Shown piece after piece: positions 1 to 41,412 of a stretch of 41,412 nt of DNA. Under the pieces are notes generated by a model, which was not told where the DNA came from, searched no databases, and saw only the letters and a program-made list of their open reading frames with translations. The position numbers and the translations under genes are program-made. How positions within the stretch are numbered: the stretch's first letter is position 1; each line of letters opens with the position of its first letter. Source of the stretch: Candidatus Pelagibacter sp. (GTDB taxonomy: Bacteria > Pseudomonadota > Alphaproteobacteria > Pelagibacterales > Pelagibacteraceae); contig JAOIYV010000006.1 of the NCBI GenBank assembly GCA_028226735.1, positions 1 through 41,412 of the forward strand. The letters run 5' to 3'.

Positions 1-433
1 TTGATCCAAGTATTGGTCCTATGCATGGAGTCCATCCAAATCCGAAAGCCATTCCAACTACAAAAGAAAACCAAATATTGTTATTTTTTTTGGTATAAAT
101 TTTTTTTTCAAAATTTAAGAAACTAATGTTTAGAATACCAAGTAATTGTAATGAAAATATAATTATAATTAAACCTGCAATTATTCTTAAGGTTTGTGAA
201 TTTTGCAAAAGAATTTGGCCTAAGAAAGATGCTGCTGCACCAAAAATAATAAAAACAAAAGAAAACCCTAATGAAAATAATATCAAAGGAAGTAAGTCTA
301 TTTTTTTCTTTGCAAGTAATTCATTTAATGATGCTCCCGAAATAAAAGAAATATAACCTGGTATCAATGGTAAAACACAAGGTGATAAAAAACTAATTAA
401 TCCAGCAACAAAAGCTATAAAAAATTCAATCAT
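1..433 (-). CDS. ccdA: Cytochrome c biogenesis protein CcdA (partial)
   Basis: This minus-strand gene starts at an ATG at 433 and runs off the left edge, so about 144 codons of the N-terminal part are visible. The translation begins MIEFFIAFVAGLISF and then shows the hallmark LSPCVLPLIPGY, followed by further hydrophobic segments and a second cysteine motif, TPCIGP, close to the window edge. Paired cysteines in LSPCVLPLIPGY and TPCIGP are typical of the CcdA/DsbD membrane family, which carries reducing power from cytoplasmic thioredoxin across the inner membrane for cytochrome c maturation or periplasmic disulfide reduction. It begins only 6 bp after the stop of the FAH-family gene and is probably transcribed with it. 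The C-terminal end is not visible, so a longer DsbD-like architecture cannot be excluded. Confidence 0.88.
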   Translation of the reverse strand, partial: MIEFFIAFVAGLISFLSPCVLPLIPGYISFISGASLNELLAKKKIDLLPLILFSLGFSFVFIIFGAAASFLGQILLQNSQTLRIIAGLIIIIFSLQLLGILNISFLNFEKKIYTKKNNNIWFSFVVGMAFGFGWTPCIGPILGS

Positions 434-439
434 ATAATA

Positions 440-1282
440 CTACTCAGCTATTACCTCAATATTTTGTGTACCTAAATTGTCTACAGATAATTTCATTATA
501 TCTCCATTTTTAAGAAACACTGGAGGATTCATTCCGAGTCCTACTCCTGGGGGTGTGCCAGTAGTAACGATATCTCCAGGCATTAATGTTATGAAGCTAC
601 TTATATGTGCTATTAGAAAATTAAAGTTAAAAATCATTTGATTTGTATTCCCAGTTTGATGCCTATTACCATTAACATCTAAAGACAAATTTATATTTTT
701 AATATCTTCAATTTCATCTTTAGTTACCAAAAAAGGTCCTAGTGGACCAAATGTATCGCCAGATTTACCTTTAACCCACTGACCACCTTTTTCTTTCTGC
801 CATTCACGTTCGCTAATGTCATTGCAAATGCAATACCCAAAAATATGATCTTGTGCATCTTTTTCTTCAACTCTTTTTGCCTTTTTTCCAATTATAAATG
901 CAATTTCAACTTCATGGTCTAATTTTTCTGAGCCCTTTGGTATTATTACTTTATCATTTGGTCCAATTATTGAATGAACAGACTTATTGAATAACACTGG
1001 ATTTATTGGTAACTCTGCTCCTGTTTCTTTTGCATGTTCTGTATAATTTAATCCTATTGCAAAAAAGTTACCTGGTTTACTAATGCAAGACCCAATTCGA
1101 CTATTTTGATCTATTTCTTCTAAACTTTCTAAATCGATTTTTTTTAATTTGTTAAGGTTATCGAAATTAATTGTTTCAGGATCTAAATCTTTTAAATATG
1201 GAGAAAGATTTCTGTATTTTCCTTTTTTATCTAAAGCTGCTGGAATTTCTTGACCAACTTTTCCCAATCGTAATAACTTCAC
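440..1282 (-). CDS. Fumarylacetoacetate hydrolase (FAH) family protein
   Basis: A 280-residue cytoplasmic enzyme of the FAH superfamily, which cleaves or isomerises 2-oxo acids such as acylpyruvates, 2,4-diketo sugar acids or hydroxyheptadienedioate. Visible signatures are the metal-binding ExE pair E124 and E126 in DHEVEIAF, D155 in GYCICNDISERE, and the conserved GKSGDTFGPLGP at about 172-183. The C-terminal half contains the typical GDIVTTGTPPGVG turn. The N-terminal 65 residues form the small domain seen in this subgroup. The gene lies 4 bp downstream of an aldehyde dehydrogenase gene, so the two probably form a short catabolic unit in which the hydrolase makes an acid or aldehyde intermediate. 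The exact substrate cannot be read from the sequence. Automated names such as ureidoglycolate lyase are often given to this subgroup but are not supported here. Confidence 0.87.
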   Translation of the reverse strand: MKLLRLGKVGQEIPAALDKKGKYRNLSPYLKDLDPETINFDNLNKLKKIDLESLEEIDQNSRIGSCISKPGNFFAIGLNYTEHAKETGAELPINPVLFNKSVHSIIGPNDKVIIPKGSEKLDHEVEIAFIIGKKAKRVEEKDAQDHIFGYCICNDISEREWQKEKGGQWVKGKSGDTFGPLGPFLVTKDEIEDIKNINLSLDVNGNRHQTGNTNQMIFNFNFLIAHISSFITLMPGDIVTTGTPPGVGLGMNPPVFLKNGDIMKLSVDNLGTQNIEVIAE

Positions 1283-1286
1283 TCAA

Positions 1287-2729
1287 TTAACCTTTAATAC
1301 CCATGTGAGTATATTTAACGTTAAGGTAATCTTTAATTGCCATTGATCCACCTTCTCTTCCATATCCACTCTGTTTAATTCCACCAAATGGTGCTTCTGC
1401 AATTGCAACAACTCCTGTATTAACAGCAACAGACCCAGTTTCTAATTGTTCTGACGCCAAGTGAGCAGTTTCCATTGAATTAGTACAAACATAACTACAT
1501 AATCCTAATTCATGATTATTTGCTCTTTCAATCACTTCATCAAATGATTTAAAAGATAACATTGGTACTAATGGCCCAAATGGTTCTTGTTTCATAATAG
1601 TATAATCATCTTTTACATTATCAAATATTGTTGGCTCATAAAAAAACCCTTTGTTAAAACCAGCTGGCCTTTTTCCACCTAACAGAACTTTAGCACCTTC
1701 TTGTTTAGTTTTTTCAACTAACTCTTCAATCTCATCTAATCTTTTTTTAGTTGTTAAAGGGCCTAATTGTGTATCTGGGTCCATCCCATTACCAATTTTT
1801 AATTTTTTAGTTTTTTCTATAAATAAGTTTACAAACTCGTCTTTTTTAGACTCTTGAATATAAAATCTATTAGGAGATATGCAGACTTGTCCATTATTTC
1901 TAAATTTGGCAGCTATTGCCATATCGGCTGCTTTTTTAATATCCGCATCATCAAAAATGATAAATGGTGAATGACCCGACAGTTCCATTGTTACTCTTTG
2001 AACTTTATCAGCAGCTTGCTTTAATATTAATTTTCCAACTCTTGAAGATCCTGTTATTGAAATCTTTTTTACTATATCTGAGTCAATTAATTGTGATGCT
2101 ATAGTTGGTGGATCACCAGATAACAAGTTTACTACACCTGCTGGCACCCCACATTCTCTACAGATATCAACCATTTCCATTACAACACCTGGTGTAATTA
2201 CATCTGGTTTAATAATAACAGAACATCCTGCTGCTAATGCAGTAGAAATTTTTCTTGCTGATAGAACTAAGGGGAAATTCCAAGGTGATAGTCCAGCTAC
2301 AACTCCAACTGGTTGGTAATAAACATGAACTCTTGTATCTTCAAATCTACTTTCAACTGTTTGCCCATAAATTCTTTTTGTTTCTTCTGAATTCCATTCA
2401 AAAATATCTGCAGCACCAGCTACTTCTCCTTTTCCTTCAGCTAAAGGTTTTCCTACTTCTAGAGTCATCCATTTGGCAAGTACATCTTGCTTCTCTCTCA
2501 TTTTATCAGCAATTTTTCTTAAGGTATATGCTCTTTGCCATGGTGGAGTTTTTTTCCAAACTTGTAGTCCTTTTTCAGCAGACTTTAATGCACGCTCAAC
2601 ATCACCAGGTGTAGCTTTTGAGGCATGACCTAAAACTTCTTCTGTTGCGGGATTAATAACTTCATAAGTTTCCTTGGTAGAAGAGGGCGACCAATTGCCA
2701 TCAATAAATTGTCCAAATTTTTCGTACAT
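1287..2729 (-). CDS. NAD(P)-dependent aldehyde dehydrogenase, succinate-semialdehyde type
   Basis: A full-length 480-residue aldehyde dehydrogenase. It has the PWNFPL motif (149-154) of the cofactor site, the general-base glutamate E249 in MELSGHSP and the catalytic cysteine C283 in NNGQVCISPNR. Overall it looks like the GabD/succinate-semialdehyde branch, which oxidises semialdehydes to acids. One deviation is SGHSP where most members have GGKSP or GGNAP. It is the first gene of a minus-strand unit with the FAH-family hydrolase and possibly ccdA. Upstream is a 92-bp divergent region with a TATAAT hexamer on the minus strand (2764-2769) and an inverted repeat. The class is secure but the natural aldehyde is unknown. 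Confidence 0.9.
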   Translation of the reverse strand: MYEKFGQFIDGNWSPSSTKETYEVINPATEEVLGHASKATPGDVERALKSAEKGLQVWKKTPPWQRAYTLRKIADKMREKQDVLAKWMTLEVGKPLAEGKGEVAGAADIFEWNSEETKRIYGQTVESRFEDTRVHVYYQPVGVVAGLSPWNFPLVLSARKISTALAAGCSVIIKPDVITPGVVMEMVDICRECGVPAGVVNLLSGDPPTIASQLIDSDIVKKISITGSSRVGKLILKQAADKVQRVTMELSGHSPFIIFDDADIKKAADMAIAAKFRNNGQVCISPNRFYIQESKKDEFVNLFIEKTKKLKIGNGMDPDTQLGPLTTKKRLDEIEELVEKTKQEGAKVLLGGKRPAGFNKGFFYEPTIFDNVKDDYTIMKQEPFGPLVPMLSFKSFDEVIERANNHELGLCSYVCTNSMETAHLASEQLETGSVAVNTGVVAIAEAPFGGIKQSGYGREGGSMAIKDYLNVKYTHMGIKG

Positions 2730-2731
2730 AA

Positions 2732-2784
2732 TTTGCTAAACCTTAAGTTGATTTTAAATAATAATTATACAATTTTTTAGCAAA
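2732..2784. repeat. Inverted repeat in divergent intergenic region
   Basis: TTTGCTAAA (2732-2740) and its exact reverse complement TTTAGCAAA (2776-2784) are separated by 35 bp between the divergent aldehyde dehydrogenase and GYD-domain genes. A minus-strand TATAAT (2764-2769) lies between the two arms. The layout would suit two half-sites of a regulator, but AT-rich sequence makes chance repeats common. Confidence 0.35.
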
Positions 2785-2821
2785 TATGTTTTAATCTTTC
2801 AAATTAATAAAGGAGAAAACA

Positions 2822-3148
2822 ATGACTAAATATTATGTGATGGGCAATTATACAGCAAAGGCTTTCCAAGGTTTCATGAAAGATCCTAAACAAGATAGAT
2901 CAACAGCAGTAAAAGCATTAACTGAAGCTGTAGGTGGAACATTTGAATCTTTTTCTATTACGAGAGGTACTTATGATTTCATTGCTGTCACTTCAGGAGA
3001 CGTACCATTTGAAAATTTTGCTGGTGTAAAATTAGCTGTGGAAGCTAGTGGAACAGTAGAGAATATGGTTATTCTTGAAGAAATGGACATGAACAAAGCT
3101 GCTGAACTTGCTGCTAAAGCTATGTCTGGTTACAAACCTGCTGGTTAA
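2822..3148 (+). CDS. GYD domain-containing protein
   Basis: A 108-residue single-domain protein of the GYD family, a small ferredoxin-like fold of unknown function. The naming motif appears as RGTYDFIAV in mid-protein, preceded by a segment that matches the family pattern of a growing helix plus G-G-x-F-E/R-S-F. The start is well supported by a strong Shine-Dalgarno sequence, AAGGAG, six bases before the ATG, one of the best ribosome sites in the window, so the protein may be abundant. It stands alone on the plus strand, divergent from the aldehyde dehydrogenase and convergent with the PhyH gene, and its mRNA end may be set by the hairpin just after the stop codon. No catalytic residues are recognisable and no function is known for the family. 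Confidence 0.85.
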   Translation: MTKYYVMGNYTAKAFQGFMKDPKQDRSTAVKALTEAVGGTFESFSITRGTYDFIAVTSGDVPFENFAGVKLAVEASGTVENMVILEEMDMNKAAELAAKAMSGYKPAG

Positions 3149-3158
3149 TAATTAAAAC

Positions 3159-3188
3159 TAACTTCCAGCTATTATAAGTTGGAAGTTA
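3159..3188. terminator. Hairpin between convergent genes, probable shared terminator
   Basis: TAACTTCCA (3159-3167) pairs perfectly with TGGAAGTTA (3180-3188); the stem can extend inward through a G-T and two more pairs, leaving a six-base loop. The T-rich tract lies on the minus-strand side (AGTTTTAATTATT), so it fits best as the terminator of the PhyH gene. The stem contains that gene's own stop codon (3186-3188). It could also end the GYD transcript. Confidence 0.6.
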
Positions 3189-4019
3189 ATCTGTTCTAAA
3201 TAAAGTTGGAAACATTTTACCAGATAAATCATCACCATTTTTATAACCATTATCTTCCATAATAGTTCTTTCTTCTTTCGCCCAATCCCCTCTATAGATA
3301 ATTTTAGAATTTTCTTTTGCCATTCTCAATGTGTATCTATGAACATCTTTTTTTGGAATAACAGTGTTTAATCCTCCATGCAGTGTTCTAATATCAAAAT
3401 AAATACAGTCACCAACTTCTAAATCCCACTGTAAAAATTCATAATCATCTTTGTTATCTAATATATTTGGAGTTAATTCATATTTTTTTCCATTAACAAT
3501 TCCAGCTTCACCATCAACTTTGTGTCCATCATTGAACCTAGTTCTTAAGAACAATCTATTCCATAAATGAGATCCTTTAACCCAAGCAACTCCTTCTTCC
3601 TTTTTAACAGATTCAAGTGGAATCCATAAAACACACATGGATCCTTCAAAATCAAAGTAAGATATATCGTGATGGAAAGGTGGCGATGACTTAGAGCCAG
3701 CCTCTCTAAAGAACCAATTATCCATTACCAAATTAACCTTTTCAGCCTCCAAAAGTTCAGCAGCGATTTTAGGTGTTGGCGAATTAAAAACAAAATCTTT
3801 AAATTCTTCATGTAAGTTCCAAGTCCAAAAATCTTCATAATATCCAGGTAAATTTTTATCTTTTGTATGATTTACAAATCTTGGGCTAGGATTGTTTTTG
3901 GCTTTGATTATTCCTTTTTTTAACTTTTCAATCCATGCGATATCAAATTTACCTTTAATTAATACAGCACCTTCTTTTTTAAATTGTTCTACCTGTATAT
4001 TGTTGGTAATTTTACTCAT
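3186..4019 (-). CDS. Phytanoyl-CoA dioxygenase (PhyH) family protein
   Basis: A 277-residue non-haem Fe(II)/2-oxoglutarate-dependent oxygenase of the PhyH family. The iron site is visible as H116-x-D118 in FHHDIS and a distal H214 in RTLHGGLN, followed by an arginine in HRYTLRM (about 228-232) that should bind the 2-oxoglutarate carboxylate. The segment GVAWVKGSHLW (about 143-153) is also typical of the family. It is cytoplasmic with no signal peptide. PhyH proteins hydroxylate varied small molecules, and the substrate is not predictable here. It is monocistronic: divergent from moaA with only 35 bp between the starts, and ending inside a hairpin shared with the GYD gene. Confidence 0.88.
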   Translation of the reverse strand: MSKITNNIQVEQFKKEGAVLIKGKFDIAWIEKLKKGIIKAKNNPSPRFVNHTKDKNLPGYYEDFWTWNLHEEFKDFVFNSPTPKIAAELLEAEKVNLVMDNWFFREAGSKSSPPFHHDISYFDFEGSMCVLWIPLESVKKEEGVAWVKGSHLWNRLFLRTRFNDGHKVDGEAGIVNGKKYELTPNILDNKDDYEFLQWDLEVGDCIYFDIRTLHGGLNTVIPKKDVHRYTLRMAKENSKIIYRGDWAKEERTIMEDNGYKNGDDLSGKMFPTLFRTD

Positions 4020-4054
4020 ATATTATTATTGTAATATAATATAATAAAAATTAG

Positions 4055-5047
4055 ATGAAAACACTTACTGATACTTTTGGAAGAAAATTTCCCTATATAA
4101 GATTATCTATTACTGACGTGTGCAATTATCGATGCACTTATTGTTTACCTCAAGGATACAAAAAAAATCCTGGAGATATAAGGAGTTTCATGTCAGGTGA
4201 AGAAATATCAAGATTAACAAAAGCTTTATCGGAACTTGGTGTTTGTAAAATAAGGCTAACAGGTGGTGAACCAACAGTTAGAAAAGATTTTTTTAATATC
4301 CTTAATGATATGAAACAAAACTCGAATATTCCAAAAGTAACAATGACTACTAACGGCTATCGTTTAGATAAAATTGCTGAGCAAATAAGTGAAGCTGGCT
4401 TAGATGGAATTAATATAAGTATAGATAGCCTAAATAGAGAAACTTTTAAAAATCTAACAGGACACGATAGACTTCCAGAAATCTTAGAGGGTATAAAAAT
4501 TTTACAGCAATTAAATTTTAAAAGTATAAAAGTTAATGCCGTTTTACTTAAAGGTATAAATGATACGTATGAAGATTTTGAAAAATTTGCGAATTTTATA
4601 GGAAATAACAAAATTGATTTTCGATTTATTGAATTAATGCAAACTGGAGATAATTTAGATTATTTTAAAAAAAATCATGTTTCTTCAAAAATATTTAAAG
4701 ATTATTTAGAAAAAAATAACTGGATATATCAAACATATGGGAAAGATGCGGGTCCATCATTAAATTTCATTAAACCAGAATATAAGGGTAAGTTTGGTTT
4801 GATAGCTCCCTACTCTAAAGATTTTTGTAAAACATGTAATAGGTTAAGAATTACTTCAAGAGGTGATTTGAGGCTATGTTTGTTTGGAAATACAGGAATT
4901 AGTATTAGGCATCTTTTACAAAGTGATGATCAAAAAGAGGAGCTTGTAGATCTTATAATAAAACAATTGCACCTGAAAAAAGAGTCACATTATTTAGAAC
5001 TAGGAAATACTGGACTTACAAAAAATTTATCGACTACTGGGGGTTAA
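4055..5047 (+). CDS. moaA: GTP 3',8-cyclase MoaA
   Basis: The radical SAM enzyme that, with MoaC, converts GTP to cyclic pyranopterin monophosphate in molybdenum cofactor synthesis. At 330 residues it is of normal length. The N-terminal cluster motif is C23-x3-C27-x2-C30 (VCNYRCTYC). The SAM-binding RLTGGEP follows at about 67-73. The second 4Fe-4S site near the C-terminus is C258, C261 and C275, with the GTP-contacting segment CNRLRITSRGDLRLC. The protein ends in Gly-Gly, the conserved C-terminal tail required for catalysis in studied MoaA proteins. It is the first gene of moaACDE, with moaC starting on the base after its stop. The 35-bp upstream region is almost pure A+T and contains TATAAT-like hexamers. 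Confidence 0.96.
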   Translation: MKTLTDTFGRKFPYIRLSITDVCNYRCTYCLPQGYKKNPGDIRSFMSGEEISRLTKALSELGVCKIRLTGGEPTVRKDFFNILNDMKQNSNIPKVTMTTNGYRLDKIAEQISEAGLDGINISIDSLNRETFKNLTGHDRLPEILEGIKILQQLNFKSIKVNAVLLKGINDTYEDFEKFANFIGNNKIDFRFIELMQTGDNLDYFKKNHVSSKIFKDYLEKNNWIYQTYGKDAGPSLNFIKPEYKGKFGLIAPYSKDFCKTCNRLRITSRGDLRLCLFGNTGISIRHLLQSDDQKEELVDLIIKQLHLKKESHYLELGNTGLTKNLSTTGG

Positions 5048-5605
5048 ATGAAAAATTTAAAAGTTATTAATCAAAATGAATTAAAAGATTGGGCAAAAGA
5101 AATCTTTAAAAAAAATTCTTTTAATATGATTGATGTTTCTTCAAAAAAAGAAACTTTTAGAAGGGCCCTTGCATCTGGTAAAATTTATGTTGGAAAAGAA
5201 GTATTTGATCTAATTAAAAGTAAAGAAATGCCAAAAGGTGACCCTATTACTTTAGCTGAAGTATCTGCTGTTCTAGGAGTTAAAAAAACAAGTGAATTAA
5301 TACCCTTGTGCCACCCACTTCCAATTGATCATACGGCAACAAAAATTATTATGCATGAAGAAGATGCTTCATTGGAAGTTTTTTGTGTTGTTTCAGCTGT
5401 TGCAAAAACTGGTGTCGAAATGGAAGCAATCATGGGAGTTAATGCTGCACTAATTACTATTTATGACCTTAGTAAGATTGTGAACCCTCATCTTCGAATT
5501 AATGATATTAAATTATTGATTAAAGAAGGTGGAAAAAGTGGGCTATGGACTAATCCCGATGGTCTGCCAAAATTTCTAGATAATATTTTTAACAATGAAA
5601 ATTAA
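5048..5605 (+). CDS. moaC: Cyclic pyranopterin monophosphate synthase MoaC
   Basis: Converts the MoaA product, 3',8-cyclo-GTP, to cyclic pyranopterin monophosphate. Clear MoaC signatures are MIDVSSK (27-33), the substrate-site LCHPLP (87-92), GVEMEAIMGV (122-131) and the YDLSK segment (139-143), which holds the conserved catalytic Asp-Lys pair. The protein has 185 residues, longer than the usual 160 or so; the excess is about ten residues at the N-terminus and a C-terminal tail after the SGLW motif. The ATG directly follows the moaA stop and the last 11 bp overlap moaD, consistent with translational coupling in one operon. Confidence 0.95.
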   Translation: MKNLKVINQNELKDWAKEIFKKNSFNMIDVSSKKETFRRALASGKIYVGKEVFDLIKSKEMPKGDPITLAEVSAVLGVKKTSELIPLCHPLPIDHTATKIIMHEEDASLEVFCVVSAVAKTGVEMEAIMGVNAALITIYDLSKIVNPHLRINDIKLLIKEGGKSGLWTNPDGLPKFLDNIFNNEN

Positions 5606-5864
5606 ACTTGAACTATTTGGTGCGAGTAGAGATTTTAGTAATAAAGATCACTTAGAATTTGATATTAAAGAAAAAATTGAAATTAAAGATTTTAGAATGA
5701 AAATAATTAATTATTTAGATAAAAATTTTGAAGGAAATGAAAAATTTAAAAAAATTGTTCAATCCTCTGCTTTTTGCTCAGAAGACAATAATATTATTAA
5801 TGATAATTACAAAATAATAAAAGATCAAAAAATTGGAATTATTCCTCCAATTGGTGGCGGTTAA
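5595..5864 (+). CDS. moaD: Molybdopterin synthase sulfur carrier subunit MoaD
   Basis: A small ubiquitin-like protein of 89 residues that carries a thiocarboxylate on its C-terminal glycine and donates sulfur to MoaE for making molybdopterin. The end reads PPIGGG, matching the PPVAGG-type tail needed for adenylation and thiocarboxylation. The rest is divergent and lysine-rich, as is common for MoaD, so the call rests on the tail, the length and its place between moaC and moaE. It overlaps moaC by 11 bp, and its stop codon overlaps the moaE start by one base (TAATG). Confidence 0.9.
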   Translation: MKIKLELFGASRDFSNKDHLEFDIKEKIEIKDFRMKIINYLDKNFEGNEKFKKIVQSSAFCSEDNNIINDNYKIIKDQKIGIIPPIGGG

Positions 5865-6310
5865 TGTTACACGCGAAAATTATAGATATCAAAAAAAATA
5901 AGATTACAATTTCTAAAGCGGAAATTTTTATCAAATCATTCTCTTATGGGGCTTCAATTATTTTCACTGGTACTGTAAGAAATATTAATGATGATAAAGA
6001 AGTAACAGGAATGACTTATGACAGTCATGATGAGCTTGTATTAAAAAGCTTTGAAGAAATTTACAAAAAAGCTGAAGACAAATTAAAAATTATAGATAAA
6101 GCTGTATTTATTGAACACGTTAAGGGTTACGTTGGACTAGGTGAGATTAGCATTATTATAGCTGTTGCTTGTAAACATAGGGATCAGGCTTATATTTTAT
6201 CAAGATTTATAATTGAAGAAATTAAGAAAAGATCACCTATCTGGAAAAAAGAACATTACAAAAATAAAGAAAGTGAATGGTTAAAAGGAAATTCAATTAT
6301 AACTAATTAA
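5864..6310 (+). CDS. moaE: Molybdopterin synthase catalytic subunit MoaE
   Basis: The large subunit of molybdopterin synthase, which inserts two dithiolene sulfurs into cyclic pyranopterin monophosphate using MoaD thiocarboxylate. At 148 residues it has normal length. Signatures are FTGTVRN (34-40), YDSHDELV (about 52-59, usually YE-x-Y), the H-x-x-G-x-V-x-x-G-E segment (about 85-94) and the active-site RSPIWKKE (123-130). It starts in the TAATG overlap with moaD. Its last 8 bp overlap the end of the convergent DUF779 gene. No moeA, mobA or molybdoenzyme is visible nearby. Confidence 0.94.
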   Translation: MLHAKIIDIKKNKITISKAEIFIKSFSYGASIIFTGTVRNINDDKEVTGMTYDSHDELVLKSFEEIYKKAEDKLKIIDKAVFIEHVKGYVGLGEISIIIAVACKHRDQAYILSRFIIEEIKKRSPIWKKEHYKNKESEWLKGNSIITN

Positions 6311-6650
6311 TTTTAGTGCCTTCAGGTATACAAACCTCTGACCTTGTTAAAAATCTTCTACCAGTACCATTGTCTAAAGAAAACATTCCACCCATGCCTT
6401 TAATACAATCAATAATTAAATCTGTATTTTTCCATGCTTCATGCTGAGTTTCGCTTATATAAAAAGGAATATCACCAATTTTTCCAATTAAAATATCGTC
6501 TTCACCTACTAAATATTCTTTAGCCGGATAACACATTGGAGCACTTCCATCGCAGCATCCTCCAGATTGATGAAAAAGTAATTCTTTACCATGATCTTTT
6601 TTAAGATCTTCTATTAATTCTAAAGCTGAAGATGTTGCTGTAACTTTCAT
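6303..6650 (-). CDS. DUF779 domain-containing protein
   Basis: A 115-residue protein of the DUF779 family. The family hallmark is the FHQSGGCCDGSAPMC stretch with cysteines C32, C33 and C40, which look suited to metal or redox chemistry. DUF779 genes are commonly found beside AldB/ExaC-type aldehyde dehydrogenases, and that is exactly its position here, 45 bp downstream of such a gene on the same strand. A role as accessory or maturation factor of that dehydrogenase is an inference from this conserved pairing. The 3' end overlaps moaE by 8 bp tail to tail. Confidence 0.87.
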   Translation of the reverse strand: MKVTATSSALELIEDLKKDHGKELLFHQSGGCCDGSAPMCYPAKEYLVGEDDILIGKIGDIPFYISETQHEAWKNTDLIIDCIKGMGGMFSLDNGTGRRFLTRSEVCIPEGTKIN

Positions 6651-6695
6651 ATTTATATGGCCCGTAATTTAATACGAGCCATTATAATATATCTG

Positions 6696-8444
6696 TTAAA
6701 AGAAGCCTAATTTTTTTTCACTGTAAGACACGTGTAAATTTTTCACCTGTCTGTAGTGATTAAGCATCATTTTGTGTGTTTCTCTTCCGATACCAGATTG
6801 TTTGTATCCGCCAAATGCCGCATGTGCTGGATAAGCATGGTAACAGTTAGTCCAAACTCTTCCTGCTTGAATACCTCTTCCCATTCTATAAGCAATGTTT
6901 CCATTTCTAGTCCACACACCAGCGCCTAAACCATAAAGAGTATCATTGGCAATTTCTAATGCCTCAGCTTCATCTTTAAATTTAGTAACCGATACTACTG
7001 GTCCAAAAATTTCTTCTTGGAATACTCTCATTGAGTTATTTCCTTCAAAGATAGTTGGCTCAATATAGTTGCCTTTTTCTAGGCCACTATTTACTTTGGC
7101 AACATTACCACCACATAGAACTTTGGCACCTTCTTTCTTACCTAAATCTAAGTAAGATTTTATTTTTTCCATTTGTTCTACAGATGCTTGTGCACCAATC
7201 ATAGTTTCCATTTGCAGAGGATTGCCTTGTTTGACAGCTTTTGTTCTGGCAACAGCTTTTTCCATAAATTTATCATAGATAGACTCTTGAACTAATACTC
7301 TACTAGGACAAGTACAAACTTCACCCTGGTTAAGAGTAAACATTGCAAATCCTTCCATACATTTATCAAAGAAATCATCATCGTGATCCATAACATCTTC
7401 AAAAAAAACATTTGGAGATTTTCCACCTAATTCTAAAGTAATAGGAATTAAGTTTTGTGATGCATATTGCATAATCAAACGTCCAGTTGTTGTTTCACCG
7501 GTAAAAGCAATCTTTCTAATTCTTTTAGATGATGCTAACGGCTTACCTGCTTCAAGACCAAATCCACTTACAACATTAACAACTCCTGGAGGCAATAAAT
7601 CTCCAATAAGTTCCATTAAAAGTAAGATAGATGCTGGTGTTTGTTCAGCTGGTTTTAGAACTACACAGTTACCTGCAGCAAGTGCTGGTGCAAGTTTCCA
7701 CGTTGCCATTAACAATGGAAAGTTCCAAGGTATAATCTGACCAACTACACCAAGAGGTTCAGGTATATGATAAGAATATTCACTATTACTTATCTCAGCG
7801 ACCGAACCTTCTTCTGCTCTTATTACTCCAGCAAAATATCTCCAGTGATCAACAACTAATGGTAAATCTGCTGCCATACATTCTCTTATCGGCTTTCCAT
7901 TATCTAAACACTCAGCAGTAGCTAATAGTTCTAGATTTTTTTCAATTACATCTGCTATTTTAAGCAGCATGTTTGATCTTTCAGTTATTGAAGTAACTCC
8001 CCATGTAGGAAATGCAGCATGTGCAGCATCTAATGCCGCATCAACATCTTTAGCATCTGACCTTGGGACAGAGCATATAACTTCATTGTTAATTGGGCTT
8101 ACGTTATCAAAATATTTACCTGATTTTGGTTTAACGAATTTACCCCCTATAAAATTTCCATATTGTTCTTTAAATGGAAATTTAACTTTAAGGTGAGATG
8201 TATCCAGTAAAGGAGACTTCCCAGCTTTAATTGTTTCTGTACTCATCTTTTTTACCTTTCTTGTTTTTTTATTGTTTAGCTTATTTTTTTTTCTAGAATT
8301 TTTAGAACGCTTCTTAGTTGCAGACTTTTTGGTAACAACTTTTTTAGTTTTTTTTATTTTTCTAGATTTATTGACCAACTTAGATTTTTTCTTTTTGGTT
8401 TTAGTTTTTTTCTTTTTGGCTTTTTTTCTCTTTTTAGTTGCCAT
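6696..8444 (-). CDS. Aldehyde dehydrogenase (AldB/ExaC type) with lysine-rich N-terminal leader
   Basis: An NAD-dependent aldehyde dehydrogenase of the AldB/ExaC/AcoD group, which oxidises acetaldehyde and similar aldehydes. Motifs include IIPWNFPLL, the general-base glutamate in ELGGKSPN, and the group-specific cysteine motif [12 protein letters not shown]. The DUF779 partner follows downstream. The odd point is the start. From the ATG at 8444 the frame opens with about 66 residues made almost only of Lys, Arg, Thr, Ser and Asn before the normal enzyme begins. An internal ATG at 8246, preceded by AAAGG at 8 nt spacing, would give 516 residues, close to the usual 500-510. A TTG at 8459 is also possible. 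Either the cell makes the long basic form, or the core enzyme starts at 8246. Enzyme class is secure; the start is not. Confidence 0.85.
8247..8444 (-). other. Lysine-rich leader, histone H1-like tail in frame with aldehyde dehydrogenase
   Basis: This segment encodes [12 protein letters not shown] and similar blocks for about 66 codons, with many separate K, T, S, R and N codons rather than one homopolymer run. Such tails resemble the basic domains of histone H1-like or AlgP-type DNA-binding proteins. There is no stop before the dehydrogenase, so any ribosome starting at 8444 would make a fusion. It may be a remnant of a fused small basic protein gene, a genuine extension, or an untranslated leader. 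Confidence 0.6.
8255..8259 (-). promoter_or_regulatory. Internal ribosome binding site for the 516-residue dehydrogenase start
   Basis: AAAGG on the minus strand sits 8 nt before the ATG at 8246. It is a better Shine-Dalgarno sequence than anything before the ATG at 8444, and it supports initiation at the point where homology to ordinary aldehyde dehydrogenases begins. Confidence 0.5.
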
Positions 8445-8561
8445 AATTAATTTAACCAAAGAAACTGTGTAGGATCTACTTTTATAAAAATTTTATTTCT
8501 ACCAATGATTGAATTTAACCTACATCTTGTGCTTAATTGAAATGTGTCTAATATTTTAATT

Positions 8562-8807
8562 ATGACTGAAGATAAAAAAAAAGAGTTACAATCTGCTGCT
8601 TTTGAAAGACTACTTCATCATTTAGATGAAAGAAAAGATGTTCAAAATATTGACCTCATGAATCTTGCTGGGTTTTGTAGGAATTGTATATCAAGATGGT
8701 ATCGAGAAGAGGCTGAAAAAAAAAATATTACTATTAGTGATCTTGAGGCTCGTGAACATGTTTATGGTATGCCCTATTCAGAGTGGAAAGAAAAATATCA
8801 AAAATAA
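8562..8807 (+). CDS. DUF1244 domain-containing protein
   Basis: A small cytoplasmic protein of 81 residues from this ATG. It matches the DUF1244 family, found widely in proteobacteria, through the stretch DVQNIDLMNLAGFCRNC followed by ISRWY and the C-terminal GMPYSEWK. The two cysteines in FCRNC are the family's conserved pair. A GTG at 8544 in frame would add six residues (MSNILI). The ATG is preferred because a possible promoter (TTGAAT at 8509-8514, CTTAAT at 8532-8537, 17-bp spacing) would place the transcript start close to 8544. No function is established for the family. Its stop is directly followed by the stop of convergent moaB. Confidence 0.85.
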   Translation: MTEDKKKELQSAAFERLLHHLDERKDVQNIDLMNLAGFCRNCISRWYREEAEKKNITISDLEAREHVYGMPYSEWKEKYQK

Positions 8808-9308
8808 TTATTTTTCTTTAAGTCTTGGAAATAGCTCTACAAAATTACAAGGTTTGTGATTTACGTCAAGTTGGTTTTTTAATATTCCATCCCATGCGTC
8901 AGTCACGCCCCCTGAAGAGCCTGGTAAAGCAAATACATATTTACCATTAGCTAATACTGCACAAGCTCTAGATTGAATTGCAGAAGTTCCTACAGTTTTT
9001 AAACTAAGAGTTCTAAAAACTTCACCAAAACCAGGAATATGTTTATCTGCAATCTCATTAACTGCTTCAGGTGTGATATCTCTACCAGTTAAACCTGTTC
9101 CACCAGTAGTAATAATAACATCGATTTCATCTTTATTTATCCATTCATTTAAAATTTTGACAATATCGTCCTTATTGTCTTTGCAAATTTTTCTATCTAT
9201 TAATTTATGATTAGCTTCTTCAATTTTTTTAACTAAAATTCCTCCTGACTTATCATTCTCTAAAGTTCTAGTATCTGTAACAGTTAAAAGTGCTATATTT
9301 ACAATCAT
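8808..9308 (-). CDS. moaB: Molybdenum cofactor biosynthesis protein MoaB
   Basis: A 166-residue protein of the MoaB/Mog family, which binds molybdopterin and in characterised members adenylates it before molybdate insertion. The molybdopterin-binding signature TTGGTGLTGRD is at 67-77, followed by the conserved TPEA and, near the C-terminus, ALPGSSGGVTDAWD. It lies about 2.5 kb from moaACDE with the aldehyde dehydrogenase pair between, so the cofactor genes are regional but not one operon. It is divergent from the TauE/SafE gene with just 18 bp between the starts. The family members MoaB and Mog are hard to separate by eye; the length and the order of motifs favour MoaB. Confidence 0.92.
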   Translation of the reverse strand: MIVNIALLTVTDTRTLENDKSGGILVKKIEEANHKLIDRKICKDNKDDIVKILNEWINKDEIDVIITTGGTGLTGRDITPEAVNEIADKHIPGFGEVFRTLSLKTVGTSAIQSRACAVLANGKYVFALPGSSGGVTDAWDGILKNQLDVNHKPCNFVELFPRLKEK

Positions 9309-9326
9309 AAATTTAAATTAATTATA

Positions 9327-10073
9327 ATGTTTATATTATCATTTTTATTTTTTCTGACAGCAATATTATACTCTAGTGTTGGTTTTGGTGGAGGATCTAC
9401 TTATCTGGCTCTTCTATTGATTTGGGGGGTACCTTACCAAATTTTTCCTTTTATTGCTTTGGGTTGCAATATTATAGTTGTTTCTGGTAATTGCTTTAAT
9501 TATATAAAAGCTGGTAATTCAAATATCAAGTTATTAATTCCATATTTACTTTCGTCCATACCATTAGCTTTTATTGGAGGAACTCTTGAAATAGATCAAA
9601 ATATATTTGAAATTCTACTATTTATAGTTTTGGCATTAGCTGGGATTTTATTAATTTTCAAATTTAGAACTTTTGATGAAAAGGAAATTATCTATAAAAA
9701 AGTTCCTAAATTTATTTCAATTGTTGTTGGTGGATCTATAGGCTTTATATCCGGTGTTGTAGGAATTGGTGGTGGTATTTTTCTAAGCCCAATACTTTTA
9801 TTATTAAGAGCAGATAAAACTAAAAATATAGCAACTGCTGCTTCTTTTTTTATTTTGATTAATTCTATAGCTGGATTAACTGGTCAATTTACAAAATATT
9901 TTATTTATGAAGAAGCTCAAAAATATTGGCCCCTTTTATTAATGGTATTGATTGGTGGTCAATTTGGTAATTTTTTGAATATAAAAATTTTACCTGTACG
10001 CTTGTTAGTATTTCTAACTGCTAGTTTAGTAATATTTGTTGCTATTAGAATAGGATTTAAACTATTTATATAA
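9327..10073 (+). CDS. TauE/SafE (TSUP) family membrane transporter
   Basis: A 248-residue inner membrane protein with about eight hydrophobic segments in two repeats. Each repeat opens with a glycine-rich signature: SSVGFGGGSTYLA near residue 17 and GVVGIGGGIFLSP near residue 143. This duplicated pattern defines the TSUP family, linked in studied members to export of sulfite or sulfonates such as sulfoacetate. The start ATG is 18 bp from the divergent moaB start. The next genes on this strand are a 2-oxoglutarate oxygenase and a homocysteine methyltransferase, so a link with organosulfur metabolism is possible but is inference. The substrate is not determined by the sequence. Confidence 0.85.
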   Translation: MFILSFLFFLTAILYSSVGFGGGSTYLALLLIWGVPYQIFPFIALGCNIIVVSGNCFNYIKAGNSNIKLLIPYLLSSIPLAFIGGTLEIDQNIFEILLFIVLALAGILLIFKFRTFDEKEIIYKKVPKFISIVVGGSIGFISGVVGIGGGIFLSPILLLLRADKTKNIATAASFFILINSIAGLTGQFTKYFIYEEAQKYWPLLLMVLIGGQFGNFLNIKILPVRLLVFLTASLVIFVAIRIGFKLFI

Positions 10074-10097
10074 TATATCTTTAAAAAAATAATAAAT

Positions 10098-10688
10098 ATG
10101 AAAACCTTTAGACCGTTTGGTCCAACTTTTGGAAAAAGTAGATTATCAAATAAAATCATTGGTGTAATTAATAACCAGGTAGATAAATCTTCTATATTTA
10201 AAAAAAAAGATTATAGCTCTAAACTAGCAAGTCAAATTAAGAATGAAATTAAACTTTCTAACTTATTCGTGAAAAAAAAATTAGCCAAAGAATTAAAAAA
10301 AAATATTAAGAAATATTTAGTCCAATCAGGCATTAAAAATATTAAAGAAATTAAAATTATTAATTTATGGGTAGTGAGGCAATTTAAAAATGAATATAAT
10401 CCAATCCACTACCATGGTGGTCAATTATCAGGTGTTGGTTATCTTAAAATACCCAAAAAAATGAATCAAAATAATTTTGTAAAAAATAAAAAAATTAAAA
10501 CTAATGGAACCATTGATTTTATAAATGGTCAAAAAAATTTTTTAAGTAATAGTATTTTTAACTTGAATCCTAAACTGGGTGATCTTTTAATCTTTCCAAA
10601 TTACCTTATGCATACTGCTTATCCATTTAATGTAGATGGTGAAAGAAGATCTTTTTCCTTTAATGCAAATATTATTTTAAAAAAATAA
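10098..10688 (+). CDS. Putative 2-oxoglutarate-Fe(II) oxygenase
   Basis: A 196-residue protein that looks like the putative 2OG-Fe(II) oxygenase family known as TIGR02466. The metal site appears as H104-Y-H106 in NPIHYHGGQLSGVGYL, the distal H172 in NYLMHTAYPF and an arginine in GERRSFSFN (183-184), matching the order histidine, Gly-rich strand, distal histidine and 2-oxoglutarate-binding arginine. The first 80 residues are lysine-rich and less conserved, and are shorter than in many homologues. It lies 24 bp after the TauE/SafE gene and 9 bp before the homocysteine methyltransferase gene, probably in one transcript. The substrate is unknown. Confidence 0.8.
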   Translation: MKTFRPFGPTFGKSRLSNKIIGVINNQVDKSSIFKKKDYSSKLASQIKNEIKLSNLFVKKKLAKELKKNIKKYLVQSGIKNIKEIKIINLWVVRQFKNEYNPIHYHGGQLSGVGYLKIPKKMNQNNFVKNKKIKTNGTIDFINGQKNFLSNSIFNLNPKLGDLLIFPNYLMHTAYPFNVDGERRSFSFNANIILKK

Positions 10689-10697
10689 AAATTAACA

Positions 10698-11609
10698 ATG
10701 AAAAAAGATTTTTTTAAAAAAACTAGAATTTTAGATGGAGGAATGGGTCAAGAACTTTTGGCACGTGGTATGGAGCATAATTCCACTTTATGGAGTGCTA
10801 ATGCAATTTTAAATAAAAAATATCATAAACTTGTTTTAGATACCCATAAAGATTTTATAAAAGCTGGTGCACAAATAATTGTAACTACAACTTTTGCAAC
10901 TAGAAAAAAAAGATTAAAAGAAAACAATATTGAGTATAAATTCCAATATCTAAATCAAAAGGCAGGAGAAATTGCACATAAAGCAAAAGAGGAATCTTCC
11001 AATGTTTTTGTAGCAGGTGGGTTACCTCCACAAAATTTAACTTATGAAGCTGATGATAGAGATGAAAATGAAATAATTAATGATTTTAATGAGCAGGCCA
11101 AAGTATTAAATCCTTACGTAGATTTTTTTTATTTTGATGTGTGGAGCAGTATAAAAGAAGTTAAATGTGGAATTAATGCTATTAAAGAATTTAAAAAACC
11201 TTATTTAGTAGGTATTCATATTTCGGAAGGCACCACTTTGCCGAGTGGTGAAAAAATTTCTGATCTTAAAAATGTTATTGATGAACAAGTATTAGGTGTT
11301 ATGCTTTCGTGTGTTTCTCCTGAAAACTTTGAATCAAATATAGACCAATTAAAGGACTTAAATGTACCTTTTGGTTTTAAAATCAATGGGTTCATTACAA
11401 CCAAAACTAAAGAAGGATATACTGCCTCATATTTAAAATACAAAAAAGGAATAAACCCTAATGAGTTTCTAGGGCAAAGAAAAGATTTAACTCCAGAAAA
11501 AATGGTGAAGTTTGTAAAAAAATTTAAAGAAGCTGGAGCCACTATATTAGGTGGATGTTGTGAAACACGACCAGAACATATTAAAAAAATGGCTGAGTTA
11601 AATGATTAA
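10698..11609 (+). CDS. Homocysteine S-methyltransferase family protein
   Basis: A 303-residue enzyme of the zinc-dependent homocysteine methyltransferase family (MmuM/BHMT/MetH N-terminal domain). The N-terminal ILDGGMGQELLARG (11-24) is typical of the family. The three zinc cysteines are present: C205 in MLSCVSPEN, and C287 and C288 in ILGGCCETRPEH. It should transfer a methyl group from a donor such as S-methylmethionine, betaine or a sulfonium to homocysteine, making methionine; the donor cannot be decided here. It is not preceded by room for a riboswitch (9-bp gap). Its end overlaps the glycosyltransferase start by 8 bp. Confidence 0.85.
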   Translation: MKKDFFKKTRILDGGMGQELLARGMEHNSTLWSANAILNKKYHKLVLDTHKDFIKAGAQIIVTTTFATRKKRLKENNIEYKFQYLNQKAGEIAHKAKEESSNVFVAGGLPPQNLTYEADDRDENEIINDFNEQAKVLNPYVDFFYFDVWSSIKEVKCGINAIKEFKKPYLVGIHISEGTTLPSGEKISDLKNVIDEQVLGVMLSCVSPENFESNIDQLKDLNVPFGFKINGFITTKTKEGYTASYLKYKKGINPNEFLGQRKDLTPEKMVKFVKKFKEAGATILGGCCETRPEHIKKMAELND

Positions 11610-12438
11610 CTTTATTAATGATATAACATTTGTACTTGTAACATACAAAAGTGAACACATAATAAAAAAATGCCTTGATCAAATCCCAAAAGAATCAAGA
11701 ATTATAATTATTGAAAATTCTAAAAATATAAACTTAATTAAAGAATCTCAAAAAAGTGATAATTTAGAAATTATTTTAAATGAAAATATGGGCTATGGAC
11801 AAGCTATAAACGTTGGTTTGTCAAAGGTTAATACAAATTATGCTTTTTTAATCAGCCCAGATGTTTTGCTAGGAAGTAATACATTAAAATCTGTTTTTCA
11901 TGCAACTAAGGTTTTGAAGAATAATTTTACTGTAATGGGGCCAACAACAAATAAATCTGATGATAAAAGTGACTTAATTAAGGAAGAAAATATATCTAGT
12001 GGTCAAGCTATGTTGATAAATTTAGATAAAATTACGAATAGAAAATTATTTGATGAAAATTTCTTTTTATTTTATGATGATATTGACTTTTGCATAGAAG
12101 TTAAAAAAAATGGCGGTAAAATTTATACTGTAGGAAATTGTGATATTGAACATTATGGTAAAAATTCTTCTGAATATAGTTTTAAAATTGAAGTATTAAG
12201 AAATTATCATTATTACTGGTCACACTTTTATTTTCATAAAAAACATAACGGAATTTTGCTAGCGTATATTAAGTCTTCAAAAAAATTCTTTGGTTCACTT
12301 TTACAATATTTTTTTGCAATAATTTTATTTAAATCTAAAAAAAAATTTATTAATAAATATAAAGTATTAGGTTTAATTTCTTCATTTTTAGGTAAACCAG
12401 CTTCTTTAAGATTCGAGGATTTAACTGGAGATTTTTGA
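11602..12438 (+). CDS. Family 2 glycosyltransferase
   Basis: A 278-residue GT-A fold glycosyltransferase resembling rhamnosyltransferases that build cell-surface polysaccharide. Visible features are the N-terminal FVLVTYKSEHIIKKCLDQI strand-helix, NENMGYGQAINVGL for nucleotide-sugar binding, an SPDV at about residue 90 in place of the common DxD, and the FLFYDDIDFCIEVKKNGG segment that normally holds the catalytic acid. A hydrophobic stretch late in the protein may be membrane-associated. It overlaps the upstream methyltransferase gene by 8 bp and the convergent EamA gene by 18 bp. No other surface-polysaccharide genes are near, so the acceptor is unknown. Confidence 0.87.
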   Translation: MINFINDITFVLVTYKSEHIIKKCLDQIPKESRIIIIENSKNINLIKESQKSDNLEIILNENMGYGQAINVGLSKVNTNYAFLISPDVLLGSNTLKSVFHATKVLKNNFTVMGPTTNKSDDKSDLIKEENISSGQAMLINLDKITNRKLFDENFFLFYDDIDFCIEVKKNGGKIYTVGNCDIEHYGKNSSEYSFKIEVLRNYHYYWSHFYFHKKHNGILLAYIKSSKKFFGSLLQYFFAIILFKSKKKFINKYKVLGLISSFLGKPASLRFEDLTGDF

Positions 12439-13302
12439 TTTTTTTACAAAATAAAGGCCTACTAAAACTGCAATTAATGAAACAGTGATTTTTGGTGTAA
12501 TTATTTCTTTTAAAAATATATAGCTTAATATTATCCCAAATATTGGTATTAAATAAGACACTTGTGATTGAAATATTAAACCATTATTTTTTAAAATTCT
12601 AAATCTAAGAAGCCATGCTAATCCTGTTGCCACTAATCCTAAATAGATAACTGATATCATTGATGTTGTTGTAGGTGTGCTGTTCCATGGTTTTTCTATA
12701 AAAATCATTAAAGGTAATAGTATTATAACAGCCCAAATTAAAATTGATCCAGTTACATTTTCATTCTTTTTTTTACTTATCTTAAGAGTTAATACTCCAC
12801 CTATAACATAACAAGTTGAACCGAGTAAAATTAATATTGCAGAAATAAAATTATTGTCATTTATCAAAAAATTATCTGAAAATAGATAAACTATTCCAGA
12901 GAAACCAATTAAAATTCCAAATGTCTTAATGAAATTAAACTTCTCATTTTTTGTAAAAAAATGACCTAATACAGTTGAGCTTAGTGGTGTCGTTGACATT
13001 AAAATTGCAGCTAAATTACTTTGTACAGATTTAATCCCATAAGCTATTAAAAAAAAGGGTGCAACTAAATTTATAAAACCAATCATTGCAAACAAGTGCC
13101 AGTCTTTTGAAAAAGCCTCAATCTTTATTTTTTTATAAAAACATAGAAATAGAACAGGTATCGAACCAAAAAAAACTCTCAAAAAAGCAATTGTGACAGG
13201 CCCAAAAGCTTCTGTTGCAATTTTAATATTAAAAAATGCTGAAGACCATATTAGTGCTAGTAATACTAATAATGTATAATCAATTAGTTTGGGTTCTTTC
13301 AT
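12421..13302 (-). CDS. EamA/DMT family transporter
   Basis: A 293-residue inner membrane protein with about ten hydrophobic helices in two EamA repeats, typical of the drug/metabolite transporter superfamily. The opening LLVLLALIWSSAFFNIKIA and the later LGLVATGLAWLLRFRILKNNG are characteristic of the two repeats. These carriers usually export amino acids or other metabolites; the substrate is unknown. Its start overlaps the end of the YbaK gene by 4 bp (ATGA), so they are translated together. Its 3' end overlaps the glycosyltransferase on the other strand by 18 bp. Confidence 0.87.
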   Translation of the reverse strand: MKEPKLIDYTLLVLLALIWSSAFFNIKIATEAFGPVTIAFLRVFFGSIPVLFLCFYKKIKIEAFSKDWHLFAMIGFINLVAPFFLIAYGIKSVQSNLAAILMSTTPLSSTVLGHFFTKNEKFNFIKTFGILIGFSGIVYLFSDNFLINDNNFISAILILLGSTCYVIGGVLTLKISKKKNENVTGSILIWAVIILLPLMIFIEKPWNSTPTTTSMISVIYLGLVATGLAWLLRFRILKNNGLIFQSQVSYLIPIFGIILSYIFLKEIITPKITVSLIAVLVGLYFVKKSKISS

Positions 13303-13778
13303 TCTACAATATCTTCAACTTTTCCATTTGTTATTTTTTGGATATCTTCATTTCTTATTTTAAACACACAATTAGGATGACCGGCCGCAGCATATAGAAT
13401 GTTAAATCTTTCTAATGATTTATCTATAAATATTTCAGTTTTTTTTACATGACCTACTGGTGAAACTCCACCAATTGTATACCCAGTTTGAGTTTTTACT
13501 TCTTCTGGAGATGCCATTGAAATATTTTTTTGGTTTTTTATTTTTTTTAACTTATTTAATGAACATCTTTTATCTCCAGCGACTAAACACAGGGAAAAGC
13601 TATCATCATTTTTAAAAAGTAAACTTTTAACAATTGCTCCTACATTACAACCTAAAGCTGTAGCCGCATCTTTTGCTGTTCTTGCTGAATTTTCTAATAC
13701 AATAACTTCAAAAGAATTGTCGAAATCCTTAAGAAATTTTTCTGCTCTTTTAACAGGTTCCTTATCTAATAAGCTCAT
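13299..13778 (-). CDS. YbaK/EbsC family aminoacyl-tRNA deacylase
   Basis: A 159-residue protein of the YbaK/ProX editing-domain family, which hydrolyses mischarged tRNAs such as Cys-tRNA(Pro) or Ala-tRNA(Pro) in trans. The pattern ENSARTAKDAATALG, the conserved lysine in IVKSLLFK, CLVAGDKR, and the glycine-rich GYTIGGVSPVGH are all characteristic of the fold. The C-terminal AAAGHPNCVFKI is typical of the subgroup. It is the first gene of a two-gene unit with the EamA transporter and is divergent from glnA. Which mischarged tRNA it clears cannot be told from sequence alone. Confidence 0.9.
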   Translation of the reverse strand: MSLLDKEPVKRAEKFLKDFDNSFEVIVLENSARTAKDAATALGCNVGAIVKSLLFKNDDSFSLCLVAGDKRCSLNKLKKIKNQKNISMASPEEVKTQTGYTIGGVSPVGHVKKTEIFIDKSLERFNILYAAAGHPNCVFKIRNEDIQKITNGKVEDIVE

Positions 13779-13908
13779 ATTTCAACTAACAATTGATTGC
13801 TAATGTAACAAATAATGGTGTAATTCATATGTAAAAAACGCATAGGTGATATCTATTAATCAAGCAATATTATTTAGAAAACATTTGTTAATACTACGTA
13901 AATTAAAT

Positions 13909-13913
13909 GGGAG
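13909..13913 (+). promoter_or_regulatory. Ribosome binding site that sets the glnA start
   Basis: GGGAG lies 5 nt before the ATG at 13919. An earlier in-frame ATG at 13907 overlaps this Shine-Dalgarno sequence and has none of its own, so 13919 is the real start. Confidence 0.75.
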
Positions 13914-13918
13914 AAATT

Positions 13919-15325
13919 ATGAGCGCCAGCAATGTCTTAAAATTTATTAAAGAAAAAGAAGCTGAGTTTGTAGATCTAAGATTTACAGATCCGAGAGGAA
14001 AGCTTCAACACTTAACAATGGACTCAACTATTGTTGATGAAGATATGTTAAATGAAGGTGTATTTTTTGATGGATCGTCTATTGCTGGGTGGAAGGCTAT
14101 TAATGAGTCTGACATGATCTTAAAACCTGATACTTCAAGATTGGTTATGGATCCTTTTACGTCTCATAATACACTAATACTCTTCTGTGATATTTTAGAT
14201 GCAGTTAAAAGATCGCCCTATGAAAGAGACCCTAGAGGAACTGCAAAAAAAGCTGAAGAATATTTAAAAAAATCTGGTGTTGGTGATAAAGCCTACTTTG
14301 GTCCTGAACCAGAATTTTTTGTTTTTGATGACGTTAGAATTAACAATGATCCTAATAATACTGGCTTTAAAATAGATAGTAAAGAGGGACCTTATAACTC
14401 TGGAACAGAATATGCTAATGGAAATATGGGTCATAGACCTCCGGTTAAAGGTGGATATTTTCCTGTACCTCCTGTTGATAGTGAACAAGACATGAGAGGA
14501 GAATATTTAAAAAGTTTAAAAGAAGTTGGAATTAAAGTAGAAAAACATCACCACGAAGTAGCTCCTAGCCAACATGAGCTTGGTATGTACTTTGGAACGC
14601 TTGTTGATCAAGCTGACAATGTTCAGCTCTATAAATATGTAGTACAAATGGTTACTCACTCATTTGGTAAAACCGCAACCTTTATGCCAAAACCGATTGC
14701 TGGGGATAATGGTTCTGGAATGCATATTCACCAATCAATTTGGAAAGGTAAAACACCAGTTTTTTCTGGTGACAAATATGCTGGATTGTCAGAAACTGCA
14801 TTGCATTACATTGGTGGTATTTTAAAACATGCTAAAGCAATTAATGCTTTTTCTAATGCAACAACAAATAGTTATAAAAGATTAATTCCAGGATTTGAAG
14901 CACCAGTTTTACTTGCTTACTCAGCAAGAAATAGATCTGCTTCTTGTCGTATACCAATTACTTTAAGCAAAAATGGTGCAAGATGTGAAATAAGATTTCC
15001 AGATGCATCTGGAAATCCTTATCTAACTTTTGCTGCTATGCTCATGGCCGGCTTAGATGGAATAAAAAATAAAATTCACCCAGGTGAATCATTTGATAAA
15101 GATCTTTACGAATTACCACCTGAAGAAGTTAAAAATATTCCAACTGTATGCGGATCATTAAGGGAAGCTATGGAAAGTTTAGATAAAGATAGAGAATTTT
15201 TAACTGAAGGTGGTGTATTTACAGATGACCAAATTGATGCTTACATCGCTTTAAAGTTTGAAGAGATACATAAATTTGAACATGCCCCTCATCCTGTAGA
15301 ATTTGAGATGTATTACAGTAGCTAA
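13919..15325 (+). CDS. glnA: Type I glutamine synthetase
   Basis: Makes glutamine from glutamate, ammonia and ATP, the main ammonia assimilation step. From the ATG at 13919 it has 468 residues, the standard length of bacterial GSI-beta. Motifs include [10 protein letters not shown] (49-58), [11 protein letters not shown] (127-137), the ATP-site [16 protein letters not shown] (258-273) and NRSASCRIP (338-346). The adenylylation tyrosine falls at residue 397 in DLYELPPEE, the same number as in E. coli, which supports both this start and regulation by adenylylation. An ATG at 13907 would add MGEI but lacks its own ribosome site. The gene is monocistronic, with a 140-bp upstream region shared with the divergent ybaK-type gene. 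No convincing promoter boxes could be assigned there. Confidence 0.97.
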
Positions 15326-15330
15326 GAATT

Positions 15331-15501
15331 TTACTGTCTGGTTGTTGCAATCTTATCTTTGTTAATTCCTTTTTTAACGACGTAATCCTGTGTGCCGTTA
15401 GCACCAGTATTTACTTCTGTTCGAAGAGTTTTAAAGAATGTTCTTTCTTTCAAAGACTTTTCTAAAGATTTAACAAGATTTTTAAATTCAAATCTATTCA
15501 T
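15331..15501 (-). CDS. Small hypothetical protein, 56 residues
   Basis: A short minus-strand ORF from ATG at 15501 to TAA at 15331 fills nearly all the gap between glnA and sufA. The product starts MNRFEFKNLVKSLEKSLKER and ends KDKIATTRQ. It is basic and hydrophilic, with a likely helix over residues 5-25 and no signal or membrane segment. It begins 5 bp after the glnA stop, tail to tail. Third codon positions are mostly A/T as in neighbouring genes, yet with varied amino acids, which favours real coding. There is no strong Shine-Dalgarno sequence. I do not recognise a family. Confidence 0.6.
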   Translation of the reverse strand: MNRFEFKNLVKSLEKSLKERTFFKTLRTEVNTGANGTQDYVVKKGINKDKIATTRQ

Positions 15502-15559
15502 ATAGTTAGTTTACTATAGATATGTGAAATTTGCAATGCTGATATGCGTATTTGTTATA

Positions 15560-15892
15560 CTATACTTTAAAAGATTCGCCACATCCACAACGTTCAGACT
15601 CATTAGGATTATTGAACACAAAGGATGATGAAAATTCCTCTTTTTTATAGTCCATTTCAGTGCCCAATAAATACATGACAGCTGCAGCATCCACAAAAAC
15701 CTTAACACCCTTATCTTCGATTATTTCATCTGTTGGATTAACTTCTTTAGCATATTCCATCACATATGACATACCCGCACAACCACCAGACTTAACTGCA
15801 ACTCTAACTCCAATTGAATTAGACTCAATTCCTGACATAATTTCTTTAATACGACTTGCAGCATTGTCACTTAATTTAATTATAGGACTCAT
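15560..15892 (-). CDS. sufA: Fe-S cluster assembly scaffold/carrier SufA (IscA/HesB family)
   Basis: An A-type Fe-S carrier of 110 residues that receives clusters from SufBCD and passes them to apo-proteins. The three invariant cysteines are C38 in SGGCAGMSY and C102 and C104 in the C-terminal CGCGESF. It is the last gene of the suf operon, overlapping the sufT stop by one base. The next gene downstream is the small ORF at 15331-15501 on the same strand, 58 bp away. Confidence 0.93.
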   Translation of the reverse strand: MSPIIKLSDNAASRIKEIMSGIESNSIGVRVAVKSGGCAGMSYVMEYAKEVNPTDEIIEDKGVKVFVDAAAVMYLLGTEMDYKKEEFSSSFVFNNPNESERCGCGESFKV

Positions 15893-16188
15893 TATAAATT
15901 TAACTCCAATTTAGCAGCTTCTGACATCATTGATTTTTCCCATGGAGGTTCAAAAACTAAATCAAGATCTACTTTTTTAATTCCTTCAACTTGCATAGCA
16001 CTATCTTTTACCTCATTAGGCAAACTTTCAGCAACTGGGCAGTTTGGCGAAGTTAGAGTCATTATAATTTTAGCTTTATCTTCATTTACTTTAACATCGT
16101 AAATTAAACCTAATTCATAAATATTAACCGGTATCTCCGGATCATAAATTTTTCTAATTTCAGCTATTACTTGTTCTCTTAAATCCAT
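15892..16188 (-). CDS. sufT: SUF-associated DUF59/MIP18 family protein SufT
   Basis: A 98-residue single-domain protein of the DUF59 (MIP18) family, which helps Fe-S maturation in suf operons. Signatures are DPEIPVNIYELGLIYDV in the first third and TSPNCPVAESLP (about 47-58) with the conserved cysteine C50. It lies between sufU and sufA, 3 bp after sufU and overlapping sufA by one base, which supports the SufT role rather than the related phenylacetate PaaD. The exact biochemical step of SufT is not settled. Confidence 0.9.
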   Translation of the reverse strand: MDLREQVIAEIRKIYDPEIPVNIYELGLIYDVKVNEDKAKIIMTLTSPNCPVAESLPNEVKDSAMQVEGIKKVDLDLVFEPPWEKSMMSEAAKLELNL

Positions 16189-16191
16189 AAT

Positions 16192-16662
16192 TTAATCTAA
16201 TCTCTCAGTATTAATTTCTTCTTGAGTATTGTCAATTGCAGAAATCAATGTGTGCCAAGATAAAGTAGCACATTTAACTCTCATTGGATATTGTTTTACT
16301 CCAGATAAGCACATCAATTTTGTTTTTTCATCCTCTTTTAACTTTTCTGAATTTAATTTAGGGTTTTCTTTGATCATTCCTAAAAAATCTTCCACAATTT
16401 CTTTGGCCTCATGTTCATTCTTGTCTTTGATTAAGTCTGTCATAATTGACGCTGAGGCCATTGAAATAGCACAACCACTACCTTCAAAAGAAATATCCTC
16501 TACTATTCTTTGTCCATTAAGTTTTAAATAAACATGAACATTATCACCACACAAAGGATTGTGTCCTTTGGCATCTCTATTAAAATTATCAGTCTTACCA
16601 AGATTTCTGGGATTTTTACCATGTTCTAGTATTATCTCTTGATATAATTCTTTTAAGTTCAT
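16192..16662 (-). CDS. sufU: SufU zinc-dependent sulfurtransferase / IscU-like protein
   Basis: A 156-residue IscU-fold protein of the SufU type, which accepts sulfur from SufS and stimulates its activity. The conserved zinc ligands are present as C38-x-D40 (CGDNV), C64 in GSGCAISMAS and C131 in RVKCATLSW. An insertion of about 20 residues around 97-120, before the last cysteine, separates SufU from classical IscU. The presence of SufU without SufE suggests that it is the SufS partner here. It overlaps the sufS stop by 4 bp. Confidence 0.92.
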   Translation of the reverse strand: MNLKELYQEIILEHGKNPRNLGKTDNFNRDAKGHNPLCGDNVHVYLKLNGQRIVEDISFEGSGCAISMASASIMTDLIKDKNEHEAKEIVEDFLGMIKENPKLNSEKLKEDEKTKLMCLSGVKQYPMRVKCATLSWHTLISAIDNTQEEINTERLD

Positions 16663-17879
16663 TTTAGATCAAATATTTTTTTACAATTTTTTATTGCATC
16701 ATTAAGTTTGTCTAGATCATCTCTTGTATTATAAACTCCAACAGATGCTCTTGAGCTTGCAGATATATTTAATTTATCATGTAGAATTTGACAACAATGA
16801 TGACCTGCTCTTATTGCGACACCATCTTCATCTAAAATAGTTGCTACATCATGTGGATGAATTCCTTCAATAGTGAAAGATAAAACTCCACCTTTATTTT
16901 TAGGATTACCAATTAATTTAACTGAGTTATTTTTTTGTAATAGTTCTTGTCCATACTCGACTAAGTCAGCTTCATGTTTCACCACATTATCTATACCAAT
17001 TCTTTCTAAAAATTTAATAGATTGATCAAATGCTATTACTTGAGCAGTAGCCATAGTTCCTGCTTCAAATTTATTAGGTAAATCACCATAAGAAATCCTA
17101 TCTTTTTTAACTTCATTAATCATTCCTCCACCACCTTGGTATGGTGGTAATTCTTCTAACCATTTCTTCTTACCATACAAAACACCTAATCCAGTTGGAC
17201 CATACATTTTGTGACAAGAAATAGCGTAAAAATCACAGTCCAAATCTTGCATATCTAGTTTTAAATGAGGAGCACCCTGACAACCATCAACTACAACGAT
17301 TATTCCTTTTGAATGAGCAAGCTCTGTTATTTCTTTAATTGGTAAGATAGCACCAGTGACGTTTGATAAATGAGTGATTGAAATTATCTTAGTTCTAGAA
17401 GTAATGTTTTTTTCAATCTCTTCTAATGTAACCTCTCCATCATCATTGATTTCAGCAAAATTAATTTTTATATTTTTTGATTTTCTTAAAAAATGCCATG
17501 GTACATAATTAGAATGGTGTTCCAATTCAGTGATAAGTACTTCATCGCCCTCTTGTAGGTAATTTTGACCCAATGTATTTGCAACTAAATTGAGCGCTTC
17601 TGTTGCACCTTTGGTAAAAACAATTTCGTTTTTATCTTTAGCATTTATAAATTTTTGAACTGAAGTTCTTGTGTTCTCGTATAAATTGGTAGCAGCAACT
17701 GCAAGATAGTGAACACTTCTACCTACATTGGAAAATTGTTTAGTATAAAATTCATTAATTCTATCTATTACAACCTTTGGTTTTTGAGAGGAGTTTGCAC
17801 TATCAAGATAAACTAAATCATTATTTTGAATTTTTTCATCAAAAATAGGAAACTCTTTTTTTATCAAGTCTATTTTCAT
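16659..17879 (-). CDS. sufS: Cysteine desulfurase SufS
   Basis: A 406-residue group II cysteine desulfurase that releases sulfur from cysteine as a protein persulfide for Fe-S assembly. The PLP lysine is K224 in SCHKMYGPTGLG, with the cofactor-binding ITELEHHSN (about 116-124) and VVDGCQGAPH (197-205). The persulfide cysteine is C362 in RAGHHC, corresponding to RTGHHC of E. coli SufS; a second cysteine follows directly, which is unusual but harmless. It overlaps sufD by 4 bp and sufU by 4 bp, so translation is probably coupled. Confidence 0.95.
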   Translation of the reverse strand: MKIDLIKKEFPIFDEKIQNNDLVYLDSANSSQKPKVVIDRINEFYTKQFSNVGRSVHYLAVAATNLYENTRTSVQKFINAKDKNEIVFTKGATEALNLVANTLGQNYLQEGDEVLITELEHHSNYVPWHFLRKSKNIKINFAEINDDGEVTLEEIEKNITSRTKIISITHLSNVTGAILPIKEITELAHSKGIIVVVDGCQGAPHLKLDMQDLDCDFYAISCHKMYGPTGLGVLYGKKKWLEELPPYQGGGGMINEVKKDRISYGDLPNKFEAGTMATAQVIAFDQSIKFLERIGIDNVVKHEADLVEYGQELLQKNNSVKLIGNPKNKGGVLSFTIEGIHPHDVATILDEDGVAIRAGHHCCQILHDKLNISASSRASVGVYNTRDDLDKLNDAIKNCKKIFDLK

Positions 17880-19123
17880 TCTTTAAATCCAATCATATTT
17901 TTTATTAAATTTTTAATTTCAGAATCTGTTATCTTTTCTATTACATCGAGTAAAAATCCATTAATTAAAAGCTCTCTTGATTGCTCATAATTTAAACCTC
18001 TGGACATTAAGTAAAATATTGATTCCTCACTTAAACTACCTGATGCAGAGCCATGTGAACATTTGACATCATCTGCATAAATTTCTAGTTCTGGTTTTGC
18101 ATTAAATTCTGATTTTTCATTTAATAGAATTGCTTTACTTAATTGATAACCGTCTGTTTTTTGTGCCTTTGAATTAACAAAAATCTTTCCTTGATATACA
18201 GCTTTAGAGCTATCATCTAAAACACTTTTTACTAACTGATAACTTTTAGTATTTTCTGTTAAGTGATTAATAGTTGTTCTAATTTCATGATGCTTTTCCT
18301 TAGAAAGTGAAAAAATGCCATTTATAAAAGCCGATGAATATTCTCCTTTTAAATTACAATTAATCTCATTTTTAAAGAAATTTGAACCTGAAGATAAAAT
18401 AAATGATTCTGAAATACTATTTTTGTCTTGCTCAATATTATTAAAGGAATATTTGATGTTTTTATTTTCAAATTTATCTACTTTATAATTTTTTAAGACT
18501 GCATTTTCTTTTAAATCAAAGTTATAAAAAATATTTAAAAAATTTTTTTCAGAAGTATCATTAAATAGGTCAATTAATCTTAAGGAGCTATCTTTATCTA
18601 ATTCAAAATTTAATCTTAAATTAATATTTTTAGACCAGATTTTTGAGTTGGTAGTATGATAAATAATAAGTGGTTTTGCTAATTGATAGCCCTTTTTAAC
18701 CAATATTTTAAAAGATTTGTTAGTAAAGGCATTATTTAGATCTGATAAAGAATTATTATTATTTAATTTATTAATAGTTTCTGACTGATCAATTATTTCT
18801 ATTTGGTCTTTTTTTTCATAATCAAAATCAATTTTTTCAATTCTACCATTTATAAAGACTATTTTGTTATGCTCTAGCCCATCTACGAATACAGAGGTAT
18901 CAACTTTGTTGGTAGATGTATAATCACTATAAAAACTTAGTGCCCCAATATTTTTTTTAATTATTTGATTAAGATCAGAAAATTTCCAATCTTCTTCTTT
19001 TTTATTTGGAAATCCTCTATTTATAAAATTATCTAAATAAAATTTTTTTATTTCAATGTCTCTTTGAGATAAACTCAAACTTTTAATAATATTATCAAAA
19101 TCTTTTTGTAATTGCTCTTTCAT
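17876..19123 (-). CDS. sufD: Fe-S cluster assembly protein SufD
   Basis: The SufD subunit of the SufBC2D scaffold, 415 residues. The C-terminal half carries the SufBD beta-helix core, with family signatures YQGKIFVNSKAQKTDGYQLS, ADDVKCSHGSASGSL and EESIFYLMSRGL. The N-terminal helical part is divergent, lysine- and asparagine-rich, and matches the poor conservation of SufD N-termini. The His in CSHGSA is the conserved residue thought to help hold the nascent cluster with SufB. It begins directly after sufC and overlaps sufS by 4 bp. Confidence 0.94.
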   Translation of the reverse strand: MKEQLQKDFDNIIKSLSLSQRDIEIKKFYLDNFINRGFPNKKEEDWKFSDLNQIIKKNIGALSFYSDYTSTNKVDTSVFVDGLEHNKIVFINGRIEKIDFDYEKKDQIEIIDQSETINKLNNNNSLSDLNNAFTNKSFKILVKKGYQLAKPLIIYHTTNSKIWSKNINLRLNFELDKDSSLRLIDLFNDTSEKNFLNIFYNFDLKENAVLKNYKVDKFENKNIKYSFNNIEQDKNSISESFILSSGSNFFKNEINCNLKGEYSSAFINGIFSLSKEKHHEIRTTINHLTENTKSYQLVKSVLDDSSKAVYQGKIFVNSKAQKTDGYQLSKAILLNEKSEFNAKPELEIYADDVKCSHGSASGSLSEESIFYLMSRGLNYEQSRELLINGFLLDVIEKITDSEIKNLIKNMIGFKE

Positions 19124-19858
19124 CTAATGAAAATTTTCATACCCCTTTTTTTCTAATTCTAAAGCTAAGTCTGCACCTCCAGATTTAACAATTTTGCCAT
19201 TCATTAAAACATGAACAAAGTCAGGTTTAATATAATCAAGTAACCTTTGATAATGTGTGATTATTAAAAATGAGTTTTTGTCATCTCTTAATGTATTAAC
19301 TCCATCAGCTACAATTTTTAAAGCATCAATATCTAAGCCCGAATCTGTTTCATCTAAAATTGATAATTTTGGAGTCAATAATGACATTTGTAAAATTTCA
19401 TTTTTCTTTTTTTCTCCACCTGAAAAACCAACATTTAATTGTCGATTTAATTTCTCCTCATCAAATTTAAGTTCTTTCGATTTTTTTTTTACTAGCTTTA
19501 AAAATTCTATAGCGTCAAGTTCTTTTTCACCTCTTGCTTTCCTTACTGCATTTAATGATGTTTTTAAAAATATATTTGTATTAACCCCTGGAATTTCTAA
19601 CGGATACTGAAAAGCTAAAAAAATACCTTTATGAGCTCTTTCTTCTGTTTCAAGTTCAAATAAATCTTTTTCCTCAAAAAGAACTTCTCCTGAGACTTCA
19701 TAGCCTTTTTTTCCTGATAAGATATTTGATAATGTACTTTTTCCAGATCCATTTGGGCCCATAATAGCATGAACTTCTCCAGGATTTATATCAAGAGAAA
19801 ATTCTTTTAAGATTTCTTTGTTGTCAATTTTTGCATTTAATTTATTTATTTTTAACAT
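19124..19858 (-). CDS. sufC: Fe-S cluster assembly ATPase SufC
   Basis: The ABC-type ATPase of the SufBCD scaffold, 244 residues and cytoplasmic. Walker A is GPNGSGKST (34-42), the ABC signature appears as FSGGEKKKNEILQM (145-158), Walker B is LSILDE (165-170) followed by TDSGLD, and the switch histidine is in IITHYQRLL. The signature with GGEKKKNEIL is specific to SufC among ABC proteins. It overlaps the sufB stop by one base and abuts sufD. Confidence 0.97.
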   Translation of the reverse strand: MLKINKLNAKIDNKEILKEFSLDINPGEVHAIMGPNGSGKSTLSNILSGKKGYEVSGEVLFEEKDLFELETEERAHKGIFLAFQYPLEIPGVNTNIFLKTSLNAVRKARGEKELDAIEFLKLVKKKSKELKFDEEKLNRQLNVGFSGGEKKKNEILQMSLLTPKLSILDETDSGLDIDALKIVADGVNTLRDDKNSFLIITHYQRLLDYIKPDFVHVLMNGKIVKSGGADLALELEKKGYENFH

Positions 19859-21300
19859 TATCCGACACTTCCCTCTAAACTGATACCAACAAGCTTTTGA
19901 GCCTCAACTGCAAATTCCATTGGTAACTGCTGCAAAACCTCTTTACAAAATCCATTTACAATTAATCCAACAGCTTCTTCCGCACTCAGGCCTCTTTGTT
20001 GGCAATAATGTAATTGCTCTTCACTTATCTTGGATGTGGTGGCCTCATGAGCAATATTTGACTCAGAATTCTTGTTTTTAATATACGGAACAGTATGCGC
20101 CCCACATTTATTGCCCATCAACAATGAGTCACATTGGGTATAATTATTAGAATTAGAAGCCCTCGATGAAATATCTACTAGACCTCTGTAAGTCATATCT
20201 GAAAATCCCGCACTTATTCCTTTTGAGATTATTTTACTCTTAGTATTTTTTCCTAAATGAATCATTTTTGTGCCAGTATCTGCTTTTTGATGATTATTTG
20301 TTATTGCTATTGAATAAAATTCCCCAACAGAGTTATCTCCTTTTAAGATGCAACTTGGATACTTCCACGTAATAGCAGAACCAGTTTCAACTTGCGTCCA
20401 TGAAATTTTTGAGTTCTTACCTTTGCATAAACCACGTTTAGTGACAAAATTATATATTCCACCTTTTCCATCTTTGTCTCCAGGGTACCAATTTTGCACT
20501 GTTGAATATTTTATCTCCGCATCTTCTAGCGCAATCAATTCTACATTGGCTGCATGTAATTGGTTTTCATCTCTCATTGGTGCTGTACAACCCTCCAAAT
20601 AACTTACATAACTTCTTTTATCTGCAATAATTAAAGTTCTTTCAAACTGACCAGTATTTGAAGCATTAATTCTAAAATAAGTTGATAACTCCATTGGACA
20701 TCTTACACCTTCTGGTATGTAGGCAAATGAACCATCGGTAAAAACAGCAGAGTTAAGAGTGGCAAAAAAATGATCTGATGTAGGTATCACAGATCCTAAA
20801 TATTTTTTTACTAGCTCAGGATGATTTTGAATAGCTTCAGATATTGGACAAAAAATAATTCCTTGTTTATTTAATTCTTCTCTAAAAGTAGTAGCAACAG
20901 AAACTGAGTCGAATACAGCATCTACAGCAATACCATTTAATCTTGCTTGTTCTTGAAGAGGAATGCCAAGTTTTTTATATGTTTCTAAAAGTTTTGGATC
21001 CAATTCATCTAAACTTTTTGGTTTATCATCCATACTTTTTGGTGCTGAATAATAATATAAATCTTGATAATCTATTTTTGGATATTTAGGCTTTTGCCAA
21101 TCAGGTTCTTTTAATTGTTTAAATCTTTCAAATGCTTTTAATCTAAAATCAAGCATCCACTTGGGTTCTTTCTTAATGTTTGATATAAATTTAATTACAT
21201 CTTCATTTAAACCCTTTGGGGCCCTTGTACTTTCAATATCAGTTGAAAACCCATACTTGTAATCTTTTAATTTTTCTATTTCTTTTTCTCTAGTATCCAT
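19858..21300 (-). CDS. sufB: Fe-S cluster assembly scaffold SufB
   Basis: The main scaffold subunit of SufBC2D, 480 residues, of normal length. It contains the family stretches [38 protein letters not shown] and the C-terminal core with [18 protein letters not shown]. The cysteine in GNKCGAHT is the conserved cluster-assembly residue. It follows iscR after a single base and overlaps sufC by one base. It should be among the most strongly expressed members because it lies closest to the operon promoter. Confidence 0.97.
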
Positions 21301-21301
21301 T

Positions 21302-21727
21302 TTAAGTTCTACTTTCTGAATTATTATTAATAAGATCTTTTAAATTTTTTTTTTCAAAAAAATTATTAATATGAACTTCAAGTTCATCCCAAAGATTGTG
21401 AGTAATACATTTTGAGGTTTTGCCATTACATCCTTTTTTAGACTCTTTTTTACATTGAACTGTTTTAACTTCTTCATCAACTGCATTAAGTATGTTTGCA
21501 AGTTTAATTCGAGCAGGATCATCAGTCAAAATATAACCACCATTTGTGCCTCTTATACTTTTAACAATATTGTTTTTTTTTAACTTTGAAAATATCTGTT
21601 CTAAAAAATCTAATGAAATTCCTTGTCTCAATGAAATATCTCTCAAGGACACAGGATTTTGACTGTTAAATTTAGCTAAATCAGCTAATGCCATTACAGC
21701 ATATCTACCTTTTGATGTTAATTTCAT
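21302..21727 (-). CDS. iscR: Rrf2 family Fe-S cluster regulator (IscR-type)
   Basis: A 141-residue winged-helix repressor of the Rrf2/IscR family, first gene of the suf operon. The DNA-binding N-terminus reads [18 protein letters not shown] with the recognition region [19 protein letters not shown]. Likely 2Fe-2S ligands are C92, C100 and C107 plus H110 in CITHNLW, aligning with C92, C98, C104 and H107 of E. coli IscR, though with slightly wider spacing. It probably senses Fe-S status and represses its own operon through the palindrome at 21764-21778. The wider cysteine spacing means cluster type and affinity are not certain. Confidence 0.92.
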
Positions 21728-21751
21728 ATTTACCCTTATTTACTTGGCCTT

Positions 21752-21779
21752 TTTATACAAACCTGACTAAATTAGTCAA
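21752..21779 (-). promoter_or_regulatory. iscR-suf promoter with overlapping palindromic operator
   Basis: On the minus strand, TTGACT (21774-21779) and TATAAA (21752-21757) are separated by 16 bp, a near-consensus housekeeping promoter 24 bp before the iscR ATG. A perfect palindrome, TGACTAA-T-TTAGTCA (21764-21778), overlaps the -35 box and spacer. This is where a repressor would block RNA polymerase, so autoregulation by the IscR-type protein is the natural reading. Confidence 0.72.
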
Positions 21780-21864
21780 GTATGGATTTAGAAAAAAAGT
21801 TAACATATTGTCGCTTAGTTGTGGTAAATGTAATTTTTTTTGAGAATAATAATCAATAACACTT

Positions 21865-22521
21865 ATGGATAATAAAATAGTTGAAGTTTTTATACCCGGC
21901 CCTGCTGGTAGACTAGAAGCTAAATATTATAAGAGTAATAAAACTACATCACCCATTGCATTAGTGTTGCAACCTCACCCTCAATATGGTGGAACGATGA
22001 ACAATAAAGTTGTAGTAGATGCTTTTCATACTTTTATGGAAAATGAATTTTCTGTGTGTAGAGTTAATTTTAGAGGTGTAGGAAAAAGTGATGGAGAATT
22101 TGATAATGGTCAAGGTGAATTAGCAGATGCAGCTGCTGCTTTAGATTGGTTAGAGAGAGAAAACTTTGATAATTCACAGTGTTGGGTTTCAGGGTTTTCA
22201 TTTGGATCTTTGATTGCAATGCAATTACTTATGAGAAGACCTGAGATTAATAGATTTATAGCTATATCACCTCAACCAAACGTATATGATTTTTCTTTTT
22301 TATCACCTTGCCCAACATCTGGTATCATGATTTATGGGAAAAATGATGAACTTGTTCCAAATGAACATATTATAGAACTAGATAAAAGATTAAGTGCACA
22401 AAAAGGAATTAAAGTTGAATTCCATTCTATTAATGATGCAAATCACTTCTTTAGTAAAAAAGAGAATACTTTAACAAAATATCTAGATAAATATATAAAA
22501 AAAGAGTCTGCTTTATTTTAA
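21865..22521 (+). CDS. Alpha/beta hydrolase
   Basis: A 218-residue serine hydrolase of the alpha/beta fold, cytoplasmic. The nucleophile is S112 in SGFSFGSL, with likely partners D161 in YGKNDELVP and H194 in NDANHFF, in the correct order for a catalytic triad. The oxyanion region has LQPHPQYGGTM and the conserved RVNFRGVGKSDGEFD. This set matches the widespread small hydrolases typified by YcjY or OsmC-linked esterases, for which the substrate is mostly unknown. It shares a TTAA with convergent anmK so that both stop codons lie in four bases. A weak promoter candidate, TTGTCG-17-TAATTT, lies shortly upstream. Confidence 0.88.
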   Translation: MDNKIVEVFIPGPAGRLEAKYYKSNKTTSPIALVLQPHPQYGGTMNNKVVVDAFHTFMENEFSVCRVNFRGVGKSDGEFDNGQGELADAAAALDWLERENFDNSQCWVSGFSFGSLIAMQLLMRRPEINRFIAISPQPNVYDFSFLSPCPTSGIMIYGKNDELVPNEHIIELDKRLSAQKGIKVEFHSINDANHFFSKKENTLTKYLDKYIKKESALF

Positions 22522-23612
22522 AAACTTTTAACAATCATACCACCAGTGCTTGGTTCTTTACAGCCAGTGGTATTAGGAAATGAAATTGGCAAACCTAAAT
22601 AAGATCTTATTGCAAGATATCCAAAAGCTTGTGATTCAATAAAGTCCCCATCTATACCAAGATAATCAATTTCTTTTATTTTATGTAGAATTTTTTTTTG
22701 TATCAAATTAATTAAAAAATTATTTTTTCTTCCACCACCACAAACATAAATGTCATTATCTAATATCTTTTTTGATAAAATTTCTGCTGTCAATTCTGTA
22801 AGTGTAGCTGCTCCATTTTCTAGAGAAAGACCTCTAGCAAAAGATATATCAAAATCATTTGTGTCTAATGATTTTTTTTTACTAATCTTGTTATAATAAA
22901 AATTATCTAATGCTTGTTCTAAAATAAATTTATCTATCTGACCTGACTTAGCGATATCACCATTATCATCAAATTCTTTATCAGAATTTAATCTAATCCA
23001 TTTATCAATCAAACAATTGCCCGGACCAATATCCATACTAGTCATTTCATGTTTTTTATTAAAAGTTGTTATGTTTGCAATCCCACCAATATTTAGTATT
23101 GTAACTGGAAGTTCTAATTTTTTACTTTCTTCAAATGTTTTTACTATTAGTTTATGATAAATAGGTGTTAATGGGGCTCCTTCCCCCCCATTTTTTAGAT
23201 CATTTTGCCTAAAGTTATAAATAACAGTTTTTTTTGTAAGGTTAGAAAGTTGTTCTCCTAATCCTAGTTGTTTAGATATTCTTTCTTCAGAATTATGAAA
23301 AATAGTTTGCCCATGAAACCCTATAAAATCTATGTGATTAGTACTAAAGCATTTTTTTGCTACATCTGCGTGAAAAGTAGTTATTTTAGCTTCAAGTATT
23401 TTTATTTCATTAGAAAATTTTATTAGGTCACTTGACCTTTGAATTTTTTCTTTAATTCTATGGATTTCTTCAGAAATATTAATGGGATAAGGGTCATAAT
23501 TATTAGATTTTACCAAAAATTTATCCTTACCATTAGATTGAATTATGGAGGAATCTACTCCATCTCCTGAAGTGCCACTCATTAATCCCAAAGCAAAATA
23601 ATTTTTTTCCAT
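22518..23612 (-). CDS. anmK: Anhydro-N-acetylmuramic acid kinase
   Basis: A 364-residue sugar kinase that opens and phosphorylates 1,6-anhydro-MurNAc, giving MurNAc-6-phosphate in cell-wall recycling. Family motifs are GLMSGTSGDGVDSS at the N-terminus, containing the catalytic aspartate, IGFHGQTIFHN, NIGGIANIT, DIGPGNCLIDKW and VCGGGRKN. The length is normal. It is monocistronic: divergent from tyrS with 47 bp between the starts, and convergent with the alpha/beta hydrolase through a shared TTAA stop. Confidence 0.95.
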   Translation of the reverse strand: MEKNYFALGLMSGTSGDGVDSSIIQSNGKDKFLVKSNNYDPYPINISEEIHRIKEKIQRSSDLIKFSNEIKILEAKITTFHADVAKKCFSTNHIDFIGFHGQTIFHNSEERISKQLGLGEQLSNLTKKTVIYNFRQNDLKNGGEGAPLTPIYHKLIVKTFEESKKLELPVTILNIGGIANITTFNKKHEMTSMDIGPGNCLIDKWIRLNSDKEFDDNGDIAKSGQIDKFILEQALDNFYYNKISKKKSLDTNDFDISFARGLSLENGAATLTELTAEILSKKILDNDIYVCGGGRKNNFLINLIQKKILHKIKEIDYLGIDGDFIESQAFGYLAIRSYLGLPISFPNTTGCKEPSTGGMIVKSF

Positions 23613-23659
23613 TCTTATTTTTTTTTATTCAAATTTGTATATTGTAGAAGCATATACAT

Positions 23660-24889
23660 ATGAATAAATTTTTAAAAGAATTTAAAGATAGAGGCTTTTT
23701 CTATCAATGTACTAATGAAAGAGATTTGTCTCAATTATTAGATAAAGAAAAAATTAATGGCTATATCGGTTTTGATTGTACAGCTGAAAGTCTTCATGTT
23801 GGTAGTTTGCTTCAAATAATGTGTTTAAGATTACTTCAAAAACATGGACATAGACCTATTGTATTATTGGGAGGTGGTACTACCAGAATTGGTGATCCCT
23901 CTGGTAAAGATAAAACTAGAACTATATTAAGTGAAGATGAAATAGAAAAAAATATTAAAAATATTCAAAAAATATTAAAAAATTTTTTAGATACTGAGGA
24001 TCCTAAAACTAAACCAATATTTGTAAATAATTATTCTTGGCTTAAAAACTTAAATTATATTTCTTTTTTAAGAGATATTGGAAAACATTTTACAATCAAT
24101 AAGATGTTAAGTTTTGACAGTGTCAAAACTAGATTGGAAAGAGAACAATCTTTAAGCTATATGGAGTTCAACTATATGATTTTACAAGCTTATGATTTCT
24201 TAGAACTAAATAAAAAAGATAACTGTGTTCTTCAAATGGGTGGTTCGGATCAGTGGGGAAATATTGTAAACGGTGTTGAGTTAATAAAAAGACATTCTAA
24301 TAAACAGGCCTATGGTTTGACTACTCCATTAATTACCTTAGCTTCTGGTGCCAAAATGGGTAAAACTGAGTCAGGTGCAGTTTGGTTAGATAAAAAATCT
24401 TTATCCTCATATGATTATTGGCAATTTTGGAGAAACATAGACGATAGAGATGTTGTTAGATTTATAAAAATATTCACAGACACAAGTATTGAAGAAATAG
24501 AAAAAATTAAAAATGACGATATCAATGAATTAAAAATTTTATTAGCAAATAAAGCTACAAAGATGCTTCACGGTGATAGTGAATCTAAAAATGCTGAAAA
24601 GACTGCAAAAAAAACTTTTGAAGAAAATTCTACAGGGGATGGTCTTCCATCAATATCTCTTAATTACTCTGAGATTAATAAAAAAGACATTATTGAAATA
24701 ATTTTATTGAGTAAATTAGAAAAATCTAAAAGTGAAATTAGGAGATTAATCAAAGGTAATGCAGTTAAAATTAATAATATCATTATTACAGATGAAAAAT
24801 TTATTTTAGATAAAAGTTTACTTGATCAAAAATTTATTAAACTTTCTATTGGTAAAAAAAGACACTTAAAAATAGAAATAAAAAATTAG
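23660..24889 (+). CDS. tyrS: Tyrosyl-tRNA synthetase
   Basis: A class I aminoacyl-tRNA synthetase that charges tRNA(Tyr), 409 residues. The HIGH-type motif is HVGS (46-49) after GYIGFDCTAESL, the tyrosine-binding region contains GGSDQWGNI (about 194-202), and the KMSKS-type loop is KMGKT (232-236), as in other TyrS. The C-terminal 70 residues form an S4 RNA-binding domain (SKSEIRRLIKGNAVKIN). All expected elements are present. It begins a plus-strand run with a small cupin gene 8 bp downstream and the racemase-family gene after that. Confidence 0.97.
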   Translation: MNKFLKEFKDRGFFYQCTNERDLSQLLDKEKINGYIGFDCTAESLHVGSLLQIMCLRLLQKHGHRPIVLLGGGTTRIGDPSGKDKTRTILSEDEIEKNIKNIQKILKNFLDTEDPKTKPIFVNNYSWLKNLNYISFLRDIGKHFTINKMLSFDSVKTRLEREQSLSYMEFNYMILQAYDFLELNKKDNCVLQMGGSDQWGNIVNGVELIKRHSNKQAYGLTTPLITLASGAKMGKTESGAVWLDKKSLSSYDYWQFWRNIDDRDVVRFIKIFTDTSIEEIEKIKNDDINELKILLANKATKMLHGDSESKNAEKTAKKTFEENSTGDGLPSISLNYSEINKKDIIEIILLSKLEKSKSEIRRLIKGNAVKINNIIITDEKFILDKSLLDQKFIKLSIGKKRHLKIEIKN

Positions 24890-24897
24890 ATCTTTAT

Positions 24898-25254
24898 ATG
24901 AAAATCACAAATAAAAGAAAAATTATCAATATTTATGATGTTAAATTTAAGCCATTTGATAATTATGGTTCACCAGTTCCTGGAATGAGCTGGCATAAAA
25001 TTAGTTATAATAAAGAAAATGGTGGAATGGGATCCTACCTTCTTAAAATGTCTGCTAATTCAAAAAGTTTGCCGCATGTTCATACTGGATATGAGGAATT
25101 TTTGATTTTGGAAGGTGAGTTAACTGATCCTGACGGTAAAACTTTCAAAAAAGGTGATTTCATTACCTTTGAACCTGGCTCTACTCATTCTTCTCATACG
25201 AAAGATGGTTGCTTGATTTTAGTTTTTATGAGAGGTATCAACAAGTCTCTTTAG
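24898..25254 (+). CDS. Cupin domain-containing protein
   Basis: A 118-residue single cupin resembling the ChrR-type cupin family. Likely metal ligands are H60 and H62 in LPHVHTGYEE, a glutamate at 66 or 67, and H97 or H100 in GSTHSSH. The second cupin motif is GDFITFEPGSTHSS. It could be a small metal-dependent dioxygenase or isomerase, or a sensing domain; the function cannot be told. It follows tyrS after 8 bp. It is unlike the DddK-type cupin at 39074, which has a different active-site layout. Confidence 0.82.
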   Translation: MKITNKRKIINIYDVKFKPFDNYGSPVPGMSWHKISYNKENGGMGSYLLKMSANSKSLPHVHTGYEEFLILEGELTDPDGKTFKKGDFITFEPGSTHSSHTKDGCLILVFMRGINKSL

Positions 25255-25289
25255 TATAATTTATTTAAACTTATTAAAATTACTTATTT

Positions 25290-26033
25290 ATGATTGGAAT
25301 TTTAGGTGGAATGGGAACTCAAGCTGGACTTGATTTTTGCAATAAACTTGCGATGCTAAATAGAGGAAAGATTGATCAAGAATATCCACTATTTATACTC
25401 TATAATAAATCGAATATACCAGGAAGACCTGAGTCAATTGGAATTCAAACAAAAGAACTTTCAGCTATTCCAAAAAAACCTAAAAATATAATAAAATATA
25501 ATAAAGTTTTAAAAAGTTTACTTTCAGGCTGTAAATCACTAGAAAAAAGTGGTTGTAAATTTATTGTTATACCATGTAATACAGCTCATTATTGGTATGA
25601 AGACCTTCAAAAAAAAATAAGAATTCCAATAATAAATATGCCTAAAGAAGTTTTTTTATATGCTAAAAAGAAATGTAAAAAAAATTCAAAAATAGGACTG
25701 CTTGCTACAGAGGGAACTTTAAAAACAAAAATTTATGATAAATTGTTTGAAAAAAATTTTAAATTAGTTAAACCGACTGAAAATTTACAAATTTCTTCAG
25801 TAAATAAAACAATTAAAAATGTTAAAATGGGTAATATTAAGTTGGCAGAAAAATCTATTAAATCTGCAATAGACTATTTAATAAAAAAGAAATGTAAAAA
25901 AATAATTCTTGGTTGTACTGAATTACCTATTGCAATTTTTGCTTTTAAATCTTTTAAAAATGTTAAGATGTCAAAAATATATTTAGATCCAAATTTAATA
26001 TTAGCGTTGTCTTCTATGACAAAATATAAATAA
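25290..26033 (+). CDS. Aspartate/glutamate racemase family protein
   Basis: A 247-residue protein of the Asp/Glu/hydantoin racemase superfamily. It starts IGILGGMGTQAGLDF, and has the two catalytic cysteines C96 in IPCNTAHYW and C209 in LGCTELP, which act as opposite acid-base residues in this cofactor-independent family. The likely activity is interconversion of L- and D-aspartate or a similar amino acid. Middle and C-terminal segments are very lysine-rich, as expected for this genome. It is 35 bp after the cupin gene and 4 bp before an unrecognised gene. Confidence 0.88.
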   Translation: MIGILGGMGTQAGLDFCNKLAMLNRGKIDQEYPLFILYNKSNIPGRPESIGIQTKELSAIPKKPKNIIKYNKVLKSLLSGCKSLEKSGCKFIVIPCNTAHYWYEDLQKKIRIPIINMPKEVFLYAKKKCKKNSKIGLLATEGTLKTKIYDKLFEKNFKLVKPTENLQISSVNKTIKNVKMGNIKLAEKSIKSAIDYLIKKKCKKIILGCTELPIAIFAFKSFKNVKMSKIYLDPNLILALSSMTKYK

Positions 26034-26037
26034 AATA

Positions 26038-26478
26038 GTGAATAAAATTGTCGATAAACCTTATGTTATTTATCTTGCTGAACTAATTTATAAAAATATA
26101 ACTAATATTAAAAAAGATAATCCAGATATTTCAAATATCGATGCTATTGAGAGATTTATAGGAACTGAAACTTATGAAAATATAAGCAGTGGTAAGTTTC
26201 ATGATATTTGGTTTGCTGATTTAAAAAAAAATAACTTTATAGATAATCAATCTGGCAAAAAAATTCCTGAAGAAACTATTAGACTTTTGAAAATTCAAAA
26301 AGATGTGACCATCAAACAACTAATCAAATATCCAGAACTATATTATGCAAAAAGCTCTTTTCCTCTAGAAATTTCTCAACGTGCTTTTAATTATCTTTGG
26401 CGGGTATGTGAAAGTTATGAGCTTTGGTGTAAAGAAACCAACCAGTCTAATTTGCTAGTATTGAAAATTACTGATTAG
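26038..26478 (+). CDS. Hypothetical protein, GTG start
   Basis: A 146-residue protein I do not recognise. The GTG start is 4 bp after the racemase stop; no ATG is available early in this frame, and the closeness to the upstream gene suggests translational coupling. The protein is soluble in appearance, rich in Lys, Ile and Asn, with likely helices and aromatic clusters such as FNYLWRVCESYELWC near the C-terminus. No signal peptide, membrane segment or catalytic motif is visible. The last 11 bp overlap the convergent lipoprotein gene. Confidence 0.75.
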   Translation: MNKIVDKPYVIYLAELIYKNITNIKKDNPDISNIDAIERFIGTETYENISSGKFHDIWFADLKKNNFIDNQSGKKIPEETIRLLKIQKDVTIKQLIKYPELYYAKSSFPLEISQRAFNYLWRVCESYELWCKETNQSNLLVLKITD

Positions 26479-26758
26479 AAAGATTTAATTTTTTTCTAGT
26501 TTCATTAATCCTATTTTTTACCATCTTCTCAAACTCTGAATCATCATTTTTGAGTGTAAGTAGATTTTTAATATTTTCTCCTGTTGATTTTCCCGTTAGG
26601 CTAGTAATTGCTTGGTTAGAACTATAAGTTAACCCAGCTTGGTATAAATTTCCAGTAGTTCCAAAAGTGTAGGCTGGACCTAGAAGAGCTGTGTTCTGGG
26701 CACACCCATTCAATAAACCTATTAAAAAAATTACTGTAGCTATTTTTTTTAGTATCAT
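26468..26758 (-). CDS. Small putative lipoprotein
   Basis: A 96-residue protein with a lipoprotein signal: basic residues MILKK, a hydrophobic core, and the lipobox LNGC with the cysteine at residue 19. After processing about 77 residues remain, beginning CAQNTALLGPAYTFGTTGN. The mature part is Gly/Thr/Ser-rich at first and ends in a charged helix. It should be anchored in the inner or outer membrane. The function is unknown. An AGGGA Shine-Dalgarno sequence precedes the ATG. It overlaps the hypothetical gene tail to tail by 11 bp and has its own 110-bp upstream region. Confidence 0.82.
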   Translation of the reverse strand: MILKKIATVIFLIGLLNGCAQNTALLGPAYTFGTTGNLYQAGLTYSSNQAITSLTGKSTGENIKNLLTLKNDDSEFEKMVKNRINETRKKLNLSNQ

Positions 26759-26868
26759 TAATCCCTTTTATAATTTTATGCATTTTTACATACAACTCAA
26801 GATCGAATATATCCAGTTTGGGCGTAAAAAGACTAATATTGACGTAAAATTTAACCTATAAAACAGAA

Positions 26869-27726
26869 ATGATTAAAATTTTTCCTTTTTTATTTATTAT
26901 TTTATGGTCTTCAGCATTTGTCACAACTAAGCCTATAATAGACAATAGCGACCCATTTTCTGCTCTAGCTTTTAGATTTTTCTTTGTTGCTTTAGGTTTT
27001 TTTATATTTGCAGTTTTTACAAAACAAAAAATTTTAACCAATAAAAAAGATTTGCTACAATCTATTATTAGTGGAGTTTTATTTCACGGTATTTATCTAG
27101 GTGGAGTTTTTTATTCAGTTTCAATTGGAATGCCCACTGGAATTACAGCATTAATTGTAACTCTTCAGCCAATTTTAACAAACGCATTAGCAGGTAAATT
27201 TTTAAATGAAAATGTTACTATTAAACAATGGATTGGTGTAGCCCTTGGGTTTATGGGAGCTACATTAGTGTTAGGGTTTGATATAGGGACAAGCCTTCCA
27301 TTAATTGGTGTTTTTTCATCTTTTGTAGCTTTATTAGCTATTACAAGTTCTACTTTATTTCAAAAGAAAATAGGTAATAACTTATCTTTGTCAGTAAGTA
27401 ATATGTATCAAGCTGTTGGAGGTTGTTTTTTTCATATTTTGATTGTTGTTTGTTTTACTGATTTTTATATTAATCTTAATTTAACTTTCATATTAGCAAT
27501 GAGTCATCAAGTAATTCTAGTTTCTTTTGGTGCTTTTACAATTCTAATGTTTTTAATAAAAAATAACTCAGCAAGCAAAACTGTTTCAGTATTTTTTTTA
27601 ATACCACCAACTACTGCTATAATTGCTTGGTTATTTTTGGACGAAATTTTAAATAAATCAGACTTAATTGGTTTTTTTATAGCTACCGTTGGTGTTTATA
27701 TTGCTACGAGGAGAAATAAAATTTAA
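26869..27726 (+). CDS. EamA/DMT family transporter
   Basis: A 285-residue membrane protein with about ten hydrophobic helices in two EamA repeats. The first helix holds LFIILWSSAFVTTKPIID, and the second repeat shows VALLAITSSTLFQKKIG and IPPTTAIIAWLFLDE. It is a second, separate member of the drug/metabolite transporter superfamily, clearly different from the one at 12421. The substrate is unknown. Its stop shares TTAA with the convergent soxG. Its upstream region contains a direct repeat of CGTAAAA at about 26823 and 26842. Confidence 0.87.
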   Translation: MIKIFPFLFIILWSSAFVTTKPIIDNSDPFSALAFRFFFVALGFFIFAVFTKQKILTNKKDLLQSIISGVLFHGIYLGGVFYSVSIGMPTGITALIVTLQPILTNALAGKFLNENVTIKQWIGVALGFMGATLVLGFDIGTSLPLIGVFSSFVALLAITSSTLFQKKIGNNLSLSVSNMYQAVGGCFFHILIVVCFTDFYINLNLTFILAMSHQVILVSFGAFTILMFLIKNNSASKTVSVFFLIPPTTAIIAWLFLDEILNKSDLIGFFIATVGVYIATRRNKI

Positions 27727-28310
27727 ATATTTTTATAACCAAACTCCAAACATGAGTCGGTAATTGAATTATATAAAGATTCTCCAAAACTTCTTAAAGT
27801 AAATATTCTGACTTGATTAGGGTTATCTTTAATCATGTCAATAGTTACTGTCATTCCATTGAAAGTTGAGTTTATGCAATTATTGATATGTAGTTCGTTA
27901 AAATTATAAGGACATCCTTTTTTTAACACTTCTTTTAAATCTTTACCTTCTAATTCAATTATTGCTTTTGAGTGAGATAGGTCAGTATTAGCAAAATTTT
28001 TTTCATCAAATTTTTCTAAAACTTCTTTCATAAGTTCTTTTTTTGAAGATACTAAAAGCCAATTATTAGGTCCGTTCCAAAGAATTCGGGTATCAACATT
28101 ACTACTTACACTAAGAGCTTCATTCTTTAAATTAAGGTTATCTATTTTTATGTCTTTAATTGGTATTGAAGAATTTTTGTATTGTACTATTTGAACAATA
28201 AGCAAATCTTTATTTTCAGATATCTTTAATAAATCTTTTTCATCTTTATTTTTGTGATCTCCAAAAAGACCTTTCATATGAATATTCTTTAATGCTGGGA
28301 TTGAAGTCAA
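27723..28310 (-). CDS. soxG: Sarcosine oxidase gamma subunit
   Basis: The gamma subunit of heterotetrameric sarcosine oxidase, 195 residues. It belongs to the T-protein-like fold and forms part of the folate-binding side of the complex. Recognisable segments are ILWNGPNNWLLVSS, DLSHSKAIIELEG and FTLRSFGESLYNSI. The call is supported by position: the start overlaps soxA by 4 bp (ATGA), and the gene is the last of soxB-soxD-soxA-soxG. It ends in TTAA shared with the EamA gene. SoxG is variable in sequence, so context carries part of the confidence. Confidence 0.9.
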   Translation of the reverse strand: MTSIPALKNIHMKGLFGDHKNKDEKDLLKISENKDLLIVQIVQYKNSSIPIKDIKIDNLNLKNEALSVSSNVDTRILWNGPNNWLLVSSKKELMKEVLEKFDEKNFANTDLSHSKAIIELEGKDLKEVLKKGCPYNFNELHINNCINSTFNGMTVTIDMIKDNPNQVRIFTLRSFGESLYNSITDSCLEFGYKNI

Positions 28311-31303
28311 GATCTCACCCTTTCACCTTTTGGATCTACATAATGTGAAGAAACTATTTCGACTGGTATTGTTTTATTTTTCAATGGAGACATCGCAAAC
28401 AATTTTTGACCAATCATATTTTTTCCATCTTGGATAATTGCCAAAGAAAAAGGATTGTCGTATTCAACACTCCAACATGACGCTGAAATATAACCCAATT
28501 TAGGATTTGGTAACTGTGCTTTTGCATCCTTAACCAAATGAGATCCCTCTGGAATACTTGTTTTTTTATCTAGTGGAACAACACCTACAACCTTTTGTCT
28601 ATCTTTTGCCATAAAAGCCTCTCTATTTAGTGATCTTTTTCCAATAAAATCTTTCTTTTTACTTACCAAACCTTCTAAAGAGTTATCATAAGGAATGGTT
28701 CTTCCATCCAATTCAGAACCAGCAACGTGTCCCATTTCAATTCTCAGAGTTGATAATGCCTCTGTTCCATATGGCTGAATTTTAAATTCTTTGCCTATTT
28801 CTATTATTTTTTCCCACATGAAGTTTCCATTATTAGATTCAACATTTACCTCATATGCAAGCTCTCCAGAAAAAGAAATTCTAAAAATTCTTGCCTTAAC
28901 ACCAAACAAGTCTTTTTCAATATAGCCCATGAACGGTAAACCCTCATTTGATACATCAGATTTTGGAAATAACTTTTGCAATAAATCTCTAGATTTAGGT
29001 CCAGCGATAGCCGCTCCTGCCCATTGTTCAGTAGTTGATACTACATTTACATTTAGTTCTGGCCAAACTAATTGTAAATAATACTCTAAATGTGAGAGAA
29101 CATTTGCTGCTTGAGCAGTTGTAGTTGTCATGTGGTAATGATTTTCAGAAATTCTTGTTGTAGTTCCGTCATCCATAACAATTCCATCTTCCCTTAACAT
29201 CACACCATATCTTGCTTTGCCAACTGGCAATTTTAACCAAGCGTTAGTATAAACTCTGTTTAACAATTCTGCTGCATCTGGACCTTTAATATCTATTTTA
29301 CCTAGTGTTGTAACATCACAAACACCAACATTTGATCTTACATTTTTTGCTTCTCTTTTTGAGCCTTCAAATAATGTTTCATTTCCTTGTTTATAATATC
29401 TTGGTCTTAACCATACTCCTGCATCAACAAAAACTGCATTATTTTTTTGATGCCATGAATGCATTGGTGATTTTCTTGTAGGCTTTGAGTGTTTACCAAC
29501 TTCTCGACCAACAATTGCACCAATAGTAACTGGTGTATATGGAGGTCTAAATGTAGTGTGACCAACTGCTGGTACAACTTTGTTTTCAATATTAGACACC
29601 AACTGTAGACCATTAAGGTTACTAGTTTTTCCTTGATCAGTTGCCATACCAAGTGTGGTATATCTCTTAACATGCTCTATTGACCGATAACCTTCTTTTA
29701 AAGCAATCTCAATATCAGAAACAGCAACATCATTTTGAAAATCTAAAAATCTTTTATAATTTTTACCCTTTGGAAGTGGTACACACCAAAATTTATCATG
29801 TTGAGCTGATTTTTTTTCAATTACATTTGGAAAGGAAACTTTGTTGTCGTTGTTGGTGATTTTTTTTGATAACTTATGACCAGTTTCAAATGAGCTTTTT
29901 AAAGTTTCGTTTAAAGTATAAACACCATTTGCAGCACCTAATGTTTTTTCATTTTGTTTTGATATGCCAGGTACAAATGCATCTATCTTATCATTATATT
30001 GGGTTTTATTACCTGATTGTGACGCTAAGTGAATAGTAGGTGTCCAAAAACCAGAAACACAAATACAATCACATTTTATATTTTCTATAGGTCCAAGTTG
30101 TGTCTTATCTTCAGATATTTTTGCTACATCAGCAGACTTTACTTTCTTGTAACCTTGAGCAGCAACAACTACGTAAGAATTTTTAATATTAATTCCTAAA
30201 TTTTTTGCTTCATCAATAATTTCAGACTGTGGATTTTTTCTTGTATCTAAAATTATTGGATCAACATCATTTTTTTTAAATTCAATTGCAGTTTCATAGC
30301 CACTATCATTATTTGTAAAAATAAGAGGATTTTTTCCAACTAAAACGCCGTAAACTTTTAAATATTCCTTCGCCGCAGATGAAAGTATTACTCCGGGCGT
30401 ATCATTGTTTCCAAAAACAAGAGGTCTTTCAATTGATCCTGAAGAAATTAAAACTTCTTTAGCTCTAATATACCAAAGTCTTTGTTTTGGATGAAATTTT
30501 TTTGTTTTAGGTAAATGATCACTTATTCTTTCAGACATTACCAGCATGTTATGATCATAATAGCCAAAAACTTGTGACCTATTTCTAACTACCACATTTG
30601 GCATTTCTTTAAGTTCAGAAATTATTCCATCGGCCCATTCTTTGCCCGATTGATTTCCTATATTTACATCACTAGTTAATAATGTTCCTCCATACCTAGC
30701 TTTATCTTCAGCTAAGATCACTCTTGCTCCGTTTTTTGCAGCAGCGTATGCACTTGCTAGACCTGATGGTCCTGAACCTGCAATTAATAAATCACAATAT
30801 TCGTATTTATGTTCATATCTTTCCTTGTCATGTTTTGTGGATGCAACACCAAGGCCTGCTGCTTTTCTAATAAAAGGCTCATAAACTTTGTACCAAAAAC
30901 TTTTTGGCCACATAAAAGTTTTGTAATAAAATCCTGCTGGAAGAAACATTTTTAGAAAATTATTTATAGCTCCTATATCAAAATTAACACTAGGCCAACA
31001 GTTAACACTTGTTGCTTGTAGTCCCTCAAATAGCTCTTGTTCTGTAGCTTTAACATTGGGCTCGGTTTCACCATTTCTATATAATTGAATAATAGCATAA
31101 GGCTCATCAACCCCTGCTCCAAAAAATCCTCTAGGTCTATGATATTTAAAACTTCTTCCAATTAAATGAACTCCATTTGCAATTAAAGCTGAAGCAAGCG
31201 TATCTCCTTCATAGCCATAATAAGTATCGCCATTAAATTTAAATGAAAGTTTTTTATCTCTATTTATTAAACCCACATTTTCTAATCTAAAGCTTTGAAT
31301 CAT
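28307..31303 (-). CDS. soxA: Sarcosine oxidase alpha subunit
   Basis: The large alpha subunit, 998 residues. It combines an N-terminal Fer2-like domain without the cysteine cluster (about 1-100), an FAD/NAD-binding domain with GSGPSG at 176-181, and a C-terminal folate-binding aminomethyltransferase-like domain (about 610-998) that accepts the C1 unit from sarcosine as 5,10-methylene-THF. The domain order is that of known SoxA. It makes glycine, hydrogen peroxide and methylene-THF with SoxB, SoxD and SoxG. It begins directly after soxD. The final region contains GRTIPYDNSLEGLV and AYEVNVESNNGNFMWEK, typical of the T-protein fold. Confidence 0.96.
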   Translation of the reverse strand: MIQSFRLENVGLINRDKKLSFKFNGDTYYGYEGDTLASALIANGVHLIGRSFKYHRPRGFFGAGVDEPYAIIQLYRNGETEPNVKATEQELFEGLQATSVNCWPSVNFDIGAINNFLKMFLPAGFYYKTFMWPKSFWYKVYEPFIRKAAGLGVASTKHDKERYEHKYEYCDLLIAGSGPSGLASAYAAAKNGARVILAEDKARYGGTLLTSDVNIGNQSGKEWADGIISELKEMPNVVVRNRSQVFGYYDHNMLVMSERISDHLPKTKKFHPKQRLWYIRAKEVLISSGSIERPLVFGNNDTPGVILSSAAKEYLKVYGVLVGKNPLIFTNNDSGYETAIEFKKNDVDPIILDTRKNPQSEIIDEAKNLGINIKNSYVVVAAQGYKKVKSADVAKISEDKTQLGPIENIKCDCICVSGFWTPTIHLASQSGNKTQYNDKIDAFVPGISKQNEKTLGAANGVYTLNETLKSSFETGHKLSKKITNNDNKVSFPNVIEKKSAQHDKFWCVPLPKGKNYKRFLDFQNDVAVSDIEIALKEGYRSIEHVKRYTTLGMATDQGKTSNLNGLQLVSNIENKVVPAVGHTTFRPPYTPVTIGAIVGREVGKHSKPTRKSPMHSWHQKNNAVFVDAGVWLRPRYYKQGNETLFEGSKREAKNVRSNVGVCDVTTLGKIDIKGPDAAELLNRVYTNAWLKLPVGKARYGVMLREDGIVMDDGTTTRISENHYHMTTTTAQAANVLSHLEYYLQLVWPELNVNVVSTTEQWAGAAIAGPKSRDLLQKLFPKSDVSNEGLPFMGYIEKDLFGVKARIFRISFSGELAYEVNVESNNGNFMWEKIIEIGKEFKIQPYGTEALSTLRIEMGHVAGSELDGRTIPYDNSLEGLVSKKKDFIGKRSLNREAFMAKDRQKVVGVVPLDKKTSIPEGSHLVKDAKAQLPNPKLGYISASCWSVEYDNPFSLAIIQDGKNMIGQKLFAMSPLKNKTIPVEIVSSHYVDPKGERVRS

Positions 31304-31573
31304 TTAAGAATTACCCTCGTTAGCTTTCATTGTTTTAAAAATTTCATGTGTTGCAGTATCTCTCTCGACCTTTATCCATTGGCGGCAACCTGATAAATGT
31401 TGCCACAGCTCTAAATGTTTTCCTCTTAAACTTTTTCTATTGTAAACAAAGTTATCCCATTCCTGGTCAGAGACTTCACTATTAAGCTCTGGTCTTTTAA
31501 TAGTTGCATCACCTCCATAAGAAAATTCATTTTGTGATCTCATTCCACAATGTGGACATTTAATGTGTAGCAT
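31304..31573 (-). CDS. soxD: Sarcosine oxidase delta subunit
   Basis: The 89-residue delta subunit of heterotetrameric sarcosine oxidase. It binds zinc; the ligands visible here are C6 and C9 in IKCPHCGMR, and H59 and C63 in LWQHLSGCRQW. The pattern Y-x-R-x-N/S-x-x-G-x-x-x-E-x-W-x-H is typical of SoxD. It is placed between soxB and soxA with no gap on either side. Confidence 0.95.
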   Translation of the reverse strand: MLHIKCPHCGMRSQNEFSYGGDATIKRPELNSEVSDQEWDNFVYNRKSLRGKHLELWQHLSGCRQWIKVERDTATHEIFKTMKANEGNS

Positions 31574-32833
31574 TTATGAAATCCAAGTTTTTGTTCCAAG
31601 TCCTTTTTCATCTAGTAAGTGACCCGTGTTAAATCTATTTAAACTATATCCTGCATTTAATTTATGGACTTTATCTTGTGCAATTGTATGTGCAAATGTC
31701 CATCCTGATGCTGGAGTTGCTTTAAATCCACCATAACACCATCCACAATTTAAATACAATCCTTCGATATGTGTTTTGTCAATAATAGGTGAACCATCCA
31801 TAGACATATCCATTATTCCACCCCAGGTTCTTAACATTTTTAATTTGCTTAAAAAAGGCATCATAGCAATTCCTTCAGTTAAAACATGCTGTAAGGTTGG
31901 TAGGTTTCCTCTTTGAGCATAGCTATTGTATCCATCTAAATCTCCACCCATTACCATTTCACCTTTATCAGATTGACTAATATAAAAATGTCCTGCGCCA
32001 AAAGTTACAACTCTATCTAAAACAGGTTTTACTGGTTCTGAAACACATGCCTGAAGAAGATGGGTTTCTACTGGTAAAGTCATATTTAATTTTTCAGCTA
32101 AAATATTTGTGCTACCTGCAACACACAAACCTATCTTTTTAACTTTAATATCACCCCTCGAAGTTCTAACTCCATTAATTTTTCCACCAGAAATATCAAA
32201 ACCAGTTACTTCACAATTTTGGATTATATCAACACCCATTGAGTCTGCTTGTCGTGCATACCCCCAAGCTACAGCATCATGTCTAGCTGTTCCGGCACTT
32301 GGCTGCATTAAACCTCCAAAGATGGGAAATCTTACATTTTCTGAAAAATCTGCCATTGGTATAATTTCTCTTACTTGTTCTCGGTTTAATAGAACTGCAT
32401 CAATACCATTTAAACGCATGGAATTTCCTCTTCTCGCATAAACATTCATTTGAGCATCAGAATGTGCTAAGTTAATAATCCCTCTAGGAGAAAACATAAC
32501 ATTATAATTTAAATCTTGGCTCATCTTTCTCCATAGATCCATTCCAAACTCACTAAATAATGCATTATCGTCATGCATATAGTTTGATCTTATAATAGTA
32601 GTATTTCTTCCAACATTTCCACCACCTATCCAGCCCTTCTCAATAATTGCGACATTAGTAATATTGTGTTCTTTTGCCAGATAGTATGCGGTAGCTAGAC
32701 CATGACCGCCACCACCGATAATAACAACCTCATATTCTTTTTTTGGTGTAGGATCTTTCCATGCTAAATCCCAGTTCTGATGACCAGAAAATGCATTTTT
32801 TATCAGATTAAATATGGAATATTTTTGCATCAT
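31574..32833 (-). CDS. soxB: Sarcosine oxidase beta subunit
   Basis: The beta subunit, 419 residues, where sarcosine is oxidised. It has the FAD-binding motif VIIGGGGHGLATAYYLA (about 37-53) of the DAO family. H185 in AGTARHDAVAW corresponds in position to the histidine that carries the covalent FMN in studied enzymes. Two ATG codons open the frame; the shorter start would differ by a single residue. It is the first gene of the sox operon, with a 125-bp AT-rich region shared with divergent fhs. The C-terminal CGWCYGGFKATPASG is also characteristic. Confidence 0.95.
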   Translation of the reverse strand: MMQKYSIFNLIKNAFSGHQNWDLAWKDPTPKKEYEVVIIGGGGHGLATAYYLAKEHNITNVAIIEKGWIGGGNVGRNTTIIRSNYMHDDNALFSEFGMDLWRKMSQDLNYNVMFSPRGIINLAHSDAQMNVYARRGNSMRLNGIDAVLLNREQVREIIPMADFSENVRFPIFGGLMQPSAGTARHDAVAWGYARQADSMGVDIIQNCEVTGFDISGGKINGVRTSRGDIKVKKIGLCVAGSTNILAEKLNMTLPVETHLLQACVSEPVKPVLDRVVTFGAGHFYISQSDKGEMVMGGDLDGYNSYAQRGNLPTLQHVLTEGIAMMPFLSKLKMLRTWGGIMDMSMDGSPIIDKTHIEGLYLNCGWCYGGFKATPASGWTFAHTIAQDKVHKLNAGYSLNRFNTGHLLDEKGLGTKTWIS

Positions 32834-32958
32834 TTAATTTTATATTAAAGAATATAAATAGTTATTATTATTTTTATATATAATTTATATAAGTTTCAAA
32901 AATAGATAAAAGAGGATACTAATTCTCCAAGAATAATTAAATTTTATAGGAGTTTAAA

Positions 32959-34644
32959 ATGAGTAAATTTAAAACAGATATTCAAATTGCAAGAGAAGCA
33001 AAAATGCAACCTATAAATGATATTTTAGCAAAAATAAATGTTCCAAATGAAAGCTCAGCTTTCAGTCCAATGGGCCGACATATAGCAAAAATCAACTTAG
33101 AATATTTAGATACTTTAAAAGATAAACCAGATGGTAAATTAATTTTAGTAACTGCTATCACGCCTACTCCAGCAGGTGAAGGTAAAACCACAACATCTGT
33201 TGGTTTAAACGATGGATTAAATAATATTGGAAAAAAATCGATTGTTTGCTTAAGAGAACCAAGTCTTGGTCCTTCCTTTGGAATGAAAGGTGGTGCAGCC
33301 GGAGGTGGTTATGCTCAAGTTGTTCCTATGGAACAAATCAATTTACATTTTACTGGAGACTTTCATGCAATAACTTCGGCTCATAATTTATTGTCGGCTT
33401 TAATTGATAATCATATTTATTGGGGTAACAAATTAGATATAGACGTTAGAAGGGTTGTGTGGAAAAGAGTAATGGACATGAATGATCGTTCTTTAAGATC
33501 TATAAATATAAATTTAGGTGGTGTTGCTAATGGTTTTCCTAGAGAAGATGGTTTTGATATAACTGTAGCTTCTGAAATCATGGCAATCTTCTGTTTGTCT
33601 AATGATTTAGAAGATCTAGAAAAAAGAATAGGAAATATTACAATAGCCTACACTAGAGAGAAGAAACCTGTTTACGCAAAAGATCTAAAAGCTCAAGGTC
33701 CAATGACTGTTTTGTTAAAAGATGCAATTAGACCAAATGTTACTCAGACTTTAGAAAATAATCCTGCTATTATTCATGGTGGCCCATTTGCGAACATTGC
33801 TCATGGTTGTAATTCTGTAATTGCAACTAAGACCGGATTAAAGCTTGCTGACTATGTTGTAACAGAAGCAGGATTTGGTGCTGATTTAGGTGCTGAAAAA
33901 TTTCTTGATATTAAGTGTAGAAAATCAGATTTAAAACCAAGTTGTGTCGTAATTGTTGCAACTATTAGGGCATTAAAAATGCATGGTGGTGTAGCAAAAG
34001 ATGATCTTAAAACAGAAAATGTAGATGCATTAAAAAAAGGTTTAATTAATCTTGAAAGGCACATTGAGAACGTCAAAAAATTTAACTTACCTGTTGCGGT
34101 TGCTGTTAACCATTTTATTAAAGATACAGATAATGAGGTAAAAGCTTTAATTGAATTTTGCAATAAAATTGGTGTTAAAGCCAGTCTTTGTACGCATTGG
34201 GCAAATGGTGGTAAAGGAACAAAAGAGTTAGCAAGTAATGTTGCTGAACTATGTGAAAAAAATGAGAATAAATTTAAATTTTTATATGAAAGCAAAACTC
34301 CTCTTTTTAAAAAAATAGAAACAATTGCAAAAGAAATTTATAGAGCTGATGAGGTTATTGCTGATACTAAAATCAGAGATCAATTAAAAAATTTTGAAGA
34401 CGCTGGTTATGGCGATTTTCCTATTTGTATTGCTAAAACTCAATATAGTTTTTCAACAGATCCAAGTTTAAAAGGTGCGCCAACCGGTCATGCTTTACCA
34501 ATTAGAGAAATTAAACTTTCTTCTGGGGCAGAGTTTATCGTCGTTATTTGTGGAGCTGTTATGACCATGCCTGGATTACCAAGAATTCCAGCTGCGGACT
34601 CAATTAAATTAAATAAAAATGGTGAAATTGAAGGTCTGTTTTAG
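32959..34644 (+). CDS. fhs: Formate-tetrahydrofolate ligase
   Basis: Joins formate and tetrahydrofolate using ATP to make 10-formyl-THF, or runs in reverse to release formate and ATP. At 561 residues it has normal length. The nucleotide-binding signature [16 protein letters not shown] is at about 68-83, followed by [19 protein letters not shown] and the conserved [11 protein letters not shown] clear AGGAG ribosome site lies 8 nt before the ATG. It is divergent from soxB; methylene-THF from sarcosine oxidase could be oxidised to formate through Fhs, yielding ATP, as proposed for SAR11 C1 metabolism. It ends 2 bp before the convergent amidotransferase gene. Confidence 0.97.
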
Positions 34645-34646
34645 GA

Positions 34647-35438
34647 TTAATTAATTATATTTAGCCAATTTCTTAACTCTAGCATTCTAGAATCCTTTTC
34701 TGAAATCTTAATCTCTTCTTCAATAAATTTGATATGACCATTAATTTCTTCCTCATTCTTAAATCTTTTTCTTTTTTCAATTAAAGCTTCTTTTCTAAAT
34801 TTAATAATATCCACCATTTTGTTATAAGTAATTTCAGGATGATACTGCAGGCCCCAAATTTCACTAATTCCACTTTTAAAATTTAAACCTTGAATTTTAT
34901 TAATTTTATTTGATGCTAAGTGAATTGCGTCCTTAGGGGCGGTCACTACTTCATCAAAATTAAATGCTGGAGTGTTAAATCTATTATTTTTATCTTTATA
35001 AAGTGGGTTTTGTAAACCTTCATTAGTTATCTCAATATCATTTGCTATTCCAATATGGGAACCCTTTACTCCTTTTTTAACTTCACCACCAGCTGCCGTT
35101 ACAGCAACTTGCATTCCCCAACAGATTGCTAATATTTTTTTTACATTCTTAAAACATTCTTTCATAAATGAAATTTGTCTTCTTATTTCGGGAGTGTCAT
35201 TGTAAATATTTAAACTACTACCTCCCCAAATTAAACCATCATAATTTTTTAATTTAGGTACAACATCATTTAAATCTAATTCGAGGCAAGGATTTATTAC
35301 ATCTATCTTTAAATTTTTATTATAGTAGGCAAGGCTTTCTTTTAAGCTCTCTGTATGAGTTGGTATCCCAACATCTTGAAAAATTTTTCCTTCCTCTGGT
35401 GTATTTCCTTCACAGACTAAAATATTTAATTCTTTCAT
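34647..35438 (-). CDS. Class I glutamine amidotransferase-like protein
   Basis: A 263-residue protein with the GATase class I fold: nucleophile C106 in ILAICWGMQ, and the partner residues H200 and E202 in LQYHPEIT. The usual oxyanion glycines (LIWGGSSLN, about 69-77) are also present. It resembles GMP synthase-type amidotransferase domains standing alone, which either deliver ammonia to a partner or hydrolyse gamma-glutamyl compounds. The final 50 residues are charged and helical and not part of the core domain. It overlaps the alcohol dehydrogenase gene by 4 bp, so it belongs to that three-gene operon. The partner is unknown. Confidence 0.85.
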   Translation of the reverse strand: MKELNILVCEGNTPEEGKIFQDVGIPTHTESLKESLAYYNKNLKIDVINPCLELDLNDVVPKLKNYDGLIWGGSSLNIYNDTPEIRRQISFMKECFKNVKKILAICWGMQVAVTAAGGEVKKGVKGSHIGIANDIEITNEGLQNPLYKDKNNRFNTPAFNFDEVVTAPKDAIHLASNKINKIQGLNFKSGISEIWGLQYHPEITYNKMVDIIKFRKEALIEKRKRFKNEEEINGHIKFIEEEIKISEKDSRMLELRNWLNIIN

Positions 35439-36598
35439 TTAAATAATTCTCCTGACATGCTGTGTTGATACATTAGTTTCATATCTGCTTCAGTTAATTT
35501 CTTTGGATTTCCTCCAGTCGATGGGTCTGCTAAAGCCATTTTTGATAATCTATCAATATCAAAGTCTTTTTCATTAATGACGTCAGATAATTTATGGGGA
35601 ATTTCTAATTTTTTTCTCAAATCTAAAATCCATTCAATAAAGCCATCAAAAGATTGATTATTTAATTCTATATATTCACATATTTTAATTATTCTTTGTT
35701 CTATAACGTCTTTATTAAAAGTTAAAACATAAGGCATGAAAATTGCATTTGATAAACCGTGATGAACATTATTCAATGCATTAATAGGGTGACTCAATGA
35801 GTGAATCGCTCCTAAACCTTTCTGAAATGCAGTTGACCCCATGCTAGCTGCAACCAACATATTCATCCTTGCTTTTATATCTGATCCATCATCAACTGCC
35901 CTTACTAACCAAGTTTTAATTAATCTCATACCTTCTAAAGCAATTCCATCTGCCATTGGATGATAACCAGACGCACAATATGCTTCTAGATTGTGCGCTA
36001 AAGCATCCATTCCGGTTGAAGCTGTAATTTTTGATGGAAGTCCGAGTGTTAATACTGGGTCTAAAATAACTATTGCAGGTAAAAATTTTGGATGAAAAAT
36101 AATATTTTTTACACCAGTTTTTTCATTTAAAATCACAGATGCTCTGCCTGTCTCTGAACCTGTTCCAGCTGTAGTAGGTACAGCAATTATAGGTGCAATT
36201 TTATCATTGTTAGCTTTCGTCCAATTATCTCTAACATCTTTAAAGTTCCATAATGGTAATGTTTGACCAGACATAAATGCAATTGCTTTACCAACATCTA
36301 GTCCACTTCCACCACCAAATGCAATTACACCATCACAATTATTTTTTTTATAAAAATCAACACCCTCATTTACATTTGAACCTGTAGGATTTCCAACAAC
36401 ATTAGAATATAATACAACTATAAAACCTTCTCTTTTTAAATTTTTTATGGCATCAATCACAATATTTGATTTAGCAAGACCACTATCTGTCACCAGTAGT
36501 GGTTTATTAATATTTAAATTTTTACAAGCAATACCCAAATCTTTAATTCTATTTTCTCCAACCCATATAGTTGTTGGGTAGTTCCAATTTGACTTCAT
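35435..36598 (-). CDS. Iron-containing alcohol dehydrogenase
   Basis: A 387-residue group III (iron-type) alcohol dehydrogenase, NAD(P)-dependent and cytoplasmic. The nucleotide-binding FGGGSGLDVGKAIA is at about 94-107, followed by TTAGTGSETGRASV. Metal ligands match the family: D198 and H202 in MDALAHNLEAY, then H266 and H280, spaced 14 residues as in FucO. Such enzymes have been proposed to oxidise methanol or other small alcohols in SAR11; here the substrate is open. It lies between a GATase-like gene (4-bp overlap) and the GpsA-like gene (6 bp away). Confidence 0.92.
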   Translation of the reverse strand: MKSNWNYPTTIWVGENRIKDLGIACKNLNINKPLLVTDSGLAKSNIVIDAIKNLKREGFIVVLYSNVVGNPTGSNVNEGVDFYKKNNCDGVIAFGGGSGLDVGKAIAFMSGQTLPLWNFKDVRDNWTKANNDKIAPIIAVPTTAGTGSETGRASVILNEKTGVKNIIFHPKFLPAIVILDPVLTLGLPSKITASTGMDALAHNLEAYCASGYHPMADGIALEGMRLIKTWLVRAVDDGSDIKARMNMLVAASMGSTAFQKGLGAIHSLSHPINALNNVHHGLSNAIFMPYVLTFNKDVIEQRIIKICEYIELNNQSFDGFIEWILDLRKKLEIPHKLSDVINEKDFDIDRLSKMALADPSTGGNPKKLTEADMKLMYQHSMSGELFK

Positions 36599-36604
36599 TC
36601 TGAT

Positions 36605-37633
36605 TTACCAGTCAATTTCTAATTTCTTGTTTTCACATATAGTATTCAACATACTGAACATTAATGGAAAATGTTTGGGATTAAGATCTTGTAAAATTTT
36701 TGGTCCAATTTCCAAAGCAAGTTGGGCCCCTTCAACTGTAACTTTTTTCATAAACTTTTCTTTAGCATCTTTGTAAAGATATCCTTCTCCAAGATATCTG
36801 CCCATTAAACTATTTCTTCCTCCTATTGCACTAACATATAGATCTCCTAGTCCTGCTAATCCATAAACAGTTTCTGGTTTGCCTCCATAGTGAGAGACAA
36901 ATTCAACCATTTCAGAAATTGATCTATGAATTAATGAGGCTGATGTATTAAGATAATATTTAGATTGAATTTCTTTGGATGCTATAGAATTACTTAATCC
37001 TTTAGATGCTCCAATTAACATTGAATAAATATTTTTAATAGCACCAGCTAATTCAACACCTATCAAATCTTCTGATATTTCTGTCGAATAATAATTAGTT
37101 GATATTATCCTTTTTAATGATTTGGTCTCTTCAATATCTGGATTTGCAATGACCGTTCCTGTTCTCATTTTATTTGCAAGACCTGCTGCTAAACAAGGTC
37201 CTTTGATTGCTGAAACATTAGCGTCTATTCCACAATTTTTCTTTAGAATCTTTTTTATTTTATCTGAAAGTGTTATTAATTCATCGTTATCTACTGCCAA
37301 GCCTTTTGTTAATAAAATAATAGGAAGATTTTTTTTATAATCTTTTTCAATTTGATTAACAAACCACTCGATACCTACTGAGCTCACACCAGCAACAATT
37401 ATATCCACCCCTTCTTCAAGGATTGATTTTAATTTCTCGTATTTTTCAACTCTTAGTTTAGTAGGTAACTTAAGATTCAGAGCTGGGTGAAAATTATTGT
37501 TTGATTTTATATTATTTATCAAAACATCTTCAAGATGAGTGCCCACAAGAGTTACATCATTTTTGTTTTCGAGACATGGCACAGCAAAAGCTGATCCCAT
37601 AGCCCCAGCACCAATAATAATAAGTTTTTTCAT
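36605..37633 (-). CDS. GpsA-like NAD(P)-dependent glycerol-3-phosphate dehydrogenase family protein
   Basis: A 342-residue dehydrogenase with an N-terminal Rossmann motif GAGAMGSAFAV (8-18) and the C-terminal domain of the glycerol-3-phosphate dehydrogenase family. Catalytic lysines are expected at K110 in LLTKG and K200 in GVELAGAIKNIYS. The region after K110 departs from ordinary GpsA: SAIKGPCLAAGLANKMRTG replaces the usual SGPSFA-x-E pattern. This may mean a changed substrate rather than the housekeeping enzyme. It is the first gene of the unit with the iron-type alcohol dehydrogenase and the amidotransferase, unlike usual gpsA neighbourhoods. It is divergent from tmm, 80 bp apart. Confidence 0.8.
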   Translation of the reverse strand: MKKLIIIGAGAMGSAFAVPCLENKNDVTLVGTHLEDVLINNIKSNNNFHPALNLKLPTKLRVEKYEKLKSILEEGVDIIVAGVSSVGIEWFVNQIEKDYKKNLPIILLTKGLAVDNDELITLSDKIKKILKKNCGIDANVSAIKGPCLAAGLANKMRTGTVIANPDIEETKSLKRIISTNYYSTEISEDLIGVELAGAIKNIYSMLIGASKGLSNSIASKEIQSKYYLNTSASLIHRSISEMVEFVSHYGGKPETVYGLAGLGDLYVSAIGGRNSLMGRYLGEGYLYKDAKEKFMKKVTVEGAQLALEIGPKILQDLNPKHFPLMFSMLNTICENKKLEIDW

Positions 37634-37713
37634 ATTGAGTTATTTTTTTTATATTAATTTTTAGCATTTTGTGAGTAAAGTACAGTTATAAATTTATTGA
37701 GAGGGGTTGTTTT

Positions 37714-39054
37714 ATGACAAAAGTTGCAATTATTGGTGCTGGGCCTTGTGGTTTATCCGCTTTGAGATCTTTTGAACAAGCTGAAAAAAAAGGTGAAAAA
37801 ATACCTGAGATAGTTTGTTTTGATAAACAAGAAGATTGGGGTGGTTTATGGAACTATAGTTGGAGAACAGGATCTGATCAATATGGTGATCCTGTACCTA
37901 ACAGTATGTATAGGTATCTTTGGTCAAACGGTCCAAAAGAATGTTTGGAATTTGCAGATTACTCTTTTGATGAACATTTTGGCAAACCAATTCCATCATT
38001 TCCACCGAGAGAGGTTTTATATAATTATATATTGGGAAGAGTTAAAAAAGCAAATTTAAAAGATAAAATTAAGTTTAATACCTCGGTCACTAGTGTTAAT
38101 TATGATGGTAACAGTTTTGAAGTCACTTATCGTAATAAAAAAGATGATAAGATTTCTAAAGATAAATTTGACTATGTAATTGTTTCAACAGGTCATTTCT
38201 CTGTTCCTTTTATCCCAGAATATCCAGGAATGAAATCATTTCCAGGAAGAATAATGCACTCACATGATTTTAGAGATGCAGAGGAGTTTAGGGATAAAAA
38301 TGTTGTAGTTTTAGGAAGTAGTTATTCAGCAGAAGATGTGGCACTTCAATGCCACAAGTATGGGGCAAAAAGTGTAACTATAGGTTACAGGCATAATCCG
38401 ATGGGATTTAAATGGCCGAAAGGTATGAAAGAAGTTTATCATTTAGATAGACTTGAAGGCAACAAAGCAATTTTTAAAGATGGACATGAACAAGATGCAG
38501 ATGCTTTAATTTTGTGCACAGGATACCTTCATCATTTTCCATTTTTATCAGAAGATTTAAAACTAAATACTGGTAACAGGTTGTATCCACCCAAATTATA
38601 CAAAGGCGTTGTTTGGCAAGATAATCACAAATTAATCTATTTAGGTATGCAAGACCAGTTTCATACTTTTAATATGTTTGATTGTCAGGCTTGGTTTGCA
38701 AGGGATGTTATTATGGGTAAAATTAAAATTCCAAGTAATTCAGAAGTAGAAAATGATATAAATAAATGGGTTTCTATGGAGGAAAAATTAGAAAATCCAG
38801 ATCAAATGATTGATTTTCAAACTGAATACACAAAAGAACTTCATACTTTATCTGATTATCCAAAAATTGATTTTGAATTAATTAGAAAACATTTTAAAGA
38901 ATGGGAACATCACAAAGTTGAAAATATTATGACATATAGAAATAAATCTTTTTCCTCACCAGTAACTGGATCGGTTGGTCCAACACATCACACTGCTTGG
39001 GAAGTTGCAATGGACGACTCTTTAAAAACATTTTTAGATCAGCCTAAAAAGTAA
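37714..39054 (+). CDS. tmm: Trimethylamine monooxygenase (flavin-containing monooxygenase)
   Basis: A 446-residue class B flavin monooxygenase that N-oxygenates trimethylamine to TMAO using NADPH and oxygen; characterised bacterial Tmm also converts DMS to DMSO. The FAD site is GAGPCG (8-13), the NADPH site GSSYSAED (201-208), and the FMO fingerprint is FPGRIMHSHDF (176-186). The stretch NSMYRYLWSNGPKE (63-76) is typical of Tmm rather than other FMOs. N72 and Y204 align with the Asn72 and Tyr207 reported as important in a Roseovarius enzyme. A GAGAGGGG ribosome site precedes the ATG. The DddK-type gene follows 19 bp downstream on the same strand. A broader FMO activity cannot be excluded. Confidence 0.9.
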   Translation: MTKVAIIGAGPCGLSALRSFEQAEKKGEKIPEIVCFDKQEDWGGLWNYSWRTGSDQYGDPVPNSMYRYLWSNGPKECLEFADYSFDEHFGKPIPSFPPREVLYNYILGRVKKANLKDKIKFNTSVTSVNYDGNSFEVTYRNKKDDKISKDKFDYVIVSTGHFSVPFIPEYPGMKSFPGRIMHSHDFRDAEEFRDKNVVVLGSSYSAEDVALQCHKYGAKSVTIGYRHNPMGFKWPKGMKEVYHLDRLEGNKAIFKDGHEQDADALILCTGYLHHFPFLSEDLKLNTGNRLYPPKLYKGVVWQDNHKLIYLGMQDQFHTFNMFDCQAWFARDVIMGKIKIPSNSEVENDINKWVSMEEKLENPDQMIDFQTEYTKELHTLSDYPKIDFELIRKHFKEWEHHKVENIMTYRNKSFSSPVTGSVGPTHHTAWEVAMDDSLKTFLDQPKK

Positions 39055-39073
39055 ACTTTGATTTGCACTTTAT

Positions 39074-39448
39074 ATGATATTTGTAAAAAATATTAAATCT
39101 ATTTCTGATCAAGAATGGTCATCAACTAAGAAATATCCAGGTGTTAGGTGGAAATTTTTAATTGATGCAGATTTTACTGGGAGTTCTGGGCTTTCACTTG
39201 GTTTTGCAGAAATCGAACCAGGTGGTGACTTAATTCTCCACTATCATTCACCAGCAGAAATATATGTGGTTACTGATGGTAAGGGAATATTAAATAAATC
39301 TGGTAAACCTGAGGAAATAAAGAAAGGTGATGTTGTTTATATTGCGGGAAATGCAAAGCACGCTTTAAAAAATAATGGAAAAGAAACTTTGAAATTTTAT
39401 TGGATTTTTCCAACAGATCGTTTTTCAGATGTTGAATATCTCTATTAA
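39074..39448 (+). CDS. dddK: DMSP lyase DddK (cupin)
   Basis: A 124-residue single cupin that closely resembles the Pelagibacter DddK, which cleaves dimethylsulfoniopropionate to DMS and acrylate. The opening MIFVKN and WSSTKKYPGVRWKFLIDADF match DddK as I remember it. All reported key residues fall at the same numbers: metal ligands H56, H58, E62 and H96, the catalytic base Y64, and Y122 near the C-terminus. The protein ends shortly after Y122, about six residues shorter than the studied HTCC1062 enzyme. It sits 19 bp after tmm, probably in one transcript, and its stop shares TTAA with the convergent permease. The identification rests on motif positions and memory of the family, not on an alignment. 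Confidence 0.88.
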   Translation: MIFVKNIKSISDQEWSSTKKYPGVRWKFLIDADFTGSSGLSLGFAEIEPGGDLILHYHSPAEIYVVTDGKGILNKSGKPEEIKKGDVVYIAGNAKHALKNNGKETLKFYWIFPTDRFSDVEYLY

Positions 39449-41412
39449 TCTATACCAAGATGCTTTTTTCGTTGGTCTACCCAAGTTCGAATTAAATTGT
39501 CAAATATCAAACCTATAAAAGCAACACAAAGACCGAGTGTTAAGCCTATACCTGCACCATTTTTATCTGATAAAGCTTTTAAAATATACTGACCTAAATC
39601 TTCTGTACCAATAAATGCACCAATAATTACCATAAATAAAGCAAACACAATAGTTTGATTTAAACCAAGCATCATGTGAGGAAATGCCAAAGGAAATTCT
39701 ATTTTAAATAATCTTTGTAGTTTTGTTACACCTGACATTGAAGCTGCATCATGTAAAGCAGTTGGAACACTCTTTAAACCTTCGATGGTATATCTCGTAG
39801 CAGGTATAGTAGCATAAACTATCACCGCTATTAATACTGAGGTATCTGTTACTCCAAAAAGCATCATAACTGGAATTAAGTAAACAAATGAGGGAAATGT
39901 TTGAAAAATATCACAAACTCCCAACATAAAACTTGTAGTATGCTTATTTTGAAAACATATAGTTCCTACTGTAAATCCGATTATACAAGATATAATTACT
40001 CCAAAAGTTGCCATGTATGTTGTAACTAAAGCTCTGTCCCACCATGGGCTTAATGCAATAAATAATGTTAAAGCACCAACTACCACTGCTGAACGAATTC
40101 CTCCAATTATATAACCAGCACCAACAACTAATACTAAAGTCGCAACCGCTGGCATTCTTAGATACAGAGCTCTCATTGGCTGTAGAACATCTACTATCAA
40201 CCAGGTATTGAATGTTTTTAAAGTTTGAAAAAAAGTATCCCAAACCCAATCAACACCTCTATTCCAAAAGTCTGCTGTTGATATTCCTTTATTGTGTGGA
40301 ACTTCAAATAAATAATTAAAGCCTTCCTTAAAATAAAAAGACCCAACATAAGCAAACATAATTCCAATTAATACTGATGCAGCAAAAAACAATGAATTTT
40401 TGTGACGTTGAAAGAAAGTCAGGTTACCAAAATAATCTATTTGTTTGTTTGCCCAGGCTAATGACATTTTATCTAGCAAGATTGCAATTAAACTAATACA
40501 TAAACCTGCTTCTAATGCTAATCCAATATTGAGCTGATTTAATGCTAGCAATAAATTAAATCCTAAACCTTTTGCTCCAATAAATGCTGAGATAACTGCC
40601 ATAGAAAAACACACCATAATTACTTGATTTACTCCGATTAAAATATCTCTTCTTGCAGTTGGAATTAATACTTTAAACATAAGTTGTGAATTAGTACATC
40701 CGCTCATTCTTCCAGCTTCAATAACTTCAGGAGGTATTCCTCTAAGACCTAATAAAGTTAACAATATCATTGGTGGAACTGCCACAACCATAGTTATAAT
40801 GACTGCTGCATGGTCACCAACACCAAAGAGAACAATTGCTGGAACTAATACAGCGTATTGAGGCATTGTTTGCATAACTAAAAGTATTGGGTACAAAGCT
40901 TTTTCTACTCGTTTACTTTTGAATGCTGCAATACCTAGGCCTAAACCAAAAACAAAAGAAAGTGGTGCAGCAACCAATATAAAAGAAAGTGTTTGCATAG
41001 AAGGCTTCCATTGACCAAAAACAGAAATATAAATCATTACTAAGCCAGCAAATAAAGCTAGCCCCTTACCGCTTAACTTATAACCTAAAATAGCTGCACC
41101 AGCCGCAACGATTGTCCAAGGTAGTCCTGGTAGCTCTGCCCATGGATTTGCATCTATCCAATCCCAACTCGTAAAAGCAACAATAGTTTCCATACCACCC
41201 AATAAAATCTCTCTAATTAATTCAATTAGAAATGTCATAAATGAAGTTAAGTTTCTTGTTATTTGTAAAACTAAAGGTCGAGTTTTGAATTCTTGAGTAT
41301 CTTCATTCCAAAATTCCATTGGCATCCACTCATTCATTAAAAAAAACAAGGAATCATTTATCCAAATAGGAAGCCACCCAAGTAAAGGTGGCAATCTCCA
41401 AAAAACGTCAAA
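39445..41412 (-). CDS. Tandem ABC permease of the betaine/TMAO (ProW/TmoW) type, partial
   Basis: At least 656 codons, open through the right edge of the window, so the N-terminus is missing; a TTG at 41394 is not a convincing start. The protein holds two BPD-type permease domains in tandem. Each has the EAA-type loop: IEAGRMSGCTNSQL at about 225-238 and HDAASMSGVTKLQRL in the second half, both followed by a FIG-x-x-x-LG segment. About twelve or more membrane helices are visible. A fused double permease is typical of TMAO and glycine betaine systems such as TmoW, and the neighbouring tmm fits that reading. The ATPase and binding protein should lie beyond the window edge. Choline or betaine remain possible substrates. 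Confidence 0.87.
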   Translation of the reverse strand, partial: FDVFWRLPPLLGWLPIWINDSLFFLMNEWMPMEFWNEDTQEFKTRPLVLQITRNLTSFMTFLIELIREILLGGMETIVAFTSWDWIDANPWAELPGLPWTIVAAGAAILGYKLSGKGLALFAGLVMIYISVFGQWKPSMQTLSFILVAAPLSFVFGLGLGIAAFKSKRVEKALYPILLVMQTMPQYAVLVPAIVLFGVGDHAAVIITMVVAVPPMILLTLLGLRGIPPEVIEAGRMSGCTNSQLMFKVLIPTARRDILIGVNQVIMVCFSMAVISAFIGAKGLGFNLLLALNQLNIGLALEAGLCISLIAILLDKMSLAWANKQIDYFGNLTFFQRHKNSLFFAASVLIGIMFAYVGSFYFKEGFNYLFEVPHNKGISTADFWNRGVDWVWDTFFQTLKTFNTWLIVDVLQPMRALYLRMPAVATLVLVVGAGYIIGGIRSAVVVGALTLFIALSPWWDRALVTTYMATFGVIISCIIGFTVGTICFQNKHTTSFMLGVCDIFQTFPSFVYLIPVMMLFGVTDTSVLIAVIVYATIPATRYTIEGLKSVPTALHDAASMSGVTKLQRLFKIEFPLAFPHMMLGLNQTIVFALFMVIIGAFIGTEDLGQYILKALSDKNGAGIGLTLGLCVAFIGLIFDNLIRTWVDQRKKHLGID

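Follow-up and report, generated by a model that had tools for sequence, protein, structure and literature searches.

Both enzymes of the gene pair considered here have described counterparts in SAR11: DddK of Candidatus Pelagibacter ubique HTCC1062 (SAR11_0394; PDB entries 6a53 and 5tfz) and the trimethylamine monooxygenase Tmm of Pelagibacter sp. HTCC7211 (Tmm7211; PDB entry 7d4k). HTCC1062 contains DddK, DmdA and Tmm (PMC8520302), and the frequent co-occurrence of Tmm with DMSP lyases has been suggested to let some bacteria channel DMS to DMSO (PMC8498191). As far as the accessible portions of these two papers go, the published pairing is one of co-occurrence per genome, whereas in the locus described here the two genes stand side by side and are co-directional. 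Few cells in the surface ocean are as abundant as those of SAR11, and it matters for the flux of sulfur from sea to air whether DMSP sulfur exits them as DMS or as DMSO.

The window, a stretch of 41,412 nucleotides from Candidatus Pelagibacter sp. (contig JAOIYV010000006.1), carries tmm (37714..39054, forward strand; 446 residues, ATG start) and, 19 nt further on (gap 39055..39073), a predicted gene for a cupin lyase of DMSP and DMSOP, dddK (39074..39448, forward strand; 124 residues, ATG start). Both open reading frames are intact, and the adjacency and spacing agree with the first-pass annotation. We propose, with a probability of roughly 0.55, that a SAR11 locus for methylated-osmolyte and C1 metabolism received dddK in the junction between tmm and a betaine-type permease gene, where it is most likely the second gene of the tmm transcript, and that the benefit would be joint expression rather than the trapping of DMS. 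Briefly, the starting locus would have comprised sarcosine-oxidase-like genes, fhs, tmm and the permease gene; dddK would have entered between tmm and the convergent permease gene and would probably be read from the tmm promoter, such that cleavage of DMSP and DMSOP would be expressed together with methylamine oxidation. DddK would then convert DMSP to DMS and acrylate, and DMSOP to DMSO and acrylate, with Tmm acting mainly in TMA oxidation and turning over some DMS to DMSO.

Identity of the pair and its genomic setting

The cupin matches the DddK structures 6a53 and 5tfz over residues 1-123 with an E-value of about 1e-71, the next-best cupin other than DddK reaching only 2e-10; it is also a match to the Pfam Cupin_2 domain. 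The metal ligands H56, H58, E62 and H96 and the catalytic Y64 and Y122 are all in place, with W26 and W110 likewise conserved. In a dddK tree built without non-DddK cupins, the window copy and that of HTCC1062 (L056) share a clade of 33 rows with support of 100/99. The structure match and the tree placement together rule out a cupin other than DddK, in keeping with the first-pass assignment. The six named residues are kept in 54 of 55 dddK rows (two rows being duplicates). The exception, L039, has a lysine at position 62 replacing the metal ligand E62; its DddK is possibly inactive, or the change a single-cell genome error.

The predicted monooxygenase aligns without gaps to 7d4k over residues 1-442 (E 3.3e-270) and scores 745.7 bits on the NCBIfam trimethylamine monooxygenase equivalog NF058570 (cut-off 675), so its naming as Tmm holds. 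It displays the FAD motif GxGxxG and is identical to Tmm7211 at N72, S203, R226, H227, N288, D314 and R409, the seven mutated positions tabulated in PMC8498191. Pairwise pN/pS values against seven relatives are 0.10-0.17 for the window dddK and 0.06-0.16 for tmm; hence, both genes look to be under purifying selection.

Upstream of tmm lie, on the reverse strand, a divergent glycerol-3-phosphate dehydrogenase-like gene (36605..37633; N- and C-terminal Pfam NAD_Gly3P_dh domains), an iron-containing alcohol dehydrogenase (35435..36598; Pfam Fe-ADH) and a class I glutamine amidotransferase (34647..35438; Pfam GATase). Beyond them is the C1 island around tmm, namely fhs, the formate-tetrahydrofolate ligase gene (32959..34644, forward strand; NCBIfam NF010030, 921.9 bits against a cut-off of 652), and, on the reverse strand, a DAO-family oxidase (31574-32833) and a sarcosine-oxidase alpha-like protein (28307-31303), with Pfam matches to SO_alpha_A3, GCV_T and DAO across 28307..32833. 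The genes of this island are those of methyl-group oxidation. On the other side, convergent with dddK, is a glycine betaine/choline-type ABC permease gene (opuAB/proW-like; 39445..41412, reverse strand, extending beyond the window end; Pfam BPD_transp_1), whose best NCBIfam matches are choline and glycine betaine permeases with scores under their cut-offs. The accessible text of PMC3160333 places both fhs and opuAB/opuAA/opuAC in the C1 and glycine betaine metabolism of SAR11. The permease and dddK stops overlap by 4 nt, as they do in 19 of the 21 measurable linked loci, window included. The window gave no Rfam match at gathering scores. Elsewhere in it (24898-26033), a small Cupin_7 protein is followed by a protein of the Asp/Glu racemase fold, the superfamily of the algal DMSP lyase Alma1 (table in PMC8520302); neither shows any sign of acting on DMSP.

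Distribution of the pairing and history of the junction

A DddK scan of genome contigs returned 54 loci, 48 of which (L001-L048) carry a Pelagibacter-type dddK, with L049-L054 being distant cupins. A tmm frame lies 13-20 nt upstream of dddK in 25 of the 48, window not counted and L002 included though its tmm is cut by the contig end, and dddK is found elsewhere in 20; in L022 the contig stops within tmm, leaving just a tail, L009 has a tmm remnant, and L046 is cut inside dddK. Across the 26 linked loci, window included, the gap measures 19 nt in 14, 20 nt in ten, 18 nt in one and 13 nt in one, while its letters vary. This recurrence rules out a one-off or an assembly artefact. The first-pass annotation had called for a survey of SAR11 gene order, and its outcome is two-sided, with the order recurring among the dddK loci but not among tmm genomes at large: in a family sample of 397 genomes (the family of G001, drawn from a larger group), 112 carry tmm, eight dddK and seven both, with the two adjacent in only two (G001 and G004). 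Thus, with 2 of 112 tmm genomes showing it, the pairing is not general in SAR11.

Adjacency is not needed, because 105 of the 112 tmm genomes lack a dddK match and tmm is present elsewhere in 19 of 24 genomes with unlinked dddK, many of which are probably incomplete. The 24 comprise the 20 unlinked loci plus G036, G084, G215 and G269; among the 19, the tmm of G430 is in two pieces and the Tmm of G005 (L079), full-length and near glycerol kinase-like and glycerol-3-phosphate dehydrogenase genes, is only 58% identical to that of the window. The G036 DddK equals the 6a53 sequence over residues 1-123 (compared by eye), and this genome is almost certainly HTCC1062, the source of the characterised enzyme. 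Its dddK, at 386 kb of a 1,308,759-base contig, is beside a fabI-like gene (named by eye) and about 0.84 Mb from tmm (1,229 kb), in contrast to the window, where dddK follows tmm by 19 nt. The two genes are about 412 kb apart in G084, and on different contigs in G215, G269 (tmm on contig C2) and G009. As to the scope of these counts, L064 and L080 duplicate L045 and L009 and were excluded from the dddK tree and from the 24 but kept in the 55 residue-check rows and in the 28 unlinked rows of the upstream-element comparison below; L046 was excluded from the dddK tree, L079 stands outside the 30 unlinked tmm loci, L089 (contig end) outside the downstream-ORF check, and L062 was left out.

Both enzymes are known, and what the locus adds is an adjacency shared by many of the Pelagibacter dddK loci found. 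The first-pass annotation was not aware of the pairing as a described operon. Co-occurrence is in print and a route from DMSP to DMSO has been suggested there, whereas the adjacency goes unmentioned in the parts of papers searched and may be described beyond them, for instance in the original DddK paper.

The tmm context was inspected in 31 of the 112 family-sample genomes (29 retrieved tmm loci plus L013 and L048) and in G005, G008 and G010. Among 32 tmm loci without adjoining dddK, a convergent permease gene is less than 300 nt away in 14 (gap 4-214 nt) and 971-2525 nt away in 11, and was not found in seven; the tmm stop comes within 4-32 nt of the permease stop in seven loci. Where the permease is farther off, glycerol-3-phosphate dehydrogenase and/or glycerol kinase-like genes (the kinase identified by eye in three) occupy the space, as in L063, L069, L070, L076, L082, L090 and others. 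It is this same junction that the window dddK occupies. None of the 30 judgeable unlinked tmm loci has a co-directional ORF of at least 60 residues starting within 80 nt after tmm. The content of the tmm-permease junction thus varies, with dddK its sole co-directional occupant in the loci examined.

One locus, L066 (G301), sits among the linked loci on the tmm tree, with dddK gone and about 45 nt of its 3' end left between tmm and permease, a deletion scar whose local score is 21 where 60 shuffles reach 12.5 at most. Among the 14 tmm-permease gaps shorter than 300 nt, L066 alone showed such a remnant, gaps of a few nucleotides being too short to do so. In L009/L080 (G007), an intact dddK follows what is left of a divergent Tmm, a C-terminal stretch of about 137 residues at 45-46% identity; the two adjoin unrelated genes, and the locus could be a chimeric single-cell assembly. 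The linked, unlinked, dddK-deleted and tmm-truncated relatives thus make up a natural set in which the question of DMS or DMSO as the exit form is testable without strain building, the first available comparison being that of HTCC9565 (linked; locus L048) with HTCC1062 (taken as unlinked).

In phylogenetic terms, the linked tmm genes occupy two separate parts of the tmm tree, a single clade being rejected (AU p 0.0017). The dddK tree requires five changes of the linked/unlinked label, or three if L009 and L022 are scored as linked; on it the window dddK groups with the dddK of the second tmm clade (99/82), and the HTCC1062 copy falls near the linked L018. Quick trees of neighbouring genes require nine changes (permease gene) and six (fhs). 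Insertion followed by exchange and loss fits this pattern, with the caveat that these change counts cannot separate gain from loss. Two further candidates were rejected: a Q-containing C-terminal Tmm tail travelling with dddK, which all 26 linked tmm genes encode but which 11 of 30 unlinked ones encode too, and a tmm 3' end swapped in with dddK, as linked genes across the two clades score 0.768 over the last 150 alignment columns against 0.782 for linked and unlinked genes of the same clade. Over the first 150 columns the corresponding values are 0.864 and 0.813, and this 5'-end likeness of linked tmm is a possible trace of recombination. Viral carriage of dddK was likewise discarded, a search for close relatives giving 36 pattern matches, none of them a relative.

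The most serious competitor of our proposal, which we nonetheless hold to be rather unlikely, is neutral hitch-hiking, in which dddK was merely lodged in a permissive, variable junction and is carried by read-through, with no metabolic tie to Tmm. The glycerol genes filling the same junction in other genomes lend it substance and imply that the dddK insertion there may be opportunistic; so do the loss of dddK from L066, the mere Tmm piece retained by L009 and the occurrence of dddK at several other sites, one of them behind a TRAP transporter. However, it does not readily account for dddK being the sole co-directional gene behind tmm in the loci examined, for a gap length that stays between 18 and 20 nt in all but one of 26 loci, or for the presence of tmm in 19 of 24 dddK genomes even when unlinked. 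The TRAP arrangement belongs to another SAR11 clade (L031-L033, L035, L038, L041 and L045): there dddK is the last gene, 11 nt behind the other unit and without a -10-like hexamer of its own, and upstream stand DctP, DctM and DctQ (by Pfam in L035, the one locus checked) rather than the tmm of the window. It is possibly an uptake-plus-lyase unit. These TRAP-linked copies form the 68-71% clade, and their convergent downstream genes look, by eye, like those of ergothioneine synthesis.

Fate of DMS and role of the pair

The first-pass annotation had offered a different benefit, namely that a cell making DddK and Tmm together would turn DMSP into DMSO via DMS, with little DMS leaving. Its enzymatic premise is sound, as Tmm7211 does oxidise DMS in addition to TMA (PMC8498191), and this route had already been proposed from the genomic co-occurrence noted above. 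Further, tmm is commoner in genomes with dddK (7 of 8, against 105 of 389 others in the family sample; Fisher p 0.0008, uncorrected for kinship), and HTCC1062 can use DMSO as a sulfur source (PMC10686828). The route as such is therefore possible, but the kinetics oppose immediate oxidation: the kcat/KM of Tmm7211 is 18.0 per min per mM for DMS against 161.2 for TMA, i.e., nine-fold less efficient, with a KM for DMS of 250.5 uM and a kcat of 4.5 per min (PMC8498191), and oxidation of DMS by Tmm is described as depending on methylamines (PMC9240709, citing Lidbury 2016). On the supply side, the tabulated KM of DddK for DMSP is 82 mM (PMC5395565).

We estimated the escape of DMS for a cell of 0.19 um radius with a permeability of 0.001-0.1 cm/s and 10-100 uM Tmm, all of these inputs except kcat/KM being assumed. 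On these figures, 2e-7 to 2e-4 of the DMS would be oxidised by Tmm before leaving the cell, escape outpacing capture by about 4 to 7 orders of magnitude; thus, joint expression alone would not hold DMS back. Oxidation by Tmm would be confined to DMS in equilibrium with seawater, or would need a hypothetical physical channelling. HTCC1062 carries the two genes, and the accessible text of PMC8520302 has it breaking DMSP down to DMS and MeSH; in the family sample, tmm accompanies dddK in seven of eight genomes but adjoins it in only two. Hence, the claim that the pairing limits DMS release is not supported, and we regard the DMS-trapping role as improbable.

DMSO can moreover arise without any help from Tmm, since DddK of HTCC1062 cleaves DMSOP directly to DMSO and acrylate, with an efficiency higher than on DMSP (PMC10686828). 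This leads to a more speculative version, to which we likewise give small odds, wherein the pair might be a DMSO-making module of some Pelagibacter lineages: DMSO would come from DMSOP via DddK and from part of the DMS, seawater DMS included, via Tmm, and would serve as a source of reduced sulfur, the dddK cassette having spread into the tmm-permease junction and given up its own promoter. To our minds, the likeliest role of the tmm-dddK pair is the joint expression of osmolyte-degrading activities.

Transcription of the pair

Joint expression presupposes a shared transcript, and co-transcription of tmm and dddK appears likely from the short gap of constant length and from the upstream signals. 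A conserved promoter-like element precedes tmm (37667..37684, forward strand), followed by a purine-rich, ribosome-binding-like stretch (37699..37706, forward strand). The 12-nt core of the element, at up to three mismatches, is found before linked and unlinked tmm alike (19 of 25 and 26 of 30, against 22.5% of shuffles) but before dddK in only 1 of 26 linked and 4 of 28 unlinked rows, the motif having been picked by eye from these same sequences. In its 18-nt form it occurs in the window once without mismatch; at three mismatches there are three matches, versus 3.15 in shuffles. Of 55 tmm loci, 40 have a Shine-Dalgarno-like motif ahead of tmm; the motif precedes one of 27 linked dddK copies and occurs in 3 of 20 control gaps.

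An exact TATAAT or TAAGAT within 20 nt before the dddK ATG is seen in all 17 stand-alone copies (TATAAT in 13, TAAGAT in four), in 2 of 27 linked copies and in none of the seven TRAP-linked ones; as the hexamers, like the element, were picked with these sequences in view and the stand-alone set includes 11 near-kin copies, these counts lean towards the operon reading. With the hexamers absent from most linked copies, linked dddK genes have apparently shed their own promoter. Under a looser -10 score (at least 5 of 6, scored in one narrow range for every group), 13 of 27 linked gaps pass, as do 5 of 20 control gaps and, of the stand-alone copies, 3 of 17. The stand-alone figure is low since the hexamers there are mostly placed too far from the ATG for this range or are TAAGAT. 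Some relatives may thus retain an internal promoter ahead of dddK. In the window gap the best -10 match is 3 of 6, below even the looser score.

Scans of the region 36500-39700 found no terminator-like site, which says little because shuffles of the region hold only 1.6 on average, and 16 promoter-like sites against 16.1 in shuffles, none of them within 38723-39073. A literature search on leaderless transcripts in SAR11 gave nothing relevant. The remaining reading, in which dddK has a near-leaderless promoter within the gap and the fixed gap length is a matter of promoter spacing and not of an operon, is the least probable of all, for although it can point to the 13 of 27 linked gaps with 5-6 of 6 matches to TATAAT (exact in two) and to the 26 of 27 without a Shine-Dalgarno-like motif, it has against it the poor hexamer of the window gap, the want of a clear difference between linked and control gaps, the concentration of exact hexamers in stand-alone copies and the promoter scan. 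As for dddK outside the pair, the unlinked gene of HTCC1062 is induced by DMSOP and DMSP (PMC10686828), indicating that dddK can also be controlled alone.
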